From contig NZ_CP070950.1 of NCBI RefSeq assembly GCF_017084525.1, positions 2,728,001 to 2,792,000 of the forward strand: a stretch of DNA of 64,000 nucleotides. Direction: 5' to 3'. Below the pieces are notes generated by a model. The model did not search any database. It saw nothing but the letters and a program-made list of their open reading frames with translations, and was not told the origin of the DNA. Position numbers and translations under genes: made by a program. Of this stretch, positions 1 through 64,000 are shown in pieces. Numbering within the stretch: the first letter of the stretch is position 1; each line of letters begins with the position of its first letter. This stretch comes from Conexibacter sp. SYSU D00693. GTDB lineage: Bacteria > Actinomycetota > Thermoleophilia > Solirubrobacterales > Solirubrobacteraceae.

Positions 1-3000
1 GCTCGCTGGCCTCGAGGTTCGCGCCGCTGCCGTCCTGCGCGAGGTCGAGCATGAGGTCCGACGAGATGCCGCGGACGTCGGCGTGGATGTCCGAGGCGCG
101 GCCGAACAGCGACTGGCCGCTGTGGACGTCGGCCGTCAGGCGGCTGATGCCCTGCGGGTTGTCGTCGGCGTCGCGGCCCTTGACCGTGACCTTGCCGGCG
201 TCCAGGTCGAGCGCCGCCTGGAACTTGGCGGGCAGGTCCTCGATGCGGGCGATGCCGTCGACGTCGTCGGTGGCGACGCGGACGCCGAACGGGCCGCCCT
301 CGGTCTCCGTCGCCACCTGGACGACCTGGCCGAACGCGGCGTTGACGCTCTTGAGCTTGCGCACGCGGGCGCCGACGACGAAGTCCTCACCGGTCTTGTC
401 GAGGAACTTCGCGCCCTGCTCGTCGTTGACGGGCAGGTCGGTCGCGAGGTCGAGCGGCCGGCTGGCGGCGGCGACCTCGATGAGGCCGACGGGCTCGTTG
501 GCCGTCAGGGCGACGCCGTCGCCACCCTGGGCGAGGTCGACGACCAGGTTGGCCGGGATGTCCTTGACCAGCGCGTGGACGTGCTTGGCGCGGCCGAAGA
601 GCGCGGACGACGCGTTGAACTCCGCGGCGACCGTCCCGATCGACTGGCCGTGGCCGTCGACGCTGAGGCGGAAGTCCTCGGTGTCGAGGGTCGCGTCGAG
701 CTTCGCGGGCAGGTCCTCGATGCGGGCGAGGCCCTCGATGGCGTCCGTGTCGACGCGCACGCCGAACGGCCCGCCCTCGGTCTCGGTCGAGACCGAGATC
801 GGGGCGCTGAAGTCCGCGGCCACCTTCTTGAACTGGCGGACGCGGGCGCCGACGACGAAGTCGCTGCCGCGGTCGATGTACTTGGCGCCCTGCTCGCCGT
901 TGGCGGGCAGGTCGGTCGCGAAGTCGACCGGGCGGTTGGCGGCGCCGACCTCGATCGAGCCGACCGGCTCGTTGGCGGTCAGGGCGAGGCCCTCACCGTC
1001 CTGGGCCAGGTCGAGCGCGAGGTCGGACGGGATCTGCTTGATGTCGGCCCGGACGTGCGTGGCGCGACCGAAGAGGGCGTCGTCGCTGTCGGCGTCGAGC
1101 GTCAGGCGGTTGATGCCCTGCGGCGAGCCGTCGGCGGCCTTGCCGTCGATCGACACCTTGCCGGCGTCGAGGTCGACCGAGGCGGTGAACCTCGCCGGCA
1201 GGTCCTCGATGCGGCCGACGGCGCGCAGGTCGTCGGTCGTGGCGCGGATGCCGAACGGACCGCCGGCGGTCTCGGCCGAGACGGTGAGCGGCTGGGACAG
1301 GGTCGCGCTGAGCGCCTTGAGCTTGCGCACGCGGGCGCCGACGACGAAGTCGCCGTTCGCCAGGTCCGTGTACTTGGCGCCCTGCTCGCCGCCGGCGGGC
1401 AGGTCGTCGGCCTGGGCGGGGCGGTTGGCGGCGACGAGCTCGATGAGGTCGATCGGGTTGCTCGCGTTGACCGCGAGGCCCTCGCCGCCCTGCTCGAGGT
1501 CGAGCGCCAGGGACGCCGGGATGCCCTCGACGTTGGCGTTGACGCGGTCGGCGCGGCCGACGAGCGCGCCGTTCAGCGAGCGCGCGTCGAGCGTGAGCTT
1601 CGCGATGCCCTTGGGCTGGCCCGCCGCGTCCTTGCCCTCGAAGGTCAGGCGCGCGTCGTCCTGGTCGAAGCCCAGGGTCGTGTCGGCCGGCAGGTCGAGG
1701 ACGTTGCCGGTGGCCTCGAGGTCGTCGGTGCGGGCGTCGACGCTGAAGGGGCCCCCGGCCGTCTTGGCCTCGAGCGACAGCGCGTCGGCCGTGGCGACGG
1801 AGAGCTTCTTGAGCTGGTTGATGCGCGCGGCCAGCCGGAACTCGCCGTTGCTGACGTCGCGGTACACGACGCCCTGGCCGGTGCCGGCGGGCAGGCCCTC
1901 GGCGCCGTTGGAGGCGACGAGCTCGACCTTGCCGATCGCGCCGCCGCCGTTGACGACGACGCCCGTGCGGCCGCTGCTCGTGTCGAGCGCGGCGTTCAGC
2001 GTGGCCGGGATGCCCTCGATCGTGCCGCGCAGCTTCGTGGCGCGCGCGAAGAACGGGGTCGTGCTGTCCCCGGCGACGGTGATCTTGCTGATGCCGGAGC
2101 CGTAGCCGTTGTAGTCCAGGACGCGGCCCTCGGGGTCGATCCCGATGTCGAACTGCGACGGGAGGTCGGTGACCTTGGCCTCGAGCGTCTGGCCGGGCTG
2201 GACCAGGCGGGCGCGCAGCGGGCCGGCGGCGAGCTTCGCCGAGACGGCGATCGCGTCACCGGCGGTGAAGGTCGCGCGCTCGACGCCGTTGAGCTGCGCC
2301 GAGACCGAGTCGAGCGTCCCGTCGTCGTCGAGGAGGACGTAGGTCGGGTCCGTGAGGAACTTCGGCTCGCCGTTGGCGATGCCGATCTTCGTGCGGCCGA
2401 CCGGGCCGCCGGTCGTGCTGACCGAGCCGCCGCCGCCCGACTGCTGGGCGCGCAGGCCGGTCGGGACGTCGTCGAGCTCGAGCAGGACCTTCTGCAGGAG
2501 CGCCTGGGTCGGGCCCTGGGCGCCGCGGCGCTCGATCGTGCCGCGCAGCTTCGCGACGCGGGCGGCGGCGGCGTACGTGACGTCGAGCTGGCCCGAGGTC
2601 TTGGCGGCCAGGGACAGCGACGAGGGCATGTCCTGGACGTCGACGTTGAAGCGGTCCTCGGAGGTGGCCGCGACGATGCGGCCCGAGATCGTGGTCTGGC
2701 CCGGGCGGTTCGTCGTCAGCGCGGCCTTGACCTCGTCGCCGACGGCGGCGGTGATCGTGGCGGTGTCGGGCGACTTGCGGTAGTCGACCTTGACCTCGGC
2801 GGGGTTGATCCGCTGGGTCACGCTGCCGTCGAAGATCGACCCGATGAGCGCGATGCGCTCGCCGCGGGTCGTCTGCGAGAGGTTGAAGCGGAACTCCGGC
2901 TTGGGCTTGAGGACCGTGTCGATCGGCGTGGCGAAGGTGAAGCGGCCGGGGGCGCGGTCGTCGCGGGCGTCGTAGCCGAAGGCGAGGAACTGGCGGCCGA

Positions 3001-3625
3001 GCAGCGAGCCGGTCGGGTCGCGCAGGACGGCCTCGACGGAGACGGGGAGCTGGGCGGTCTCGCCGGGGAAGCGCTCGACGACCAGGCCGACCGTGTTGAG
3101 GCTCGTGAGGGTCAGCGTGCCGATCATGTCGGCGGCCGAGTCCTCGTCGACGTTGAGGAGGGTGGGCACGCCGAGCGTCGCGATCTGCGAGCGCTCGAGC
3201 ATCGTGCCGTCGGCCTTCTTGAACTTCGTCACGAACCGGTACTCGAGGACCTGCGCGTTGCAGGCGAGGCTCGTGATGCCGTCGGTGATCGGGTTGAGGC
3301 CGAGGGTCGCGGCGAGCTGGGTGACCTCGGTGAGCGGCTTGCAGGTCACGCCCTGCAGGACCGTGCCGAGGCCGACCTTGCCGCCGAGGAGCTGCTCGAG
3401 CGGCGTGAGCGGGTCGTAGCCCGCGGGGACGATGTTGAGCGCCTGGGTGACCGGCGGCGGCAGCACGGAGCCGACCACGCCGGTGACGGTGTTGCTCAGG
3501 GTCGTCGTCGTGTTGTTGACGATCGTCCCCAGGCTGCCGAGCAGCCCAGCCTGCGCCGGGGCGGCGAAGCCCAGGCTCACAACACCAGCGGTCAGCGCGC
3601 CCAGCAGGCGCCCACGCGTCTTCAC
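1..3625 (-). CDS. Secreted giant protein of ~160-residue repeats (3' end outside window)
   Basis: The reading frame opens at a GTG with an AAGGGGGA ribosome site just upstream and stays open for about 1,208 codons to the window edge, so the C-terminus is missing. It begins with a clear signal peptide (MKTRGRLLGALTAG..., cleavage after AQA at residue ~26). Residues ~27-350 are a unique N-terminal part. From about position 2560 down to the window edge the protein is built of related modules of ~160 residues. Each carries the recognisable blocks LFGRA, a stretch ending LALDLAQ.GEGLAL, EQGAKY, DFVVGARVR.LK, ETEGGPFGVR and RIEDLPA. Modules 1 (C-terminal) to 4 are alike; those nearer the N-terminus are more diverged. 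I do not recognise a family. The composition suggests beta-strand-rich extracellular structure. Function unknown. Confidence 0.85.
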   Translation of the reverse strand, partial: MKTRGRLLGALTAGVVSLGFAAPAQAGLLGSLGTIVNNTTTTLSNTVTGVVGSVLPPPVTQALNIVPAGYDPLTPLEQLLGGKVGLGTVLQGVTCKPLTEVTQLAATLGLNPITDGITSLACNAQVLEYRFVTKFKKADGTMLERSQIATLGVPTLLNVDEDSAADMIGTLTLTSLNTVGLVVERFPGETAQLPVSVEAVLRDPTGSLLGRQFLAFGYDARDDRAPGRFTFATPIDTVLKPKPEFRFNLSQTTRGERIALIGSIFDGSVTQRINPAEVKVDYRKSPDTATITAAVGDEVKAALTTNRPGQTTISGRIVAATSEDRFNVDVQDMPSSLSLAAKTSGQLDVTYAAAARVAKLRGTIERRGAQGPTQALLQKVLLELDDVPTGLRAQQSGGGGSVSTTGGPVGRTKIGIANGEPKFLTDPTYVLLDDDGTLDSVSAQLNGVERATFTAGDAIAVSAKLAAGPLRARLVQPGQTLEAKVTDLPSQFDIGIDPEGRVLDYNGYGSGISKITVAGDSTTPFFARATKLRGTIEGIPATLNAALDTSSGRTGVVVNGGGAIGKVELVASNGAEGLPAGTGQGVVYRDVSNGEFRLAARINQLKKLSVATADALSLEAKTAGGPFSVDARTDDLEATGNVLDLPADTTLGFDQDDARLTFEGKDAAGQPKGIAKLTLDARSLNGALVGRADRVNANVEGIPASLALDLEQGGEGLAVNASNPIDLIELVAANRPAQADDLPAGGEQGAKYTDLANGDFVVGARVRKLKALSATLSQPLTVSAETAGGPFGIRATTDDLRAVGRIEDLPARFTASVDLDAGKVSIDGKAADGSPQGINRLTLDADSDDALFGRATHVRADIKQIPSDLALDLAQDGEGLALTANEPVGSIEVGAANRPVDFATDLPANGEQGAKYIDRGSDFVVGARVRQFKKVAADFSAPISVSTETEGGPFGVRVDTDAIEGLARIEDLPAKLDATLDTEDFRLSVDGHGQSIGTVAAEFNASSALFGRAKHVHALVKDIPANLVVDLAQGGDGVALTANEPVGLIEVAAASRPLDLATDLPVNDEQGAKFLDKTGEDFVVGARVRKLKSVNAAFGQVVQVATETEGGPFGVRVATDDVDGIARIEDLPAKFQAALDLDAGKVTVKGRDADDNPQGISRLTADVHSGQSLFGRASDIHADVRGISSDLMLDLAQDGSGANLEASE

Positions 3626-3707
3626 GGCTATCCCCCTTGAGACCCTTGGTCCGTGCGCTCTCCCGCGCACACCCGGCCCGTCCCCCTTTCGGCGGACCGG
3701 AGGCGAA

Positions 3708-3737
3708 TCAGTAGCTGAACACCCGTACAGGTGTCAA
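3708..3737 (-). promoter_or_regulatory. Sigma70-like promoter for the repeat-protein gene
   Basis: Reading the minus strand, TTGACA (3737-3732) is followed after 18 nt by TACTGA (3713-3708), giving a transcript start near 3700 and a leader of about 75 nt before the GTG at 3625. The spacer contains a partial palindrome (ACACC-N6-GGTGT) that could be an operator. Inferred from sequence only. Confidence 0.45.
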
Positions 3738-3870
3738 CACCGATGCGCCGGAAGGCAGGGTGGCCGTTCGGCCGGCGGACGGTGTGTCGGACGCGTGAAG
3801 CGCTCGAGGTCCCACCTGTCCGGGGGGGTGAAGCTCAGGTCGAGGGTGATGGTCTCGCCCTGAGGGTGAG

Positions 3871-3893
3871 CCCCGGCGGCCGTGCCGCCGGGG
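3871..3893 (-). terminator. Hairpin after ino1
   Basis: A perfect 10-bp stem (CCCCGGCGGC / GCCGCCGGGG) with a 3-nt loop lies 11 nt downstream of the ino1 stop codon. There is no clear U-tract, which is common in very GC-rich actinobacteria. Confidence 0.6.
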
Positions 3894-3903
3894 CCCGGAG
3901 GGC

Positions 3904-5247
<1,344 letters not shown>

Positions 5248-5282
5248 TGCGCCAAAGTAAGCCGTTCCGAACGAAGCGTTAC

Positions 5283-5295
5283 TTCTGTGAAGGAA
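5283..5295. promoter_or_regulatory. LysR-type operator (T-N11-A) between ino1 and its divergent regulator
   Basis: The inverted repeat ACTTC-N7-GAAGT (5281-5297) contains TTC-N7-GAA, an exact T-N11-A LysR box. A second pair AAGTAA / TTACTT lies just to the left (5256-5284). It sits in the ~70-nt gap between divergent starts, where LysR proteins usually bind to repress themselves and control the neighbour. Binding is inferred. Confidence 0.5.
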
Positions 5296-5318
5296 GTCTG
5301 TCGTATGGTGATCTCGCG

Positions 5319-6188
5319 GTGAACGATCCGGTCCTCCCCAACCTCACGGTCCAGCAGCTCGAGTACCTCGTGGCCGCGGCGCGCGAGCCGACGTTCGCCC
5401 GCGCGGCCCAGGCGGTGGGCGTGACGCCCTCGGCGCTGTCCCAGGGCCTCGCCGAGCTCGAGCGCCGGGTCGGCATGGCGCTGTTCGAGCCGGCCGGCCG
5501 CGGCCGCGTGCTCGCCGGCCACGGGGTCGAGGTCGTCCGCTACGCCGAGCGGGTGCTGGCCGAGACCGGCGAGCTCGCGCGCTGGGTCGCCCAGCGCCGC
5601 TCGGGGCACGCCGGGCCGCTGCGGGTCGGGATGATCGACGTGGCGGCGGTCGACCACTTCTCGGGTGCCCTGCACGCCTTCCGCCGCGAGCGCCCCGACG
5701 TCGAGCTGCGGCTCAACGTCGCCCCGTCGGGCGAGCTGCTGGACGAGCTCACGCGGGGCGCGCTGGACCTCGTCGTGTGCGTCCAGCCCGAGGCGTCCGC
5801 CGGGCTGGAGGTCACCGCGCTGCGCGACGAGCCGCTCGCGGTCTACGCCCCGCCCGGGGTCCGCGCCGGCCGCCCGGAGACCTGGGGGCCGTGGGTGACC
5901 TTCCCGCAGAGCTCGCGCACGCGCGCGATCGCCGCCGACGCCCTGCGCCGCGCGGGTGCGCGGTTCGAGGTCATCGCCGAGTCCCACCAGCCCGAGGTCC
6001 TCGCCGCCATGGTGCGCCTCGGGGTCGGGTGGACGGTCCTGCCCGTCGTGCACGCCGAGCGCGGCCCGGACCCCCTGACCCCGGTGCGGGGCGGCGAACT
6101 CGCGCGCCGCACGCTCGCGGCCGTCCAGCGTGCTGAGCGCTCGCCCTCGCCGGCGGCCGAGGCGCTGCTGGCGATGCTCGTGGCCTGA
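5319..6188 (+). CDS. LysR family transcriptional regulator
   Basis: The 289-residue protein has an N-terminal winged helix-turn-helix (FARAAQAVGVTPSALSQGLA, then ELERRVGMALFEP) followed by a periplasmic-binding-like effector domain. The frame is open back to 5247, over the ino1 start codon, but residues before GTG 5319 look like intergenic DNA, so I choose GTG 5319. A TATGGT box at 5304-5309 would make the message nearly leaderless. It is divergent from ino1 and probably regulates ino1 and itself through the box at 5283-5295. The effector is unknown. Confidence 0.85.
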   Translation: MNDPVLPNLTVQQLEYLVAAAREPTFARAAQAVGVTPSALSQGLAELERRVGMALFEPAGRGRVLAGHGVEVVRYAERVLAETGELARWVAQRRSGHAGPLRVGMIDVAAVDHFSGALHAFRRERPDVELRLNVAPSGELLDELTRGALDLVVCVQPEASAGLEVTALRDEPLAVYAPPGVRAGRPETWGPWVTFPQSSRTRAIAADALRRAGARFEVIAESHQPEVLAAMVRLGVGWTVLPVVHAERGPDPLTPVRGGELARRTLAAVQRAERSPSPAAEALLAMLVA

Positions 6189-6245
6189 GCGGTCGCCGTC
6201 CCCGTGCAACGACGAACGCCCCGCGGATGCGAGGCGTCGTACGGA

Positions 6246-6319
<74 letters not shown>

Positions 6320-6407
6320 GAGCAGGTCGGGGCGACCATTGTACGCACGAGTCGCGGGCGACCACCTCGTGGGTGGACGGGCGTCGGGTGACCGCTTGGT
6401 CAGCACG

Positions 6408-6427
6408 GACTGGCTGGCTGGCCAGTC
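6408..6427. promoter_or_regulatory. Palindrome upstream of the P450 gene
   Basis: A perfect 7-bp inverted repeat GACTGGC-N6-GCCAGTC ends 20 nt before the P450 start codon, close enough to overlap its promoter. This is a plausible repressor operator, but no regulator gene adjoins it except tRNA-Asp and the LysR gene. Binding partner unknown. Confidence 0.4.
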
Positions 6428-6447
6428 GGGCGGTATCGTCGCGTTCC

Positions 6448-7842
6448 ATGAGCCTCGAAGGGCCACCGCCGGTCTCGACGAACCCCTTCGTGCGCATCGC
6501 GCAGGACGTGCGCGAGATGCGGCGCTACACCCCGCTGCTGCCGCCGGGGGAGCTGGGCTTCTCGCCCAGGCGCACGAGCCGGATGCTGCGCGACCCGCTG
6601 AACCTCCTGCTCGAGCTCTACGAGCGCCACGGCCCGGTCTTCTCCGTGCGGGTGCTGCACCAGCCGCTCGTCTTCGTGCTCGGACCGCAGGCCAACCACC
6701 ACCTCCTGGTCTCCAACGCGAAGAACTTCACCTGGCGCGAGGGCGGCTTCGGCGAGCTGATCCCGCTGCTCGGCGACGGCCTGCTGACCATCGACGGCCC
6801 GTTCCACCGCCACCAGCGCAAGGTCATGCTCCCGGCCTTCCACCACGAGCGGATCGCCGCGCTGCACGGCGTGATGCACGAGGAGACCGACCGGGCGATG
6901 CAGGAGCTGCGCCCCGGCCGGGCGGTCGACCTCTACCGCTGGACGCGCGAGCTCGCGCTGCGCATCGCGATGCGCGCGCTCTTCGGCCTGGACCCCGACC
7001 AGGTCCGCGGACGCGTCGACGCGGCGACGGAGTTCGAGCGGGCGCTGAGCTTCTACTCCAAGGACTACGTCCTGCAGGTCCTGCGCGGGCCCGGCACGCC
7101 CTGGAGCCGGATGCACGACGCGCGCCGCAAGCTCGACGCGATCATCTTCGGCGAGATCCGCCGGCGCCGGCAGCGCGGCGAGCGCGGCCAGGACGTCCTC
7201 TCGCTCCTGCTCGACGCCCACGACGAGCAGGGCCGCGGCCTCACCGACAAGCACCTGCGCGACGAGGTCATGACGCTGCTCTTCGCGGGCCACGACACGA
7301 CGACGTCGACCGTGGCCTTCCTGTTCTACGAGCTCGCCCGCCAGCCGGGCCTCGTCGAACGTGCGGACTGGGACCTCGAGCTCGCCCTCGACGAGACGCT
7401 GCGCATGTACCCGCCCGCGTGGATCGGGCCGCGCTACGCGCAGGACGACTTCGAGGTCTGCGGGGTCGAGGTCCCGCGCGGCACCGGCGTCAACTACTCC
7501 TCCTGGGTCAGCCACCGCCTCCCCGACGTCTGGGACCGCCCGCACGAGTTCCGCCCCGAGCGCTTCGCCCCCGGCAACCGCGAGCGGATCCCCAAGGGCG
7601 CCTACGTCCCCTTCGGCGGCGGCTCGCGCACGTGCATCGGCATGCGCTTCGGCCAGGCCGAGATCCGCGTCATCGCCTCGAAGCTCCTCGAGCGCTTCCG
7701 CCTCGACCTCGCCCCCGGCTACCGCCTCCGCATCCGCCAGACGCCCACGATCGGCCCCCGTGACGGCATGCCCATGGTCGTCCGCGAGGCGCCCAAGCCC
7801 GCCCGCACCACCCCCGCGCCCGAGCCCGCCATCGCCGCCTGA
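6448..7842 (+). CDS. Cytochrome P450
   Basis: A soluble heme-thiolate monooxygenase of 464 residues. The I-helix oxygen-activation motif FAGHDTTTS is near residues 279-287, the K-helix ExxR (ETLR) near 315, and the heme-binding loop FGGGSRTCIG near 390-399 with the axial cysteine. There is no signal peptide or membrane anchor. I prefer ATG 6448 (MSLEGPPP) to in-frame codons further upstream, because these would cross the palindrome at 6408-6427. No ferredoxin or reductase gene is adjacent, so electron partners are elsewhere. The substrate cannot be told from sequence. Confidence 0.93.
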   Translation: MSLEGPPPVSTNPFVRIAQDVREMRRYTPLLPPGELGFSPRRTSRMLRDPLNLLLELYERHGPVFSVRVLHQPLVFVLGPQANHHLLVSNAKNFTWREGGFGELIPLLGDGLLTIDGPFHRHQRKVMLPAFHHERIAALHGVMHEETDRAMQELRPGRAVDLYRWTRELALRIAMRALFGLDPDQVRGRVDAATEFERALSFYSKDYVLQVLRGPGTPWSRMHDARRKLDAIIFGEIRRRRQRGERGQDVLSLLLDAHDEQGRGLTDKHLRDEVMTLLFAGHDTTTSTVAFLFYELARQPGLVERADWDLELALDETLRMYPPAWIGPRYAQDDFEVCGVEVPRGTGVNYSSWVSHRLPDVWDRPHEFRPERFAPGNRERIPKGAYVPFGGGSRTCIGMRFGQAEIRVIASKLLERFRLDLAPGYRLRIRQTPTIGPRDGMPMVVREAPKPARTTPAPEPAIAA

Positions 7843-7850
7843 CCCCGGCG

Positions 7851-7885
7851 CGTGAGAAGAAAGGGTCAGACCCCTTCTTCTCACG
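7851..7885. repeat. Extragenic palindrome, GGGTC-A-GACCC core
   Basis: A 35-bp odd palindrome with 17-bp arms (outer part CGTGAGAAGAA / TTCTTCTCACG) around a single central A at 7868, with one mismatch between arms. It lies in the gap between the convergent P450 and BNR genes and matches the elements at 29096-29204 in both arm and core. Confidence 0.8.
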
Positions 7886-7965
7886 CTCCTCCTCGCGGCG
7901 CGAAGTCCCTGCAACCGCGCACCTTCGTCGACGATGGGCGCTGGCCGCTCGCGCCTGGCTCCTGC

Positions 7966-7990
7966 GAAAAAGGGGACAGTCCCCTTCTTC
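7966..7990. repeat. Extragenic palindrome, GGGGAC-A-GTCCCC core
   Basis: The arms are GAAAAAGGGGAC and GTCCCCTTCTTC around a central A at 7978. The right flank continues TCACGC as in the other copies. It is the second member of the pair in this gap and has the same core as the copies at 29096 and 29172. Confidence 0.8.
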
Positions 7991-8000
7991 TCACGCACGA

Positions 8001-8029
8001 CGAAGGGCCCGCACGAGGCGGGCCCTTCG
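8001..8029. terminator. Hairpin between convergent genes
   Basis: A perfect 12-bp stem (CGAAGGGCCCGC / GCGGGCCCTTCG) with a 5-nt loop lies about 24 nt past the stop of the minus-strand BNR gene. It could also stop transcription from the P450 side. Confidence 0.7.
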
Positions 8030-8052
8030 CGGGACGTCCGTGTCGCGTGTGC

Positions 8053-10251
8053 CTAGCGGCGCACGCGGACCGCGAGCGTCGGGGAGCCGTCGCCGCGGGA
8101 GTTGAAGTCGCCGGCCCACTGGGCGACGAACTGCGTCACGCCGCGGGTGACGTTCCAGCTCGTGGTGAACGAGCCGTTGGCGGCGACCTTGACCGTCTGC
8201 TGGTCCCAGCTGGTCTTGCCGGGACGGCGAGCCGCGACGGTGACCTCCTCGACCCCGGTCGCCGGCGAGAGCTTGCCGGTGACCTGGATGCGCCCGCGAC
8301 GGCCGAGCGTCCGGCGCTTGGTCGTGATGGTCAGCGTGCTGGCGGCGCCCTGGTCGCCGCCGTTGGTCGACGCCAGCAGCGCCGAGCCACCACCCAGGAG
8401 GTAGTCCGTCCCGCCGCCCGGGGCGGCGATGCCGAACTCGTCCAGGTGCTGGGCGACCACGAACTGCGGGTGCCAGGTCGAGCCGCCGTCCGACGTGCGC
8501 ATCAGCAGGTCGATGTGCGCGTCGTCGTCGTCCTGGAACGGCACGACGAGGTAGCCGTTCGTGGCGCTCGAGAACGCCAGGCCGTACGCGTCGTCGGAGC
8601 CGACGCCCGGCAGCTCGGTCCAGCGCTTGCCGCCGTTGCGGGTGCGCCAGACGCGGCCCACGGAGTCGAGCACGAAGCCGACCGAGGCGTTGACGAAGTC
8701 GACCTTCTCCAGCGACCCGCGGCGGATCGGCTTGCGGATGGCCTTCCAGGTCCTGCCGCCGTCCGACGAGCGCACGAGGTCCTTCGAGCCCCAGACGACG
8801 ACCTGCGTGCCGGCGCGGTCGACGCCGCTGACGCGCTTGCGGGCCACGTCGCGGTCGCGGATCGCGCTGAACGCCTCACCGCCGTTGCCCGAACGGCGGA
8901 TGCCGGTCGGCCCGACGAGCAGCGCGACGTCCTTGGACGGCGCGTAGATCGACAGCGGGTTGGCGGTCGTGCCCTTGTCGAGCGAGCGCCAGGTGCCGCC
9001 GCCCGTCGTGGTGCGGAAGACGCCGCCCTCGGCGTCGAGCGCGTAGCCGTCGGTCGCCGTCGGGAACGAGACGTCGACGACGTTCTCCGAGGTCGGGACG
9101 TTGCTGCGCGTCCACGTCTTGCCGGCGTCGACCGTCTTGGCCAGCGCGCCGTCGTTGCCCGGCGCGAACGCCGTGCCGTTCTGCAGGCCCGGGCGGATGC
9201 GGGTGAAGCTGCCCGTGAGCGGGGCGCCGCCGACCGGCGAGAACGTCACGCCCGCGTCGTCGGAGGTCACCGTCGCGCCGCCCGCGCCACCGGCCACCAC
9301 GCGCGCCGGCGTGGCGAACGCGGCCGCGAAGAGCGCGTTGGCGCCCGAGGCCGGCTGGGTGAACGTCGTGCCGCCGTCGGCGGTGCGGATGAGCACGTCG
9401 CCCTTCGCCGTCGTGGCGATGCACAGCTGCGGGTCCGAGCAGACGACGCTGACCAGGTTCTGCGCGGCGCTGCCGCCGATGTCCTTGGCCGACCAGGTGG
9501 CCCCGCCGTCGGTGGACTTCAGGAACAGGTTGTTGTCGCCGACCGCGTAGCCCGTGGTCGCGTCCGCGAAGGTGATCGCGCGGACGGGGCGCTGCGTGTC
9601 GTTGACCGCGGTCCACGTGCCGCCGCCGTCGGTCGTGCGGTAGATCTTGCCGTCCGACGTGGTGACGAAGCCCAGGACGTCGGTCAGGAACCGCGCGTCG
9701 GTCGGGAAGGCCTGACCACCACCGGGCGCCGAGCGCGTTCCGGGGATCGCGACCTTCTGGGCGAACTCGGTGCCGCCGTCGGTCGTCTGCAGGACCGTGC
9801 CGTCGGCGAGGACGACGTAGCCGGTCTTCTCGACCGGGAAGGCGAGCGCCGCGAGCGGCTCCTTGCAGGAGGACTCCACCGGCGTGAACGCGATGCGGGC
9901 GAACGTCCTGCCGCCGTCGTCGGTGCGCCGCGCGACGCAGCCGCCGCCGGCCACCATCGTGTCGGGGTCGACCGCCTGCACCTCGGTGAGGGCCGTGAAC
10001 GTGCCGGACGGCAGGCCGTTCCACGTGTTGCCGCCGTCGTTGGTGACGAGCAGCGTGCCGAAGTCGCCGGCGGCGTAGCCGCGCGTGCCGAAGAACGACG
10101 TCGCGCGGATGGTGTTGCCCTGCGGCAGCGGGTTGCCCCACTGCCAGCCGGACGAGCCGACCTGGACGTTGGCGAGCGAGCTCGCCGGTGCCAGGGCGGC
10201 CATGGCCCCGATCGCGGCAGCCGCCGCGCCGAGGCTGCGAAGCCTGGACAT
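8053..10251 (-). CDS. Secreted YCF48/BNR-repeat beta-propeller protein
   Basis: The 732-residue product starts MSRLRSLGAAAAAIGAMAAL with a signal peptide ending ASSLA (~28). A TAGGAGG site lies 8 nt upstream, which fixes the ATG. The body holds many Asp-box/BNR-type blades with the recurring pattern (T)DGG.TW / (S)DGG.TF (for example TTDGGGTWTAV, KSTDGGATWSAK, RTSDGGSTWHP), as in YCF48/HCF136-like and sortilin-type propellers. The last ~90 residues (from LTITTKRRTLGRRG) form a separate beta domain resembling bacterial Ig-like stress/fibre modules. Probably exported and scaffold-like; there is no photosystem context, so the YCF48 label describes the fold only. Confidence 0.85.
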   Translation of the reverse strand: MSRLRSLGAAAAAIGAMAALAPASSLANVQVGSSGWQWGNPLPQGNTIRATSFFGTRGYAAGDFGTLLVTNDGGNTWNGLPSGTFTALTEVQAVDPDTMVAGGGCVARRTDDGGRTFARIAFTPVESSCKEPLAALAFPVEKTGYVVLADGTVLQTTDGGTEFAQKVAIPGTRSAPGGGQAFPTDARFLTDVLGFVTTSDGKIYRTTDGGGTWTAVNDTQRPVRAITFADATTGYAVGDNNLFLKSTDGGATWSAKDIGGSAAQNLVSVVCSDPQLCIATTAKGDVLIRTADGGTTFTQPASGANALFAAAFATPARVVAGGAGGATVTSDDAGVTFSPVGGAPLTGSFTRIRPGLQNGTAFAPGNDGALAKTVDAGKTWTRSNVPTSENVVDVSFPTATDGYALDAEGGVFRTTTGGGTWRSLDKGTTANPLSIYAPSKDVALLVGPTGIRRSGNGGEAFSAIRDRDVARKRVSGVDRAGTQVVVWGSKDLVRSSDGGRTWKAIRKPIRRGSLEKVDFVNASVGFVLDSVGRVWRTRNGGKRWTELPGVGSDDAYGLAFSSATNGYLVVPFQDDDDAHIDLLMRTSDGGSTWHPQFVVAQHLDEFGIAAPGGGTDYLLGGGSALLASTNGGDQGAASTLTITTKRRTLGRRGRIQVTGKLSPATGVEEVTVAARRPGKTSWDQQTVKVAANGSFTTSWNVTRGVTQFVAQWAGDFNSRGDGSPTLAVRVRR

Positions 10252-10343
10252 CTTGCAGATCCTCCTAGTCGTGGTCCCCATCTGGTGGCAGGGAACGGCC
10301 CGCACCCGCCGTTGGTTACGCGGATGTGGTGCGATGTCCTGCC

Positions 10344-11288
10344 ATGGCGCGTTCAGCGGTAGACGTCGTCGTGCCGGTGGCCGGCGACGCCGCGACGGTC
10401 CGCGCGCTCCTCTCACGGCTGTCGAGCCTCCCACGGATCGAGGGCGACACGGTGACGGTCGTGGACAACCGCGGCGTGGGCGTGGAGGACCCGCGGGTCG
10501 TCGTCGCGACCGCCCAGCGCTCGAGCTACTACGCGCGCAACCGCGGGGCCGAGCGCGGCCGCGCCCCGTGGATCCTCTTCCTCGACGCCGACGTGGTCGC
10601 CGCCCCCGACCACCTCGACCGGCTCCTGGCCACGGCCCCCGGCGAGCGCGTCGGCGTGCTGGCCGGCGCCGTGGCCGACGTGCCGCCCGAGCCCGACGCC
10701 GGCCCGGCGGTGCGCTGGGCGTGGGCCAAGGGCTCGATGTCCCAGGAGGTGACCCTCGGCCACGGCAGGTGGGCCTTCGCGCAGACCGCGAACTGCGCGG
10801 TGCGCCGCAGCGCCTTCGAGGCGGTCGGCGGCTTCGCCGAGGGCATCCGCAGCGGGGGCGACGCCGACCTCTGCTGGCGCCTGCGCGAGGCCGGCTGGGC
10901 GCTCGAGCGCCGTCCCGGCGCGGTCGTCGTGCACCACAACCGCACCACGGTCCGCGGCATGCTGCGCCAGCGCGCGCGCCACGGCTCGGGCGCCGCGTGG
11001 CTCGGCGCCCGGTGGCCCGGCGCGCTGCCCGCGCGGCGCTGGCCGGGGCTCCTGCTCTGGGGCGCACGCCGCGCGGCTGTGGGTGTCCGGGCGCTGGCAC
11101 GGGGCGACCGCGACGCCGCCGCCGAGGGCCTGCTCGACGGCCCCGCCGTGTGGGCCTTCGAGCTCGGGAGGTTGGTGCCCAATCGGGCACCCGCGGGTAC
11201 TCCGGGCCCATGGAGGAGACCAGCAGCAAGCGCGAGCGCGCGCAGGAGGAGCTCAAGCAGCTCGAGGACGACCCACCGAAGGACCTGA
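10344..11288 (+). CDS. Family 2 glycosyltransferase
   Basis: A 314-residue GT-A enzyme. The N-terminal strand DVVVPVAGDAATV is followed by VVDN, and the metal/nucleotide motif LFLDADVVAAP (DxD-like D-A-D) is near residue 80. An acceptor-side segment is GFAEGIRSGGDADLCWRLREAG (ED-like D). It is likely to transfer sugar from a nucleotide-sugar to a cell-envelope acceptor; donor and acceptor unknown. It diverges from the BNR gene. Its last ~79 nt overlap the start of the next small gene in another frame. The C-terminal Arg/Ser-rich tail lies in that overlap and may not be functional. Confidence 0.85.
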   Translation: MARSAVDVVVPVAGDAATVRALLSRLSSLPRIEGDTVTVVDNRGVGVEDPRVVVATAQRSSYYARNRGAERGRAPWILFLDADVVAAPDHLDRLLATAPGERVGVLAGAVADVPPEPDAGPAVRWAWAKGSMSQEVTLGHGRWAFAQTANCAVRRSAFEAVGGFAEGIRSGGDADLCWRLREAGWALERRPGAVVVHHNRTTVRGMLRQRARHGSGAAWLGARWPGALPARRWPGLLLWGARRAAVGVRALARGDRDAAAEGLLDGPAVWAFELGRLVPNRAPAGTPGPWRRPAASASARRRSSSSSRTTHRRT

Positions 11289-11536
11289 AGGACTGGCCCT
11301 CGGGCGACGCGAAGTACGAGACCTTCGGCGGCCGGGAGGGCGAGCACTCCTACGAGGAGGGGCCTGAGGCCAAGCTCGGGCCGTCGGGCGTCCAGCACCA
11401 CGAGGACGGCCGGGTGACGATCGACGGCGAGGAGGTCGACAACCCGGAGGACTTCAAGGGCGACCCCATCCCCGGCGGCCCGACGGACCCCGAGTCCCCG
11501 GCGCTCCCGGGCGAGGAGATCAAGCAGGACCGCTAG
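11210..11536 (+). CDS. Small acidic hydrophilic protein, unknown function
   Basis: The 108-residue protein begins MEETSSKRERAQEELKQLED. It is rich in Glu, Asp, Pro and Gly and has no hydrophobic segment, so it is probably largely disordered. The start codon lies inside the 3' end of the glycosyltransferase gene (79-nt overlap, different frame). The composition fits a real product rather than a shadow. I do not recognise a family. Confidence 0.6.
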   Translation: MEETSSKRERAQEELKQLEDDPPKDLKDWPSGDAKYETFGGREGEHSYEEGPEAKLGPSGVQHHEDGRVTIDGEEVDNPEDFKGDPIPGGPTDPESPALPGEEIKQDR

Positions 11537-12429
11537 CCGCGGTACGGGTCGGCGCGACCGGCCAGCCCGCGCACGCCCGGGAGGGCCAGCGCGGCCGCCA
11601 GCGCGCGGTCGCGCGGCGAGGGCGCCGCGACCTGTGCGGCCTCCGCGAGCGCCGCGCGGGCGCCGCGCGCGTCGCCGGCGCGCGCCAGGCCGCGGGCAAG
11701 CGCCCGCAGGTCCGCCGCGAGCACGCGGTCGCGCTGCGCGGGCGCGACGAGGTCGGCGTGCGCGCGGTGCACGCGCAGCTGCGAGCGCGCGAGCCCGGCG
11801 ACGTCGGCGGTCAGCCCGCCCGGGTGGCGGCGGTAGCGCACCCGCGCCTCGGGCACGGCGACGAGGCGGTGGCCGGTGCGGGCGACGCGCAGCCAGAGGT
11901 CCCAGTCCTCCGCCACCGGGACGGGCGCGAGGAAGCCGCCGGCGTCCCGCAGCGCGCGGCGGCGCAGGACGACCGACGACGTCGGGACCGGGTTGGCGGC
12001 GAAGAGCGCGACGGGGTCCAGCGGCCCGGCCGGCGGTGTGGCCCAGGTCTCCCCTGTCGGGCGCCCGTCGACCCCGACGACGGTCGCGCGGCCGAAGACG
12101 AGGCCGACCGCCGGGTCGTCCAGCGCCCGGCGCTGGGCCGCCAGCTTGCCCGGCTCCCAGACGTCGTCGGCGTCGCACAGCGCCACCAGGTCACAGTCCT
12201 CGGGCAGGTGCTCGAGCCCTGTGGCGCGAGCGCCCGCGGGCCCGCCGCGGGCGTCGCGGCGCACGAGGGTCACGTGCGGCGCGTGGTCGGGGTGCAGGAC
12301 GACCGCGGGGTCGGCCGCGTCGTCGACGACGACCACGGCGTCCGGGCGCTGCGCCAGCACCGCGTCGAGCGCCTCGGCCAGGAACGGCGCGAAGCCGCCC
12401 ACCGGCACGAGGACGCCGACGCCGGTCAC
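11533..12429 (-). CDS. Family 2 glycosyltransferase
   Basis: A 298-residue GT-A enzyme that starts TGVGVLVPVGGFAPFLAEAL, with the classic LVALCDADDVWEPGKLAAQ motif (DADD, ~96) and a later AEDWDLWLRVARTGH segment that supplies the catalytic base region. The C-terminal ~90 residues are helical and Ala/Arg-rich. The GTG start overlaps the TGA of the upstream CAP-domain gene by 4 nt (GTGA), so the two are translationally coupled. The stop meets the small gene ending at 11536 in a 4-nt convergent overlap. Acceptor unknown. Confidence 0.87.
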   Translation of the reverse strand: MTGVGVLVPVGGFAPFLAEALDAVLAQRPDAVVVVDDAADPAVVLHPDHAPHVTLVRRDARGGPAGARATGLEHLPEDCDLVALCDADDVWEPGKLAAQRRALDDPAVGLVFGRATVVGVDGRPTGETWATPPAGPLDPVALFAANPVPTSSVVLRRRALRDAGGFLAPVPVAEDWDLWLRVARTGHRLVAVPEARVRYRRHPGGLTADVAGLARSQLRVHRAHADLVAPAQRDRVLAADLRALARGLARAGDARGARAALAEAAQVAAPSPRDRALAAALALPGVRGLAGRADPYRG

Positions 12430-13691
12430 CCGCGGGGCGCGGGGCGGACGCGGACGTCGTGCGAGCTCGCGCCGAGGAAGAGCTCGCTCGCCGTCCCGAT
12501 GGAGGCCTTGGCCGTCAGGGTGCCGATGCCGCCGGGACGGCTGAGGACGACCGCGAAGCGCCCGCCCTCGACCGTGCGCACCGCCGCGCGCTTCACGCGC
12601 GAGCCGCGGCGCAGCTGGACGACCAGCCGCCGGCCGGCGAGCGCCGGCGTGAGGCGCCCGGCGACGCGCACGCGCGCGGTGCCGCGGATGCGTCGCGCGC
12701 TCGTGACGCGCAGCTGCGCGTCGGGCCGCAGCTGCTCCGTCGCCGTCGTGCGCCCGTCGCTGGCGGTGACCGTGACCGTCGTGCGGACGGGCACGCCGAT
12801 GACGTGCAGGACGGTGCCCGTGGGGGCCTGCGGGATCGCGACGGGCGGATGGGCCTCGACCGTGACCGGGCCGAACGCGTCGCGCGCCTGGACCTCGAGC
12901 TGGGCGCCCGCCGGCGCGTAGACCCCGAGGCCGAGACGGGTGCCCGAGGAGAAGCGCGCGAGCGGGTCGGTCGCGAAGCTCACCGGGGGCGCGACGCCCG
13001 GCACGCCGCCGATCGGGGTCTGCGTCCCGTCCGGGGCGCTCGCGACGACCTGCGTGCCGGCCGGCGCCGGCGCCGGCGCGCCGAGGGCGGGGGTGGCCGC
13101 GGGGACGTCGGCGCTGTCGGGCGTCGGCGCGCGGGGGCAGGACGCGGTGCTGTCGGCGGCGCCCCCCGGGTCGGTGGCGCCGGCGCGCCGGCCGAGGTCC
13201 AGCACCCAGCGCGACCCGCCGCCCGAGCCGGCGATCCCGACGCCGCCCTGCGCCACGCCCCGCTGCAGGACGTCGGTGCAGTGCGTCGCGCTGCGCATCC
13301 AGGCGCTGACGACGTCGCGCGGGGTGCTGCGGTAGGCGACGATGACCTCGGCCCAGACCTCGGCGTCGTAGCCCGCCGCCCGCAGCCGCTCGCGCACGCG
13401 GTCGCCGCCGGGGTCGGCGGCGGAGCCGTGGCCGAGGTAGCCCTTGGCGACCATGTCCTCGGCGTGGCCCTGCGCCGCGGCCTGGAGCTGGCCGTCCACG
13501 ACCAGGTCCGGCACCCGCGCGACGCGCCGCTCCCGGTTGACGAGGCACAGGACGGCGTCGCGCGCGCGGGGCGACGTCGCGCTGTCGTCCGCCCCCACGC
13601 AGGTCAGCGGCGCCGCGCCCGCAGGCTGGGCGAGGGCCAGCGTGACGCCGGCCGCCGCGACGGCGAAGAGCCCCCTGACCCACACGGCCAA
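12426..13691 (-). CDS. Secreted CAP-domain (SCP/PR1) protein
   Basis: The 421-residue protein has a signal peptide (VRGLFAVAAAGVTLALAQPAGA) and then a CAP domain at ~30-170. Visible blocks are LCLVNRERR, LQAAAQGHAEDMV, GYLGHG, VWAEVI, VSAWMRSATHCTDVLQ and GVGIAGSGGGSRWVLDLG, close to the bacterial CAP consensus with the HAEDM, E and SxxH residues. A Pro/Ala-rich linker (~180-235) leads to two beta-rich modules. Bacterial CAP proteins are extracellular and their chemistry is usually unknown. The called start is TTG 13691; GTG 13685 is equally possible and would keep the signal peptide. Confidence 0.85.
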   Translation of the reverse strand: MAVWVRGLFAVAAAGVTLALAQPAGAAPLTCVGADDSATSPRARDAVLCLVNRERRVARVPDLVVDGQLQAAAQGHAEDMVAKGYLGHGSAADPGGDRVRERLRAAGYDAEVWAEVIVAYRSTPRDVVSAWMRSATHCTDVLQRGVAQGGVGIAGSGGGSRWVLDLGRRAGATDPGGAADSTASCPRAPTPDSADVPAATPALGAPAPAPAGTQVVASAPDGTQTPIGGVPGVAPPVSFATDPLARFSSGTRLGLGVYAPAGAQLEVQARDAFGPVTVEAHPPVAIPQAPTGTVLHVIGVPVRTTVTVTASDGRTTATEQLRPDAQLRVTSARRIRGTARVRVAGRLTPALAGRRLVVQLRRGSRVKRAAVRTVEGGRFAVVLSRPGGIGTLTAKASIGTASELFLGASSHDVRVRPAPRG

Positions 13692-13733
13692 GGACCGTAG
13701 CGGAGCACTGCGCCGGATCGTGTCGCCAACGCG

Positions 13734-14882
13734 TCAAGCGGAGGCGGGCGCCGGCGCCAGGTCGCGCGCCGGGTCGATCCCCCACCGCTCGGCCAGCGCC
13801 TCGAGCTCGGCGTCGAGCTCCCAGCGGTCGGGCAGCGCGTCGCCGGCGTGGTCGGGCGCGGCGCCCTTCAGCGTCATCGACCCGGTGTTGTCGCCGATGG
13901 CGCGCACCTCGTCGACCTCCTCGGCGCTGAGCGGCGAGGGGACCGTGACGGCGGCGAGCTCCTCGCGCTTGGCCTCGACCGGCTTGGCGTCCTCGCCCGC
14001 CTCCTGGATGAGGGTCGGCACGACGGTCCGCACCGGCTCGTGGGCGAGGTTCCAGGCGCACGCGAGCTGGAGGGGCGAGAGGCCGTGGCGCTGTGCGATG
14101 GGCGCGAGCCGATCGAGCTTGGCCGCCCCCGCCTCGACCCAGCCCTGGGGGCGGAAGCCGCGGTGGTCGTAGCGCGGGAAGTCGTGGCCCGGGCGCACGT
14201 CGCCGTGGAAGATCCCGCCGTAGTCGACGACGCGCGTGATGAGCTGGACGTCGTGGCGCTGGGCGGCGGGCAGCACGAGCTCGCCGGGCCACGGCTCCAG
14301 CGGGTTGAGGATCACCATCGCCCAGTCGATGAGCGCGCCGAAGCGTTCGAAGCAGGCGATGACGTCGAGCGTGAAGCCGTTGGCGGGGCCGGGCGCGACG
14401 CCGAGCATCCGCGTCAGACCGGCCTCCTTGAGCCCCGCCATGCCCTCCTCCCACACCGCCGGGTGCGTGTAGCCCGTGCGGTCGGGGTTGTGGAGGAGCA
14501 GGAGGTCGAAGCGGTCGGCGCCCAGGCGCTCGAGGCTCGCCTCGGTGGCGCGGCGCAGGTAGGCGGCGTAGCCCTCGGGGCCGCGCAGCCGCGGGTCGGT
14601 GAACCGCGGGAAGCCCTTGGCCCCCTCGCGCTCGCCGTCCACGAAGTCGTGGCCCACGGCCCCGACGAGGCAGTAGGCGTCGCGGTCCAGGCCCTCGAGC
14701 GCGCGGCCCAGGACACGGTCGGCCTCGCCCTGCCCGTAGGTGTCGGCGGTGATGACCGTGCGGATGCGCTCGTCGGGCCGCAGGAGCGCGACGAGCCGCT
14801 CGTCGTCCACGGGCTCGCCGAAGTGCATGAAGCGCCCGCCGGACCAGGTGCCGAGCGCCGTCGTGGTCGGGTCCAACGCCAT
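13734..14882 (-). CDS. Aldo/keto reductase
   Basis: A 382-residue NADPH-dependent (beta/alpha)8 oxidoreductase. Recognisable parts are the strand with D and Y (TADTYGQGEADRVLGRAL), the RFDLLLLHNPD strand, and LSPLQLACAWNLAHEPVRTVVPTLIQEAG, which forms the C-terminal cofactor-binding region. A C-terminal tail of ~60 residues (from GAAPDHAGDALPDRWELD) is longer than in the core family. It stands alone, divergent from the lipoprotein gene at 14907. Substrate unknown. Confidence 0.87.
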   Translation of the reverse strand: MALDPTTTALGTWSGGRFMHFGEPVDDERLVALLRPDERIRTVITADTYGQGEADRVLGRALEGLDRDAYCLVGAVGHDFVDGEREGAKGFPRFTDPRLRGPEGYAAYLRRATEASLERLGADRFDLLLLHNPDRTGYTHPAVWEEGMAGLKEAGLTRMLGVAPGPANGFTLDVIACFERFGALIDWAMVILNPLEPWPGELVLPAAQRHDVQLITRVVDYGGIFHGDVRPGHDFPRYDHRGFRPQGWVEAGAAKLDRLAPIAQRHGLSPLQLACAWNLAHEPVRTVVPTLIQEAGEDAKPVEAKREELAAVTVPSPLSAEEVDEVRAIGDNTGSMTLKGAAPDHAGDALPDRWELDAELEALAERWGIDPARDLAPAPASA

Positions 14883-14906
14883 GGCCCCGAGAGTAGAGTG
14901 CGCGCG

Positions 14907-15362
14907 ATGTCCCGCGCGCTCGCCCTCGCCGCGACCGTCCTCGCGCTCGTCGCCGCCGGCTGCGGTGGCGGGGCCGACAAGGACGAGTACACGTCCGGCT
15001 TCAACCGGGTCGACGACCGGCTGCAGCGCACGATGCAGTCGATCAGCACCGACCTCAGCGCCTCGACCGACACGACGCTCATCGCGCGGCGCCTCGACAC
15101 CGGCGCGGCGGCGCTCGACCAGGCCGCCGAGGACCTCGACGAGCTCGACGTGCCCGACGACATCGCCAAGCAGCACGACGACATCGTCGACGGCGTGGGC
15201 GACATCGCCGACGTCTTCCGCAAGGCCGCTGGCGAGGCGCGCCAGAAGGACACGCGCCGGCTCGTGCGCACGATCCAGGGCGTCGAGAGCTCCGAGGCCG
15301 CCAAGAAGGTCGACGCCGCGGAGAAGGCGATCCGCGGCAAGGGCTACGAGATCCGGCGCTGA
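14907..15362 (+). CDS. Small lipoprotein, unknown function
   Basis: The 151-residue protein has a type II signal peptide MSRALALAATVLALVAAGCG with lipobox VAAGC, so it is predicted to be anchored to the outer face of the membrane through Cys19. The rest is a charged, alpha-helical segment (roughly residues 28-150) with heptad-like spacing, probably a helical bundle. It is divergent from the aldo/keto reductase with a 24-nt gap. No family recognised. Confidence 0.75.
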   Translation: MSRALALAATVLALVAAGCGGGADKDEYTSGFNRVDDRLQRTMQSISTDLSASTDTTLIARRLDTGAAALDQAAEDLDELDVPDDIAKQHDDIVDGVGDIADVFRKAAGEARQKDTRRLVRTIQGVESSEAAKKVDAAEKAIRGKGYEIRR

Positions 15363-15420
15363 GCGCCTGGCGGCGGACGCGCGCGTGTGGCGGCGCCCCG
15401 CTTCGGGCACGCCGTCCCTC

Positions 15421-15804
15421 GTGTCCCAGGAGCAGGTGTGGCAGCTGGACCCCGAGCCGTCCTCGGCGGCGGAGGCCCGGCGTCTCGTGCGCACCCTCGG
15501 CCTGCGCCACCACGCCTGCCGGCGCTCCGAGCTCCTCGTCACCGAGCTCGTCGGCAACGCGGTGCACCACGCGGGGCTCGCCGACGGCGACCGGATCGAG
15601 GTCGCCGTCGAGGAGCGCCCCGACGCGGGGCGCCTGCACGTCGAGGTCTCCGACCCGGGCCCCGGGTTCGACCCCGAGAGCCCGGCCGACCACCAGGACG
15701 GGGAGCTGCACCTCGGCCTGCAGCTCCTCGAGCGCCTCAGCGACGCGTGGGGCGTGCGCCGGGCCGAGGGGCGCACGCGCGTCTGGTTCGAGCTCGCCCT
15801 CTAG
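15421..15804 (+). CDS. RsbW-like ATP-binding anti-sigma/serine kinase
   Basis: A 127-residue stand-alone HATPase_c domain of the GHKL superfamily. The N box is ELLVTELVGNAVHHAG, the G1 box VSDPGPGFDPESP and the G2-like segment LGLQLLERLSDAWGV. Proteins of this kind phosphorylate anti-anti-sigma factors or bind sigma factors in actinobacteria. GTG 15421 is preferred because the domain begins soon after; an upstream in-frame GTG at 15385 is possible. A partner SpoIIE-type phosphatase is at 61020, but linkage is not shown. Confidence 0.8.
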   Translation: MSQEQVWQLDPEPSSAAEARRLVRTLGLRHHACRRSELLVTELVGNAVHHAGLADGDRIEVAVEERPDAGRLHVEVSDPGPGFDPESPADHQDGELHLGLQLLERLSDAWGVRRAEGRTRVWFELAL

Positions 15805-17087
15805 GCGGGCTGGGCCACCGGCACGCGCTCGTCGACCCCGGCCTCGGTGGAGATCAGGATCGCGCCCTCGCCCGTGGGGTAGGCCTCCTCGCCGTGGTGG
15901 ACGAGGTCCATGCCGACGGCCTCCTCGCGGGCCGGCCCGCGCAGCGGCATCAGCGCGCCGAGGACCTTGAGCAGCACCCACGTCATGCCGAACGCGTAGG
16001 CCGGCGCGACGACGGCGGCGAGCGCCTGCTCGCCGAGCTGCGCCGCGTCGCCGAAGACGAGGCCGTCGGCCACGCCGTTCCAGTCGGCCTGCGCGAAGAA
16101 GCCGATGAAGAGGATGCCGGTGAGCCCGGCGATGCCGTGGGCGGCCAGCACGTCGAGCGTCTCGTCGACGCGCGTGCGGGGGCGCCAGGCGATCGCGGCG
16201 TAGCACGGGAACGTCGCGACGACGCCGAGGACCATCGCCCAGCCCGGGCTCAGGAAGCCCGCCGACGGGGTGATCGCCACGCAGCCGACGATGACCGCGG
16301 TGGCCGCGCCGATCGCCGTGACCTGGCGCGAGCGGATGAGGTCCAGCACGAACCACGTGACGAGCGTGACGGCCGGGGTCAGCAGCGTGTTGACGAAGCC
16401 CAGCACGCCGGCGTTGTCGGTCGAGAAGCCCGAGCCGCCGTTGAAGCCGAACCAGCCGAACCACAGCAGGCCCGCGCCGACCAGGACGTACATCGCGTTG
16501 TGGGGCAGCAGCGCCTGACGGCCGTAGTCCTTGCGGGCGCCGACCACGAGCGCGGCGGCCAGGGCGGAGAAGCCCGAGCCCATCTCGACCGGGACGCCGC
16601 CCGCGAAGTCCAGCGTGCCCTGCTCCTGCAGCCAGCCGCCGCCGAAGGCCCAGTGGGCGAGCACGGCGTAGACGAGCACCGACCACAGCGCGGCGAAGAC
16701 GAGGAACGGCACGAAGCGCATGCGCTCGACGACCGCCCCCGCGACCAGGGCGGTGGTGATGATGCAGAAGGTGGCCTGGAAGGCCATGAAGAGGATGTGC
16801 GGGATCGTCGTGCCGTCGCGCGGCTCGAACGTCACGCCGTCGAGGAACGCGTGGCCGAGGCCGCCGACGATCGGGCCGTCGCCGTCGAAGGCCAGCGAGT
16901 AGCCGACGACCGCCCAGGTGATGACCGCCACGCCGATCGCGGCGAGGCACATCATGAAGGTGTTCAGCGTGTTCTTCTCGCGCACGAGGCCCGCGTAGAA
17001 GAGCCCCAGCGCCGGCGTCATGAGCAGGACGAGCGCCGTCGCCGCGAGCATCCAGGCGGTGTCGCCCGCGTTGATCTCCGGCGTCAT
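15801..17087 (-). CDS. amt: Ammonium transporter
   Basis: A 428-residue Amt/MEP/Rh channel with about eleven membrane helices. Conserved parts are GDTAWMLAATALVLLMTPALG at the N-terminus, the FYAGLVR loop, LAHWAFGGGWL, FGWFGFNGGSG and the twin-His region (PHNAMYVLVG and DVLAAHGIAGLTGIL). The C-terminal cytoplasmic tail contains EEAVGMDLVHHGEEAY, which contacts PII in this family. The ATG overlaps the glnB stop by 4 nt (ATGA), so the gene is translationally coupled to glnB and probably co-regulated with nitrogen supply. Confidence 0.95.
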   Translation of the reverse strand: MTPEINAGDTAWMLAATALVLLMTPALGLFYAGLVREKNTLNTFMMCLAAIGVAVITWAVVGYSLAFDGDGPIVGGLGHAFLDGVTFEPRDGTTIPHILFMAFQATFCIITTALVAGAVVERMRFVPFLVFAALWSVLVYAVLAHWAFGGGWLQEQGTLDFAGGVPVEMGSGFSALAAALVVGARKDYGRQALLPHNAMYVLVGAGLLWFGWFGFNGGSGFSTDNAGVLGFVNTLLTPAVTLVTWFVLDLIRSRQVTAIGAATAVIVGCVAITPSAGFLSPGWAMVLGVVATFPCYAAIAWRPRTRVDETLDVLAAHGIAGLTGILFIGFFAQADWNGVADGLVFGDAAQLGEQALAAVVAPAYAFGMTWVLLKVLGALMPLRGPAREEAVGMDLVHHGEEAYPTGEGAILISTEAGVDERVPVAQPA

Positions 17088-17443
17088 CGCGCGGCCCCCA
17101 CCGGCGTCACGGCGCCGTGGTCGGTCTCGCCGGTGCGGATGCGCACCGCGCGCTCGAGCGGGACCACGAAGATCTTGCCGTCGCCGACCTCGCCGGTCCG
17201 GCCGCCCTCGCACAGCGCCTCGATCGTCGGCTCGACGAACTCGTCGGAGACGGCGACCTCGAAGCGCACCTTGTCGGCCAGGCCGACCTTCACCCGCGTG
17301 CCGCGGTAGGTCTCGACGCGGTCGAGCTCCCCACCGTGGCCCAGGATCTTCGTCATGGACACGCCGCGCACGTCGGCGCGGTAGAGGGCCTCGAGGACGT
17401 CGTTGGCCTTCTCCGGCCGCACGATCCCGATCACGAGCTTCAT
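17084..17443 (-). CDS. glnB: PII signal transduction protein, T-loop Tyr51 replaced by Val
   Basis: The 119-residue protein senses 2-oxoglutarate and ATP/ADP and, given its position, gates the Amt channel. It keeps the PII fold and the C-terminal signature TGEVGDGKIFVVPLERAVRI (83-102). The T-loop reads GGELDRVETYRGTRVKV: Tyr46 is present, but residue 51, the Tyr that is uridylylated or adenylylated in many PII proteins, is Val. Residue 39 is Glu instead of Gln. Control by covalent modification at 51 is therefore not possible. It is first in the glnB-amt pair. Confidence 0.93.
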   Translation of the reverse strand: MKLVIGIVRPEKANDVLEALYRADVRGVSMTKILGHGGELDRVETYRGTRVKVGLADKVRFEVAVSDEFVEPTIEALCEGGRTGEVGDGKIFVVPLERAVRIRTGETDHGAVTPVGAAR

Positions 17444-17572
17444 GCCGGGCGATCCTCCCCGCGCGACGCTGCGGCGCCCTTGGCCCTGTGGACAAGATCC
17501 CCTTGGACCGGTTGTACAAGTGGCGTAGGACCGTCGGTCGGGGTGCGAGGACGGCGTAGGCTGCGTGCGCCC

Positions 17573-17646
17573 GGGCGGTTAGCTCAGCCGGCTAGAGCGC
17601 CTGCCTTACAAGCAGGAGGTCACAGGTTCGAACCCTGTACCGCCCA
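17573..17646 (+). tRNA. tRNA-Val(TAC)
   Basis: A complete cloverleaf: acceptor GGGCGGT / ACCGCCC, D arm AGCTCAGCCGGCTAGAGC, anticodon loop CTTACAA giving TAC, and T arm ACAGGTTCGAACCCTGT, with discriminator A. CCA is not encoded. Confidence 0.96.
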
Positions 17647-17735
17647 TGCCCGCGACCACCCTGTCCGTCGGCAGGCCGTCACGCACCGACCGTCAGCCCT
17701 GCGTGGACGTTCGCGGCGTCTGGGAAGGTGCGGCC

Positions 17736-19173
17736 ATGAGGAGACGTGGGGCGGCGTGCGTCGCGCTGGCGGCGTGTGCGCTGGCCGGGTCGGTCGGGAC
17801 GGCCAGCGCGAGCGAGCTCGTCGAGATCACGATCCCCGCGCGTGCCGGCGAGGTCGGCGACCAGTGGCTGCCGCGCTACGACGGTCCTCCCCGCGCCAAG
17901 GTGCTCCTGCCCGACGGCTACGACCCGGCCAGGTCCTACCCGCTGCTGCTGCTCCTCGTGGGCCTCCAGAGCACCTACTCGGACTGGTCGGACCCGGGTC
18001 AGGGCGAGATCGAGGAGACCGCCCGGCACTTCCCCGGGATCATCGTCATGCCCGAGGGCGCCGACGGGTGGTACACGGACTGGTGGAACAAGGGCCGCCG
18101 CGGCGACCCCGCGTGGGAGAGCTACGTGCTCGACCAGGTCATCCCTCAGGTGCTCGAGCGCTACAGGATCCGGCCCGAGCGCCGCTACCACGCGATCGCG
18201 GGCGTCTCGATGGGCGGCCTCGGCACCGCGTACCTCGGAGGGAGGCTGCCGGGGTTCTTCGGCTCGGTCGCGGTCATCTCAGGCCTCGTCGACCTCGCCC
18301 TCCTGCCCGTCGGCGAAGGGGCGGTCCAGTCGCTCATCGGCCAGCTCGGCGCGGGCGCGCCGATCGACCTGCAAGCCGTCGAGGGACCGCCGGGCGGCTT
18401 CTACGAGGTCGGCCACAACCCGGTCCGCCTGGCCGCGAACCTCGCACAGTCGGGTGTTCATGACCACCGGCAACGGCCTCCCCGCCCCGAACAGCGGCCT
18501 CGGGGGGTGGGACCAGGTGGCCGAAGGGGCGATCATCCACCCCGCCTCCAACAACTACGCCGCCGCACTGCGCAACGCCGGCGTGGAGCTCACCTACCGG
18601 GTGCACCGTGGCTACCACGACTGGCCGAACTTCCGTGACGAGCTTCGCGAGGCGATCGCGTGGGGCCTCTTCGAGCCGGTGGCCGAGACCAGCAACGCCT
18701 GGGTCAACGACACCGTGGCCACCCACGGCCGGCTCTGGGAGCTCGCGTACCGCTTCGATGCCCCTCCGGAGCGGGTGGTGCGCTTCCGTCGGCGAGGCGA
18801 CACGCTCTCGGTGAGCTCGGCCGGCGCGCCGGTGACCATCACCACAGCGGGTGGGTGCGTGCTGCGCGTCGCCACGCCAGGGCAGGTCGAGGTGCCCGGG
18901 GCGCCCTGCGCGAGGCTCTCGCTGCGTGCCCGTCCCCGAGTCCTGCGGGCGGGCCGCCCGACGCGCCTGCGAGCCGCCGTCACGCCAGCGGTGGCGGGGG
19001 TCCGCGTGCAGCTCGGCGAGCAGCGCGCGACGACGGACGACCGGGGCGTGGCGATCCTGCGGGTGTGCGTCTCGCGCCCGGGACGCCGGAAGGTGCGCGG
19101 CACCCGGGAGCACGTCCTGCCGGCCGTCACGCACGTCCGTGCGGTCGGCCGACGAGCACGCTGTGCGACCTGA
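17736..19173 (+). pseudogene. Secreted esterase (Ag85/esterase-D type), disrupted by a frameshift
   Basis: The first part, from ATG 17736, has a signal peptide (MRRRGAACVALAACALAG..., cleaved near ASA) and an alpha/beta-hydrolase domain with VLLPDGYDPARSYPLLLLLV, the nucleophile elbow AGVSMGGLGTAYL and GFFGSVAVISG. After NLAQS (about 18451) the frame is lost and stops at 18638. The rest of the domain continues in the +1 frame as VFMTTGNGLPAPNSG, with the catalytic-His region RGYHDWPNFRDEL, and then a C-terminal Ig-like domain ending at 19173. Dropping one G from the GGG at 18452-18454 restores one ~478-residue protein. This is either a recent mutation or a read error. Confidence 0.8.
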
Positions 19174-19203
19174 GCACGATCGGACGGGCCGGCGGACAGA
19201 CGC

Positions 19204-19668
19204 TCACGGCCCGGCGCGCCGCGCGCGCAGGAGGCGCAGCGCCAGCACGAGGCCCGACACGGCGAAGAGCCCGAGCGTGATCCACAGCCAGGCCTCGAGC
19301 GGGTCGGTGGCGCGGGGGCGTCCCGAGACGCGCTCGAAGTTCCGGCCGGCGTCGTCTCCGAGGATCGACGGCGCGTAGGCGAGCAGGACGACGAGCGCGA
19401 TCACGGCCGGGACCCGGATGTGGTTGATCGCCCGCACGCGCCGCCACGGTCCGTCGGCGATCGCCACGCGCAGCGCGGTGTCGGCGGTGGTGTAGGCCGG
19501 CAGGAGCACGGCGTCGTGGAGCACCGCTCCGGCCAGCAGCCAGACCAGCAGGTCGACGTCGCCGGTGGAGCGGACGTCCCAGATGCGCCCGACGGCGAAG
19601 ACGGCGACCGCGACGACCGCCAGGCTCCCGGCGAGCTTGAGCACGGTGGGAAGGCGCGCGGCCGTCAT
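19204..19668 (-). CDS. Small integral membrane protein, unknown function
   Basis: The 154-residue protein has about four membrane helices (VLKLAGSLAVVAVAVFAVG; LLVWLLAGAVLHDAVLLPA; IRVPAVIALVVLLAYAPSIL; WLWITLGLFAVSGLVLALRLL). Its ATG overlaps the stop of the molybdopterin oxidoreductase by 4 nt, so it is the third gene of a coupled set and may act as a membrane partner. No family recognised. Confidence 0.75.
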   Translation of the reverse strand: MTAARLPTVLKLAGSLAVVAVAVFAVGRIWDVRSTGDVDLLVWLLAGAVLHDAVLLPAYTTADTALRVAIADGPWRRVRAINHIRVPAVIALVVLLAYAPSILGDDAGRNFERVSGRPRATDPLEAWLWITLGLFAVSGLVLALRLLRARRAGP

Positions 19669-20927
19669 GCGCGGTGGAAGTCGATGGCGGAGACCCACTT
19701 CGTGCAGTGCACGCCCGGGAGGCCCGGGACGACGATCCGCGCGGGGTAGCCGTGGTCCAGCGAGAGGTCGCGGCCGTTCACGCGCAGCGCGAGCAGCGCC
19801 TGGTCGGCGCGGACCTGGCCCGGCGTCAGCGCGGCCTGCCGCAGGACGCCCGCCGGCTGCAGCGACGTGACCTGCGCGTACGCGTCCTCGGGCGCGTCGA
19901 CCAACGCCGCGAGGTCGGCGAGGCGCACGCCGGTCCAGCGCTGGGTGCTCGACCAGCCCTCGACGCAGGCGATCGGCAGGTCGTGCTCGCGCAGCTCCAT
20001 CGCCAGCAGGTCCGCGCGCGACAGGGCACGAGCGCCGCCGGCCAGCTGCAGGCGCCAGCCCGCGCCGACCATCTCCGGGGTGACGCGGGCGGCCGCCGCG
20101 GTCTTGTTCACCGGGAAGCCGAGGTCCCCGCCGCGCGGGGCGAGGACCGCGAGCTCGCGCAGCGGCCCGCCGACCGACTGGCCGGCCGTCGTCACGACGA
20201 GCGCCGCGGAGCTCGCGCCGACGAGGCCGAAGAGCCCGCGGCGGGTGAGCGACGGCGGCTCGGGCACCGGCGGCGCCAGCGAGCCGGGCGTGTGCGGTTC
20301 CACGTTCGCCCCGTCGGCGCGCAGGTCGTCGATGAGGGGCTGCAGGACGCCGCGCTCGCGGAAGGCGCGGCGCATCGTCGGCACCTTCGCCGCGACGTGC
20401 AGGACGAGCGCGGCGACGAAGATCCAGGCACCGTAGAAGTGCGCCACCACGAAGTTGAAGTGGAAGGGGTAGGAGAGCTGGGCGTTGAAGACGCCCGTGG
20501 CGAACTGGAAGATCGCGCCGCCGACGAGCAGCAGCAGCGTGAGCCGCTCGAGCGCGTGCAGCGGCCCGCGCACCGGCGGCCACTCGAACAGCCGCGGGAT
20601 GACGGACCAGAGCTTGGCCAGCAGCAGCGGGATCACGGCGAACCCGACGGTGACGTGCAGCCCCTGGGTCACGGCGTAGGTCCAGGGCCACGACGCGGGC
20701 CAGTCCACCAGCAGCCAGTCGAGGTGGCCGTGGCGGGGGACGATCGCGTTGCGCCCCAGGTCCGGCGCGTAGGCCAGGTGCGAGAGGAACCCGGTGCCCG
20801 CCACGACGACCACGCCGGCCAGGAGCAGCGCGCCCAGGGCGGACGTCAACCACGGCCCGCGCAGCGGGCTGACCCAGGACGTCGGGTCCGACGGACCCGG
20901 CGGCGGCTCCTGCGGCAAGCGCCTCAT
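19665..20927 (-). CDS. Molybdopterin oxidoreductase fused to a cytochrome b-like membrane domain
   Basis: A 420-residue two-part protein. Residues ~25-210 hold four or five membrane helices with spaced histidines (FLSHLAYAPD, TQGLHVTVGF, FNFVVAHFYG, LVLHVAAKVP), as in b-type cytochromes. A TAT-like RRGLFGLVGASSAALVV segment (~235-252) leads to a sulfite-oxidase-type Mo-cofactor domain with the Mo-ligand Cys in PIACVEGWSS and the terminal PGLPGVHCTKWVSAI motif. It probably passes electrons between an extracytoplasmic substrate and the membrane quinone pool. It is coupled by 4-nt overlaps to the methyltransferase upstream and the membrane protein downstream. Substrate unknown. Confidence 0.87.
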   Translation of the reverse strand: MRRLPQEPPPGPSDPTSWVSPLRGPWLTSALGALLLAGVVVVAGTGFLSHLAYAPDLGRNAIVPRHGHLDWLLVDWPASWPWTYAVTQGLHVTVGFAVIPLLLAKLWSVIPRLFEWPPVRGPLHALERLTLLLLVGGAIFQFATGVFNAQLSYPFHFNFVVAHFYGAWIFVAALVLHVAAKVPTMRRAFRERGVLQPLIDDLRADGANVEPHTPGSLAPPVPEPPSLTRRGLFGLVGASSAALVVTTAGQSVGGPLRELAVLAPRGGDLGFPVNKTAAAARVTPEMVGAGWRLQLAGGARALSRADLLAMELREHDLPIACVEGWSSTQRWTGVRLADLAALVDAPEDAYAQVTSLQPAGVLRQAALTPGQVRADQALLALRVNGRDLSLDHGYPARIVVPGLPGVHCTKWVSAIDFHRA

Positions 20928-21553
20928 CGGTCCTGCTCCAGCCAGGCGAACCAGCGGCCGCCGTCCTGCCGGCGTCCGGCGACCGCGAGACCCGCCCTCC
21001 CCGCGAGCTCCTCGAGCGCGTCGGCGCCCACCGTCGCCCAGCAGAACCACTCCCCGACGTGCCCGTCGCCCTCCAGGCGCAACGGCCGGACCACCACGCC
21101 GCCGCGCTCCGCCGCCAGCTCGGCCACCACGAGACCGCCGGGGGCCAGCGCCTCGGCCGCCCGGCGCAGCACGACGAGCGGGTCGCCTCCGATGCCGATG
21201 TTGCCGTCGAGCAGCAGGACCGTCCCCCACGCGCCCGCCATCGGCGGCGGGTCGAGCACGTCGCCCTCGAGCACGAGGAGCCCGGCCTCACGGACCAGCC
21301 GCAGCGCGCCGGCCGACCGGTCGACGCCGAGGGCCGCGACGCCCATCGCCCGCAGCGCCCGAAGGTGCCGCCCGGGGCCGCACCCCAGGTCGAGGACCGG
21401 GCCGCGGACGGTCGCCAGCACGCGGCGGTCGACGTCGTCGACGTCCTCGACCCACCGGGCGAGCGGCACCCGGGAGGTCCGCCCCAGGCGGTCGCGAGCC
21501 ACCAGCGGGCGCTGCGCCGCGAGCGCCGCGTCGTAGACGTGGCAGGGGTGCAT
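20924..21553 (-). CDS. Class I SAM-dependent methyltransferase
   Basis: The 209-residue protein has motif I VLDLGCGPGRHLRAL (~53-67), an acidic motif II loop GVDRSAG and LEGDVLD, and the post-motif PGGLVVAELAAE. This is the usual Rossmann methyltransferase fold. It is the first gene of the set methyltransferase / Mo-oxidoreductase / membrane protein, each joined by an ATGA overlap. The methyl acceptor is unknown; the linkage suggests a role in the same pathway or in maturation of the oxidoreductase. Confidence 0.85.
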   Translation of the reverse strand: MHPCHVYDAALAAQRPLVARDRLGRTSRVPLARWVEDVDDVDRRVLATVRGPVLDLGCGPGRHLRALRAMGVAALGVDRSAGALRLVREAGLLVLEGDVLDPPPMAGAWGTVLLLDGNIGIGGDPLVVLRRAAEALAPGGLVVAELAAERGGVVVRPLRLEGDGHVGEWFCWATVGADALEELAGRAGLAVAGRRQDGGRWFAWLEQDR

Positions 21554-21568
21554 CCGCCGGCCGTCGGG

Positions 21569-21865
21569 CTACTTGACCGCCACCACGTCCACGGGCCGGA
21601 TGTCCGGGGGCGATGCGAGGAGGTCGTCGGCGACCTTCCCGAGCGCGGCGGGGATCTCCCCGCCGAGGTGTGCGTCGCGCCCCGCCTGATCGGCGAACGT
21701 GTCGAAGATCCCGAACCGCCCGTCACCGAGGTCGAACGCGTACCAGGTGACGGTGCCCTCCTCGGCCGCCGCCAGCTCGCGGCCGGCCTCGAGGAACGCA
21801 GCGAGCTCGTCGGTCTTGCCGGGACGGGCTTCGAGCAGGGCGAGGATGCCGAGGGTGACGGCCAT
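21569..21865 (-). CDS. Antibiotic biosynthesis monooxygenase (ABM) domain protein
   Basis: The 98-residue single-domain protein is a ferredoxin-like alpha/beta barrel. It shows the ABM pattern LGILALLEARPGKTDELAAF, EEGTVTWYAFDLGDGRFGIFDTFAD and an Ala/His-rich helix (AGRDAHLGGEIP). Such proteins are cofactor-independent oxygenases, heme- or quinone-handling enzymes, or non-catalytic. Its stop lies 15 nt before the methyltransferase start, so it is probably co-transcribed with that set. Confidence 0.85.
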   Translation of the reverse strand: MAVTLGILALLEARPGKTDELAAFLEAGRELAAAEEGTVTWYAFDLGDGRFGIFDTFADQAGRDAHLGGEIPAALGKVADDLLASPPDIRPVDVVAVK

Positions 21866-21932
21866 GGTGCGGGGGGACCTCCAGGTCGGGGACGGCGGGT
21901 TCGTCCCCTCAGCACCGCGGCGGGCGCGGTTC

Positions 21933-22145
21933 TTACCGCGCGGCGGCGAGGAGCCCGAGGAAGTCCGTGTTGCAGGGGTCGCAGATCGCCAGGTGCGCGG
22001 CGATCCGGGGGAAGCGCTCGGCGGCGTCGCCGCAGGCGAGCTCGCGCTCGACGTAGGCGTCGATGGCGGCGAAGGTCTCGGCGCAGTCGCCCTCGCCGGG
22101 CGGGGTGCGCAGGAAGCGACGCAGGTTGTGGACGCCGGGGCTCAT
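21933..22145 (-). CDS. Small zinc-finger anti-sigma factor candidate
   Basis: The 70-residue protein has the anti-sigma zinc-finger pattern with upstream Cys and His residues and H-x3-C-x2-C (HLAICDPC) near its centre-right. No membrane helix is present, so it would be a soluble zinc-binding anti-sigma factor. Its ATG overlaps the sigma-factor stop by 4 nt (ATGA), the usual sigma/anti-sigma gene pairing. Partnership is inferred from this arrangement. Confidence 0.75.
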   Translation of the reverse strand: MSPGVHNLRRFLRTPPGEGDCAETFAAIDAYVERELACGDAAERFPRIAAHLAICDPCNTDFLGLLAAAR

Positions 22146-22780
22146 GCCGCGTCCTCCTCCCGGAAGCCGCCCGCGGCGAGCGCGGCCTGCAGCCGCCGGC
22201 GGGCGTCGTGGATGGTCTTGTAGATGGCGTTGCGGCTCGTGCCGAGCTCGGCCACGACGACGTCCAGCGGGACGGCGTGCAGCACGATCGCGACGAACAC
22301 GCGCCGCTGGTGGTCGGTGAGCTCGACGACGATCGCCGTGCGCAGCGCGTCGATGAGCTCCCGCCACTCGACGGCCTCCGACGGGGAGAAGCCGAACCGC
22401 GCGGGCAGCTGCTCCCAGTCCTCCTCGCCCGCGAAGACGGGGCGCTCCTGCCACATGTGCCGCGCCGCCTTGCGGGAGACCTCGAGCATCACGAACTTGC
22501 AGGCCCAGGTGGTGAAGCGGCTCTGGCCCCGGAAGTCGTCGAGCTTGCGCACCACGGCCACCGCGGCGTCCGCGGCCGCGTGGTGGGCGAGGTCGTCGAG
22601 CTCGGCGCCGGCGAACGGCAGGTCGCGGGCACGGCGGCGCAGCTCGCGCCGGGCCACGCGCAGCAGCAGCGCGTGGAGCCGCTCGGTGGCCGCCTCCTGG
22701 TCGCGCGCGCCGGCGCGCAGGTCACGCAGCCACCGGGCGGTCTCGTCGTCGGGGACCTGCTGCGCGGTCGTCGTCGCCAA
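22142..22780 (-). CDS. ECF-type RNA polymerase sigma factor
   Basis: The 212-residue sigma70-family protein has region 2 (LDDLAHHAAADAAVAVVRKL, DDFRGQSRFTTWACKFVMLE) and region 4 helix-turn-helix (LTDHQRRVFVAIVLHAVPLD, VVVAELGTSRNAIYKTIHDARRR). There is no region 1 or 3. It is probably held by the zinc-finger protein encoded immediately downstream with a 4-nt overlap. It diverges from the crotonase gene at 22881. Target promoters and signal are not visible. Confidence 0.9.
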   Translation of the reverse strand: MATTTAQQVPDDETARWLRDLRAGARDQEAATERLHALLLRVARRELRRRARDLPFAGAELDDLAHHAAADAAVAVVRKLDDFRGQSRFTTWACKFVMLEVSRKAARHMWQERPVFAGEEDWEQLPARFGFSPSEAVEWRELIDALRTAIVVELTDHQRRVFVAIVLHAVPLDVVVAELGTSRNAIYKTIHDARRRLQAALAAGGFREEDAA

Positions 22781-22830
22781 GCCGTCGATGGGGCGATGCT
22801 AGTCGGCGAGGCGAGCGCTGACGCGCCAAT

Positions 22831-22871
22831 GTAGTACAGGTCTGTTGCATGGTGATACAGACCTGTACTAC
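22831..22871. promoter_or_regulatory. TetR-type double operator before the crotonase gene
   Basis: Perfect 14-bp inverted repeats GTAGTACAGGTCTG (22831-22844) and CAGACCTGTACTAC (22858-22871) are separated by 13 bp and end 9 nt before the ATG at 22881. Each arm contains its own small palindrome ACAG-N2-CTGT, so two TetR dimers could bind. The TetR gene next to the crotonase is the natural candidate. Binding is inferred. Confidence 0.65.
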
Positions 22872-22880
22872 CTTGGGTCC

Positions 22881-23666
22881 ATGAGCGAGACCACGGCCCC
22901 CACCACCACCCGCCCGCCGTACGCGGACGCCTACGCCGACTGGCTCGGGCTGGAGCGCGGCGCCGACGGCGTCCTCACCGCGCGCTTCCACACCGGCGGC
23001 GGCCCGCACACGTTCACCGGCACGGTCCACCGCCAGCTCGTGCGGGCGCTGCAGGACATCGGCGCCGACCGCGACAACCGCGTGCTCGTGCTCACCGGCA
23101 CCGGCGACGCGTTCATGGACCAGATCGACGGCCAGTCCCTCGGGGACATCACGCAGCCGCGGGTCTGGGACGCGATCTTCTGGGAGGGCCGCAAGGTGCT
23201 CACGCTCCTCGCCGACCTCGAGATGCCGGTGGTGGCCGCCGTCAACGGCCCCGCCCGCGTGCACGCGGAGTACGCCGTCCTCGCCGACGTCGTCATCGCC
23301 GAGGAGCACGCCGTCTTCCAGGACGTGCCGCACAACGCGTTCGGCATCGTCCCCGGCGACGGCGTCCAGGTCGTGTGGCAGGAGCTCCTCGGCCCCAACC
23401 GCGGGCGCGACTTCCTGCTGCGCTCCCGGGAGCTCGACGCGGCCGAGGCCCAGCGGCTGGGCGTCGTCAGCGAGGTCGTGCCCCGGGGCGCGTCGCTGGA
23501 GCGCGCCCGGACGATCGCCGCCGAGCTCGCCCAGCGCCCGACGCTGCACCTGCGCTACACGAGCCTCGCGCTGCGCCAGCGGCTGCGCCGGCGCCTCGAG
23601 GAGGGCGTGCCCTACGGCATGGCGCTCGAGGGCCTGACGGCGGCGGACCTCGCCCACCAGGGCTGA
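22881..23666 (+). CDS. Crotonase-fold hydrolase of the 6-oxocamphor hydrolase type
   Basis: The 261-residue protein has the crotonase fold but not the usual oxyanion-loop and Glu pair of enoyl-CoA hydratases. It has RVHAEYAVLADVVIAEE followed by FQDVPHNAFGIVPGDG. The spacing of His128, His151 and Asp160 matches His122, His145 and Asp154 of 6-oxocamphor hydrolase exactly (23 and 9 residues), which are the catalytic residues of that enzyme. That enzyme cleaves C-C bonds of cyclic beta-diketones without CoA. ATG 22881 lies just after the double operator. The TetR gene downstream probably controls it. A CoA-dependent role is less likely but not excluded. Confidence 0.82.
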   Translation: MSETTAPTTTRPPYADAYADWLGLERGADGVLTARFHTGGGPHTFTGTVHRQLVRALQDIGADRDNRVLVLTGTGDAFMDQIDGQSLGDITQPRVWDAIFWEGRKVLTLLADLEMPVVAAVNGPARVHAEYAVLADVVIAEEHAVFQDVPHNAFGIVPGDGVQVVWQELLGPNRGRDFLLRSRELDAAEAQRLGVVSEVVPRGASLERARTIAAELAQRPTLHLRYTSLALRQRLRRRLEEGVPYGMALEGLTAADLAHQG

Positions 23667-23731
23667 CACCGCACGACCGCCACGGCCGCCGGGCTCGCAC
23701 CCCGCCCGGCGGCCGTAGGCTCGAGGGACCG

Positions 23732-24361
23732 ATGCCGGCGACGAAGTTCGACGAACCGACGCGCGAGCGCATCCTGCGGATCGCGAGCGACCTCTTCTAC
23801 CGCCAGGGCATCACGGCGACGGGCGTCGACGAGATCACGCGCCAGACCGGCGTCGCCAAGACGACCATGTACCGGGCGTTCGGCAGCAAGGACGGCCTCG
23901 TCGCCGCCTACCTGGAGCGGCGCGGTGCGGACTGGCGCGCCCACCTGGAGGAGCAGGTGAGCGCCGCCGCCGACGACCCGGCCGGACGGCTGCTCGCGGT
24001 GTTCGACGTCCTCGCGGCGTGGATGGCCGGCGACGACTTCCGCGGCTGTCCCTTCATCAACGCCGCCGGCGAGCTCTGCGACCCCGAGCACCCCGGCGTC
24101 GTCGCGACCCGCGAGCATCGCGCCGCCCTCACCGCGTACCTCGAGGACCTCGCGCGCGAGGCGGGCGCCACCGACCCCGCGGCGCTCGTCCGCCGGCTGC
24201 TGCTGCTCTACGACGCCGCGATGGTGGACGGCCAGCTCGACGGTGATCCCCTGCGTGCCGCCCGGGACGCGAAGGCGGCCGCCGAGGTCCTCGTCGCCGC
24301 CGCGATGCCCGGCGCCGGCGCGGGACGCGAGCGCGCCCACCGTCGTCCGCCGGTCGACTAG
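23732..24361 (+). CDS. TetR family transcriptional regulator
   Basis: The 209-residue protein has an N-terminal helix-turn-helix of TetR type (RERILRIASDLFYRQGITAT, GVDEITRQTGVAKTTMYRAF, GSKDGLVAAYL) and an alpha-helical ligand domain. It lies in the same direction 65 nt after the crotonase gene and probably binds ACAG-N2-CTGT sites at 22831-22871, with a ligand related to the crotonase substrate as inducer. The last ~15 residues (RERAHRRPPVD) are likely a disordered tail. Confidence 0.87.
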   Translation: MPATKFDEPTRERILRIASDLFYRQGITATGVDEITRQTGVAKTTMYRAFGSKDGLVAAYLERRGADWRAHLEEQVSAAADDPAGRLLAVFDVLAAWMAGDDFRGCPFINAAGELCDPEHPGVVATREHRAALTAYLEDLAREAGATDPAALVRRLLLLYDAAMVDGQLDGDPLRAARDAKAAAEVLVAAAMPGAGAGRERAHRRPPVD

Positions 24362-24371
24362 CGTCCGTCCC

Positions 24372-24710
24372 ATGGCGATCGTCGCGGTGGCGGACATGCA
24401 CGGGCTCGCCGGCCGGCGCACCGAGCTCGTCGAGCTCCTGCGCGAGCACGAGCGCGCGACCGCCGGCCAGGCCGGCTGTCTGCGCTCGTCGGTGGCCGCC
24501 TCCGTCGTCGACGAGGACGACTTCGTCCTCGTGAGCGAGTGGCGCGACCAGGCGTCGCTGGACGCCCACTACGCGTCGCCGGCGTTCGCCGCCTTCCAGC
24601 GGGCGCTGCACGGCCTGCTGGCCCGGCCCAGCGAGCTGGCGATCCACACGGTCAGCGCGACCGTCCGCCCGCAGCCCTCGGGCCTGCTGGACCCACGCGA
24701 CGCCGACTAG
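24372..24710 (+). CDS. Antibiotic biosynthesis monooxygenase (ABM) domain protein
   Basis: The 112-residue protein has an ABM-type ferredoxin-like fold: MAIVAVADMHGLAGRRTELV, LREHERATAGQAGCLRSSV, DDFVLVSEWRDQASLDAHYA, SPAFAAFQRALHGLL. The ATG lies 10 nt after the TetR stop, so it is probably transcribed with the crotonase-TetR pair. Possible roles are quinone or aromatic oxidation, or detoxification; none is proven. It is distinct from the ABM protein at 21569. Confidence 0.82.
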   Translation: MAIVAVADMHGLAGRRTELVELLREHERATAGQAGCLRSSVAASVVDEDDFVLVSEWRDQASLDAHYASPAFAAFQRALHGLLARPSELAIHTVSATVRPQPSGLLDPRDAD

Positions 24711-24758
24711 CGCCCTCCCGCCGCGGCCAGGACGGCGACGCGACCGCGAGGCCGCGGC

Positions 24759-25106
24759 CTAGACGGCGTGGGCCGCGAGGTCGCGGTCGGCCCGCAGCCG
24801 CGCGCACCACAGGGCGAAGACGAGGATGCCGAGCGCCGCGCCGGCCCAGTGGGCGCCGAGGGGGATCGCGACGAGCGACGGGACGCCGGCCAGCGCAGCG
24901 CCGACGAGCACCTGGACGGGCGGCAGGCGCAGCAGCCGCGCCGTGACCAGCGCGCAGACCGCCCAGGCCAGCGGCCCGGCGAACCACCCGTGGTCCTCGA
25001 AGAAGTCGTCGGGCGTGACCGCGACGAGCGCGAGGCTCAGCAGCGCGACGGCGACGGTCTGGATGAGGGCGGCGCGCCACAGGACGGACAGGTCCATCGC
25101 GGCCAT
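24759..25106 (-). CDS. Small membrane protein, unknown function
   Basis: The 115-residue protein has four hydrophobic segments: WRAALIQTVAVALLSLALVAV, FAGPLAWAVCALVTARLL, VQVLVGAALAGVPSLVAIPLG and WAGAALGILVFALWCARL. Loops are short and the charged termini are RLRADRDL at the end and MAAMD at the start. It is divergent from the SDR gene with a 17-nt gap, so the two promoters must overlap coding sequence. No family recognised. Confidence 0.75.
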   Translation of the reverse strand: MAAMDLSVLWRAALIQTVAVALLSLALVAVTPDDFFEDHGWFAGPLAWAVCALVTARLLRLPPVQVLVGAALAGVPSLVAIPLGAHWAGAALGILVFALWCARLRADRDLAAHAV

Positions 25107-25123
25107 GGTGGCACCATCGGGCC

Positions 25124-25879
25124 ATGGACCTCGGGATCACCGGCAGGGTCGCGCTCGTCACCGGCGCGTCGAAGGGCATCGGGCGCGCGATCGCCGCGCA
25201 GCTCGTCGCCGAGGGGGCGCGCGTCGCGGTCTCCTCCCGCGACGCCGCGCGGGCCGCGGCCACGGCGGAGGCGATCGGCGCGGCGATGTCCATGGCGTGG
25301 GACACCGACGACGTCGACGGCGCGGCCGGCCTGGTCGACGGCGTGCAGCAGGGGCTCGGGGCGCCGGTCGACGTCCTGGTCTGCAACACGGGCGGACCCC
25401 CCGCCGGCCCCGACCCGCTGGGCTTCTCGCGGGCGGACTGGGAGGCGGCCTACCGCTCGCTCGTGCTCGCCCCGATGGCGCTGGCCCAGCGCTGCGTGCC
25501 GGGGATGCGCGAGCGCGGGTGGGGCCGTGTCCTGAACGTCGCGTCGACCAGCGTGCGCGAGCCGCTGCCCGCCCTGACGCTCTCCAACGTCCACCGGGCG
25601 GGGACGCTCGCCGGGTGGAAGACGCTCGCGCGCGCGGTGGCCGGCGACGGCGTGACGGTCAACACCGTCCTGCCGGGCCGGATCGCCACCGACCGCATGG
25701 CCGCCATGCACGGCTCGCTGGACGCGGCGCAGGAGCTCGCGCGCGAGCAGGTCCCGGCCGGGCGGCTCGGGACCGTCGAGGAGCTGGCCGCGGCTGCGGC
25801 GTTCCTGTGCTCGGACCGTGCGGGCTACGTGACCGGCCAGGCGCTCGCGGTCGACGGGGGCCTCCTGCAGTCCATCTAG
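25124..25879 (+). CDS. Short-chain dehydrogenase/reductase-like protein without the Tyr/Lys catalytic pair
   Basis: The 251-residue SDR fold has the cofactor loop TGASKGIGRAIA (~14-25) and the NTGG motif (88-91). In the catalytic region, Ser141 (NVAS) is kept, but the residues 13 and 17 positions further on, normally the Tyr and Lys of YxxxK, are Ser154 and Arg158 (LTLSNVHRAG). This matches a known atypical SDR branch with SN..R here. Substrate unknown; normal dehydrogenase catalysis is doubtful. tRNA-Glu follows 15 nt after the stop. Confidence 0.85.
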   Translation: MDLGITGRVALVTGASKGIGRAIAAQLVAEGARVAVSSRDAARAAATAEAIGAAMSMAWDTDDVDGAAGLVDGVQQGLGAPVDVLVCNTGGPPAGPDPLGFSRADWEAAYRSLVLAPMALAQRCVPGMRERGWGRVLNVASTSVREPLPALTLSNVHRAGTLAGWKTLARAVAGDGVTVNTVLPGRIATDRMAAMHGSLDAAQELAREQVPAGRLGTVEELAAAAAFLCSDRAGYVTGQALAVDGGLLQSI

Positions 25880-25893
25880 ACTCCGCTGCGCCC

Positions 25894-25966
25894 GCCCCCA
25901 TGGTGTAGCGGTCAGTCACGCAAGCCTTTCGAGCTTGAGGCGAGGGTTCGACTCCCTCTGGGGGTG
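25894..25966 (+). tRNA. tRNA-Glu(TTC)
   Basis: Acceptor GCCCCCA pairs with TGGGGGT (first pair G-U), the anticodon stem CAAGC / GCTTG carries loop CTTTCGA with anticodon TTC, and the T arm is GAGGGTTCGACTCCCTC. Discriminator G. The D stem is weak (three pairs), as is common in tRNA-Glu. CCA is not encoded. It lies 23 nt before the intron-containing tRNA-Lys and may be co-transcribed with it. Confidence 0.9.
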
Positions 25967-25988
25967 CTGCGGTCGTAGACTCCCGCGC

Positions 25989-26326
25989 GGGCCGGTAGCT
26001 CAACTGGCAGAGCAAGGGACTTCAACGCAACGGAGCGCTAGCTGGGAGACCACTAGTACGTCGGCGGCTGTGTGCTGGGACCCCCTTAGAGCCCCGGGTA
26101 CCAGAGGCCTCGCGCCTCGGTGACAACCCCGCGGGATTGGGAAATCAGCAGGCAACCCCACCTCGGTGGGAGAGCCCTCAGAGGCCATACGCCGCCCACC
26201 CTAACGGGGACCGCCGAGGGTGAAGAGATGGTCCAGACCGCAACGCCGCGCGCCCGCGCGGAGGCCGGTGAAAGCCGGTGCGGCAGGTTAATCCCGTGGT
26301 TCTGGGTTCGAGTCCCAGTCGGCCCA
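25989..26326 (+). tRNA. tRNA-Lys(TTT) interrupted by a group I intron
   Basis: The 5' exon (25989-26022, 34 nt) has acceptor GGGCCGG, D arm GCTCAACTGGCAGAGC and anticodon stem AGGGA ending at U34. The 3' exon (26288-26326) starts TTAATCCCG and completes the loop as CTTTTAA (anticodon TTT), then gives T arm CTGGGTTCGAGTCCCAG, acceptor TCGGCCC and discriminator A. Joined, they form a complete 73-nt tRNA-Lys with one poor pair (A27-G43). The intervening 265 nt are the intron listed separately. No other tRNA-Lys(UUU) is in the window, so its function may depend on splicing. Confidence 0.9.
26023..26287 (+). ncRNA. Group I self-splicing intron (tRNA type, IC3-like) in tRNA-Lys
   Basis: A 265-nt element between U34 and U35 that ends in G, as group I introns do. 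Core helices can be read: P3 GGCGGC (26063-26068) with GCCGCC (26191-26196); P4 TGCTG (26073-26077) with CAGCA (26146-26150); P6 GGC (26151-26153) with GCC (26174-26176), extended by CCCACC / GGTGGG; P7 GGCCAT (26183-26188) with ATGGTC (26228-26233); P8 CACCCT (26197-26202) with AGGGTG (26217-26222). The S element AAGAGATGGTCC (26223-26234) and R-like TCAGAGGCCATACG match the tRNA-intron consensus. P1 (exon CUU with GAG 26046-26048) is tentative. No homing endonuclease gene is present. Confidence 0.9.
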
Positions 26327-26474
26327 CTCAACGTCGTCTCAACGAAGTCTTAGGCGAGCGACACCGCGTCTTCAGGCTCCCTTGAGGGGGCGGGCGCATG
26401 ATGCTCGTGCGGATGCGCTGATGGTGCTGGACACACCGGGCGCGACCCCTGATCCGCAGCATGAGGCAGGTCCT

Positions 26475-26526
26475 CCCCCACACGAGCGACCGGGCGCGCC
26501 CAGCGCCCGGTCGTCTCGTGTGGGGG
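26475..26526 (-). terminator. Long hairpin after the PEP mutase-family gene
   Basis: A ~23-bp stem, nearly perfect (CCCCCACACGAGCGACCGGG against CCCGGTCGTCTCGTGTGGGG), with a short loop around 26500. It lies about 18 nt downstream of the minus-strand stop at 26544. The rest of 26327-26543 between this gene and tRNA-Lys holds no gene that I can see. Confidence 0.7.
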
Positions 26527-26543
26527 GCTCCCTCCGCGCTGGT

Positions 26544-27326
26544 TCAGCCCGGCGGGCGGAAGGCGAGGTCCGGGCCCGGTCCCGCGCCGCCCAGCAACGA
26601 CGTCGCCGCGCGGTGCACCGCCGCGAGCGCCGCGCCGTAGGGCCCCGGCCCGAAGGACACGCGCGCCACGCCGAGCGTCGCGAGCTCGGCCACCGAGGGC
26701 CCGCCCGGCCGCGCCAGGACGCTGATCGGCACGCCGGCCTGCGCGGCGAGGCGCCCGATCGCCGCGGGCTGCGTCGCGGCCACGACGAAGACGCAGTCGG
26801 CGCCGGCGTCGCGGTAGGCCCGGGCGCGGGCGAGCGCGTCCTCGATGCCTGCGTCGTCGCCCACCGCCACGTCGGTGCGGGCGTTGATGGCCAACGGGAC
26901 GCCCTCGGCCTCCGCAGCCGCACGCGCCGCCGCGACGCGGGCGGCGGCCTCGTCGATCGGGCGGCGCTGGTCCTCGAGGTTCATGCCCGCGACGCCGGCG
27001 CCGAGCGCGCGGCGCACGGTCTCGCCCACCTCGTCGGCGGTCTCGCCGTAGCCCGCCTCGAGGTCGGCGCTCACCGGCAGGTCGGGCACCGCGGCGGCGA
27101 TGCGCCCGACGGCGTCGAGCATCGCGTCGCGGGTGATCGCCTCGCCGTCGGGCAGGCCGAGCGCCGCGGCGATCGCCCACGACGCCGTGGCCAGTGCCCG
27201 GCAGCCCGGGACGTCCGCGACGGTCCGCGCGCTGCCGACGTCCCAGACGTTGACCACGACGAGCGGGTCGCCGGGCACGTGGAGGTCGCGCAGCGTCGCC
27301 GCGCGCGTGGCGAGGTCCGGGGCCAT
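26544..27326 (-). CDS. Isocitrate lyase/PEP mutase family enzyme
   Basis: A 260-residue (beta/alpha)8 protein of the PEP mutase/isocitrate lyase superfamily. Diagnostic metal- and substrate-site strands are PVSADLEAGYGETADEV (D and E as Mg ligands), GMNLEDQ, and INARTDV. Alone it is too short for isocitrate lyase. Members include 2-methylisocitrate lyases, phosphonopyruvate hydrolases and oxaloacetate decarboxylases, and the exact reaction cannot be told here. The stop is followed by a long hairpin; its start lies 10 nt past the stop of the helicase gene upstream, so the two are probably co-transcribed. Confidence 0.85.
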   Translation of the reverse strand: MAPDLATRAATLRDLHVPGDPLVVVNVWDVGSARTVADVPGCRALATASWAIAAALGLPDGEAITRDAMLDAVGRIAAAVPDLPVSADLEAGYGETADEVGETVRRALGAGVAGMNLEDQRRPIDEAAARVAAARAAAEAEGVPLAINARTDVAVGDDAGIEDALARARAYRDAGADCVFVVAATQPAAIGRLAAQAGVPISVLARPGGPSVAELATLGVARVSFGPGPYGAALAAVHRAATSLLGGAGPGPDLAFRPPG

Positions 27327-27336
27327 GGCGGGAGTC

Positions 27337-29004
27337 CTACCGCCGCGCGGTCAGCGCGTCGAGCAGGAGGTCGATCGAGCGCTGGAGCTGCTCGATCGTG
27401 GCGTCCTCGACGCGGGTCACGCCCGTCTCGCGGTTGAGCCAGGCGTTGATCTCGCGCGGGGAGCGGCCGTCGCGGCGGCGCAGGTCGCCCACCAGGCCGT
27501 GGCGCTTCTCGCGCAGCAGCGCCCGGCGCTGGAACGCGGGCAGCCCGCCGGGATCGACGTCGTCGTCCGCCTCCTCGGCGTCGCCCTGCACCGCGGACGG
27601 CACCGCGCTGGCGAAGACGACCGGCGCGGGCGCCGGCGCCGGCACCGTCGAGGTGATGGCGGGCGCGCCGCCGAAGAGCGACATCTGGGACGTCGGCGCG
27701 ACGTCGGCGGCCAGCGGGACGAACTCCGGCGTCTCCGAGCGCTCGGTCTCGCGGCGCTCGCGCAGCTCGTCGAGGCCCATCGGGTCCTCGTCGTCCTCGC
27801 GCGGGCGCCGGATGACGCGCAGCTCGCCCTCGACCTCGTTGGCGTGCGTGCGCAGCACCGGGTCGGCCGGCAGGTAGAGCCACGACATGTCCGCCGGGCG
27901 CCCGGCGATCGTGCGCACGAAGCGCCCGACGATCTGGCGGAAGACCAGCGGGGTCTTGGCGGCGCTCGCGTAGACGCCCACGCGCAGGCGCGGGATGTCG
28001 ACGCCCTCGCTGACCATGTTCACCGCGACGATCCACTCGTCGCGGGCGTGGGTGAAGGCCGCGAGCTTGCGCGCCGCCTGCTGCTCGGTGTGCAGGACGA
28101 CGGTCGGCGCCTTGCCGGTGACCTGCTTGAGCAGCGAGGCGACGGCGCGGGCGTGCGTCGAGTCGGCGGCGACGACGAGGCCGCCCGCGTCCTTGTGGCC
28201 GTCGGCGCGGATGCCCAGCAGCCGCTTGTGCGCCTCACCGAGGATGCGCGGCAGGCCGTCGGGCAGCTCGGTCGAGATGGCCGTCCGGTAGCGGCGCGAG
28301 GCCTCGCGGCCGGTGAGGACGGTGTCGAAGCCCGCCTCGATGAGGTCGTCGCCCGAGCGCCACTGCAGCGTCCCGTCGTACGGGATGAACGTGACGGGCC
28401 GGCAGACGCCGTCGCGCACCGCGTCGGCGTAGGTGTAGGAGACGTCCGGGACCGCGACGCCCTCGTCGTCGTAGGTCACGCCCGGGATCGGGGTCGCGTC
28501 GGAGCGAAACGGCGTGCCCGACAGCAGGAGCTTGCGCTGGGCCGCCGCGAAGGCCTTGGAGAAGCCGACGCCCCAGGCGAGCTCGTCGCCGAGGTGATGG
28601 GCCTCGTCGGCGATGACGAGCGTCCCGGGGGAGCACTGCCGGGCCCACTTCTCGGCGACCGACGCCACGCGCGCGTAGGTGACCGAGACGCCCTGGAAGT
28701 CCTTGGGCGGCGTGAGCTCCTCGGCGTCGGGGACGAGGTGGACGCCCTGCTCGGCGGCGGCCGCGGCCCACTGGCGGGTCAGCGGCGTCGTCGGGCAGAT
28801 CACCGCGACGCGCTTGACGGCGCCGGCCTTCAGCAGCTCACGCGCGAGCACGAGCGACGGACGCGTCTTGCCCGCGCCCGGCGCCGCCGAGATGAGGAAC
28901 GGGCCGGCCTCCCAGCCCGCCATCCGCTCGAGGGCGAGGGCCTGCCACGGACGGAGCCCCGCGCGCGAGGTCGGGCGTGGGGTGCGAGCAGCGGCGGACG
29001 GCAT
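27337..29004 (-). CDS. Superfamily 2 DNA/RNA helicase (DEAH, SSL2/XPB-like)
   Basis: A 555-residue ATP-dependent helicase. Motif I is SAAPGAGKTRPS (~39-50), motif II LVIADEAHHLGDE, motif III LLSGTPFRSD, and the second RecA domain has VAVNMVSEGVDIPRLRVGVY and motif VI RQIVGRFVRTIAG. After ~residue 400 comes an acidic/Pro-Ala linker, then a C-terminal helical domain (PAFQRRALLREKRHGLVGDL onward). It acts on nucleic acids in DNA repair or similar work; a partner nuclease is not evident. The extragenic palindrome cluster lies just upstream. Confidence 0.87.
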   Translation of the reverse strand: MPSAAARTPRPTSRAGLRPWQALALERMAGWEAGPFLISAAPGAGKTRPSLVLARELLKAGAVKRVAVICPTTPLTRQWAAAAAEQGVHLVPDAEELTPPKDFQGVSVTYARVASVAEKWARQCSPGTLVIADEAHHLGDELAWGVGFSKAFAAAQRKLLLSGTPFRSDATPIPGVTYDDEGVAVPDVSYTYADAVRDGVCRPVTFIPYDGTLQWRSGDDLIEAGFDTVLTGREASRRYRTAISTELPDGLPRILGEAHKRLLGIRADGHKDAGGLVVAADSTHARAVASLLKQVTGKAPTVVLHTEQQAARKLAAFTHARDEWIVAVNMVSEGVDIPRLRVGVYASAAKTPLVFRQIVGRFVRTIAGRPADMSWLYLPADPVLRTHANEVEGELRVIRRPREDDEDPMGLDELRERRETERSETPEFVPLAADVAPTSQMSLFGGAPAITSTVPAPAPAPVVFASAVPSAVQGDAEEADDDVDPGGLPAFQRRALLREKRHGLVGDLRRRDGRSPREINAWLNRETGVTRVEDATIEQLQRSIDLLLDALTARR

Positions 29005-29095
29005 CCGGGACGGGAGATGGTGCGCGACCGACCCGACGGAACCGCGATGCCCGATGGCAGGCCGGGATGCGCGGCATCGTGCCGTTCAGCACGAA

Positions 29096-29126
29096 TGCGA
29101 AGAAGGGGACAGTCCCCTCGTTCGCA
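29096..29126. repeat. Extragenic palindrome, GGGGAC-A-GTCCCC core
   Basis: A 31-bp palindrome centred on A29111, arms TGCGAAGAAGGGGAC and GTCCCCTCGTTCGCA with two mismatches. It is the first of three palindromes in the 196-nt gap between helicase start and the Rid-family gene. Confidence 0.8.
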
Positions 29127-29132
29127 TCGCCG

Positions 29133-29165
29133 GTGAGAAGCAGGGGTCTGACCCCTGCTTCTCAC
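29133..29165. repeat. Extragenic palindrome, GGGGTC-T-GACCCC core
   Basis: A perfect odd palindrome with 16-bp arms (GTGAGAAGCAGGGGTC / GACCCCTGCTTCTCAC) around T29149. The outer arm GTGAGAAG is shared with copies at 7851 and 29172, although the core hexamer differs. Confidence 0.85.
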
Positions 29166-29171
29166 GCGCGA

Positions 29172-29204
29172 GTGCGAAGAAGGGGACAGTCCCCTGCTTC
29201 TCAC
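29172..29204. repeat. Extragenic palindrome, GGGGAC-A-GTCCCC core
   Basis: Centred on A29188 with arms GTGCGAAGAAGGGGAC and GTCCCCTGCTTCTCAC (two mismatches). Its last bases overlap the 3' end of the Rid-family gene, whose stop is at 29201. Confidence 0.8.
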
Positions 29205-29587
29205 GCTCGTGGTGCGAACGCGTCCGCCTCGACTTCGACGTGGAGGGCGGGGTCGACGAAGCCGGCGACCGCGAGCATCGAGGTGACGGGTCGGATCTCG
29301 CCGAAGACCTCCGCGTGGACGGCGCCGAGGGCACGCCACTGCGAGGCGTCGCGCACGTACATCCGCGTGCGCACGACCTCCTCGAGGCGGGCGTCGGCCA
29401 GGGCGAGCGCCGCGGCGACGTTGCGCAGCGCCTGGCGCAGCTGCTGCGCCGGGTCCTCGGAGACCGGCGTGCCGTCGGCGCCGATCCCGGTGCAGCCCGC
29501 CACGAACACGAGGTCCCCGGCCCGGACCGCGCGCGAGTAGCCGACGACCGGCTCCCACGGCGCCCCGGAGGAGAACCGCTCGATCAA
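29201..29587 (-). CDS. Rid (YjgF/YER057c/UK114) family protein
   Basis: A 128-residue protein of the Rid trimer family: VVGYSRAVRAGDLVFVAGCT, ALRNVAAALALADARLEEVV and DPALHVEVEADAFAP. The Arg that binds imine-acid carboxylates in RidA enzymes is not at its usual place, so it belongs to a non-deaminase or divergent Rid branch. The TTG start (29587) overlaps the purH TGA by 4 nt, which makes it translationally coupled to purH. This link suggests a role in dealing with reactive by-products, but that is inference. Confidence 0.85.
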   Translation of the reverse strand: MIERFSSGAPWEPVVGYSRAVRAGDLVFVAGCTGIGADGTPVSEDPAQQLRQALRNVAAALALADARLEEVVRTRMYVRDASQWRALGAVHAEVFGEIRPVTSMLAVAGFVDPALHVEVEADAFAPRA

Positions 29588-31176
29588 TGGCGGAAGTGGC
29601 GCCGGCGGGTCATGACCATCGCCACGCCCGCCTCCTCGGCCGCGGCGACGACCTCGTCGTCGCGCACCGAGCCGCCGGGCTGGATGATCGCCTTGACGCC
29701 CGCCTCGACCGCGAGGGCTGGGCCGTCGGCGAAGGGGAAGAACGCGTCGGACGCGAGCACCGCGCCCTCCACGGAGTCCAGCCGGCACTTCTCGAGCGCG
29801 ATGCGCACGGAGTCCACCCGGCTCATCTGGCCGGCGCCGATGCCGACCGTCGCGCCGTCGAGGGCCAGGACGATCGCGTTGGACTTCACGTGGCGGCAGA
29901 CCCGCCAGGCGAACAGCAGGTCGTTCCACTCGCGGTCGTCGGGCCGGCGCGAGGTGGCGACCTCCATCTCGTCGCGCGTCTGGGCGGCGGTGTCGCGGTC
30001 CTGCACCAGCAGGCCGCCCATGACCTGCTTGACCTCGGGCTCCCCGGCGCGCGGCGACCGGCGCTCCTCGTCCTCGAGGATGCGGACGTTCTGCTTCTGG
30101 CACAGGACGTCCATCGCGCCCTCGTCGTAGCCCGGCGCGAAGAGCACCTCGATGAACTGCTCGTGGAGCTTCTCGGCCGTCGCCCGGTCGACGCGCCGGT
30201 TGAGCGCGATCACGCCGCCGAACGCGCTGAGCGGGTCGCACGCGAAGGCCTTCTCGTAGGCCTCCTGGACCGTCGTCCCGATCGCCACGCCGCACGGGTT
30301 GTTGTGCTTGACGATCGCGCAGGCCGGGACCTCGAACTCGCCGACCATCCGCCGCGCGCTGTCGAGGTCGAGCAGGTTGTTGAAGCTCAGCGGCTTGCCG
30401 TGGTGCTGGCGCACCTGGCTGAGGACGTGGGCGCGGGCGCCGACCTGCGCGTAGTACGCGGCGCGCTGGTGGGGGTTCTCGCCGTAGGAGAGGTCGAGCA
30501 CCTTCTCGTAGGCGCGGATGTACAGCGGCGGGAAGTCCTCGGAGCCCTCGGCGAACCACCGCGCGATGGCCGTGTCGTAGCGGGCGGTGAGGTGGAACGC
30601 GTCGGCCGCCAGCGCCTGGCGCGTCGGGAACGACAGCGCCCCGTCGCTCATGCGCAGCTCCTCGAGGATCGCGTCGTAGCTCTCGGGCCGCACGACGATC
30701 GCCGTGTAGCGGTGGTTCTTGGCCGCCGCCCGGACCATCGTCGGGCCGCCGATGTCGATGTCCTCGACGACCTCCGCCTCGCTGGCGCCGCGCCGGCCGG
30801 CGGTGCGCTCGAACGGGTAGAGGTTCACGCACACGAGGTCGACCATCTCGATCCCGTGCTCCTCGGCGGCCGCCACGTGCGAGGGCTCGTCGCGCACCGC
30901 CAGCAGCCCCGCGTAGAGCTTGGGGTGCAGCGTCTTCACGCGCCCGTCCATCATCTCCGGGAAGCCGGTGAAGTCCTCGATGGCGCGGACCTCGACGCCC
31001 GCCTCCTTCAGCGCGCGCGCCGTCCCGCCCGTGGAGACGATCTCGACGCCGAGCTCGGCCAGGCCCTTGGCGAAGTCGACGACGCCCGTCTTGTCGGACA
31101 CCGACAGCAGCGCCCGGCGGACGGGCACGAGGCCGAGCAGGTCGTCGTCGGCGGGCGCGGCGGTCGGCTCAGCCAT
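29584..31176 (-). CDS. purH: Bifunctional AICAR formyltransferase / IMP cyclohydrolase
   Basis: Carries out the last two steps of IMP synthesis: AICAR to FAICAR with 10-formyl-THF, then ring closure. The 530-residue protein has an N-terminal cyclohydrolase domain (ALLSVSDKTGVVDFAKGLAE, STGGTARALKEAGV, DGRVKTLHPKLYAGLL) and the C-terminal transformylase with the Lys-His motif in ACAIVKHNNPCGVAIG. Length is normal. The ATG at 31176 is chosen at MAEPTAAP, about 20 residues before the conserved domain. It is followed by a coupled Rid-family gene. Confidence 0.95.
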   Translation of the reverse strand: MAEPTAAPADDDLLGLVPVRRALLSVSDKTGVVDFAKGLAELGVEIVSTGGTARALKEAGVEVRAIEDFTGFPEMMDGRVKTLHPKLYAGLLAVRDEPSHVAAAEEHGIEMVDLVCVNLYPFERTAGRRGASEAEVVEDIDIGGPTMVRAAAKNHRYTAIVVRPESYDAILEELRMSDGALSFPTRQALAADAFHLTARYDTAIARWFAEGSEDFPPLYIRAYEKVLDLSYGENPHQRAAYYAQVGARAHVLSQVRQHHGKPLSFNNLLDLDSARRMVGEFEVPACAIVKHNNPCGVAIGTTVQEAYEKAFACDPLSAFGGVIALNRRVDRATAEKLHEQFIEVLFAPGYDEGAMDVLCQKQNVRILEDEERRSPRAGEPEVKQVMGGLLVQDRDTAAQTRDEMEVATSRRPDDREWNDLLFAWRVCRHVKSNAIVLALDGATVGIGAGQMSRVDSVRIALEKCRLDSVEGAVLASDAFFPFADGPALAVEAGVKAIIQPGGSVRDDEVVAAAEEAGVAMVMTRRRHFRH

Positions 31177-31243
31177 GGCGGCCGAGACTACCGTCGGGCC
31201 GGGCGGTTGCGCGGACGCCCCTCCGGGAAGCCCGGTGGCCGAG

Positions 31244-31489
31244 ATGCCTGACCGACCGACCGAGGACGTCGAGCGCGAGATGGAGCGCGCCGAGCACGAG
31301 ATGGAGCAGGACCTCGAGCGCGTCGAGGAGCACCTCGACGAGGCCAAGAAGCGCTACCCCGACGCGCGCCTGGACCGCGAGGACCAGCTCGAGGACGTCG
31401 CGGGCGACGTCAGCGACGAGCGCGGCGGCCCGATGTTCGGGGAGGACGCCGAGGGCGCGGTCGACGACGGCACCGCCCGCGAGGGATAG
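31244..31489 (+). CDS. Small acidic coiled-coil protein, unknown function
   Basis: The 81-residue protein is highly charged: residues 5-45 (EDVEREMERAEHEMEQDLER onward) form a probable single alpha-helix or coiled coil, and the tail is acidic and disordered. An in-frame GTG at 31235 is an alternative start. It is divergent from purH. A GCCCGCG / CGCGGGC hairpin spans its stop codon. No family recognised. Confidence 0.6.
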   Translation: MPDRPTEDVEREMERAEHEMEQDLERVEEHLDEAKKRYPDARLDREDQLEDVAGDVSDERGGPMFGEDAEGAVDDGTAREG

Positions 31490-31516
31490 CCCCCGCGGGC
31501 GGCGCGTGCCGTCCTG

Positions 31517-32950
31517 CTAGCCCTGCGGCAGCGCCGGGATCGACCCGGTGAGCTGCCCGGTGGCGCCGTTGATGGCCGCCACCACGTTGCTGAAGCCGGG
31601 CACGCCCGACGTGAGCGTCCCCAACGCCGGCAGCGGCACCGGGCTGCCGTTGTACTGCGCGGCCCCGATGCCGATGACGGCGCCGCTGGCGATGCAGATC
31701 CCGAGCACGCACTGCTCGCCCTGGGTCGCGACGCCCTGGCCCAGGAAGTCGATCGCCGTGTCCTTCACCAGGCCGGCGTGGCCCTCGACGGGCAGCCAGA
31801 CCAGGCCGCCGGGCGCGCCCGGCGTGGTGTCGACCGTCGCGACCGCCGTCGTCCCGACCGCGTGGCGGCCGGTCTGGAACGGCCCGCCCTTGACCTGGAT
31901 GACGTTCGCCCCGCCCAGCAGCGCCAGCAGCGGCTGGTTCGGGACCTCGAGCGACGGGACCGCCAGGCCCGTGTCGCTGATGCGGTAGGCCAGCTGCGAG
32001 CCCGCGCCGATGTTGAGGTAGAAGTGCGTCACGACGCCGGCCGAGAGGGCCGTCGGCGTGAGGCTCACCCCCGCCGGGTCAGGCGTGTTCTCGAGCAGGC
32101 TCAGCCCGTCCTCGACGCTGAGGTCCACGCCGTCGGTCTTGCCGGGCGCGCCCGGGACCCGCACGCCGAGCTTCAGCGCGAAGAGGGCCGCCGGGTCCAG
32201 CCCGGCCTCGGTCGCCAGCGCCGTGAGCTGCCCGCGCAGGCTGTCCGCGAGCTGCTGGCCGCCGAGGTCCGCGCCGCCCGACGAGAACGCCGGGACGGTG
32301 CGCCCGCGGGTCTTGACCAGGCCGGTGAAGGAGCGCGTCTTCGTGTCGAAGATGCCCGTGACGCCGTCGGCCCCCTGGTTCTCGTGGAGCGCCACGAAGC
32401 GGTCGTCGAGGACCGTCGCGCCCGGCGCGGCGTACGCGGCGCCGGCCTGGCCGTCGACCGTCGCCTGCCACTCGACGCCGCCCTCGGTGTTGAGGAAGAC
32501 CGTCGAGCGCTTGTCGAAGGCGACGAACTTGTGCTGCCACGGCTTCACCGTGACGGTGATGTCCGAGAGCGTCACCGTCTGGCTCTGGCACGAGAAGCCC
32601 GAGCGCGGGCGGTTGAGGCTCGTGCTGGTGATCCGGTAGCTGCCGCCGGGCTGGCCCTCGGCGTTCCACGTCGTCTGCCACGCGCCGGTGTTCGGCGCGA
32701 GGATCGTGCCCGCCTTGCTCGCCGTGTGGACGACGGCCCCGTCGCTGACGCGCGTGACCTTGACGGTCGACGTGGCGCCCGCGCAGAGCGTCCCGCCGGT
32801 GGCGCCGACGGACTCCTTGATGACGACGTCGCCGCCGCGGACGACCTGGCCCGCCGTCGGCTCGGTGATCGCCGCGCCGGCCGGCGTGGCGGCAGCGACG
32901 ACCGCCGCGATGGTGAGCGCTGCCCCCGCAGCGCCCTTGATGACCCGCAT
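31517..32950 (-). CDS. Secreted protein, unknown function
   Basis: The 477-residue protein has a signal peptide (MRVIKGAAGAALTIAAVVAA, cleaved near AGA) and an AGGGGGA ribosome site before the ATG. The N-terminal ~110 residues look Ig-like (TEPTAGQVVRGGDVVIKE; SGFSCQSQTVTLSDITVTVKP), with paired cysteines. The middle and C-terminus are beta-rich with Gly/Ala and two Cys (EQCVLGICIAS). No catalytic motif is visible. Probably extracellular and structural. I do not recognise the family. Confidence 0.75.
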   Translation of the reverse strand: MRVIKGAAGAALTIAAVVAAATPAGAAITEPTAGQVVRGGDVVIKESVGATGGTLCAGATSTVKVTRVSDGAVVHTASKAGTILAPNTGAWQTTWNAEGQPGGSYRITSTSLNRPRSGFSCQSQTVTLSDITVTVKPWQHKFVAFDKRSTVFLNTEGGVEWQATVDGQAGAAYAAPGATVLDDRFVALHENQGADGVTGIFDTKTRSFTGLVKTRGRTVPAFSSGGADLGGQQLADSLRGQLTALATEAGLDPAALFALKLGVRVPGAPGKTDGVDLSVEDGLSLLENTPDPAGVSLTPTALSAGVVTHFYLNIGAGSQLAYRISDTGLAVPSLEVPNQPLLALLGGANVIQVKGGPFQTGRHAVGTTAVATVDTTPGAPGGLVWLPVEGHAGLVKDTAIDFLGQGVATQGEQCVLGICIASGAVIGIGAAQYNGSPVPLPALGTLTSGVPGFSNVVAAINGATGQLTGSIPALPQG

Positions 32951-33033
32951 TCCCCCTGCTCCCTTCGATCGACTGGAAGGAGGTGCAGCGGTCTACCAGG
33001 CTGTGGAGCGCTGCGGCGCAAGCCCGACGCCGG

Positions 33034-33060
33034 GCGCGCCGGGCGGTGGGCCCGGCGCGC
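33034..33060. terminator. Hairpin downstream of the MmpL gene
   Basis: A perfect 10-bp stem (GCGCGCCGGG / CCCGGCGCGC) with a 7-nt loop lies ~50 nt beyond the MmpL stop in the 161-nt gap before the secreted-protein gene. Confidence 0.5.
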
Positions 33061-33111
33061 TCGACGGTACGGCGGCGTTCAGCGGCGGCGAGACGCGCCG
33101 CCCCTGAGGTC

Positions 33112-35298
33112 CTAGCCCGCGGGCGCCGGCTGGCGCTGCTCGGCGGGGCGGTCCAGCGCCTCGACGAGGTGCCCCTCGAGCGAGACGTTGGGCAGGATGC
33201 GGTCGAGCCAGCCCGGCAGCCACCACGCCTTGTCGCCCAGGAGCGTGACCACCGCCGGGGCGATCACGAGGCGGACGATGAGGACGTCGATGAGGATCGC
33301 CAGGCCGAGGCCCAGGCCGAACATCTTCGAGATCACGTCGTCGGTCGTCACGAAGGCCGAGAAGACGGCCGACATGATGAGTCCGGCGAAGAGGACGACC
33401 TTGGCGATGCGTCCCATGCCGTGGATGACGCTGGCCCGCGGGCCGTCGCCCTCGTTGTAGGCCTCGTGGATCCGGCTGAGCAGGAAGACGTTGTAGTCCA
33501 TGCTCAGGCCGAACAGGATCGCGAACATCATCACCGGGACGAACGAGATGATCGGCACGCCGGAGTCCACCCCGATGAGGCTCGCCCCCACGCCGTCCTG
33601 GAACACCGCGGTCACGACGCCGTAGGCGGCGACGATGGACAGCAGGTTGAACACCGCGGAGACCAGCGGGATCCACAGCGACCGGAACGCCGCGATGAGC
33701 AGCAGGACCGAGAGCCCGATGACCAGCGCGATGAACAGCGGCAGGCGCGAGGACACCTTGTCCGAGAAGTCCTCGAAGCCCGGCGTGTTGCCGCCCACGT
33801 AGACCTTGAGCGGCGTGCCCTGCGTCGCCGCGGGCAGCACGTCGCCACGCAGGCGCTCGAGCAGCTCGCTCGTGCGCTCGTCCTGCGGGGAGGTCGTGGG
33901 GGTCGCGACGATGACCGCCATCTCGCCGTCGCGGCTCGGGGCGGCCGGGGTGACCGACGCGATGCCCGGCGTCCTGCGCACGTCGGCCTCGATGCGCTGG
34001 AGCTGCTCCCGGGTCTGGCCGTCGCCCTTGGGCGTGTCGACGGCCAGCAGGAACGGGCCGTTGGAGCCGGGGCCGAAGGCGTCGCTGAGCTTGTCGTAGG
34101 CGACGCGCTGGGTCTTGGACTCCGACTGGTTGCCGTCGTCGGGCTGGCCGAGGCGCATGTCGGTGACGGGGAAGGCGAAGACGAGCAGGATCGCCACGCC
34201 GGCCGCGATCGCGGCCCAGGGACGGCCGGTGATCCGCTCGCCCCAGCGCTCGAAGCCACGAGAGGGCAGGACGTGCTCGGGCTTCTTGGGCTTCAGCCAG
34301 CGGGCGAAGGCCCCGATCATGATCGGCAGGATCGTCAGGGCCGAGACGACGACGGCCGCGACGCCGATGGCCGCGCCGATGCCCATGCGGCCGATCGCCG
34401 GGATGCCGACCACGAGCAGGCCCGCGATGGCCACCATGACGATGAGGCCGGCCGCCACGACGGACGCCCCCGCGGTGCCCGCGGCCTTCGCCGCGGCGTC
34501 ACGGACGGAGTCGCCCGCCGCCGCCTGCTCGCGGTAGCGGGCGATGATGAGCAGCGAGTAGTCGATGCCCGCACCGAGGCCGAGCATCACCGCGATCGTC
34601 GTCGCGAACTCCGGCAGGCCCAGGGGGCCGGCCAGCGCCGTGAGCAGCATCTGGCCGATGACGACGCCCAGCAGCGCCCCGAGGAGCGTCGCCCCCATCG
34701 CCGCGGCCGAGCGGAACAGGACGGTCAGCAGGACGAGCGCGATGGCGATGCCGACGAGCTCGCCGACCGGCGCCTCCTGCTCCTGGCCGATGTCGACGAC
34801 GAGGCCGCGCATCGAGACGTCGACGCCGGCGCCCTCGCCGGTGCGCGCGGCCTCCTCGAAGGCCTCGCCGTCCTCCTTCTCGATGTCGCCCGGCTCGGTG
34901 TCGTAGCGGACGTCGACCGAGGCGATGCGGCCGTCCTCGGAGACCGAGCCGCCCGGCGTAAAGGGGTCGGAGACGTCGACGACGCCGTCGAGGTCCTTGA
35001 CCGCGGTCAGCGACTTCTGGATGGCCGCCCGCTTCGGGGCGTCGCTGAGCTTGCCGCTCTCGGTGGAGAAGACGATGGTCGAGTCGGCGCCGGCCAGGGC
35101 GGGCTGGTGCTCGCGGAACAGGTCGAGCGCCTGCTGGGACTCGGTGCCCGGGGCGTCGAAGTCGTCGGCGGCGGGCGAGCCGTTCCCGGCGGCGATGCCG
35201 AGGACGATGATCGTGAAGATCGCAACCAGCAGGCTGCGCTTCCAGTGCTGGGAGAGCGAACGCGCTACTCGGGCGAGGGCGGCGGACATGCGCCGCAT
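33112..35298 (-). CDS. MmpL/RND-type exporter
   Basis: A 728-residue membrane transporter of the MmpL branch of RND. There are two homologous halves, each with one N-terminal helix, a large extracytoplasmic domain and five to six helices. The proton-relay/SSD-like segments are MLGLGAGIDYSLLIIARYRE in half 1 and FGLSMDYNVFLLSRIHEAYN in half 2, both with the D-Y pair. It probably exports lipids or hydrophobic compounds. ATG 35298 is chosen, with in-frame ATG 35289 as alternative. It is divergent from a TetR gene with a tandem operator-like repeat between them. Confidence 0.92.
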   Translation of the reverse strand: MRRMSAALARVARSLSQHWKRSLLVAIFTIIVLGIAAGNGSPAADDFDAPGTESQQALDLFREHQPALAGADSTIVFSTESGKLSDAPKRAAIQKSLTAVKDLDGVVDVSDPFTPGGSVSEDGRIASVDVRYDTEPGDIEKEDGEAFEEAARTGEGAGVDVSMRGLVVDIGQEQEAPVGELVGIAIALVLLTVLFRSAAAMGATLLGALLGVVIGQMLLTALAGPLGLPEFATTIAVMLGLGAGIDYSLLIIARYREQAAAGDSVRDAAAKAAGTAGASVVAAGLIVMVAIAGLLVVGIPAIGRMGIGAAIGVAAVVVSALTILPIMIGAFARWLKPKKPEHVLPSRGFERWGERITGRPWAAIAAGVAILLVFAFPVTDMRLGQPDDGNQSESKTQRVAYDKLSDAFGPGSNGPFLLAVDTPKGDGQTREQLQRIEADVRRTPGIASVTPAAPSRDGEMAVIVATPTTSPQDERTSELLERLRGDVLPAATQGTPLKVYVGGNTPGFEDFSDKVSSRLPLFIALVIGLSVLLLIAAFRSLWIPLVSAVFNLLSIVAAYGVVTAVFQDGVGASLIGVDSGVPIISFVPVMMFAILFGLSMDYNVFLLSRIHEAYNEGDGPRASVIHGMGRIAKVVLFAGLIMSAVFSAFVTTDDVISKMFGLGLGLAILIDVLIVRLVIAPAVVTLLGDKAWWLPGWLDRILPNVSLEGHLVEALDRPAEQRQPAPAG

Positions 35299-35317
35299 GG
35301 TGGCACATCCACTGCGA

Positions 35318-35351
35318 GTTTGCATCCACTGCAGGTTTGCATCGGTTGCAG
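35318..35351. promoter_or_regulatory. Tandem 17-bp operator-like repeats between MmpL and TetR genes
   Basis: Two adjoining 17-bp units, GTTTGCATCCACTGCAG and GTTTGCATCGGTTGCAG, each contain TGCA-N5-TGCA. A partial third copy precedes them. They fill the 74-nt gap between the divergent MmpL and TetR starts, where autoregulatory TetR operators normally lie. Binding is inferred. Confidence 0.6.
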
Positions 35352-35372
35352 GAGTGTGGGTACCCTCCTTGC

Positions 35373-36014
35373 ATGCACGTGCCGGCCGGTCTCCGGGAGC
35401 GCAAGCGGGCCCAGACGCGCCAGGCGATCGCCGACGCCGCGATCAGGTTGTTCACCGAGAACGGGTTCGAGTCCACGACGATCGCCGACATCGCGGCCGC
35501 CGCCGACATCGCCCCGCGGACGTTCTTCGGCTACTTCCCGTCCAAGGAGGACGTCGCCTTCCACGACTTCGAGCGCGTCTTCGGCGAGCTCGAGACCGCG
35601 CTCGAGGCGCGGTCCGAGGGCGAGACGACCTTCGACGTGCTGCGCCGCTGGATCGTCGAGCGCGCCGACGAGGCGGTGCACGCCGACGACCTCGAGCGCC
35701 GCCGCCACGAGCTCGTCCGCGCCACGCCCGCCCTGCAGGACCACAAGCGCTCGAAGCTCGGGCAGTTCCAGACGCTGCTGACCCGCTGCCTGGCCGTGGA
35801 CCTCGGCGAGCCCGAGGACGGCCTGCGCCCCCAGATGGTCGGCGCCGCTGCCGTCGCGGCGATGGAGTCGCTCGAGCGCTGGTACGAGGACCGCGAGCCC
35901 GAGGCGCTGTCGACCAAGGACGCGGGCGCCCTCCTCGACGAGGCGCTGGTCTTCCTGCGCGGCGGCATGGACGCGCTGGCCAGCCAGCCGGCGCCCCGCC
36001 GCGAGGCGGCCTAG
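35373..36014 (+). CDS. TetR family transcriptional regulator
   Basis: The 213-residue protein has the helix-turn-helix RQAIADAAIRLFTENGFEST, TIADIAAAADIAPRTFFGYF, PSKEDVAF, then a helical effector domain with a C-terminal segment (DAGALLDEALVFLRGGMDAL) like the actinobacterial TetR subset. It is divergent from MmpL and is probably its local repressor, acting on the 17-bp repeats. Its stop overlaps the purN stop by 4 nt (CTAG), convergently. Confidence 0.88.
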   Translation: MHVPAGLRERKRAQTRQAIADAAIRLFTENGFESTTIADIAAAADIAPRTFFGYFPSKEDVAFHDFERVFGELETALEARSEGETTFDVLRRWIVERADEAVHADDLERRRHELVRATPALQDHKRSKLGQFQTLLTRCLAVDLGEPEDGLRPQMVGAAAVAAMESLERWYEDREPEALSTKDAGALLDEALVFLRGGMDALASQPAPRREAA

Positions 36015-36628
36015 TCGCCCAGGACCGTCCGGCGCGGGTTGGCCGGGTCGCGCCGCACCGTCCCCGCCGCCAGCGCCCGCACGGCGCGCGGCAGCAGCTC
36101 GTGCTCGAGCGGGCGCAGCGCCGCGTGGACGCGCGCGGGGTCGGTCTCCCCAGGCAGCTCGACCGCGCGCTGCAGCAGGATCGGGCCGGTGTCGACGCCC
36201 TCGTCGACGAGGTGGACCGTGACGCCGAAGACGTGCACGCCGTGGTCGACGGCCTGCTCGATGGCCCGCACGCCCGGGAAGGCGGGCAGCAGCGACGGGT
36301 GGACGTTGACGATCCGGTCGCGGAAGCGGTCGATGAACGCGACGTCGAGGATCGCCATGTAGCCGGCGAGGACGACGACCTGCACGCCCTGGTCCTCGAG
36401 CCACTGCGCGATGGCCAGGTCGCGCGAGGCGCGGTCGGCGAAGGCGCCGCGCTCGAAGACCGCCGTCTGGACGCCGGCGGCGGCCGCACGCTCCAGCGCC
36501 CGCGCCTGCGGCTTGTCCGACGCCACGCCGACGACGTCGACCTCGCGGCCGTGGAGCGTGTCGAGCAGGGTCTGGAGGTTCGTGCCCTCGCCCGAGGCGA
36601 GGACGCCGATGCGCGGCAGCTGCGCCAT
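36011..36628 (-). CDS. purN: Phosphoribosylglycinamide formyltransferase
   Basis: Adds the formyl group from 10-formyl-THF to GAR, the third step of IMP synthesis. The 205-residue protein has the phosphate loop RIGVLASGEGTNLQTLLD and the N-H-D catalytic triad in IVNVHPSLLPAFPG and VHLVDEGVDTGPIL. Length normal. Its ATG shares one base with the recQ stop (TGATG), so it is translationally coupled to recQ. purN separates from the rest of the pur genes by recQ and the nitronate monooxygenase. Confidence 0.95.
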   Translation of the reverse strand: MAQLPRIGVLASGEGTNLQTLLDTLHGREVDVVGVASDKPQARALERAAAAGVQTAVFERGAFADRASRDLAIAQWLEDQGVQVVVLAGYMAILDVAFIDRFRDRIVNVHPSLLPAFPGVRAIEQAVDHGVHVFGVTVHLVDEGVDTGPILLQRAVELPGETDPARVHAALRPLEHELLPRAVRALAAGTVRRDPANPRRTVLGD

Positions 36629-38439
36629 CACGCGGCGAGCGAGCCCTGGCGTGCGTCGCGGCCCGCCGAGAGGACCGGGTACGGGCCGCCCGACGAGACG
36701 AGCCGGCCGTCGGCGAGCAGCTCGTCGACCTTGCCCAGCAGGACCTTCGTCGGCAGGTGGGCGAAGGCGCCGTGCTCGGGCAGCCCGTCCCACGAGTTGC
36801 GCAGCACGGCCTTGGCCCGCGAGCCGCGCAGGACGTCGGCGACCTTCGAGCGGCCGATGGACGGGCGCGCCGTCGCGACGACGGAGAGGATCGCCTCGTC
36901 GAGGTCCCCCACGGGCGCGCCGTCGGTGCGCAGCGGCGCCTGCGACGGCCCGGGCGCCAGCGACGGCTCGCAGACGTCGCAGCAGGCCACGCCGTCGTCG
37001 GGCGCCGGCGCGGCGGGGTCGCCGAAGTGGCGCAGGATCGCCGCGCGCCGGCAGCCCTCGCCCTCGGCGAAGGCCCACACCGCGCGGTACTGGCGCCAGC
37101 GGGCGCGGTTGCCCTCGGCCGCCGAGGCCCTGGCCGCCCCGCGCGTGCGCGGGTCCCACGCGCCGACGACGCGGCCGCGCAGCCGGTCGACCGGCGAGGG
37201 CGCGGGCTGGAGCACGCCCGCGCGCGCGAGGTGCCCGACGACCGCGCGCACGCGCTCGGGCTCGTCGTCGAGGTCGGCGGCGTGCAGGTCGTAGCGCGGC
37301 GGCCCGTCGCCCCCCGCGGGCGCGACCGCGGCGCGCAGGATCCGCTGGGCCAGCGACTCGAGCAGCTCGTCGGCGACCTCGGCGCGCTGGATGAAGAAGA
37401 CGTGCAGGCCCTTGTCGCGGGGCTCGGCGAAGAGCAGCGCCCTGGCCGGCTGCCCGTCGCGCCCGGCACGCCCGGCCTCCTGGTAGTAGGCCTCGACCGA
37501 CGGCGGGACCGTCGCGTGGCAGACGGTCCGCACGTCGGCCTTGTCGATGCCCATGCCGAACGCGTTGGTCGCGACGACGACGTCGACCTCGCCGTCCATG
37601 AACCGCCGCTGGCCCTCGGCGCGCGCCTCGCGGTGCAGACCGGCGTGGTAGGCGAGCACCTCCACCCCGAGCTCGTCGGCCAGGACGCCGGCGAGCTCCT
37701 CGGTCTGCGCGCGCGTGCCCGCGTAGACGATGGCCGGCCGGGCGGCGGGGTCGCGCAGCGTGTCGGCGATCCGCCGCTCCTTGTCGATCGCCGTCCCGCA
37801 CGGCACGACGCCGAACGAGAGCCCGGGCCGGTCGAAGCCGGTCGTCACCCGGGCGGGGTCGCGCAGGCCCAGGCGCGCCTCGATGTCCTGGGCCACCTCC
37901 GGCGTGGAGGTCGCGGTCGACGCGACGATGGCCTTGGCCCCGAGCCAGCGCGCGGCGTCGCCCAGGCGGAAGTAGTCGGGCCGGAAGTCGTGCCCCCACT
38001 GCGAGACGCAGTGCGCCTCGTCGACCACGAACAGGCCGATCGGGACCTCGGAGAGCGCCTCGAGGAAGCCCGGCGAGGAGAAGCGCTCGGGCGCGACGTA
38101 GAGCAGGCGCAGGGTGCCCGCCGCCGCGCGGGCCATGACCAGGCGGTTGTCGGCCGCGTCCTGCTGGGCGTTGACGAGCGCCGCCCGGCCCGGCGCGATG
38201 CGCTCGAGCGCCGCGACCTGGTCCTGCATGAGCGACACCAGCGGCGACACCACGACGGTGAGGTCGTCGCGCACGAGCGCCGGCAGCTGGTAGCAGAGCG
38301 ACTTGCCCGCGCCGGTGGGCATGACGACCAGGACGTCGCGCCCCTCCGCGGCGGCGCGGACCGCCGCCTCCTGGCCGGGGCGGAAGGCCGAGAAGCCGAA
38401 GTGCTCGTGGAGCGCCTGGTGCAGACGGTCGTCCGTCAC
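36628..38439 (-). CDS. recQ: ATP-dependent DNA helicase RecQ
   Basis: A 603-residue 3'-5' DNA helicase for recombination and repair. It has motif 0 (FGFSAFRPGQEAAVRA), motif I MPTGAGKSLCYQLPAL, DEAHCVSQWGHDFRP (motif II plus aromatic-rich loop), motif V/VI ATNAFGMGIDKADVRTV and YYQEAGRAGRDGQP. The zinc-binding domain cysteines are in EGCRRAAILRHFGDP and CCDVC. The C-terminal region (from LDEAILSVVATARP) is a winged-helix/HRDC-like part typical of short actinobacterial forms. GTG start. It is followed by purN with a 1-nt overlap. Confidence 0.93.
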   Translation of the reverse strand: MTDDRLHQALHEHFGFSAFRPGQEAAVRAAAEGRDVLVVMPTGAGKSLCYQLPALVRDDLTVVVSPLVSLMQDQVAALERIAPGRAALVNAQQDAADNRLVMARAAAGTLRLLYVAPERFSSPGFLEALSEVPIGLFVVDEAHCVSQWGHDFRPDYFRLGDAARWLGAKAIVASTATSTPEVAQDIEARLGLRDPARVTTGFDRPGLSFGVVPCGTAIDKERRIADTLRDPAARPAIVYAGTRAQTEELAGVLADELGVEVLAYHAGLHREARAEGQRRFMDGEVDVVVATNAFGMGIDKADVRTVCHATVPPSVEAYYQEAGRAGRDGQPARALLFAEPRDKGLHVFFIQRAEVADELLESLAQRILRAAVAPAGGDGPPRYDLHAADLDDEPERVRAVVGHLARAGVLQPAPSPVDRLRGRVVGAWDPRTRGAARASAAEGNRARWRQYRAVWAFAEGEGCRRAAILRHFGDPAAPAPDDGVACCDVCEPSLAPGPSQAPLRTDGAPVGDLDEAILSVVATARPSIGRSKVADVLRGSRAKAVLRNSWDGLPEHGAFAHLPTKVLLGKVDELLADGRLVSSGGPYPVLSAGRDARQGSLAA

Positions 38440-38532
38440 GGGCGCCCGAAGGTAGCGCTCGCCCCGGCGGCGCCCGCGCCCCGTCACGAAGTCGCTGCAA
38501 AGGCGCGCAGGACGCGGGGTAGGCTCGACGCG

Positions 38533-39501
38533 ATGTCGCTGCGCGAGCGCCTGGGCCTCGAGCACCCGGTCGTCCAGGCCGGGATGGGCGGCGGGCTGTC
38601 GCGCGGGCGGCTGGCCGGCGCGGTGAGTGCCGCCGGCGGCCTGGGGACCGTCGGGATCCTCGGGCCCGACGAGCTGCGCGCCGAGGTCGCGGCCGCGCGC
38701 GAGCGGGCCGACGGCCGGCCGGTCGCGGCCAACCTCCTGCTGCCGTTCGCGCGGCGCACCCACCGCGACGCGGTCGCCGGCGCCGACGTCGTCGTCACCT
38801 TCTGGGGCGCGCCCCAGCGCCCCACCGACCGGGTCTGGCTCCACCAGGCCGGCTCCGTGGACGAGGCGCGCAAGGCGGTGGCGGCGGGCGCCGACGGCGT
38901 CGTCGTCCAGGGCGTCGAGGCGGGCGGCCACGTGCGCGGAACGACGCCGGCCTTCGAGCTGCTGGCGCAGGTCCGCGCCGCGGTGGGCGATGGCACGCCG
39001 CTCTGGCTGGCCGGCGGCGTCGCCGACCGCACCGACGTCCAGCGCGCGCTCGACGCCGGGGCCGACGCGGCCGTCGCGGGCACCCGCTTCCTGCTCACCG
39101 AGGAGAGCCACGCCCACCCGGGCTACAAGGCCCGCGCGACCGCCGGCAGCGAGACGCTGCTGACGATGCTCTTCGGCGCCGGGTGGCCCGCGCCCCACCG
39201 CGTCCTGCCCAACCGCGCGACCGAGCGCTGGCTGCGCGAGGACGAGCGCGGACCCGGGCCGCTGCGCGCGCTGCACCGCGCCACCGCGGCGCCGCTGTCG
39301 AAGGTCTCCATCCCCACGATGGTCCGCGTCGCGCGCACCCAGCGGCCGTGGATGCCGCTGCTCGGCCCCGCCGCCGCCTGCGAGGGCGACCCCGGCGGGC
39401 TGCTCGACGCCGGCCCGCTCTACGCCGGCCAGACCGTCGCGCGGATCACCGACGTCGTGCCGGCGGCCGACGCGGTGCGTGCGCTGTCGCCGGCCGGCTA
39501 G
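38533..39501 (+). CDS. Nitronate monooxygenase-like flavoprotein
   Basis: A 322-residue FMN (beta/alpha)8 enzyme. The class pattern is seen at the N-terminus (HPVVQAGMGGGLSRGRLAGA, VSAAGGLGTVGI), the phosphate-binding GADGVVVQGVEAGGHVRG and the FMN loop WLAGGVADRTDVQRALDAGA, plus the TRFLLTEES segment. It oxidises alkyl nitronates or related substrates with O2. It lies between recQ and purF on the opposite strand, with a 4-nt convergent overlap with purF. It does not look functionally tied to them. Confidence 0.87.
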   Translation: MSLRERLGLEHPVVQAGMGGGLSRGRLAGAVSAAGGLGTVGILGPDELRAEVAAARERADGRPVAANLLLPFARRTHRDAVAGADVVVTFWGAPQRPTDRVWLHQAGSVDEARKAVAAGADGVVVQGVEAGGHVRGTTPAFELLAQVRAAVGDGTPLWLAGGVADRTDVQRALDAGADAAVAGTRFLLTEESHAHPGYKARATAGSETLLTMLFGAGWPAPHRVLPNRATERWLREDERGPGPLRALHRATAAPLSKVSIPTMVRVARTQRPWMPLLGPAAACEGDPGGLLDAGPLYAGQTVARITDVVPAADAVRALSPAG

Positions 39502-40955
39502 ACGGCGAGCGGCAGGGCGCGCTCGAACGCGTCCTTGTGCTGGGCCGTGTCGGTCCCGGCCAGCGGGTACTCGCCCGAGAAGCACGCGTCGCAGTGGTCG
39601 GCGCGCTGGCCGCGGACGGCCTCGTAGACGCCCTCGAGCGAGAGGTAGGCCAGCGAGTCGCACCCGAGCTCGCGCGCGACCTCGTCGACGGTGCGCTCGT
39701 GGGCGACCATCTCCTCGCGCGTGGACATGTCCACGCCGTAGTGGCACGGGTGGCGCGTCGGCGGGGCCGAGATCCGCATGTGGACCTCGAGGGCGCCCGC
39801 GTCGCGGAGCATCTGGACGATCTGGCGCGTCGTGTTGCCGCGGACGATCGAGTCGTCGACCACGACGAGGCGCTTGCCGCCGACGATCTCCGGCAGCGGG
39901 TTGAACTTCATCCGCAGGCCGTGCTTGCGCAGCTCCTGGCCGGGCTGGATGAACGTCCGGGCCACGTAGCGGTTCTTGATGAGGCCGTCGTCGGCGACGA
40001 GGCCTGCGGCACGGGCGAAGCCGCGGGCCGCGGGCGCGCCCGAGTCGGGCACCGGGATCACGAGGTCGGCGTTGGGCGCGGGCGCCTCGCGGGCGAGGAT
40101 CTCGCCCATCCGGCCGCGCGCCGCCTGGAGCACGTCGCCGTTCATCCGCGTGTCGGGGCGCGCGAAGTAGATGTACTCGAAGACGCAGAAGGCCGAGCGC
40201 TGGCCGTCGACGACGATGCGCGACTCCAGGCCGTCCTCCGAGAGCGAGACGAGCTCGCCCGGCTGCACGTCGCGGACGTACTCGGCGCCGATGATGTCGA
40301 ACGCGCAGGACTCCGAGGCCACGCAGTAGCGGTCGCCGATGCGGCCGATGACCAGCGGCCGCACGCCCGCCGGGTCGCGGAAGGCCACGACGCGGTCCTT
40401 CGTCATCACGACGGTCGAGAACGCGCCCTTGAGGCGCGGGATCGCGTCGGCGACGGCGTCCTCGATGGACTCCGCGGGGTGGGAGGCCAGCAGCGCGGCG
40501 ATGATCTCCGAGTCCGACGTCGAGGAGAACGTCACGCCCTGCTCGCGCAGCTCGGCGTGGAGCTCGACCGCGTTGATGAGGTTGCCGTTGTGGGCCAGCG
40601 CGAGCTCGCGCCGGTTGCCGCCCGTGCCGGCGCTGCGGTGCACGGGCTGGGAGTTCTCCCACTCGTTGGAGCCCGTCGTGGAGTAGCGGACGTGGCCGAT
40701 GGCGAGGTCGCCGCCGAGCGCCCGGAGGTCGTGCTCCTTGAACACCTGGTTCACCAGGCCCAGCGCGCGCTGGGTGATGATGTAGCCGTCGCGGTCGGCG
40801 GCGGCGATGCCCGCCGACTCCTGACCGCGGTGCTGCAGGGCGTAGAGCGCGAAGTACGCGAAGCGCGAGACCTCCTGCTCAGGCGCGTAGATCCCGAAGA
40901 CGCCGCACTCGTCGCGCGGGCCCTCACGGTCGTCCAGGACGGGGAGCTCGATCAA
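39498..40955 (-). CDS. purF: Amidophosphoribosyltransferase
   Basis: Makes phosphoribosylamine from PRPP and glutamine, the first committed step of purine synthesis. The 485-residue protein has a short propeptide, so that the catalytic nucleophile is Cys17 (DECGVFGIYAPE), then an N-terminal glutaminase domain and a C-terminal PRPP domain with RLVVVDDSIVRGNTTRQIV. Four cysteines for an Fe-S cluster are visible (SAFCVFEYI, RHPCHYG, DHCDAC), as in the Bacillus type. The start is TTG, placed by the propeptide. It follows purL by ~100 nt on the same strand. Confidence 0.95.
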   Translation of the reverse strand: MIELPVLDDREGPRDECGVFGIYAPEQEVSRFAYFALYALQHRGQESAGIAAADRDGYIITQRALGLVNQVFKEHDLRALGGDLAIGHVRYSTTGSNEWENSQPVHRSAGTGGNRRELALAHNGNLINAVELHAELREQGVTFSSTSDSEIIAALLASHPAESIEDAVADAIPRLKGAFSTVVMTKDRVVAFRDPAGVRPLVIGRIGDRYCVASESCAFDIIGAEYVRDVQPGELVSLSEDGLESRIVVDGQRSAFCVFEYIYFARPDTRMNGDVLQAARGRMGEILAREAPAPNADLVIPVPDSGAPAARGFARAAGLVADDGLIKNRYVARTFIQPGQELRKHGLRMKFNPLPEIVGGKRLVVVDDSIVRGNTTRQIVQMLRDAGALEVHMRISAPPTRHPCHYGVDMSTREEMVAHERTVDEVARELGCDSLAYLSLEGVYEAVRGQRADHCDACFSGEYPLAGTDTAQHKDAFERALPLAV

Positions 40956-41055
40956 GGTGAGGCCGCTGCGGGTGGCGGGCGGAGCAGCAGAGCGGCGGCA
41001 GTCAGGAAGGTAGCACCGTGCCCGGCGGCACTTCGGGCGCGAACGGCCGCCCGGA

Positions 41056-43248
41056 CTACGGGAAGAGCGGGGCCAGGGCGCCCCACGCCTCGCGCAGCTC
41101 CTCCAGCGACCAGCGGACCTCGCCGCTCAGCGCGAGCTCGTCGCCGCCCACCGTCCCGAACACGTCGAGCGGGATCCGCTGCGCCAGGCGCTCGAGCGCC
41201 GCACGCGGGCCCGAGACGATGAAGCCGCACGGGTCCTCGCCGAAGAGCAGCTCGTCGGACGGCGCGGTCCATGCCGCGTCGAGCCTGGCGCCGCGGCCGC
41301 CCTGGAGGCAGGCCTCGGCGACGGCGACGAGGAAGCCGCCCTCGGCGACGTCGTGGCACGAGGTCAGCTCGCCGGCGCGCACCGCCTCGCGGATCGCGGC
41401 GAGCACGTCCACGCAGTGGGCGATGTCGACCTCCGGCAGCCCGTCGGGCAGCGCCTGGCCGCGCAGCTTGGCGAGCTCGCTGGCCGCCAGCGACGGCGTG
41501 CGGTTCCAGCCCGCCAGGCCCCAGGCGTCGCCGTCGCGTGCGAAGCCGGCGCGCCCGGCCCGCTCGGCGTCGGGCAGCTCGCCGACCATGCCGACGACGG
41601 GCGTCGGGTAGATCGGACCGTCGGTGCCCTCGTTGTAGAGCGAGACGTTGCCACCGACGATCGGCGCCTCGAGCGCGCGGCAGGCGTCGCCCAGCCCGCG
41701 CACCGCCTCGGTGAGCTGCCACGCGATGTGCGGCTTCTCGGGGTTGCCGAAGTTCAGGTTGTTCGTCGTGCCGAGCGGCTCGGCGCCGACGCAGGCGAGG
41801 TTGGCCGCGCACTCGAGCGCCGCCCAGACCGTGCCCGTGTACGGGTCGGCCGCGACCTTGCGCGCGTTGCAGTCGATCGACGCGGCGATGGCCCGGCCGT
41901 TGGGCAGCACGAGCACCGCGGCGTCGCTGTCCTCGGGCCGGCGCGCGGTGCGCGACTGCACGAGCCAGTCGTACTGCTCGAAGAGGGGACGCCGGGAGGC
42001 CAGGTTGGGTGAGCGCAGCAGCGCGAGGAGCGTCTCGCGGACGCCCGCGTCGTCGGCGAGCACCCGGTCGGGCGCGGGGTAGATCGGGGCCGACGGCCGC
42101 TCGGGCGCCAGGTCGTAGAGCGGGCAGTCGTCGACGAGTGCGCGGACCGGCATGTCGCCCACGACCTCGCCGTCGCGCAGCACGCGCATCCGGCCGGTGT
42201 CGGTGACCTCACCGACCGCCACGCCGTGGACCTCCCACTTCGCGGTGACCTCGAGGACCTCGTCCACGCGGTCGGGCGTGCAGACGCAGAGCATCCGCTC
42301 CTGGGACTCGGAGACCATGACCTCGAAGGGCTCCATGTCGGCCTCGCGCAGCGGCACGCGGTCGACGTGGATGTCCATCCCGGTCTCGCCCTTGGAGGCC
42401 ATCTCGGAGGCCGACGACGTGAGGCCGGCGGCGCCGAGGTCCTGCAGCGCGACGAGCAGGCCGCGCTCGAGCAGCTCGAGCGAGCACTCGAGCAGCTTCT
42501 TCTCCTCGAACGGGTCGCCGACCTGGACGGTCGGGCGCTTGTCGGCGTCGTCCTCGCCGAGCTCGGCGGAGGCCAGCACCGACGCGCCGCCGATGCCGTC
42601 GCGGCCGGTCGACGCGCCGAAGAGCACGACGACGTTGCCCACGCCGGTCGACGCGCTGCGCGTCATCCGGTCGCGCTGGGCCAGGCCGATCGCCATGGCG
42701 TTGACGAGGCAGTTCGTCTCGTACGGCCCCTCGAAGTAGACCTCGCCGCCGACCGTCGGGACGCCGATCGAGTTGCCGTAGTGGCCGATGCCGGCGACGG
42801 CGCGGTCGAGCAGGTAGCGGGACCGCGGCGAGTCGGGCTCGCCGAAGCGCAGCGCGTCGAGCACCGCGATCGGCCGGGCGCCGAGGGCGAAGATGTCGCG
42901 CAGGATCCCGCCGACGCCCGTCGCGGCGCCCTGGAAGGGCTCGACCGCGCTGGGGTGGTTGTGGGACTCGACCTTGAAGGCGACGGTCCAGCCGTCGCCG
43001 ACGTCGACGGCGCCCGCGTTCTCCCCCGGGCCCATGACGACGCGCGGTCCCTCGGTGGGCAGCGTGCGCAGGAGCTTCTTGGAGTGCTTGTAGGCGCAGT
43101 GCTCGCTCCACAGCAGCGAGAACATCGCCAGCTCGACCTGGTTGGGCTCGCGCCCGAGCTGCGCGCAGACCTGCGCGTACTCGTCGCGCGTGAGCCCGAG
43201 GGCGACCGCGTCCTCGACGGTGGGCAGCGTGCCCTGCGCGCCGCTCAC
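41056..43248 (-). CDS. purL: Phosphoribosylformylglycinamidine synthase, small PurL
   Basis: The synthetase subunit of the FGAM synthase complex, about 730 residues as in Bacillus-type PurL (not the 1,300-residue fusion). Visible blocks are [71 protein letters not shown], and the C-terminal half repeats ([28 protein letters not shown]). It needs PurQ and PurS, which are encoded just upstream. The GTG start overlaps the purQ stop by 4 nt (GTGA). Confidence 0.95.
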
Positions 43249-43904
43249 GCCGCCGCGGCGGGCGCGACGGCCGCCGCCATGCCCGCGAAGAGCTTGAGCC
43301 CGTCCTCGGAGCCGCCGGTCAGCAGGTCGACCGCGTGCTCGGGGTGGGGCATGAGGCCCAGGACGTTGCGCTGCTCGTTGCACACCCCGGCCACGTCGTC
43401 CTGCGAGCCGTTGGGGTTGTGGCCGTCGACGTAGCGCAGGACGACCTGGTCCTCCGGGACCTCGCCGGTGAAGCGCCCGCTCATGTGCTTGGACGGGATC
43501 GACAGCCGGTCGCCCACCTGGCACTGCGAGGTGAAGGGCGTGTCCGTGCGCTGCACCTGGAGCTCGACCTGGCGGCAGATGAAGCGCAGCGACGTGTTGG
43601 GCAGCAGCGCGCCCGGCAGCAGACCGGCCTCGCACAGCACCTGGAAGCCGTTGCAGATGCCGAGCACCGGCAGGCCCTCGCGCGCGGCGGCGACGACCGA
43701 CTCCATGACGGGCGCGAAGCGGGCGATGGCGCCGGCGCGCAGGTAGTCGCCGTAGGAGAAGCCGCCGGGGACGACGACGCCGTCGACGCCGTGGAGGTCC
43801 GGGTCGGCGTGCCAGAGCGCGACGGACTCGGCGACCTTGTCGACCGCCATGCGGGCGTCGACGTCGTCGCAGGTCCCCGGGAACGTGATGACGCCGATCC
43901 GCAT
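43245..43904 (-). CDS. purQ: FGAM synthase glutaminase subunit
   Basis: A 219-residue class I glutaminase that delivers ammonia to PurL. It has the oxyanion strand [16 protein letters not shown], the nucleophile elbow [15 protein letters not shown] (Cys) and the His-x-Glu pair in [15 protein letters not shown] 43904 ([10 protein letters not shown]) is chosen; it shares one base with the purS stop (TGATG). This makes purS, purQ and purL a tightly coupled trio. Confidence 0.95.
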
Positions 43905-44143
43905 CAGGCCAGGACCTCGTAGTCCTCGACGAGCGGGTTGGCCAGCAGCTCGCGGCACAGGCGGTCCAGCTGCGAGGGGTCCTCGCAGTCGAGCTCGACC
44001 AGCCGGCCGACGTGGACGTTGGAGACGCCGCTGAAGCCCAGGGCGGGCAGCGCCCGCTCGACGGCCTTGCCCTGCGGGTCCAGGATGCCGGCCTTGGGCC
44101 GGATCAGGACGCGAGCCCTCACGGCGCGGTCCTGCTCAGCCAC
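43904..44143 (-). CDS. purS: FGAM synthase subunit PurS
   Basis: A 79-residue protein that bridges PurL and PurQ. The pattern [68 protein letters not shown] is typical. It overlaps the 3' end of purC by 25 nt and purQ by 1 nt. Confidence 0.93.
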
Positions 44144-45000
44144 GCGTCGAAGGACTCGCCCGTGACGAGCTCGTAGGCCTCGACGTAGCGCGCCCGGGTG
44201 CCGTCGACGATGTCGGCGGGGATCTCCGGCGCCGGCGGGGTCTTGTCCCAGCCCGTCGACGAGGCCCAGTCGCGCACGTACTGCTTGTCGAACGACGGCT
44301 GGCCGCGGCCGGTCTCGAAGCCCTCGGCCGGCCAGTAGCGCGACGAGTCGGGCGTCAGGACCTCGTCGCCGAGGGTGAGCTGGCCGTCGGCGTCCAGGCC
44401 GAACTCGAACTTCGTGTCGGCGAGGATCACGCCGCGCTCGGCCGCGTGGTCGGCGGCGAAGCGGTACAGCGCGATGGAGACGTCGCGCAGGCGCTCCATG
44501 AGCTCGCGGTCGCCCACGATCTCGGCGGCCGCGTCGAAGTCGACGGTCTCGTCGTGGCCCTCCTCCGCCTTCGTGGAGGGCGTGAAGATCGGGGTCGGCA
44601 GCTTCTCGCTCTCACGCAGGCCGGGCGGGAGCTCGATGCCCGAGACCTTGCCGGTCGCCTGGTAGTCCTTCCAGCCGCTGCCGGTGATGTGCCCGCGGAC
44701 GATGCACTCGACCGGGAGCATCTTGAGCTTCTTGACCGCCAGCGCGCGGCCACGGACCTCGTCGGGCACCCCGTCGGTGGCCGACAGGTGGTGGTTGGCG
44801 ACGATGTGGCCGGTCTTGGCGAACCAGAACGCGGAGATCCCGGTCAGGACCTTGCCCTTGTCCGGGATCGTGTTCGGGTGCACGACGTCGTAGGTCGAGA
44901 TCCGGTCGGAGGCGACCATGAGGATCCGGTCGCCCAGGTCGTACATCTCGCGGACCTTGCCGCGGGCGAGGAGCGGCAGGTCCAGAGTGGCGGCAGACAC
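44119..45000 (-). CDS. purC: SAICAR synthetase
   Basis: Joins CAIR and aspartate with ATP to give SAICAR. The 293-residue protein has the N-terminal [20 protein letters not shown], the signature [20 protein letters not shown], and [14 protein letters not shown]. The C-terminal domain is complete. It is slightly longer than the ~240-residue Bacillus form and resembles the eukaryote-like longer class. It is first of the purC-S-Q-L(-F) run. Confidence 0.94.
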
Positions 45001-45068
45001 ACCTCCAAGCTAGCGAACGCGGCGGCGCATCCGGCCGCCGCGTCCGCCTGCGGAGGGTGTCCGCGCGG

Positions 45069-46400
45069 TCAGCCCCGGCGGCTGAAGCGGATGCTCAGCG
45101 CGCCGGCCTGGTCGCGCGCGACGTAGAGGACGTCCGGCACGCCCGCCGCGCCGGGCTCGAAGGCCGCCGCGGGGACCTGGTCCGCGGCGTCCGCGGCGAC
45201 CTCCTCGACGCCCGAGAACTGCGCCTGGCCCGGGGCCAGGACGGCCGCGCGCAGCGGCGAGGTGGCGGCGCCGAAGCGGGCGCCCTCGACGAACGGCACG
45301 ACGGCGGCGCCGTCGGCGCGGACGGCCAGCCGGCCGCCGATGCCGTCCTCGGTGAGGGTCTGCGGCGCGGCGAAGCGCCCGTCGGCGCCCTGGACGGCGG
45401 CCCGGACGGCGGTGCGGGCGTCGTTGCCGGCGAACGGGCCGTTGAGGGTGTAGGAGACGACGGCCCGCCCACGGGCGTCGGCGCCGAGCGACAGCGGGCC
45501 GACGGCCTGCTCGATGCCCGCGGGACCGCGGTCGAGCTCCTGCGGGTCGCGGAAGGCCTGGCCGCCCGCCGGCACGACCGCCGCGTGGACCTGCGTCGGC
45601 TGGTTCTGCTCGATGCCGACGTCGCGCGTCGCCCAGGCGACGGTGACGCGGCCACCGCCGACGACCGCCTGGACGTCGGACGAGCCGAGCGACGGCCCGA
45701 GGTCCTGCAGGCCGCGCACGGTGTCGCCGGTCCCGGCGAGGCGACCCTCGACGCGGCGGCTGCCGCGCGCGTTGCGGTTGTAGGCGACGACCACGCGGCC
45801 GCTCGCGCCCACGGCGACCGCGACGGAGCGCATGAGGCCGCTGCCCCGGATGACGCGCGGCGTGGAGAAGCGGGTGGACGACGGGCGGCGGACGCTGAGC
45901 AGCGTCCGGGTGCCGTCGCCGTGGCGCTCGACGTAGGCGACCGCGGCGTGGCCGTTGGGCGCGACGGCGGCGTCGACGTCGACGAGGCCGCGGACGTCGT
46001 CGAGGCGGCGGGCGTCCCCGAGCTTGCCGGTGGTGTCGCCGAAGGAGAAGCCGAGGCGCGTGACGTCGCGGCCGAGCGCGCTGCGGCGGATCGTCAGCGT
46101 GCGGAAGGTGCCGTAGGGCAGCGGGCCGACGGCGATCGAGCGCACGGCGCGCACACCCTGGGGCGCCTGGCCGGCGCGGACGGAGAAGACGTCGACCGCG
46201 TCGCCGGCGGTGAACGACGAGTCCCACGTCGCGATGCCGGTCTCGCCGGTGCCGAAGCGCAGGACGGGGTCGTTGACCTGGTTGCCGACGGAGTTCGCGG
46301 ACGCGGAGGGCGACCACGGCGGCGCGGCGTGGGCGGCGGCCGGGAGGCCCAGCAGGGCGGCGCCGGCGGCCGCGAGGGAGAGGAGCTTCGCGGGGTGCAT
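45069..46400 (-). CDS. Secreted protein, paralog of the gene at 48141
   Basis: The 443-residue protein has a signal peptide (MHPAKLLSLAAAGAALLGLP, cleaved near AHA) and then APPWSPSASAN. It consists of repeated ~45-residue beta units with patterns such as VRFGTGETGIATW, AVAPNGHAAVAYVERH and GASGRVVVAYNRNAR, consistent with a beta-propeller. It shares the APPW start, the ATRDVGIEQNQ-type segment and an ELDRGPAG segment with the product of 48141-49511. The two lie on either side of a GMC oxidoreductase. Function unknown. Confidence 0.78.
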   Translation of the reverse strand: MHPAKLLSLAAAGAALLGLPAAAHAAPPWSPSASANSVGNQVNDPVLRFGTGETGIATWDSSFTAGDAVDVFSVRAGQAPQGVRAVRSIAVGPLPYGTFRTLTIRRSALGRDVTRLGFSFGDTTGKLGDARRLDDVRGLVDVDAAVAPNGHAAVAYVERHGDGTRTLLSVRRPSSTRFSTPRVIRGSGLMRSVAVAVGASGRVVVAYNRNARGSRRVEGRLAGTGDTVRGLQDLGPSLGSSDVQAVVGGGRVTVAWATRDVGIEQNQPTQVHAAVVPAGGQAFRDPQELDRGPAGIEQAVGPLSLGADARGRAVVSYTLNGPFAGNDARTAVRAAVQGADGRFAAPQTLTEDGIGGRLAVRADGAAVVPFVEGARFGAATSPLRAAVLAPGQAQFSGVEEVAADAADQVPAAAFEPGAAGVPDVLYVARDQAGALSIRFSRRG

Positions 46401-46411
46401 CGACCGTGTGA

Positions 46412-46448
46412 ACGTCCCCGGCGCGCGGAGGTCACGCGCCGGGGACGT
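46412..46448 (-). terminator. Hairpin after the GMC oxidoreductase gene
   Basis: A perfect 14-bp stem (ACGTCCCCGGCGCG / CGCGCCGGGGACGT) with a 9-nt loop lies 15 nt past the minus-strand stop at 46463, in the gap before the secreted protein gene. Confidence 0.75.
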
Positions 46449-46462
46449 CCGGCCGCCTGCGG

Positions 46463-48091
46463 CTAGCCCGCCAGCGCGGCGGGCGCCGCCGCGGCGACCT
46501 GCGCGGGCTGCGCGGCGCCCGCGCCGCGGATGAGGTCGGCCGCGCGCTCGGCCAGCGCGATGACGGGCGCGTTCGTGTTGCCGCGGGGGGTGTCCGGGAG
46601 CACCGACGCGTCGACGACCCGCAGGCCCTCCACCCCGCGCACGCGCAGCTGCGCGTCGACGACCGCCGTCGGGTCGCTGCCCATCCGGCAGGTGCCGACC
46701 GGGTGGTAGATCGTCTGCAGCGTCTGGCGGACGTGGGCCTCGACGTCCGCGTGGTCGCGGCTGGCCGGCGCGAGGTGCGGCTGGGGCGAGAGCTCGGCCA
46801 GCGGGCCCTGGGCGACGACGTCCAGCGCGAGCTGCACGCCCGCCACCTGCGCCGCGAGGTCCTCGGGGTCGGCGAGGTAGTTGTGGCAGATGGCCGGCTT
46901 GGCGGTCGGGTCGGGCGAGGTGACGGCCACGTAGCCGCGGCTGCGTGGCTTGAGCACGCAGGCGCTGAGCGTGAAGCCGTGCTCGGGCGGCGGCATCAGG
47001 CCCTCCTGCTCGAAGATCGCGGGGACGAAGTGCAGCTGGACGTCGGGGTCGCCGAGGCCCTCCTTCGTGCGCACGAAGCCGCCGGCCGGCGCCGGGTTCG
47101 TCGTGAGCACGCCGGTGCCGCCCATCCACGCCGCCAGCGCCTCGTCGGTGAGCGCGTCCTTCAGCGAGATCTCGCGGTCGATGGTGAAGGTCACGCCCGC
47201 CGTCGGGTGGTCGACGAGGCCGAGGCCCATGCCCGGGGACTCCGCGACGAGCGGGACCTGGAGCTGCTCGAGCTCGTCGGGGCGCCCGAGGCCCGAGAGC
47301 GTCAGCAGCTGCGGGGAGAGGTAGGCGCCGCAGGCGACGAGGACCTCGCGCTCGGCGTGGAAGACGAGCTCCTCGCCGAGGCGCAGGCCGGCGACGCCGA
47401 CCGCGCGGGTCCCGTCGAACAGGACCTTCGCCGCGTGGACCCACGTCTCCACGACGAGGTTGGGGCGGTCCATGACCGGGTGCAGGTAGGCGACCGCGGT
47501 CGAGCAGCGCTTGCCGTCGCGGATCGTGGTCTGGTACCAGCCGACGCCGTCCTGCGTGCCGCCGTTGAAGTCGTCGTTGGCCGGCATCCCGGCGGCGGCG
47601 CACGCGTCGAGGAAGCGCTGGGAGAGCTCGCCGCGCTCCACGGGCTCGGAGACCGTCAGCGGGCCGCCGGCGCCGTGGACGTCGCTGGCGCCGCGCGCGT
47701 GGTCCTCCGCGCGCAGGAAGTAGGGCAGCACCTCGTCGTAGGACCAGCCCTCGCAGCCCTGCGCGGCCCAGCCGTCCCAGTCCGAGCGCGCGCCGCGGAT
47801 GTAGATCATCGCGTTGATCGACGACGAGCCGCCGAGGACCTTGCCGCGCGGGAGGTAGACGCGGCGGCTGTTGAGCTCGGGCTCGTACGCGGTGCCCAGG
47901 TCCCAGTCGTCCTTCGTGCGGAAGAGCGCCGCCATCCCGGCAGGGATGTGGATGAAGTCGTTGGTGTCCGGCCCGCCGGCCTCGAGGAGCAGCACACGGC
48001 ACGACGGGTCCTCGGACAGGCGGTTGGCGAGCACGCAGCCGGCGGAGCCCGCGCCGACGATGACGTAGTCGAAGACCTTGCTGGCGTCCAT
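46463..48091 (-). CDS. GMC family FAD-dependent oxidoreductase
   Basis: A 542-residue flavoprotein of the glucose/methanol/choline oxidase family. It has the FAD-binding loop DYVIVGAGSAGCVLANRL with E in LLLEAGGP, the signature 1 segment LPRGKVLGGSSSINAMIYIRG, the substrate-side block ACGAYLSPQLLTLSGLG (signature 2), and the catalytic-His end YHPVGTCRMGSDP with N..APVIALAERAADLI. It oxidises an alcohol; choline, glucose or other alcohols are possible. ATG 48091 is taken, with ATG 48115 as alternative. It is the middle of a three-gene unit with two secreted paralogs. Confidence 0.9.
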   Translation of the reverse strand: MDASKVFDYVIVGAGSAGCVLANRLSEDPSCRVLLLEAGGPDTNDFIHIPAGMAALFRTKDDWDLGTAYEPELNSRRVYLPRGKVLGGSSSINAMIYIRGARSDWDGWAAQGCEGWSYDEVLPYFLRAEDHARGASDVHGAGGPLTVSEPVERGELSQRFLDACAAAGMPANDDFNGGTQDGVGWYQTTIRDGKRCSTAVAYLHPVMDRPNLVVETWVHAAKVLFDGTRAVGVAGLRLGEELVFHAEREVLVACGAYLSPQLLTLSGLGRPDELEQLQVPLVAESPGMGLGLVDHPTAGVTFTIDREISLKDALTDEALAAWMGGTGVLTTNPAPAGGFVRTKEGLGDPDVQLHFVPAIFEQEGLMPPPEHGFTLSACVLKPRSRGYVAVTSPDPTAKPAICHNYLADPEDLAAQVAGVQLALDVVAQGPLAELSPQPHLAPASRDHADVEAHVRQTLQTIYHPVGTCRMGSDPTAVVDAQLRVRGVEGLRVVDASVLPDTPRGNTNAPVIALAERAADLIRGAGAAQPAQVAAAAPAALAG

Positions 48092-48140
48092 GGGAGGCGA
48101 GCCTCTTCCCCCCATGGACACCGTGTCAAGGTGGTGGGCG

Positions 48141-49511
48141 TCAGCGCCGGGCCGCGACCACCGCGTCCTCCGCCCCGTCCTGGGCGGCCCGGGTCGCGCC
48201 CACGAGCCACGTCGTCGCCGTTGGCAGCGCGGCGAAGGCGCTCGGGTACCACGTGAGCGCGTCGCCGAGGACCTCCTCGGCCGGCAGGAAGCCGGCGCCG
48301 GCGACCGGCCGCAGCGCGGCGAGGACGCCCGCGTCCTGGCCCTCGCCGGTGTGGCCGGACCAGACGAGGGCGGCGCGGCCGTCGGGGGCGACGGCGAGGT
48401 CGCGCAGGTCGCCGGCGGCGACGGTGGCCGGCTCGCCGAACGCGGCGCGCGTGTCCTGCGTGGCGACGCGCACGACGTTGCGGCCCTGGCTGTCCTGGCT
48501 GGTCCAGGCGGCGGTGGCGGCGCCGGTCTCGTCGGCCTCGACGCGCACCTCCTCGGCCGGCCGGGCGGCGCGCGCGGTGCGGTCGAGCTCCTTGGCCTCG
48601 GCGAAGCCCGTGGCGCTCTGGGGCAGGACCGCGCTCAGCACGCGCTGGCGCTCGTTGGCCTCCTCGCCCAGGTCCTGGGTGGCGTAGACGACGGTGGTCC
48701 GGCCGGTGGACGCGACGGCGACGTCGGCGTGCGCCATGCCGATCGAGCCGCCGACGGTGTCGACGCCGGCGCGCAGCCCGCCGCGGACCGTGCCCCGCCG
48801 GACCTCGACGTTGCGGGTGGTGCCGCGGCTCGGGCTGCCGGTGACCGTGCGCTGGTAGGCGATGGCGAAGCGTCCGTTGGGCGCGACGTCGACCGCGAGG
48901 CCGGTGATGCCGCCGGCGCTCCGCACGACGCGGGCGCGGCCGAGGCCGCCGCCGGCGCGCTTGAGGGCCAGCCACAGGCGCTCGGTCCCGGCGCCGGGCG
49001 CGGTCTCCACCCAGGCGAGGAGCGCGTCGCCGCGGGCGTTGGCGGTGAGGACCGGCGGGGCGGAGAGCCCGCCCGTGTGCAGCCAGCGCGGCGTGCCGAC
49101 GGTCACGCCGGAGGCCGAGACGGACCCCAGCGACCAGCCGACCTTCGTGCGCGGGACGCTCGGGGTGCGCGCGGAGACGACCTGCGTGCGCGCGACCACG
49201 ACGCGGCTGCCGGCGTAGCGGACCGGCGGCGCGTCGACCGAGGCGACGACGCGCTGGGGCCCGACGGCGCCGTCGGCGCCCAGCGGCGCCAGGACGCCCT
49301 GGCGCAGGAGCACCGAGCGGGTGAAGGACTCGCGGTCGTCGCGCGAGCCGAACAGGACGCCGGGGCCGCCGGTCCCGAAGCTCGCGTCGACGGACAGCAG
49401 CGACGGGGCGGCACCGAGCGCGCCGGCGGGCTGCCACGGCGGGGCGGCCTGGGCGGCCGGCGCGAGAGCCAGGAGGGCGAGGGGTGCGGCGAGGAGGGTC
49501 GTGCGGGGCAT
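48141..49511 (-). CDS. Secreted protein, paralog of the gene at 45069
   Basis: The 456-residue protein has a signal peptide (MPRTTLLAAPLALLALAPAA, cleaved at AQA), then APPWQPAGALG. Repeated beta units include LSVDASFGTGGPGVLFGSRD, VAPNGRFAIAYQRTVTG, VASTGRTTVVYATQDLGEEA and VAPDGRAALVWSG. The pattern resembles the 45069 product over most of its length, so the two probably arose by duplication. Likely a secreted beta-propeller. Its stop lies ~50 nt from the GMC start. Function unknown. Confidence 0.78.
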   Translation of the reverse strand: MPRTTLLAAPLALLALAPAAQAAPPWQPAGALGAAPSLLSVDASFGTGGPGVLFGSRDDRESFTRSVLLRQGVLAPLGADGAVGPQRVVASVDAPPVRYAGSRVVVARTQVVSARTPSVPRTKVGWSLGSVSASGVTVGTPRWLHTGGLSAPPVLTANARGDALLAWVETAPGAGTERLWLALKRAGGGLGRARVVRSAGGITGLAVDVAPNGRFAIAYQRTVTGSPSRGTTRNVEVRRGTVRGGLRAGVDTVGGSIGMAHADVAVASTGRTTVVYATQDLGEEANERQRVLSAVLPQSATGFAEAKELDRTARAARPAEEVRVEADETGAATAAWTSQDSQGRNVVRVATQDTRAAFGEPATVAAGDLRDLAVAPDGRAALVWSGHTGEGQDAGVLAALRPVAGAGFLPAEEVLGDALTWYPSAFAALPTATTWLVGATRAAQDGAEDAVVAARR

Positions 49512-49529
49512 GCCCTCACAACGACGCCC

Positions 49530-49557
49530 GCGGTGGAAAGTGCCAGGCACATTCCGC
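49530..49557. repeat. Extragenic palindrome, GTGCC-A-GGCAC core (diverged)
   Basis: Arms GCGGTGGAAAGTGCC and GGCACATTCCGC are centred on A49545. The core matches the copy at 49590, and mismatches make it a degenerate member. A third, weaker copy (GGAAGGGCCAGGTGCTTTGC) lies between. Confidence 0.6.
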
Positions 49558-49589
49558 GGTGGAAGGGCCAGGTGCTTTGCACCCGGTGG

Positions 49590-49612
49590 TGCAAGGTGCC
49601 AGGCACCTTGCA
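49590..49612. repeat. Extragenic palindrome, GGTGCC-A-GGCACC core
   Basis: A perfect odd palindrome with 11-bp arms (TGCAAGGTGCC / GGCACCTTGCA) around A49601. It lies between purB (stop at 49628) and the secreted-protein gene (start at 49511). It has the same single-base-centre design as the 7851/29096 family, but a different sequence. Confidence 0.75.
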
Positions 49613-49627
49613 TGCGCGCGCATGGAC

Positions 49628-50914
49628 CTAGGTGAGCGCGTCGAGGCGGCCGACGACCTCGGCGGCGTAGCGGGTGTAGTGGCCGAGGTCGAAGATCTCG
49701 TCGAGGTCGAGGCCCAGCTCGTCGGCGCGGGGCTCGAGGAGCTGGCGCAGCGGGGTGCGGGTGTCCCAGGCGGTCTGGGTGAGCTCCTGGGCGATGCGGT
49801 AGGCGTCGTCGCGGACCATGGGGCGGGTGGGGCTCGAGATGAGGGCGAGCAGGAGGCGCTGGGAGAACAGCGCGCCGTAGGTGAGGTCGAGGTTCTCGCG
49901 CATGCGGTCGGCGTGGACGACCATGCCGCGCGCGACGCGGGTGCCGAGGCCGTGCATGTAGTCCAGGGCGATCGTCGCGTCCGGCAGGATCACCCGCTCG
50001 GCGCCCGAGTGCGAGATGTCGCGCTCGTGCCACAGCGCCACGTCCTCGACGGCCGCCTGGCTGTAGCCGCGCAGGACGCGGGCCAGGCCGGTGATGCGCT
50101 CGGTCGTGATCGGGTTGCGCTTGTGGGGCATCGCGCTCGAGCCCTTCTGCTGGCCCGAGCGGAACGGCTCCTCGACCTCGCGGACCTCCGTGCGCTGCAG
50201 GTGGCGGACCTCGGTGGCGAAGCGCTCGAGCCCGGCGCCCGCCAGCGCGATGGCCTGGAGGAGCTCGGCGTGGCGGTCGCGCGGGACGACCTGCGTCGAG
50301 ACGTCCTCGCGCGCGAGGCCCAGCCGGGCCAGGACGCGGGCCTCGAAGTCCGGCGACGTCGCCGCGTAGGTGCCGACCGCGCCGCTGATCGCCCCCACCG
50401 CCACCTGCTCCACCGCGCGCTCCAGGCGGCGCAGGTTGCGATCGGCCTCGAACGCGAAGCCCGCGAGCTTCATGCCGAACGTCGTCGGCTCGGCGTGGAT
50501 GCCGTGCGTGCGCCCGGTGCAGACGGTGTCGACGTGCGCGCGCGCCTGCTCGACCAGCGCGTCGCGGAACTCGCGCGCCCCCGCGACGACGAGCTCGCCC
50601 GCCTTGCGCAGCTGCAGCGCCAGGGCGGTGTCGAGGACGTCGCTCGAGGTCAGGCCGAAGTGGATCCAGCGCCCCGACGGCCCGGCGCTCGCGCTGAGCA
50701 CGTCGACGAAGGCGGCGACGTCGTGGTCGGTGATCCGCTCGCGCTCCTGGACGGCCTCGACCGTGAACGTCGCGGCCCGGATCGCCTCGAGGTCCTCGGG
50801 GGTGGGGCCCTCCATCTCCTCGCAGGCGGCGACCTCGACCTGCCGCCAGGCCTCCATCTTCGCCTCGTCGGTCCAGAGCGCCCCGATCTCGGGGCGGGTG
50901 TAGCGCGCGATCAC
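49628..50914 (-). CDS. purB: Adenylosuccinate lyase
   Basis: Cleaves SAICAR to AICAR and adenylosuccinate to AMP. The 428-residue member of the fumarase/aspartase superfamily has the N-terminal [20 protein letters not shown], the active-site blocks [18 protein letters not shown] and [18 protein letters not shown], and the signature [19 protein letters not shown]. Length normal. It stands apart from the other pur genes, with unrelated genes on both sides. Confidence 0.96.
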
Positions 50915-50937
50915 GCGCTGGACCCTAGAGCCGGGTC

Positions 50938-51522
50938 TCAGCTGAGCGCGTCGAGGACGTAGACCGCGAACGCGTCGGGGTCCGTCTCGAAGGCCCGTGC
51001 GCCGAGGCCCGTGAGCTCGAGCATCTCGGCGGTCGACATCTCGGCGGCGGTGACGTGCGCCGCGTCCTTGACGGCCTGCGGCGCGTGCGCGCCCACGAGC
51101 ACCTGCACCATCGAGGTGACGTCGCCGAGCTCCTCGATGCCCTGCTCGGGGTCGCGCAGCTCCGGCGTCTCGAGCGTGGGCTCGAGCAGGACCGCACGCT
51201 CGACGAGGTCGGGCTCGCGGCGCAGCAGCTGCAGGACGACGAACGCGCCGTGGCCGTGGGCGACGACCCGCACGGGCGGCCCCGCGTCCCGAGCGACCGC
51301 CGCGAGGTCCTCGACCTCACGGGCCAGCGTGGCGTCGGCGCGCCGCTCGACGAGGTGCAGCGCGAAGCGGTCGGCCAGCGCCGGGGCGACGCCGCCCCAC
51401 GCCTCCCGGGCCGTCCCGTCGCCGTGGACCGCGAGGAGCGGCGGGCCCTCGCCCAGCACCTCCACCGAGAGCGCGGTGCCGTCGGCCGATCGCACCTCGC
51501 GCACCACGCCGTCGCTGGCCAT
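50938..51522 (-). CDS. Alpha/beta-hydrolase-like protein without the nucleophile Ser
   Basis: The 194-residue protein has the fold start (LLAVHGDGTAREAWGG, oxyanion-type HG) and a nucleophile-elbow region VVAHGHGAFVVLQLL. At the place where GxSxG should carry Ser, the residue is Gly89 (A-H-G-H-G). The protein is also shorter than typical (250-300) and ends at residue 194, so the usual catalytic His region may be missing. Either a decayed hydrolase or a non-catalytic binding protein. It lies 24 nt from the purB start and on the same strand. Confidence 0.65.
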   Translation of the reverse strand: MASDGVVREVRSADGTALSVEVLGEGPPLLAVHGDGTAREAWGGVAPALADRFALHLVERRADATLAREVEDLAAVARDAGPPVRVVAHGHGAFVVLQLLRREPDLVERAVLLEPTLETPELRDPEQGIEELGDVTSMVQVLVGAHAPQAVKDAAHVTAAEMSTAEMLELTGLGARAFETDPDAFAVYVLDALS

Positions 51523-51650
51523 GGCGACGACCTCCCCGCCGGGTCGGCCGCCTCAAACGCCGCGCGGCGGACGTCGTCACGACCATGGTCGGACGCGAGG
51601 TGCGACACCTGCGCAAGAACGCGCGGTGACTGCCGACCACCGGAGGACCC

Positions 51651-54600
51651 ATGCCCCGCCGCCTCCCCAGCTTCGCGACGCTCGCCGCCGCCCTCACGGC
51701 GCTCGCCTGCGCCGCCCCGCAGGCCGCCAGCGCCGCCTCAGTCGCCTGCAGCACCGCCGACCTCTCCGTGACGTCCCTGCAGAGCGCGGACTTCTACGTG
51801 GACGAAGGCGAGGACTACGTCGGCTCGTACGTCGGCTACGCCATCAAGAACGACGGCGCCGGGACCACGGACGACCTGTGGGTCCGCCTCGAGAACTTCA
51901 CGGGCGGTGTCGTCAAGCCCGCGAGCGGCGCCGCCACGACCGCGCCGCGTCCCCTCGACGACCTCACCGCCGGCGCCACGACGCCGGCCTACGCGTACCT
52001 CAAGGCCCTGACGCCGACCACGACGCCCCAGGGCCATGACGTCGTCGTCTACGACGGGCGCCCGGGAGCGGGCGGCGTCGAGGTGTGCCGCGAGGCGAAG
52101 ACCTTCAACCGCGTCGTCCACGTCATCGCCGCCAACCCGAACCGCGTGACCGGCGTCACCGTCACCCCCGCCACCGTGAGCCTCGGCGGCACGTTCGAGG
52201 TCAAGATCGCCGGCGAGACCGGCGAGATCGGCGCGGGCCCGGACGGCCAGGGCCTGTTCCGCTACTCGCCCGCCGTCGACGGCGACTGGCCCTCGAGCGC
52301 CTTCCGCCTCGTCGACGTCAAGCACCAGCTGCCGACGGGCAGCCTGAGCCCGCGCATGGACTGGCTCTCGCAGTCGGGCCTCGCGAGCCTGAGCTCGACG
52401 TACACAACGACCTACACCTTCCGCGTCGTCGGCCCGACCAGCGGCGCGACGACCGTCGTCCCCGTCTCCTACATCGCGTCGGGCGGCCAGATCAAGCACA
52501 CGGGCGCCTTCCCGAACTCGATCCCGCCGATCCCGAAGGTCACCAGCAGCGCCCAGGTGACCGTCGCCTCCGTCGGCCAGGGCCCGTACACCAGCGGCGA
52601 CCCGGTGACGCTGACCGCGACGGTCACGAACACCGGCGGCGGCCCGATCGACCTCGACGAGCTCACGATGCAGCTGCCGACCGGGTGGTCGCCCGTGCCT
52701 GGCTCCGCCGAGCGCGACGGCACGCCGCTGCCCGACCCGTTCGCCGACTCCGCGGGCCTGCACCTCACCGGCCCCCACACCGTCCCGGCCAACGGCTCGT
52801 CGACCTTCGAGGTCACCGCGACCGCCGGCGCCCCCGGGACCTCCGGGCAGTTCACGGCCGTGGGCACGCTCGCCGGCGGCCAGGTCGACGGCACGCTGGA
52901 CCCTGAGGACGACACCCCCGCCTCCACCACGCTCATGGTGCTCGGCAACGGCCCGGCGCCCGTCGCCACCGCCGACAGCGACCTCGCCACGAGCGGCGTG
53001 GCCAAGGACGTCGACGTCCTGGCCAACGACGCAGACGTCGCCGGCGGGGTGCTGACGATCGCCTCCGGGCCGTCGCACGGCACGGCCTCGGTCGTCGCCG
53101 GCAAGGTCCGCTACACGCCGGCGGCCAACTACGTGGGCAGCGACCAGCTGACCTACCAGGTCCTCACCCCCAACGGCACGGCCACGGCCGTCCTGACGGT
53201 CACCGTCGCGGCCCCGCTGCCGCCCGCCCCGGCTCCGGCGAACAAGACGTCCGAGGACACGGCACCCGCGGTCCAGCAGGTGACGATCACGGTCCCCGCC
53301 GGTGGCAGCGCCGCGCTCATCGGCCCCGGCGGCCCGACCACCACCGTCACCGTCGCGAACGTCGGGCGCTACGACCTCGACGTCGCCGCGGGCACCATCA
53401 CCTTCACTCCGGCCCCCGGCTACGCGGCCACCGCGCCGGCGCTGACCTACCGCGTCACCGACGCGCTCAACCGCAGCGGCGACGCGACGTACGTCGCCAA
53501 GGTCAACCCGCCCGCGCCGCCCGCCGTGAGCTCGAAGACGTCCACGGGCGTGGGGCCGGCCGTCCAGACCCAGACGCTCACCGCACCGGCCGGGACCACC
53601 CTCACGCTGCTCGACCAGCAGGGGAGCCCGTCGACGCTCGTCACCGTCCCCGGCGAGGGCACCTACGCGCTCGACGTCACCACGGGCCAGGTGAACTTCG
53701 TCCCGGCCGTGGGCTTCAAGGGCCAGGCGGGCGGCGTCACCTTCCGCGTGACCGACGCCTACGGCCAGGCGCGCACCGCGACCTACAAGCCCACGGTCGT
53801 CCTGCCCCCGGCGCCCAAGACCGAGGACAAGACCACCTCGGCCGGCGTCGACCAGCGCCAGCAGACCAAGCTCGAGGTCCCGGCCGGCTCCCACGTGCGC
53901 CTGCTCCAGGGCGACACCGAGGTGACCGAGCTCACCGTCGACGGTGAGGGCACCTACACGCTGGACCCGGACACCGCCGTGGTGACCTTCGTCCCCGCGC
54001 CCGGCTTCCGGGGCGCGCCGCGCGGCGTCACGTTCCGCGTCGTCGACGTCTACGGCCAGTCGGTCACCGCGACCTACCAGCCGCAGACCGTCGCGACGGC
54101 CGAGCCGCCCGCGACCGCCACGCCGCCGGCCGCCACGCCCGCCACCGCCAAGAAGCCGGCCCGCCGGCCCAAGGCGTCCGTCGCCCTGGCCGACCTGACG
54201 GTCGCGCGCGGTCCGCTGGACCGCCAGGTCCCCGCGGTCTGCCGGGTCACCGGCGCCCGCATGGTGCGCTGCACCGTGACCGTCACCGCCGACGTCGCCG
54301 GCCGGCGCGTCGTGGTCGGCCGCGGCGTGCGCACCGTGTCGGCGGCGGTCGTGCACCGCAAGGTCCGGGTGCGCGCCACGCTGTCGTCGCTGGGTCGCGC
54401 GCTCACCCGCCAGGTCGGCGGCGCGCGCCTGCAGGTCGTCGCGAAGGTCGCCACCGCCGGGGCCGGCGAGGTCGCGACGCGCCGTGACGCCCGCGTGGTG
54501 GCCCACACCGTCGCGCTGGTCCGCCCGGTGCTCTTCGACACCGACTCGGCCCGGCTGCGTGCCGGCGAGGTGCGCTACCTGCGCGGGCTGCGCGGCCGCC

Positions 54601-54833
54601 TGGGCGGCGTGCGCGCGCTGCGCTGCACCGGCTCCACCGACAGCCGCAGCACCGGCGAGCACAACGTCGCGCTCGGCCGCGCCCGCGCGCAGGCCGTGTG
54701 CCGCTTCCTCAACCGCGGCACCGGGCGGCGCGCCACCGCGGTCACGCGCGGCGAGGTGCGCCCGGTGGCGACGAACAGCACCGCCGAGGGCATGCAGCGC
54801 AACCGCCGGACCGTCATCCGGCTGACGTACTAG
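51651..54833 (+). CDS. Large secreted surface protein: CshA-type repeats plus C-terminal OmpA-like domain
   Basis: The 1,060-residue protein has a signal peptide (MPRRLPSFATLAAALTALAC, cleaved near ASA). The N-terminal ~430 residues look like DUF11/Ig-type beta domains (ATVTNTGGGPIDLDELTMQL). Residues ~440-510 hold a cadherin-like module (DVDVLANDADVAGGVLTIAS). Three ~100-residue CshA-type repeats follow (for example YALDVTTGQVNFVPAVGFKG, VTFRVTDAYGQARTATYKPT). A Pro/Ala/Lys linker leads to an OmpA-like domain (VRPVLFDTDSARLRAGEVRY, VALGRARAQAVCRFLNRGTG, NRRTVIRL), which binds peptidoglycan in other proteins. Probably a wall-attached adhesin or stalk. Confidence 0.85.
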   Translation: MPRRLPSFATLAAALTALACAAPQAASAASVACSTADLSVTSLQSADFYVDEGEDYVGSYVGYAIKNDGAGTTDDLWVRLENFTGGVVKPASGAATTAPRPLDDLTAGATTPAYAYLKALTPTTTPQGHDVVVYDGRPGAGGVEVCREAKTFNRVVHVIAANPNRVTGVTVTPATVSLGGTFEVKIAGETGEIGAGPDGQGLFRYSPAVDGDWPSSAFRLVDVKHQLPTGSLSPRMDWLSQSGLASLSSTYTTTYTFRVVGPTSGATTVVPVSYIASGGQIKHTGAFPNSIPPIPKVTSSAQVTVASVGQGPYTSGDPVTLTATVTNTGGGPIDLDELTMQLPTGWSPVPGSAERDGTPLPDPFADSAGLHLTGPHTVPANGSSTFEVTATAGAPGTSGQFTAVGTLAGGQVDGTLDPEDDTPASTTLMVLGNGPAPVATADSDLATSGVAKDVDVLANDADVAGGVLTIASGPSHGTASVVAGKVRYTPAANYVGSDQLTYQVLTPNGTATAVLTVTVAAPLPPAPAPANKTSEDTAPAVQQVTITVPAGGSAALIGPGGPTTTVTVANVGRYDLDVAAGTITFTPAPGYAATAPALTYRVTDALNRSGDATYVAKVNPPAPPAVSSKTSTGVGPAVQTQTLTAPAGTTLTLLDQQGSPSTLVTVPGEGTYALDVTTGQVNFVPAVGFKGQAGGVTFRVTDAYGQARTATYKPTVVLPPAPKTEDKTTSAGVDQRQQTKLEVPAGSHVRLLQGDTEVTELTVDGEGTYTLDPDTAVVTFVPAPGFRGAPRGVTFRVVDVYGQSVTATYQPQTVATAEPPATATPPAATPATAKKPARRPKASVALADLTVARGPLDRQVPAVCRVTGARMVRCTVTVTADVAGRRVVVGRGVRTVSAAVVHRKVRVRATLSSLGRALTRQVGGARLQVVAKVATAGAGEVATRRDARVVAHTVALVRPVLFDTDSARLRAGEVRYLRGLRGRLGGVRALRCTGSTDSRSTGEHNVALGRARAQAVCRFLNRGTGRRATAVTRGEVRPVATNSTAEGMQRNRRTVIRLTY

Positions 54834-54851
54834 CCCGCTGGCCCGGGTGGA

Positions 54852-55622
54852 TCAGCCGCGGCGCTCGCGGCTGATCCGCTCGGCCAGCCACGCCACGCGC
54901 TCGGCGTCGCGCCGGCCCGTGACGACGACGACCTCGCGGTCGCCGAGCAGGTCCACGGCGCGCGCCTGGCGCGACCACCCGCGCCGGCGCAGCTCGGCCC
55001 GCAGCAGCCGGGCGGCGTTGCGCGCCGACAGCCGGAAGGCGCCTCCGAGCCGGCCGCGGGCCGACCAGCGCCCGTTGCCCTCGTCGACGAGGTCCATGGC
55101 GCCCATCCACGTCCGCGCGCGCTGCTGGGTGCCGCCGCCACGGCAGACCGCCGCGGCCTGCCACGGCGCGAGGCAGGCGGTCGCCGCGCGCGACCGCACG
55201 CGGAAGCGGTCGAAGCGCTGGGCCAGCGCCCGCGGGCCCACGGCCAGCCGCGGCACGATGCGGCGCGCCAGCGAGCGGCGCAGCGACTCCACCCGGGACA
55301 GCAGCGTGCGGCTGCCGGGGGCGACGCGCACGCCGCGGTCGCGCAGGCCCTCCTCGACCCAGGCGACCGGCGCGATCTCGCCCACCGCCTGCGCGCGCGC
55401 CTCGACGATCGCGTCGGCGACCGCGTCGGGGCCCTGCGTCTGCAGGTCGGCGAGCTGCGGCTGCAGGATCGCCTGGGCCCGGCGCTCGAGCTCGGTGCGC
55501 GACACCGTGGTGTCGCCGACCGTGACCGGCGTGTCCGCCGTGGGCTCGACCGCGACGGCGGGCGCCGCCGTGGCGCCCACCGCGAGGGCGGTGATGCAGG
55601 CCAGACGGACGGCGCCGCGCAC
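54852..55622 (-). CDS. Secreted SurA/PpiC-type N-domain-like protein, incomplete family
   Basis: The 256-residue protein begins with a signal peptide (VRGAVRLACITALAVGATAA, cleaved near AVA). Residues ~30-60 (VTVGDTTVSRTELERRAQAI) resemble the start of SurA/PrsA-type chaperone-isomerases. No parvulin (PPIase) domain follows. The rest is Arg/Ala-rich helices with one Cys pair (ACLAPWQAAAVCRG). A GGAGG site lies 14 nt before GTG 55622, inside the end of purE. It begins only 5 nt after the purE stop, so they are co-transcribed. Confidence 0.65.
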   Translation of the reverse strand: MRGAVRLACITALAVGATAAPAVAVEPTADTPVTVGDTTVSRTELERRAQAILQPQLADLQTQGPDAVADAIVEARAQAVGEIAPVAWVEEGLRDRGVRVAPGSRTLLSRVESLRRSLARRIVPRLAVGPRALAQRFDRFRVRSRAATACLAPWQAAAVCRGGGTQQRARTWMGAMDLVDEGNGRWSARGRLGGAFRLSARNAARLLRAELRRRGWSRQARAVDLLGDREVVVVTGRRDAERVAWLAERISRERRG

Positions 55623-55627
55623 GGGGC

Positions 55628-56104
55628 TCAGCCTCCCGAGCGGATGATGCGCAGGGCGAGGTGCCCCGCGTTCTTGGCGTTGTCCAGGCCCACGCAGGCC
55701 ACCGGCACGCCGGGCGGCATCTGCGCGACCGACAGGATCGCGTCGAGCCCGCCCGCCGCGCTGAGGCGCGAGGAGAGCGGGACGCCGATGACCGGGAGGT
55801 CGGTGTGGGCGGCAGAGACGCCCGGCAGGGCGGCGCTGAGGCCGGCGCCCGCGATGATCACCCGCAGCCCGCGCATCCGCGCGTTCTTGCAGTAGTCGGC
55901 GACGGTCTCGGGGTCGCGGTGGGCGGACATGACGCGGGTCTCCGAGAGGACGCCCGCGTCCTCGAGGACCTTCGCGGCCCCGCTCATGGTGTCCATGTCG
56001 GACTGCGAGCCCATGATGATCCCGACGAGCGGGGCCTCGGTCTCGGCGTTGCCCAGCGCCTCGAGCTCGGGCTCGGTGCTGGCGGTCTGCTGCTGCTCGG
56101 TCAC
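55628..56104 (-). CDS. purE: N5-carboxyaminoimidazole ribonucleotide mutase, class I PurE
   Basis: Converts N5-CAIR to CAIR. The 158-residue protein has the class I motifs VGIIMGSQSDMDTMSGAAKV, TRVMSAHRDPETVADYCKNA, and IAGAGLSAALPGVSAAHTDL. There is an N-terminal extension of ~24 residues rich in Gln/Thr/Glu. The GTG overlaps the purD TGA by 4 nt (GTGA). PurK, which normally feeds it, is not in the window. Confidence 0.95.
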   Translation of the reverse strand: MTEQQQTASTEPELEALGNAETEAPLVGIIMGSQSDMDTMSGAAKVLEDAGVLSETRVMSAHRDPETVADYCKNARMRGLRVIIAGAGLSAALPGVSAAHTDLPVIGVPLSSRLSAAGGLDAILSVAQMPPGVPVACVGLDNAKNAGHLALRIIRSGG

Positions 56105-57363
56105 GTGCTGGTGCGCTCCACGGCCCGCAGCGCGATGTCTCGTCGCAGCTGCCGGCCCTCGAAGGTGATGCGGTCGGCGGCAGCATAGGCAGCCTCCCGC
56201 GCGTGCAACGGGTCCTCCCCGATCGCCGTCACGTTCAACACGCGCCCGCCGTTGGTGACGATGGCGCCGTCGCGCTCCGCGGTGCCCGCGTGGGTGACCT
56301 CGACGCCCTCCCCGACCGCGTCGAGCCCGTCGATGACGTCGCCCTTGGAGGACGACTGCGGGTAGCCCGCCGACGCCAGCACGAGCGTCACGGCGCTCCC
56401 TGGGGCGACGTCGACCTGCGCGCCCTGCAGCCCGCCGGTGCGCGTCGCGCGCAGCAGGAGGTCGAGGAGGTCCGAGCGCAGCAGCGGCAGGACCGCCTGG
56501 GTCTCGGGGTCGCCGAAGCGGACGTTGAACTCGAGGACCTGGACGCCGTCGGCCGTGAGCATCAAGCCCGCGTAGAGCACGCCGTGGAACGGGGTGCCGC
56601 GACGCTTGAGCGCGTCGACGACGGGCTGGTGGACCTGCTCGCACAGCGCGTGCGGGTCGGGCGCGCCCGGCACCGGCGCGTAGGCGCCCATGCCGCCGGT
56701 GTTCGGCCCGGTGTCGCCGTCGCCGATGCGCTTGTAGTCCTGCGCGGGCACGAGCGGGACCGCGCGCTCGCCGTCGCACAGGGCGAACAGCGAGAGCTCC
56801 TCGCCGTCGAGGAACTCCTCGACGAGCACGTCGCCGTCGCCGAAGGCCCGGTCCTCCAGCATCTCGCGCAGCGCCTGCGTCGCGGTCGCCTCGTCGGGGG
56901 CGACGACGACGCCCTTGCCCGCGGCGAGGCCGTCGAACTTCACGACGGTCGGGTAGCGCCCGCCGATCGCGTCGAGCCCGTCGGCCACCGAGTGCACGAC
57001 GCGGTGGGCGGCCGTCGGGACGCCCGCCTCCTCCATCACCGCCTTGGCGAACGCCTTGGAGCCCTCGAGCTGCGCGACGTTGAGCCGCGGCCCGAAGGCG
57101 GCGAGCCCGTGCAGGCGCAGCGCGTCGACCAGGCCGAGGACGAGCGGCGCCTCGGGCCCGACGACGACGAGGTCGACGGTCTCCGCGAGGGCGGCCTTGA
57201 CGAGGCCGTCGACGTCGTCGGCGGGGACGTCGAGGCAGCGGGCGTCCTGCGCGATCCCGGGGTTGCCGGGCGCGCAGAGGACCTCCGGGGCCTGCGGCGA
57301 GCGGTTGAGGGCGCGGACGATCGCGTGCTCGCGGCCGCCCGCCCCCACGACCAGCACCTTCAT
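56101..57363 (-). CDS. purD: Phosphoribosylamine-glycine ligase
   Basis: Makes GAR from phosphoribosylamine, glycine and ATP, the second step of purine synthesis. The 420-residue ATP-grasp protein has MKVLVVGAGGREHAIVRALN, TVVKFDGLAAGKGVVVAPD, and the signature LEFNVRFGDPETQAVLPLL. Length normal. It heads the purD-purE pair with a 4-nt overlap. Confidence 0.96.
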   Translation of the reverse strand: MKVLVVGAGGREHAIVRALNRSPQAPEVLCAPGNPGIAQDARCLDVPADDVDGLVKAALAETVDLVVVGPEAPLVLGLVDALRLHGLAAFGPRLNVAQLEGSKAFAKAVMEEAGVPTAAHRVVHSVADGLDAIGGRYPTVVKFDGLAAGKGVVVAPDEATATQALREMLEDRAFGDGDVLVEEFLDGEELSLFALCDGERAVPLVPAQDYKRIGDGDTGPNTGGMGAYAPVPGAPDPHALCEQVHQPVVDALKRRGTPFHGVLYAGLMLTADGVQVLEFNVRFGDPETQAVLPLLRSDLLDLLLRATRTGGLQGAQVDVAPGSAVTLVLASAGYPQSSSKGDVIDGLDAVGEGVEVTHAGTAERDGAIVTNGGRVLNVTAIGEDPLHAREAAYAAADRITFEGRQLRRDIALRAVERTST

Positions 57364-57444
57364 GCGCTGCGGGGAGACCGCGTCGCGTCCGTCCTCACGC
57401 CGACGCTCAAGAGGTGCCGGAGACCGCGTCGGCGTTCGTCCACG

Positions 57445-57726
57445 TCACAGCGACGCGATGAAGTCGTCGATCGGGATCGCCGACAGCGTCTCGTAGCGCC
57501 CCGTCCCGCGGCTGCCCAGCTCCAGCGAGACGCGGGCCATGACGCCCTCGTCGGGGGCCTCGACGATGTTCACGAAGTCGTAGCGGCCCAGCACCGACCA
57601 CTGCGCCTTGACGGTCGCCCCGAGCTGCTCGATCTCCTGGTTGACCTCACGGATGCGCGCAGGGTTGTTCTTCACGGTCTGCACGCCCTCGGGCGTCAGC
57701 GTCGTGAGCATGATGTACGTGGGCAT
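57445..57726 (-). CDS. GYD-domain protein
   Basis: A 93-residue protein of the GYD family: PTYIMLTTLTPEGVQTVKNN, GATVKAQWSVLGRYDFVNIV, EAPDEGVMARVSLELGSRG. The GYD-type motif is the RYDFVNIVEAPD segment. The fold is a ferredoxin-like dimer; the role is unknown. It is on the same strand as purD with an 81-nt gap, and may belong to the same transcript as purD-purE. Confidence 0.85.
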   Translation of the reverse strand: MPTYIMLTTLTPEGVQTVKNNPARIREVNQEIEQLGATVKAQWSVLGRYDFVNIVEAPDEGVMARVSLELGSRGTGRYETLSAIPIDDFIASL

Positions 57727-57747
57727 GGCGCCGTTCTACCCGATCGG

Positions 57748-60294
<2,547 letters not shown>

Positions 60295-60303
60295 GGGCAG
60301 AAA

Positions 60304-60324
60304 TCTCAGTGGGACTGACTCAAG
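60304..60324. promoter_or_regulatory. HAIR-like HspR operator before clpB
   Basis: Consensus HAIR is CTTGAGT-N7-ACTCAAG. Here TCTCAGT-N7-ACTCAAG on the plus strand has one perfect arm (60318-60324) and 4 of 7 matches in the other, with the correct spacing. It lies 10 nt before the clpB start codon on the minus strand, so HspR would block initiation. Confidence 0.7.
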
Positions 60325-60378
60325 TCTAGCGCGGAGGCGGGGCGCGTCAAGGCGCCTGGCGGGGGGTAGTGGCCGACC

Positions 60379-60681
60379 ATGGCCGAGAAGCCCGAGGACT
60401 TCGCCCGCAACGACCCGGTGTACGGGTCGCAGACCGAGACCGAGGTCGGCGGCGAGAACGCCCCGCCGCCCGACGAGCCCACGCACCAGGGTGGCCCGGC
60501 CGACGAGGGCAAGGACGAGCCGCTGGGCCCGTTCACGCCCGACGACGAGCGGCCCGCCGGCGACACGCCGGAGGCCCACGACGAGATCTCCCCGCACGAC
60601 CTGCCGCCCGACCACCCCGGGCGCCTCGAGGCCGAGCGCCTCGCCGGTGGTGTGGACGGGACGACGAAGGGGAACGTGTGA
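60379..60681 (+). CDS. Small disordered acidic protein, first of a tandem pair
   Basis: The 100-residue protein begins [20 protein letters not shown] and contains [15 protein letters not shown], a GG-x-x-DEG box, and [12 protein letters not shown] near the C-terminus. It has no hydrophobic core and is rich in Asp, Glu, Pro and Gly, so it is probably intrinsically disordered. The next gene is a clear paralog in the same order. It diverges from clpB across the HAIR site. No family recognised. Confidence 0.75.
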
Positions 60682-60688
60682 GGCCCAC

Positions 60689-60994
60689 ATGACGGAGCAC
60701 CAGCAGGAGGACATGGAGCGCGAGGACCCGGTCTACGGGTCGGGCTCCCAGACCGAGGTGGGCGGCGAGAACGCCCCGCCGCCCGACGAGCCCACGCACG
60801 AGGGCGGCCCGTCCGACGAGGGTCGCAAGGAGCCGCTGGGTCCGGTGACGCCCGACGAGGAGCGCCCGCTCGGCGACACGCGCGAGGCGCACGACGAGAT
60901 CTCCCCGCACGACCTCCCCAAGGGCCACCCGGGCCGTGCCGAGGCCGAGCGCGAGGCCGGCGGGCCCGACGGCACGACGCGCGGCAACCAGTAG
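60689..60994 (+). CDS. Small disordered acidic protein, second of a tandem pair
   Basis: The 101-residue paralog begins [20 protein letters not shown] and shares [34 protein letters not shown] and [20 protein letters not shown] with the protein encoded at 60379. Only 7 nt separate the two genes. The conserved charged blocks argue for a real, selected product. Function unknown; expression with heat-shock genes is possible from position only. Confidence 0.75.
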
Positions 60995-61019
60995 CGACAG
61001 ACGGCGGTAGGGTCGCGGC

Positions 61020-63005
61020 GTGGCAGGCGCCTCCCGCGGCACCACCGCCCCGGCACGAGCGCTGGGCTTCCTCTTCTCCGGAGGCTCGGCGCTCGGCCTC
61101 CTCACCCTGGCGCTCGACCGCCACGACGAGACGCCGGTCGCCGGCTCGGCGGCCCTCGCCGTCGCGGCGTTCCTCAGCGGCCTCGTCATGCTGCTGCGGC
61201 CGCGGCTGGCCGCGACGCGGCTGCGCGTCGACGCGCTGTGCGCCGCCGGGACGCTCTTCATCGCCCTGGCCTGCGTCATCGCCGGCCCGTCGCCCTACGC
61301 GGTGATGTTCGTGTGGACCGGCGTGTTCGCCGCGGCGTACCTGCCGCGGACGGCGTGGCTGCACATCGGCCTCATCGCGGTCCTGCTGCCGGCCGTCCAC
61401 GTCGCCGCCGACCACCAGGCCGAGCACGGGGTGGCCCGGTCGCTGATCGTCCTCGGCGTCATCGTCATGGCCTCGCTCGTCGTGGGCCGGCTGCTGGACC
61501 GCCTCGAGGAGCAGGGCCGCGCCGTCGGGCTGCGCGCCACGACGCTGGCCCGCAGCGAGGACCGGCTGCGGGCGATGCTCGAGTCCTCCCAGGACGGCTT
61601 CGTCGCGGTCGACGACAGCACGACCATCATCGACTGCAACGCGACGCTCGCCCGGATGCTGGGTGCGGAGCAGCGCGAGGAGCTGCTCGGCCAGCCCTGG
61701 GTGCGCTTCCTCGCCGAGGAGGAGCGCGCGACCGTGGAGGAGCGCCGCCAGCGGGCGCTGGTGGCCGGCGCCGAGCCCGAGCCCTACCAGCTGCACCTGC
61801 GCCGCGTCGACGGCAGCACGGTGCGCACGCTGCTGCACGCCAGCGTCCTCGACGTCGGCGGGGAGCGGCTCGTCGCGGCGTTCGTGCGCGACCTCACGCT
61901 CGTGGACGTCGTCGCGCGCGAGCACCGCATCGCCGAGACGCTCCAGCGCTCGCTGCTGCCCCAGCGCCTGCCCGACCTGCCCGGCGTCCACCTCGCGGCG
62001 CGCTACGTGCCGGCCGCCGCCGAGGCCGACGTCGGCGGCGACTGGTTCGACGCGCTGGAGCTGCCCGGCGGCCGGCTCGCGCTGGCGATGGGCGACGTGG
62101 CGGGCAAGGGCCTGGCCGCCGCGGCGTCGGTCGGGCGGCTGCGCAGCGCGCTGCGCGCCTACGTCCTCGAGCACGAGGACCCCGCCATCGCGCTGGACCG
62201 CCTCGAGCGTGCCGTCGAGCTGGAGGGCGAGGCGCTCGAGCTCACCACGGTCGCGCTGGCCGTCGTCGACGTGGAGCGCCGCGACGTGCGCTGGGCCAGC
62301 GCCGGGCACCCGCCCCCGCTGCTGCTCGAGGGCGGCGAGGGGCGCTTCCTCGAGGGCGGCACCGGCGCACCGATCGGCGCCGGGACGTCGCGGCGGCGGC
62401 GATCGGCCTCCGCGCCGCTGGGGCCCGACGCGACGCTCGTCCTCTACACCGACGGCCTGGTCGAGCGCCGCCAGGCGCCGATCCAGGAGGGGCTCGAGCG
62501 CCTGCGCGACACCGCCCGCCGGCTGGCCGGCGAGGGTCCCGAGGCGGTGCTCGACGGCGCGCTGCAGGCCGCGGAGGTCATGCGGGGCGGCGCCGACGAC
62601 GTCGCGCTGCTCGCCGCCCGCGTCCAGCCGCTGGGCGACCGCCTCGAGCTCGCGCTGCCCACCCGACCCGACGAGCTCGCGCGGATGCGCGCCGCGCTGC
62701 GCCGGTGGCTGGCCGAGCAGGAGCGCACCGACGCCGACCTGCTGCTGGCCGTCGCCGAGGCGGCGACGAACGCCGTCGAGCACAGCCGCGGCGACGAGGC
62801 CGCCGAGTTCCAGGTCACGGCGTGGCGCGAGGACCTCGAGCTCGTCGTGGAGGTCCGCTCGCCCGGCCGGTGGCGCGAGCGCGAGGAGGGCCGCGTCGAC
62901 CGCGGCCGCGGTCTGGCGATGATGGAGCGCCTGGTCGACGAGCTCGACGTGCGCCGTGAGCCGGAGGCGACGACGGTCCGGCTCGTGCGACGGATCGCCG
63001 GCTAG
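61020..63005 (+). CDS. Membrane-anchored PAS / SpoIIE phosphatase / RsbW-kinase fusion
   Basis: A 661-residue multidomain regulator. The N-terminal ~165 residues hold about six membrane helices. A PAS domain follows (~180-290, EDRLRAMLESSQDGFVAVDD). Then comes a SpoIIE/PP2C phosphatase (TLQRSLLPQRLPDLPG, DVGGDWFDALELPGGRLALA, MGDVAGKG, DDVALL). The C-terminus is an RsbW-type HATPase (LLAVAEAATNAVEHSRGDEA). Opposite activities in one chain suggest direct control of an anti-anti-sigma factor in a sigmaB-like pathway. GTG start. The stop overlaps hspR by 4 nt, convergently. Confidence 0.88.
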   Translation: MAGASRGTTAPARALGFLFSGGSALGLLTLALDRHDETPVAGSAALAVAAFLSGLVMLLRPRLAATRLRVDALCAAGTLFIALACVIAGPSPYAVMFVWTGVFAAAYLPRTAWLHIGLIAVLLPAVHVAADHQAEHGVARSLIVLGVIVMASLVVGRLLDRLEEQGRAVGLRATTLARSEDRLRAMLESSQDGFVAVDDSTTIIDCNATLARMLGAEQREELLGQPWVRFLAEEERATVEERRQRALVAGAEPEPYQLHLRRVDGSTVRTLLHASVLDVGGERLVAAFVRDLTLVDVVAREHRIAETLQRSLLPQRLPDLPGVHLAARYVPAAAEADVGGDWFDALELPGGRLALAMGDVAGKGLAAAASVGRLRSALRAYVLEHEDPAIALDRLERAVELEGEALELTTVALAVVDVERRDVRWASAGHPPPLLLEGGEGRFLEGGTGAPIGAGTSRRRRSASAPLGPDATLVLYTDGLVERRQAPIQEGLERLRDTARRLAGEGPEAVLDGALQAAEVMRGGADDVALLAARVQPLGDRLELALPTRPDELARMRAALRRWLAEQERTDADLLLAVAEAATNAVEHSRGDEAAEFQVTAWREDLELVVEVRSPGRWREREEGRVDRGRGLAMMERLVDELDVRREPEATTVRLVRRIAG

Positions 63006-63478
63006 GCCGAGCGGTCGCGGTCGTCGTCGCGCTCGACCTTGATGGTCGTGCGCAGCGGCTTGACGTCGCGCGCGCGGACGACCTCGGCACCGGGCTGCTC
63101 GTAGCGGACGATGTCGGCCTTGACCTCGTCGCGGCGGACCTCGAGGCCGGCGATCTCCTCCTGCAGCTGCGCGGCGCGGCGCTCGAGCTGCTCGACGCGG
63201 CGCTGGGCGCGCTCGAGCTGGGACTCGAGCTCGAGGACGCGCTCGACGCCCGCGAGGTTGAGCCCCCACTCGGTGGTCATCTGCTGGATGCGCCGCAGCC
63301 GCTCGACGTCGCGCTGGGAGTACAGGCGCGTGCCCTTGGGCGAGCGCTTGGGCTCGATGAGCCCGCGCGCCTCGTACATGCGCAGCGTCTGCGGGTGCAT
63401 CTCGGCGAGCTCGGCCGCCACGGAGATCATGAAGACCCCCTGGTCGGCGCTGATGGTGACTCGGGTGCGGCGCTTCAC
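63002..63478 (-). CDS. hspR: HspR, MerR-family heat-shock repressor
   Basis: A 158-residue MerR-type protein. The N-terminal winged helix contains VFMISVAAELAEMHPQTLRM, YEARGLIEPKRSPKGTRLYS and QRDVERLRRIQQMTTEWGLN. Then a coiled coil with many Arg/Glu heptads (LERAQRRVEQLERRAAQLQE) and a basic-acidic tail. Its position at the 3' end of the dnaJ gene, GTGA-coupled, is the classic dnaK-grpE-dnaJ-hspR order. It represses heat-shock genes at HAIR sites and needs DnaK as co-repressor. Confidence 0.93.
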   Translation of the reverse strand: MKRRTRVTISADQGVFMISVAAELAEMHPQTLRMYEARGLIEPKRSPKGTRLYSQRDVERLRRIQQMTTEWGLNLAGVERVLELESQLERAQRRVEQLERRAAQLQEEIAGLEVRRDEVKADIVRYEQPGAEVVRARDVKPLRTTIKVERDDDRDRSA

Positions 63479-64000
63479 GTGAACAGACCCTCCCGCGGGT
63501 TGCCGGTGAGCGTCTGCGAGAGCTTGTCCACCGCCTCGGACTGCTCGTCGGACAGCGAGCCGGGGACGTCGATGACGAAGCGGTAGTGGATGTCGCCGCG
63601 GCCGGCCCGCGGGCCGCCGCCGAGCTTGGGCGGGCCCTCGCCGCGCAGGCGCTGGACGGTGCCGTGGCGGGTGCCGGGCGGGACGCGCAGCTTCTTGCGG
63701 CCGTTGAGCGTCGGGACCTCGACGTCCGCGCCGCGGATGGCCTCGGGGATCGTGAGCGGCACCTCGACCTCGAGGTGGTCGCCCTTGCGCTCGAAGACCG
63801 GCGACTCGGCCACGCGCGTGACGACGAAGAGGTCGCCCGGCGGCCCGCCGTTGCGGCCCGGCTCGCCCTTGCCGGCCAGGCGCACGCGGCTGCCGTCCTT
63901 CACGCCGGCGGGGATGTTGACCCGGTAGCGCTTGGTCTTGCGCACGTGGCCCGAGCCCGCGCAGGTCGGGCAGGGGTCCTCGATGATCGTGCCCGAGCCC
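63475..64000 (-). CDS. dnaJ: Chaperone DnaJ (5' part outside window)
   Basis: The co-chaperone of DnaK. The 175 or so C-terminal residues are present: the last zinc-finger cysteines (CPTCAGSGHV), the strands of C-terminal domain I (YRVNIPAGVKDGSRVRLAGKG), GGPPGDLFVVTRV, VPTLNGRKKLRVPPGTRHGT and domain II with DEQSEAVDKLSQTL. The J domain and Gly-rich region lie to the right of the window. The TGA overlaps the hspR GTG by 4 nt. Confidence 0.93.
   Translation of the reverse strand, partial: GSGTIIEDPCPTCAGSGHVRKTKRYRVNIPAGVKDGSRVRLAGKGEPGRNGGPPGDLFVVTRVAESPVFERKGDHLEVEVPLTIPEAIRGADVEVPTLNGRKKLRVPPGTRHGTVQRLRGEGPPKLGGGPRAGRGDIHYRFVIDVPGSLSDEQSEAVDKLSQTLTGNPREGLFT

What the first reader, a model, noticed from the sequence alone, without database searches (positions are those of the whole stretch)
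25989..26326. Group I intron inside the anticodon of tRNA-Lys(UUU)
Two tRNA halves (34 + 39 nt) join exactly into a tRNA-Lys with loop CUUUUAA, and the 265 nt between them hold group I core helices P3, P4, P6, P7, P8 and the S element AAGAGATGGTCC. The intron lies between U34 and U35, the same relative place as the cyanobacterial tRNA-Leu(UAA) intron. Classical bacterial group I tRNA introns are in Leu(UAA), Ile(CAU), Arg and fMet; a Lys(UUU) host in a high-GC actinobacterium is, as far as I know, not among the classical cases. Automated tRNA callers would miss this gene or report a broken one.
Basis: partly seen in the sequence, partly recalled or inferred. Interest (0 to 1): 0.85.

Follow-up and report, generated by a model that had tools for sequence, protein, structure and literature searches.

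The report
Self-splicing intron in lysine tRNA gene

Summary
Window 25989-26326 (+) holds a tRNA-Lys(UUU) gene split between U34 and U35 by a 265-nt group I intron (26023-26287). Rfam Intron_gpI matches at E 1.2e-4 (27.4 bits, below the curated cut-off of 50). Homologues in 12 other genomes raise this to near certainty: same gene, same site, up to 48 bits with Rfam, and compensatory changes in P2, P3, P5a and P8 and in the tRNA stems. All 13 spliced sequences read as tRNA-Lys(UUU). The genome is one contig and has no other tRNA-Lys(UUU). None of the 13 carriers has an intact copy by the pattern that finds one in 109 of the other 219 genomes of the order. Empty sites at the same locus exist within the same genus. 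All reliably named carriers are Solirubrobacterales. One correction: the P4-P6 half of the core resembles rRNA introns of the phylum, not the tRNA introns tested. AAA is a very rare codon here (0.12 per 1000). Splicing itself is inferred, not shown.

The parts
25989..26022 (+). 5' exon of tRNA-Lys(UUU), tRNA positions 1-34 (ends in U34)
   Evidence: joins with 26288-26326 to a tRNA-Lys(TTT) in ARAGORN; conserved in 13 genomes
26023..26287 (+). group I intron, 265 nt, ends in G (omega-G)
   Evidence: RF00028 match 26013-26243, E 1.2e-4; 12 homologous introns; covariation
26288..26326 (+). 3' exon of tRNA-Lys(UUU), tRNA positions 35-73; no encoded CCA
26020..26035 (+). P1: CUUC 26020-26023 with GGAG 26032-26035, U-G wobble at the 5' splice site (U26022-G26033)
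   Evidence: invariant in 13 sequences
26038..26056 (+). P2 hairpin
   Evidence: two pairs with compensatory changes
26063..26196 (+). P3 (26063-26068 with 26191-26196), P4 (26073-26077 with 26146-26150), P5/P5a and P6 between
   Evidence: P3 A-U to G-C in 6 of 13, four compensatory pairs in P5a; P4-P6 resembles rRNA introns
26183..26233 (+). P7 (GGCCAU 26183-26188 with AUGGUC 26228-26233), guanosine-binding helix
   Evidence: invariant in 13 sequences
26198..26221 (+). P8 hairpin ACCCU...AGGGU
   Evidence: one compensatory pair; shared with tRNA-fMet introns L135 and L136
26238..26283 (+). P9 (26238-26241 with 26280-26283) with two inner hairpins
   Evidence: outer stem invariant; first inner hairpin varies in length
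25894..25967 (+). neighbouring tRNA-Glu(UUC); a nearby Glu(UUC) gene marks most tRNA-Lys(UUU) loci in relatives

Best explanation
This is a working group I intron in the only tRNA-Lys(UUU) gene of a Solirubrobacterales bacterium. The precursor is transcribed whole. P1 pairs the end of the 5' exon (CUU) with the guide GAG, so that U34-G marks the 5' splice site. A free guanosine bound in P7 attacks there, the 5' exon then attacks after the terminal G of the intron, and the two halves of the anticodon loop are joined to CUUUUAA. The intron is too short to carry a homing endonuclease, and its removal restores an ordinary tRNA that reads AAA. Shown: sequence, conserved fold, covariation, absence of a second gene, empty sites. 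Inferred: transcription, the splicing chemistry, and its dependence or not on protein helpers.
For: RF00028 match. 13 homologues at the same site, 78-81% identical to the window. 97.3% of cells paired, 13 pairs with changes on both sides, 0 of 500 shuffles as high, control slides at 35-52%. U-G, P7 and final G invariant in all 13. All spliced sequences read as Lys(UUU). No intact Lys(UUU) in the complete genome, nor by pattern in any of the 13 carriers against 109 of 219 non-carriers. Full tRNA inventories of two relatives without the intron each hold an intact Lys(UUU), so the tRNA appears to be normally kept. Empty orthologous sites: G001 beside G000, and G224 beside G060.
Against: Rfam score below the curated cut-off for this copy (27.4 against 50). 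No RNA data. The free-energy fold is only mildly better than shuffled sequence (z -1.6). AAA is so rare that slow or poor splicing might be tolerated.
Confidence: 0.95

Rival explanations
1. A decayed intron in a dying tRNA gene: AAA codons are so rare that the gene is no longer needed, and the insert no longer splices.
For: AAA is 0.12 per 1000 codons and 1.3% of lysine codons in a 10% sample of the genome; this copy has the lowest Rfam score of the Lys introns listed (27.4 bits).
Against: P1, P3, P4, P7 and P8 are intact in this copy; changes in the stems are compensatory, in the tRNA exons too; 17 AAA codons in 16 ORFs of the sample still need a reader.
Confidence: 0.04
2. A chance or wrongly assembled insert between tRNA-like fragments.
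For: None beyond the weak single-sequence Rfam score.
Against: The same structure stands at the same site in 13 genomes of 5 genera.
Confidence: 0.005
3. On ancestry only: the intron is a simple descendant of the IC3 tRNA introns, as in cyanobacterial tRNA-Leu(UAA), and not a mosaic or an rRNA-type intron.
For: Same kind of site and P1 pairing (from memory for the cyanobacterial case); P8 and the following strand match the tRNA-fMet introns L135 and L136 of the phylum.
Against: The P4-P6 stretch and the 5' strand of P7 match rRNA introns (best z 9.2 and 9.4, medians 14.0 and 10.3) and do not match 15 tRNA introns (z about 0) that were found without regard to these motifs.
Confidence: 0.2

Closest known systems
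[quoted passage not shown]
   Same: Small intron in the anticodon loop, U-G at the 5' splice site, final G (general knowledge of the family; met here)
   Different: Host is tRNA-Lys(UUU) in Solirubrobacterales; the P4-P6 half is not of the type seen in the tRNA introns compared here
Group I introns in 23S and 16S rRNA genes of Actinomycetota
   Same: P4-P6 and P7 5' strand close in sequence
   Different: Those compared lie in rRNA, and several hold inserts that look like endonuclease reading frames (seen by eye, not tested); this one has no room for one and has a P2 and a P8 of another kind
tRNA-fMet, tRNA-Asn(GUU) and tRNA-Ile(CAU) group I introns in other Actinomycetota (found here)
   Same: Same phylum, also in anticodon loops
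   Different: Other tRNAs, other P4-P6 type
'Group I intron' in tRNA-Lys(CTT) of Gloeocapsa (PMC5733544)
   Same: Lysine tRNA, anticodon loop
   Different: That insert is given as nucleotides 38-74 and as 49 nt long, too short to hold a group I core; other isoacceptor

Membership tests
Group I intron | Covariance-model match to RF00028 | tested here: met
   E 1.2e-4 for this copy, 27.4 bits and below the curated cut-off of 50; up to 48 bits in homologues
Group I intron | Core helices P3, P4, P6, P7, P8 with the P3/P7 pseudoknot, supported by covariation | tested here: met
   P4, the outer P6 and P7 are invariant and so say nothing by themselves, P3 and P8 covary
Group I intron | U-G wobble at the 5' splice site in P1 and a G as last intron base | tested here: met
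   invariant in 13 of 13
Group I intron | Guanosine-initiated splicing | not testable with these tools
   needs RNA
Subgroup IC3 (tRNA introns) | P4-P6 domain of the type seen in tRNA introns | tested here: not met
   no resemblance to 15 tRNA introns (z about 0), clear resemblance to rRNA introns; formal subgroup assignment not run
Subgroup IC3 (tRNA introns) | P8/P9 region of the tRNA type | tested here: inconclusive
   matches fMet introns, but those were found through this similarity; not significant for P8 alone or P9 with the independent panel

The most novel reading that the evidence does not exclude
The intron is a mosaic: a P4-P6 domain from an rRNA-type group I intron recombined with the P2 and P8-P9 parts of a tRNA-type intron, giving a ribozyme lineage that settled in a tRNA gene not known to host one and spread through Solirubrobacterales.
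Probability: 0.35. Interest if true: 0.65.

Novelty: new member of a known kind. Interest (0 to 1): 0.45.

Why it matters
It adds a lysine isoacceptor to the known hosts of bacterial tRNA introns and shows that standard gene callers leave a genome without its AAA-reading tRNA. With closely related carriers and empty sites, one cultured complete carrier genome (Svornostia abyssi) and a very rare codon as the only target, it is a tractable case for asking how such introns move and what splicing speed a cell tolerates. The wider search suggests that bacterial tRNA introns occur in more tRNAs than the reviews I could read list.

Tried and rejected
Lys(UUU) loss in relatives: my first pattern found no gene in about half the non-carriers, but full inventories of two of them hold an intact Lys(UUU), so the pattern was too strict. 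A second hidden intron in tRNA-Leu(UAA), which is missing from the inventory: no group I hit elsewhere in the genome, no gene at one candidate syntenic spot; left open. Divergent Lys introns in other genomes of the order: model R1 finds only the same 13 strongly, then hits at 50 bits or less; the best of those is a known 23S intron and the rest were not all classified. Phage or plasmid carriage: only tRNA 3' halves in phages, nothing in plasmids. The first segment test was partly circular because its panels were chosen by motif; repeated with panels found by RF00028. A search of papers for the Azoarcus intron sequence found nothing.

Full report
Observation. The sequence at 25989-26326 contains two tRNA halves of 34 and 39 nt. 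ARAGORN by default finds Glu at 25894-25967 and nothing here. RF00028 matches 26013-26243 at E 1.2e-4, 27.4 bits, below the curated cut-off, and is the only hit in the genome. Joined, the halves are called tRNA-Lys(TTT). With its intron option ARAGORN finds the gene ends but names the gene Asn(GTT).

Homologues. A DNA search found the full tRNA plus intron in 5 of 60 other genomes, and in 13 of 232 genomes of the order including this one, in 5 genera of two families. An exact-pattern scan of 84,980 species genomes hit 12 records: Svornostia abyssi J379 (complete), ten records labelled Solirubrobacterales, Solirubrobacteraceae, Thermoleophilaceae or Actinomycetota, and one labelled Bifidobacterium breve whose contig has the length of the carrier contig of G015, a genome of this family, so that label is probably wrong. 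A covariance model of the core finds only these 13 strongly in the order, 155-188 bits.

Structure. I drew P1-P9 and the four tRNA stems on the alignment of 13 and counted pairs. Of 84 pairs, 13 have changes on both sides, 97.3% of cells pair, no shuffle of 500 reaches this, and slid versions fall to 35-52%. P3 has A-U in 7 and G-C in 6 sequences; P5a has four compensatory pairs; P2, P8 and the acceptor, anticodon and T stems have one or two each. P1 (CUUC with GGAG, U34-G wobble) and P7 never vary. Introns are 236-265 nt, begin with C and end with G.

Need for splicing. The genome is one contig; 43 tRNAs were found by RF00005 and typed. Lys(CTT) is intact; Lys(TTT) exists only in split form. 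In the order, an intact Lys(UUU) was found by pattern in 109 of 219 non-carriers and in none of 13 carriers. Among 43 non-carriers that this pattern missed, a looser one matches in 10, and full inventories of two more show the gene. The codon AAA makes 0.12 per 1000 codons in 138,821 sampled, so the tRNA serves a very small but real need.

Locus. In most relatives examined the Lys(UUU) gene lies near tRNA-Glu(UUC), with or without the intron. A shared downstream gene places the intact gene of G001 (same genus) and the split gene of this genome at one locus; G224 (intact) and G060 (split) share several neighbours. These are empty and filled sites. Intron identity is 94-100% within g18 and 97% within g10, but only 84% between the two carriers of g42, of which G060 is closer to g18 (89-91%). 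This hints at transfer between genera, but no host tree was made.

Kinship. In the class, the other RF00028 hits that I classified are in 23S rRNA genes, apart from one contig with four matches beside a phage-like reading frame. In the phylum, tRNA introns appear in fMet and, by reading the exon joints, in Asn(GUU) and Ile(CAU). Against 15 such tRNA introns and 15 rRNA introns collected without regard to motif, the P5-P4-J4/6 stretch scores best z 9.2 (median z 14.0) for rRNA and about 0 for tRNA; J6/7-P7-P3 scores 9.4 and about 0; the stretch from P8 to J7/9 scores 7.1 for tRNA and 3.5 for rRNA by best match, 8.5 and 7.5 by median. The P8 hairpin itself matches fMet introns, but that panel was found through this similarity. 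A mosaic is a fair reading, not a proven one. Subgroup names are from general knowledge.

Literature. In the papers held, a review of bacterial group I introns does not mention lysine. A 2014 review lists cyanobacteria and alpha- and beta-proteobacteria as bacterial hosts of tRNA introns. tRNAscan-SE 2.0 reports 36 genomes whose fMet or Ile2 gene is hidden by such introns. One paper claims a group I intron in cyanobacterial tRNA-Lys(CTT), but of at most 49 nt. Subscription papers and intron databases could not be searched, so 'not reported' is limited to this library.

Noticed in passing
L183-L194 and L207 (other Actinomycetota genomes): Group I introns in what read as tRNA-Asn(GUU) genes (loop CUGUUAA, split after GGCUGU) in several genera; a host I did not find in the papers searched.
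   Followed up: partly
L195, L200: Group I introns in tRNA genes with a CAU anticodon that look like tRNA-Ile2.
   Followed up: no
L135, L136, L177, L182: Group I introns in tRNA-fMet of Actinomycetota (L135, L136) and of a viral contig (L177); L182, a viral contig, has one in a gene called tRNA-Thr(UGU).
   Followed up: partly
L065 (G154:C223): Four group I intron matches within about 2 kb beside what looks like a phage-like protein reading frame in a relative's genome.
   Followed up: no
G000 whole genome; L315 12900-14300: No tRNA-Leu(UAA) gene found; TTA is 5 of 138,821 sampled codons; the gene is absent from one syntenic spot. Loss or a missed gene.
   Followed up: partly
L314 about 14837-14870: A partial copy of the tRNA-fMet 3' half about 5 kb from the intact gene, like the attachment site of an integrated element.
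   Followed up: no
L197, L199, L205: Group I introns that appear to lie near the 3' end of 16S rRNA genes in Actinomycetota.
   Followed up: no
L098 (CAMCUD010000009.1): A public contig labelled Bifidobacterium breve carries the Solirubrobacterales intron and is probably mislabelled.
   Followed up: no
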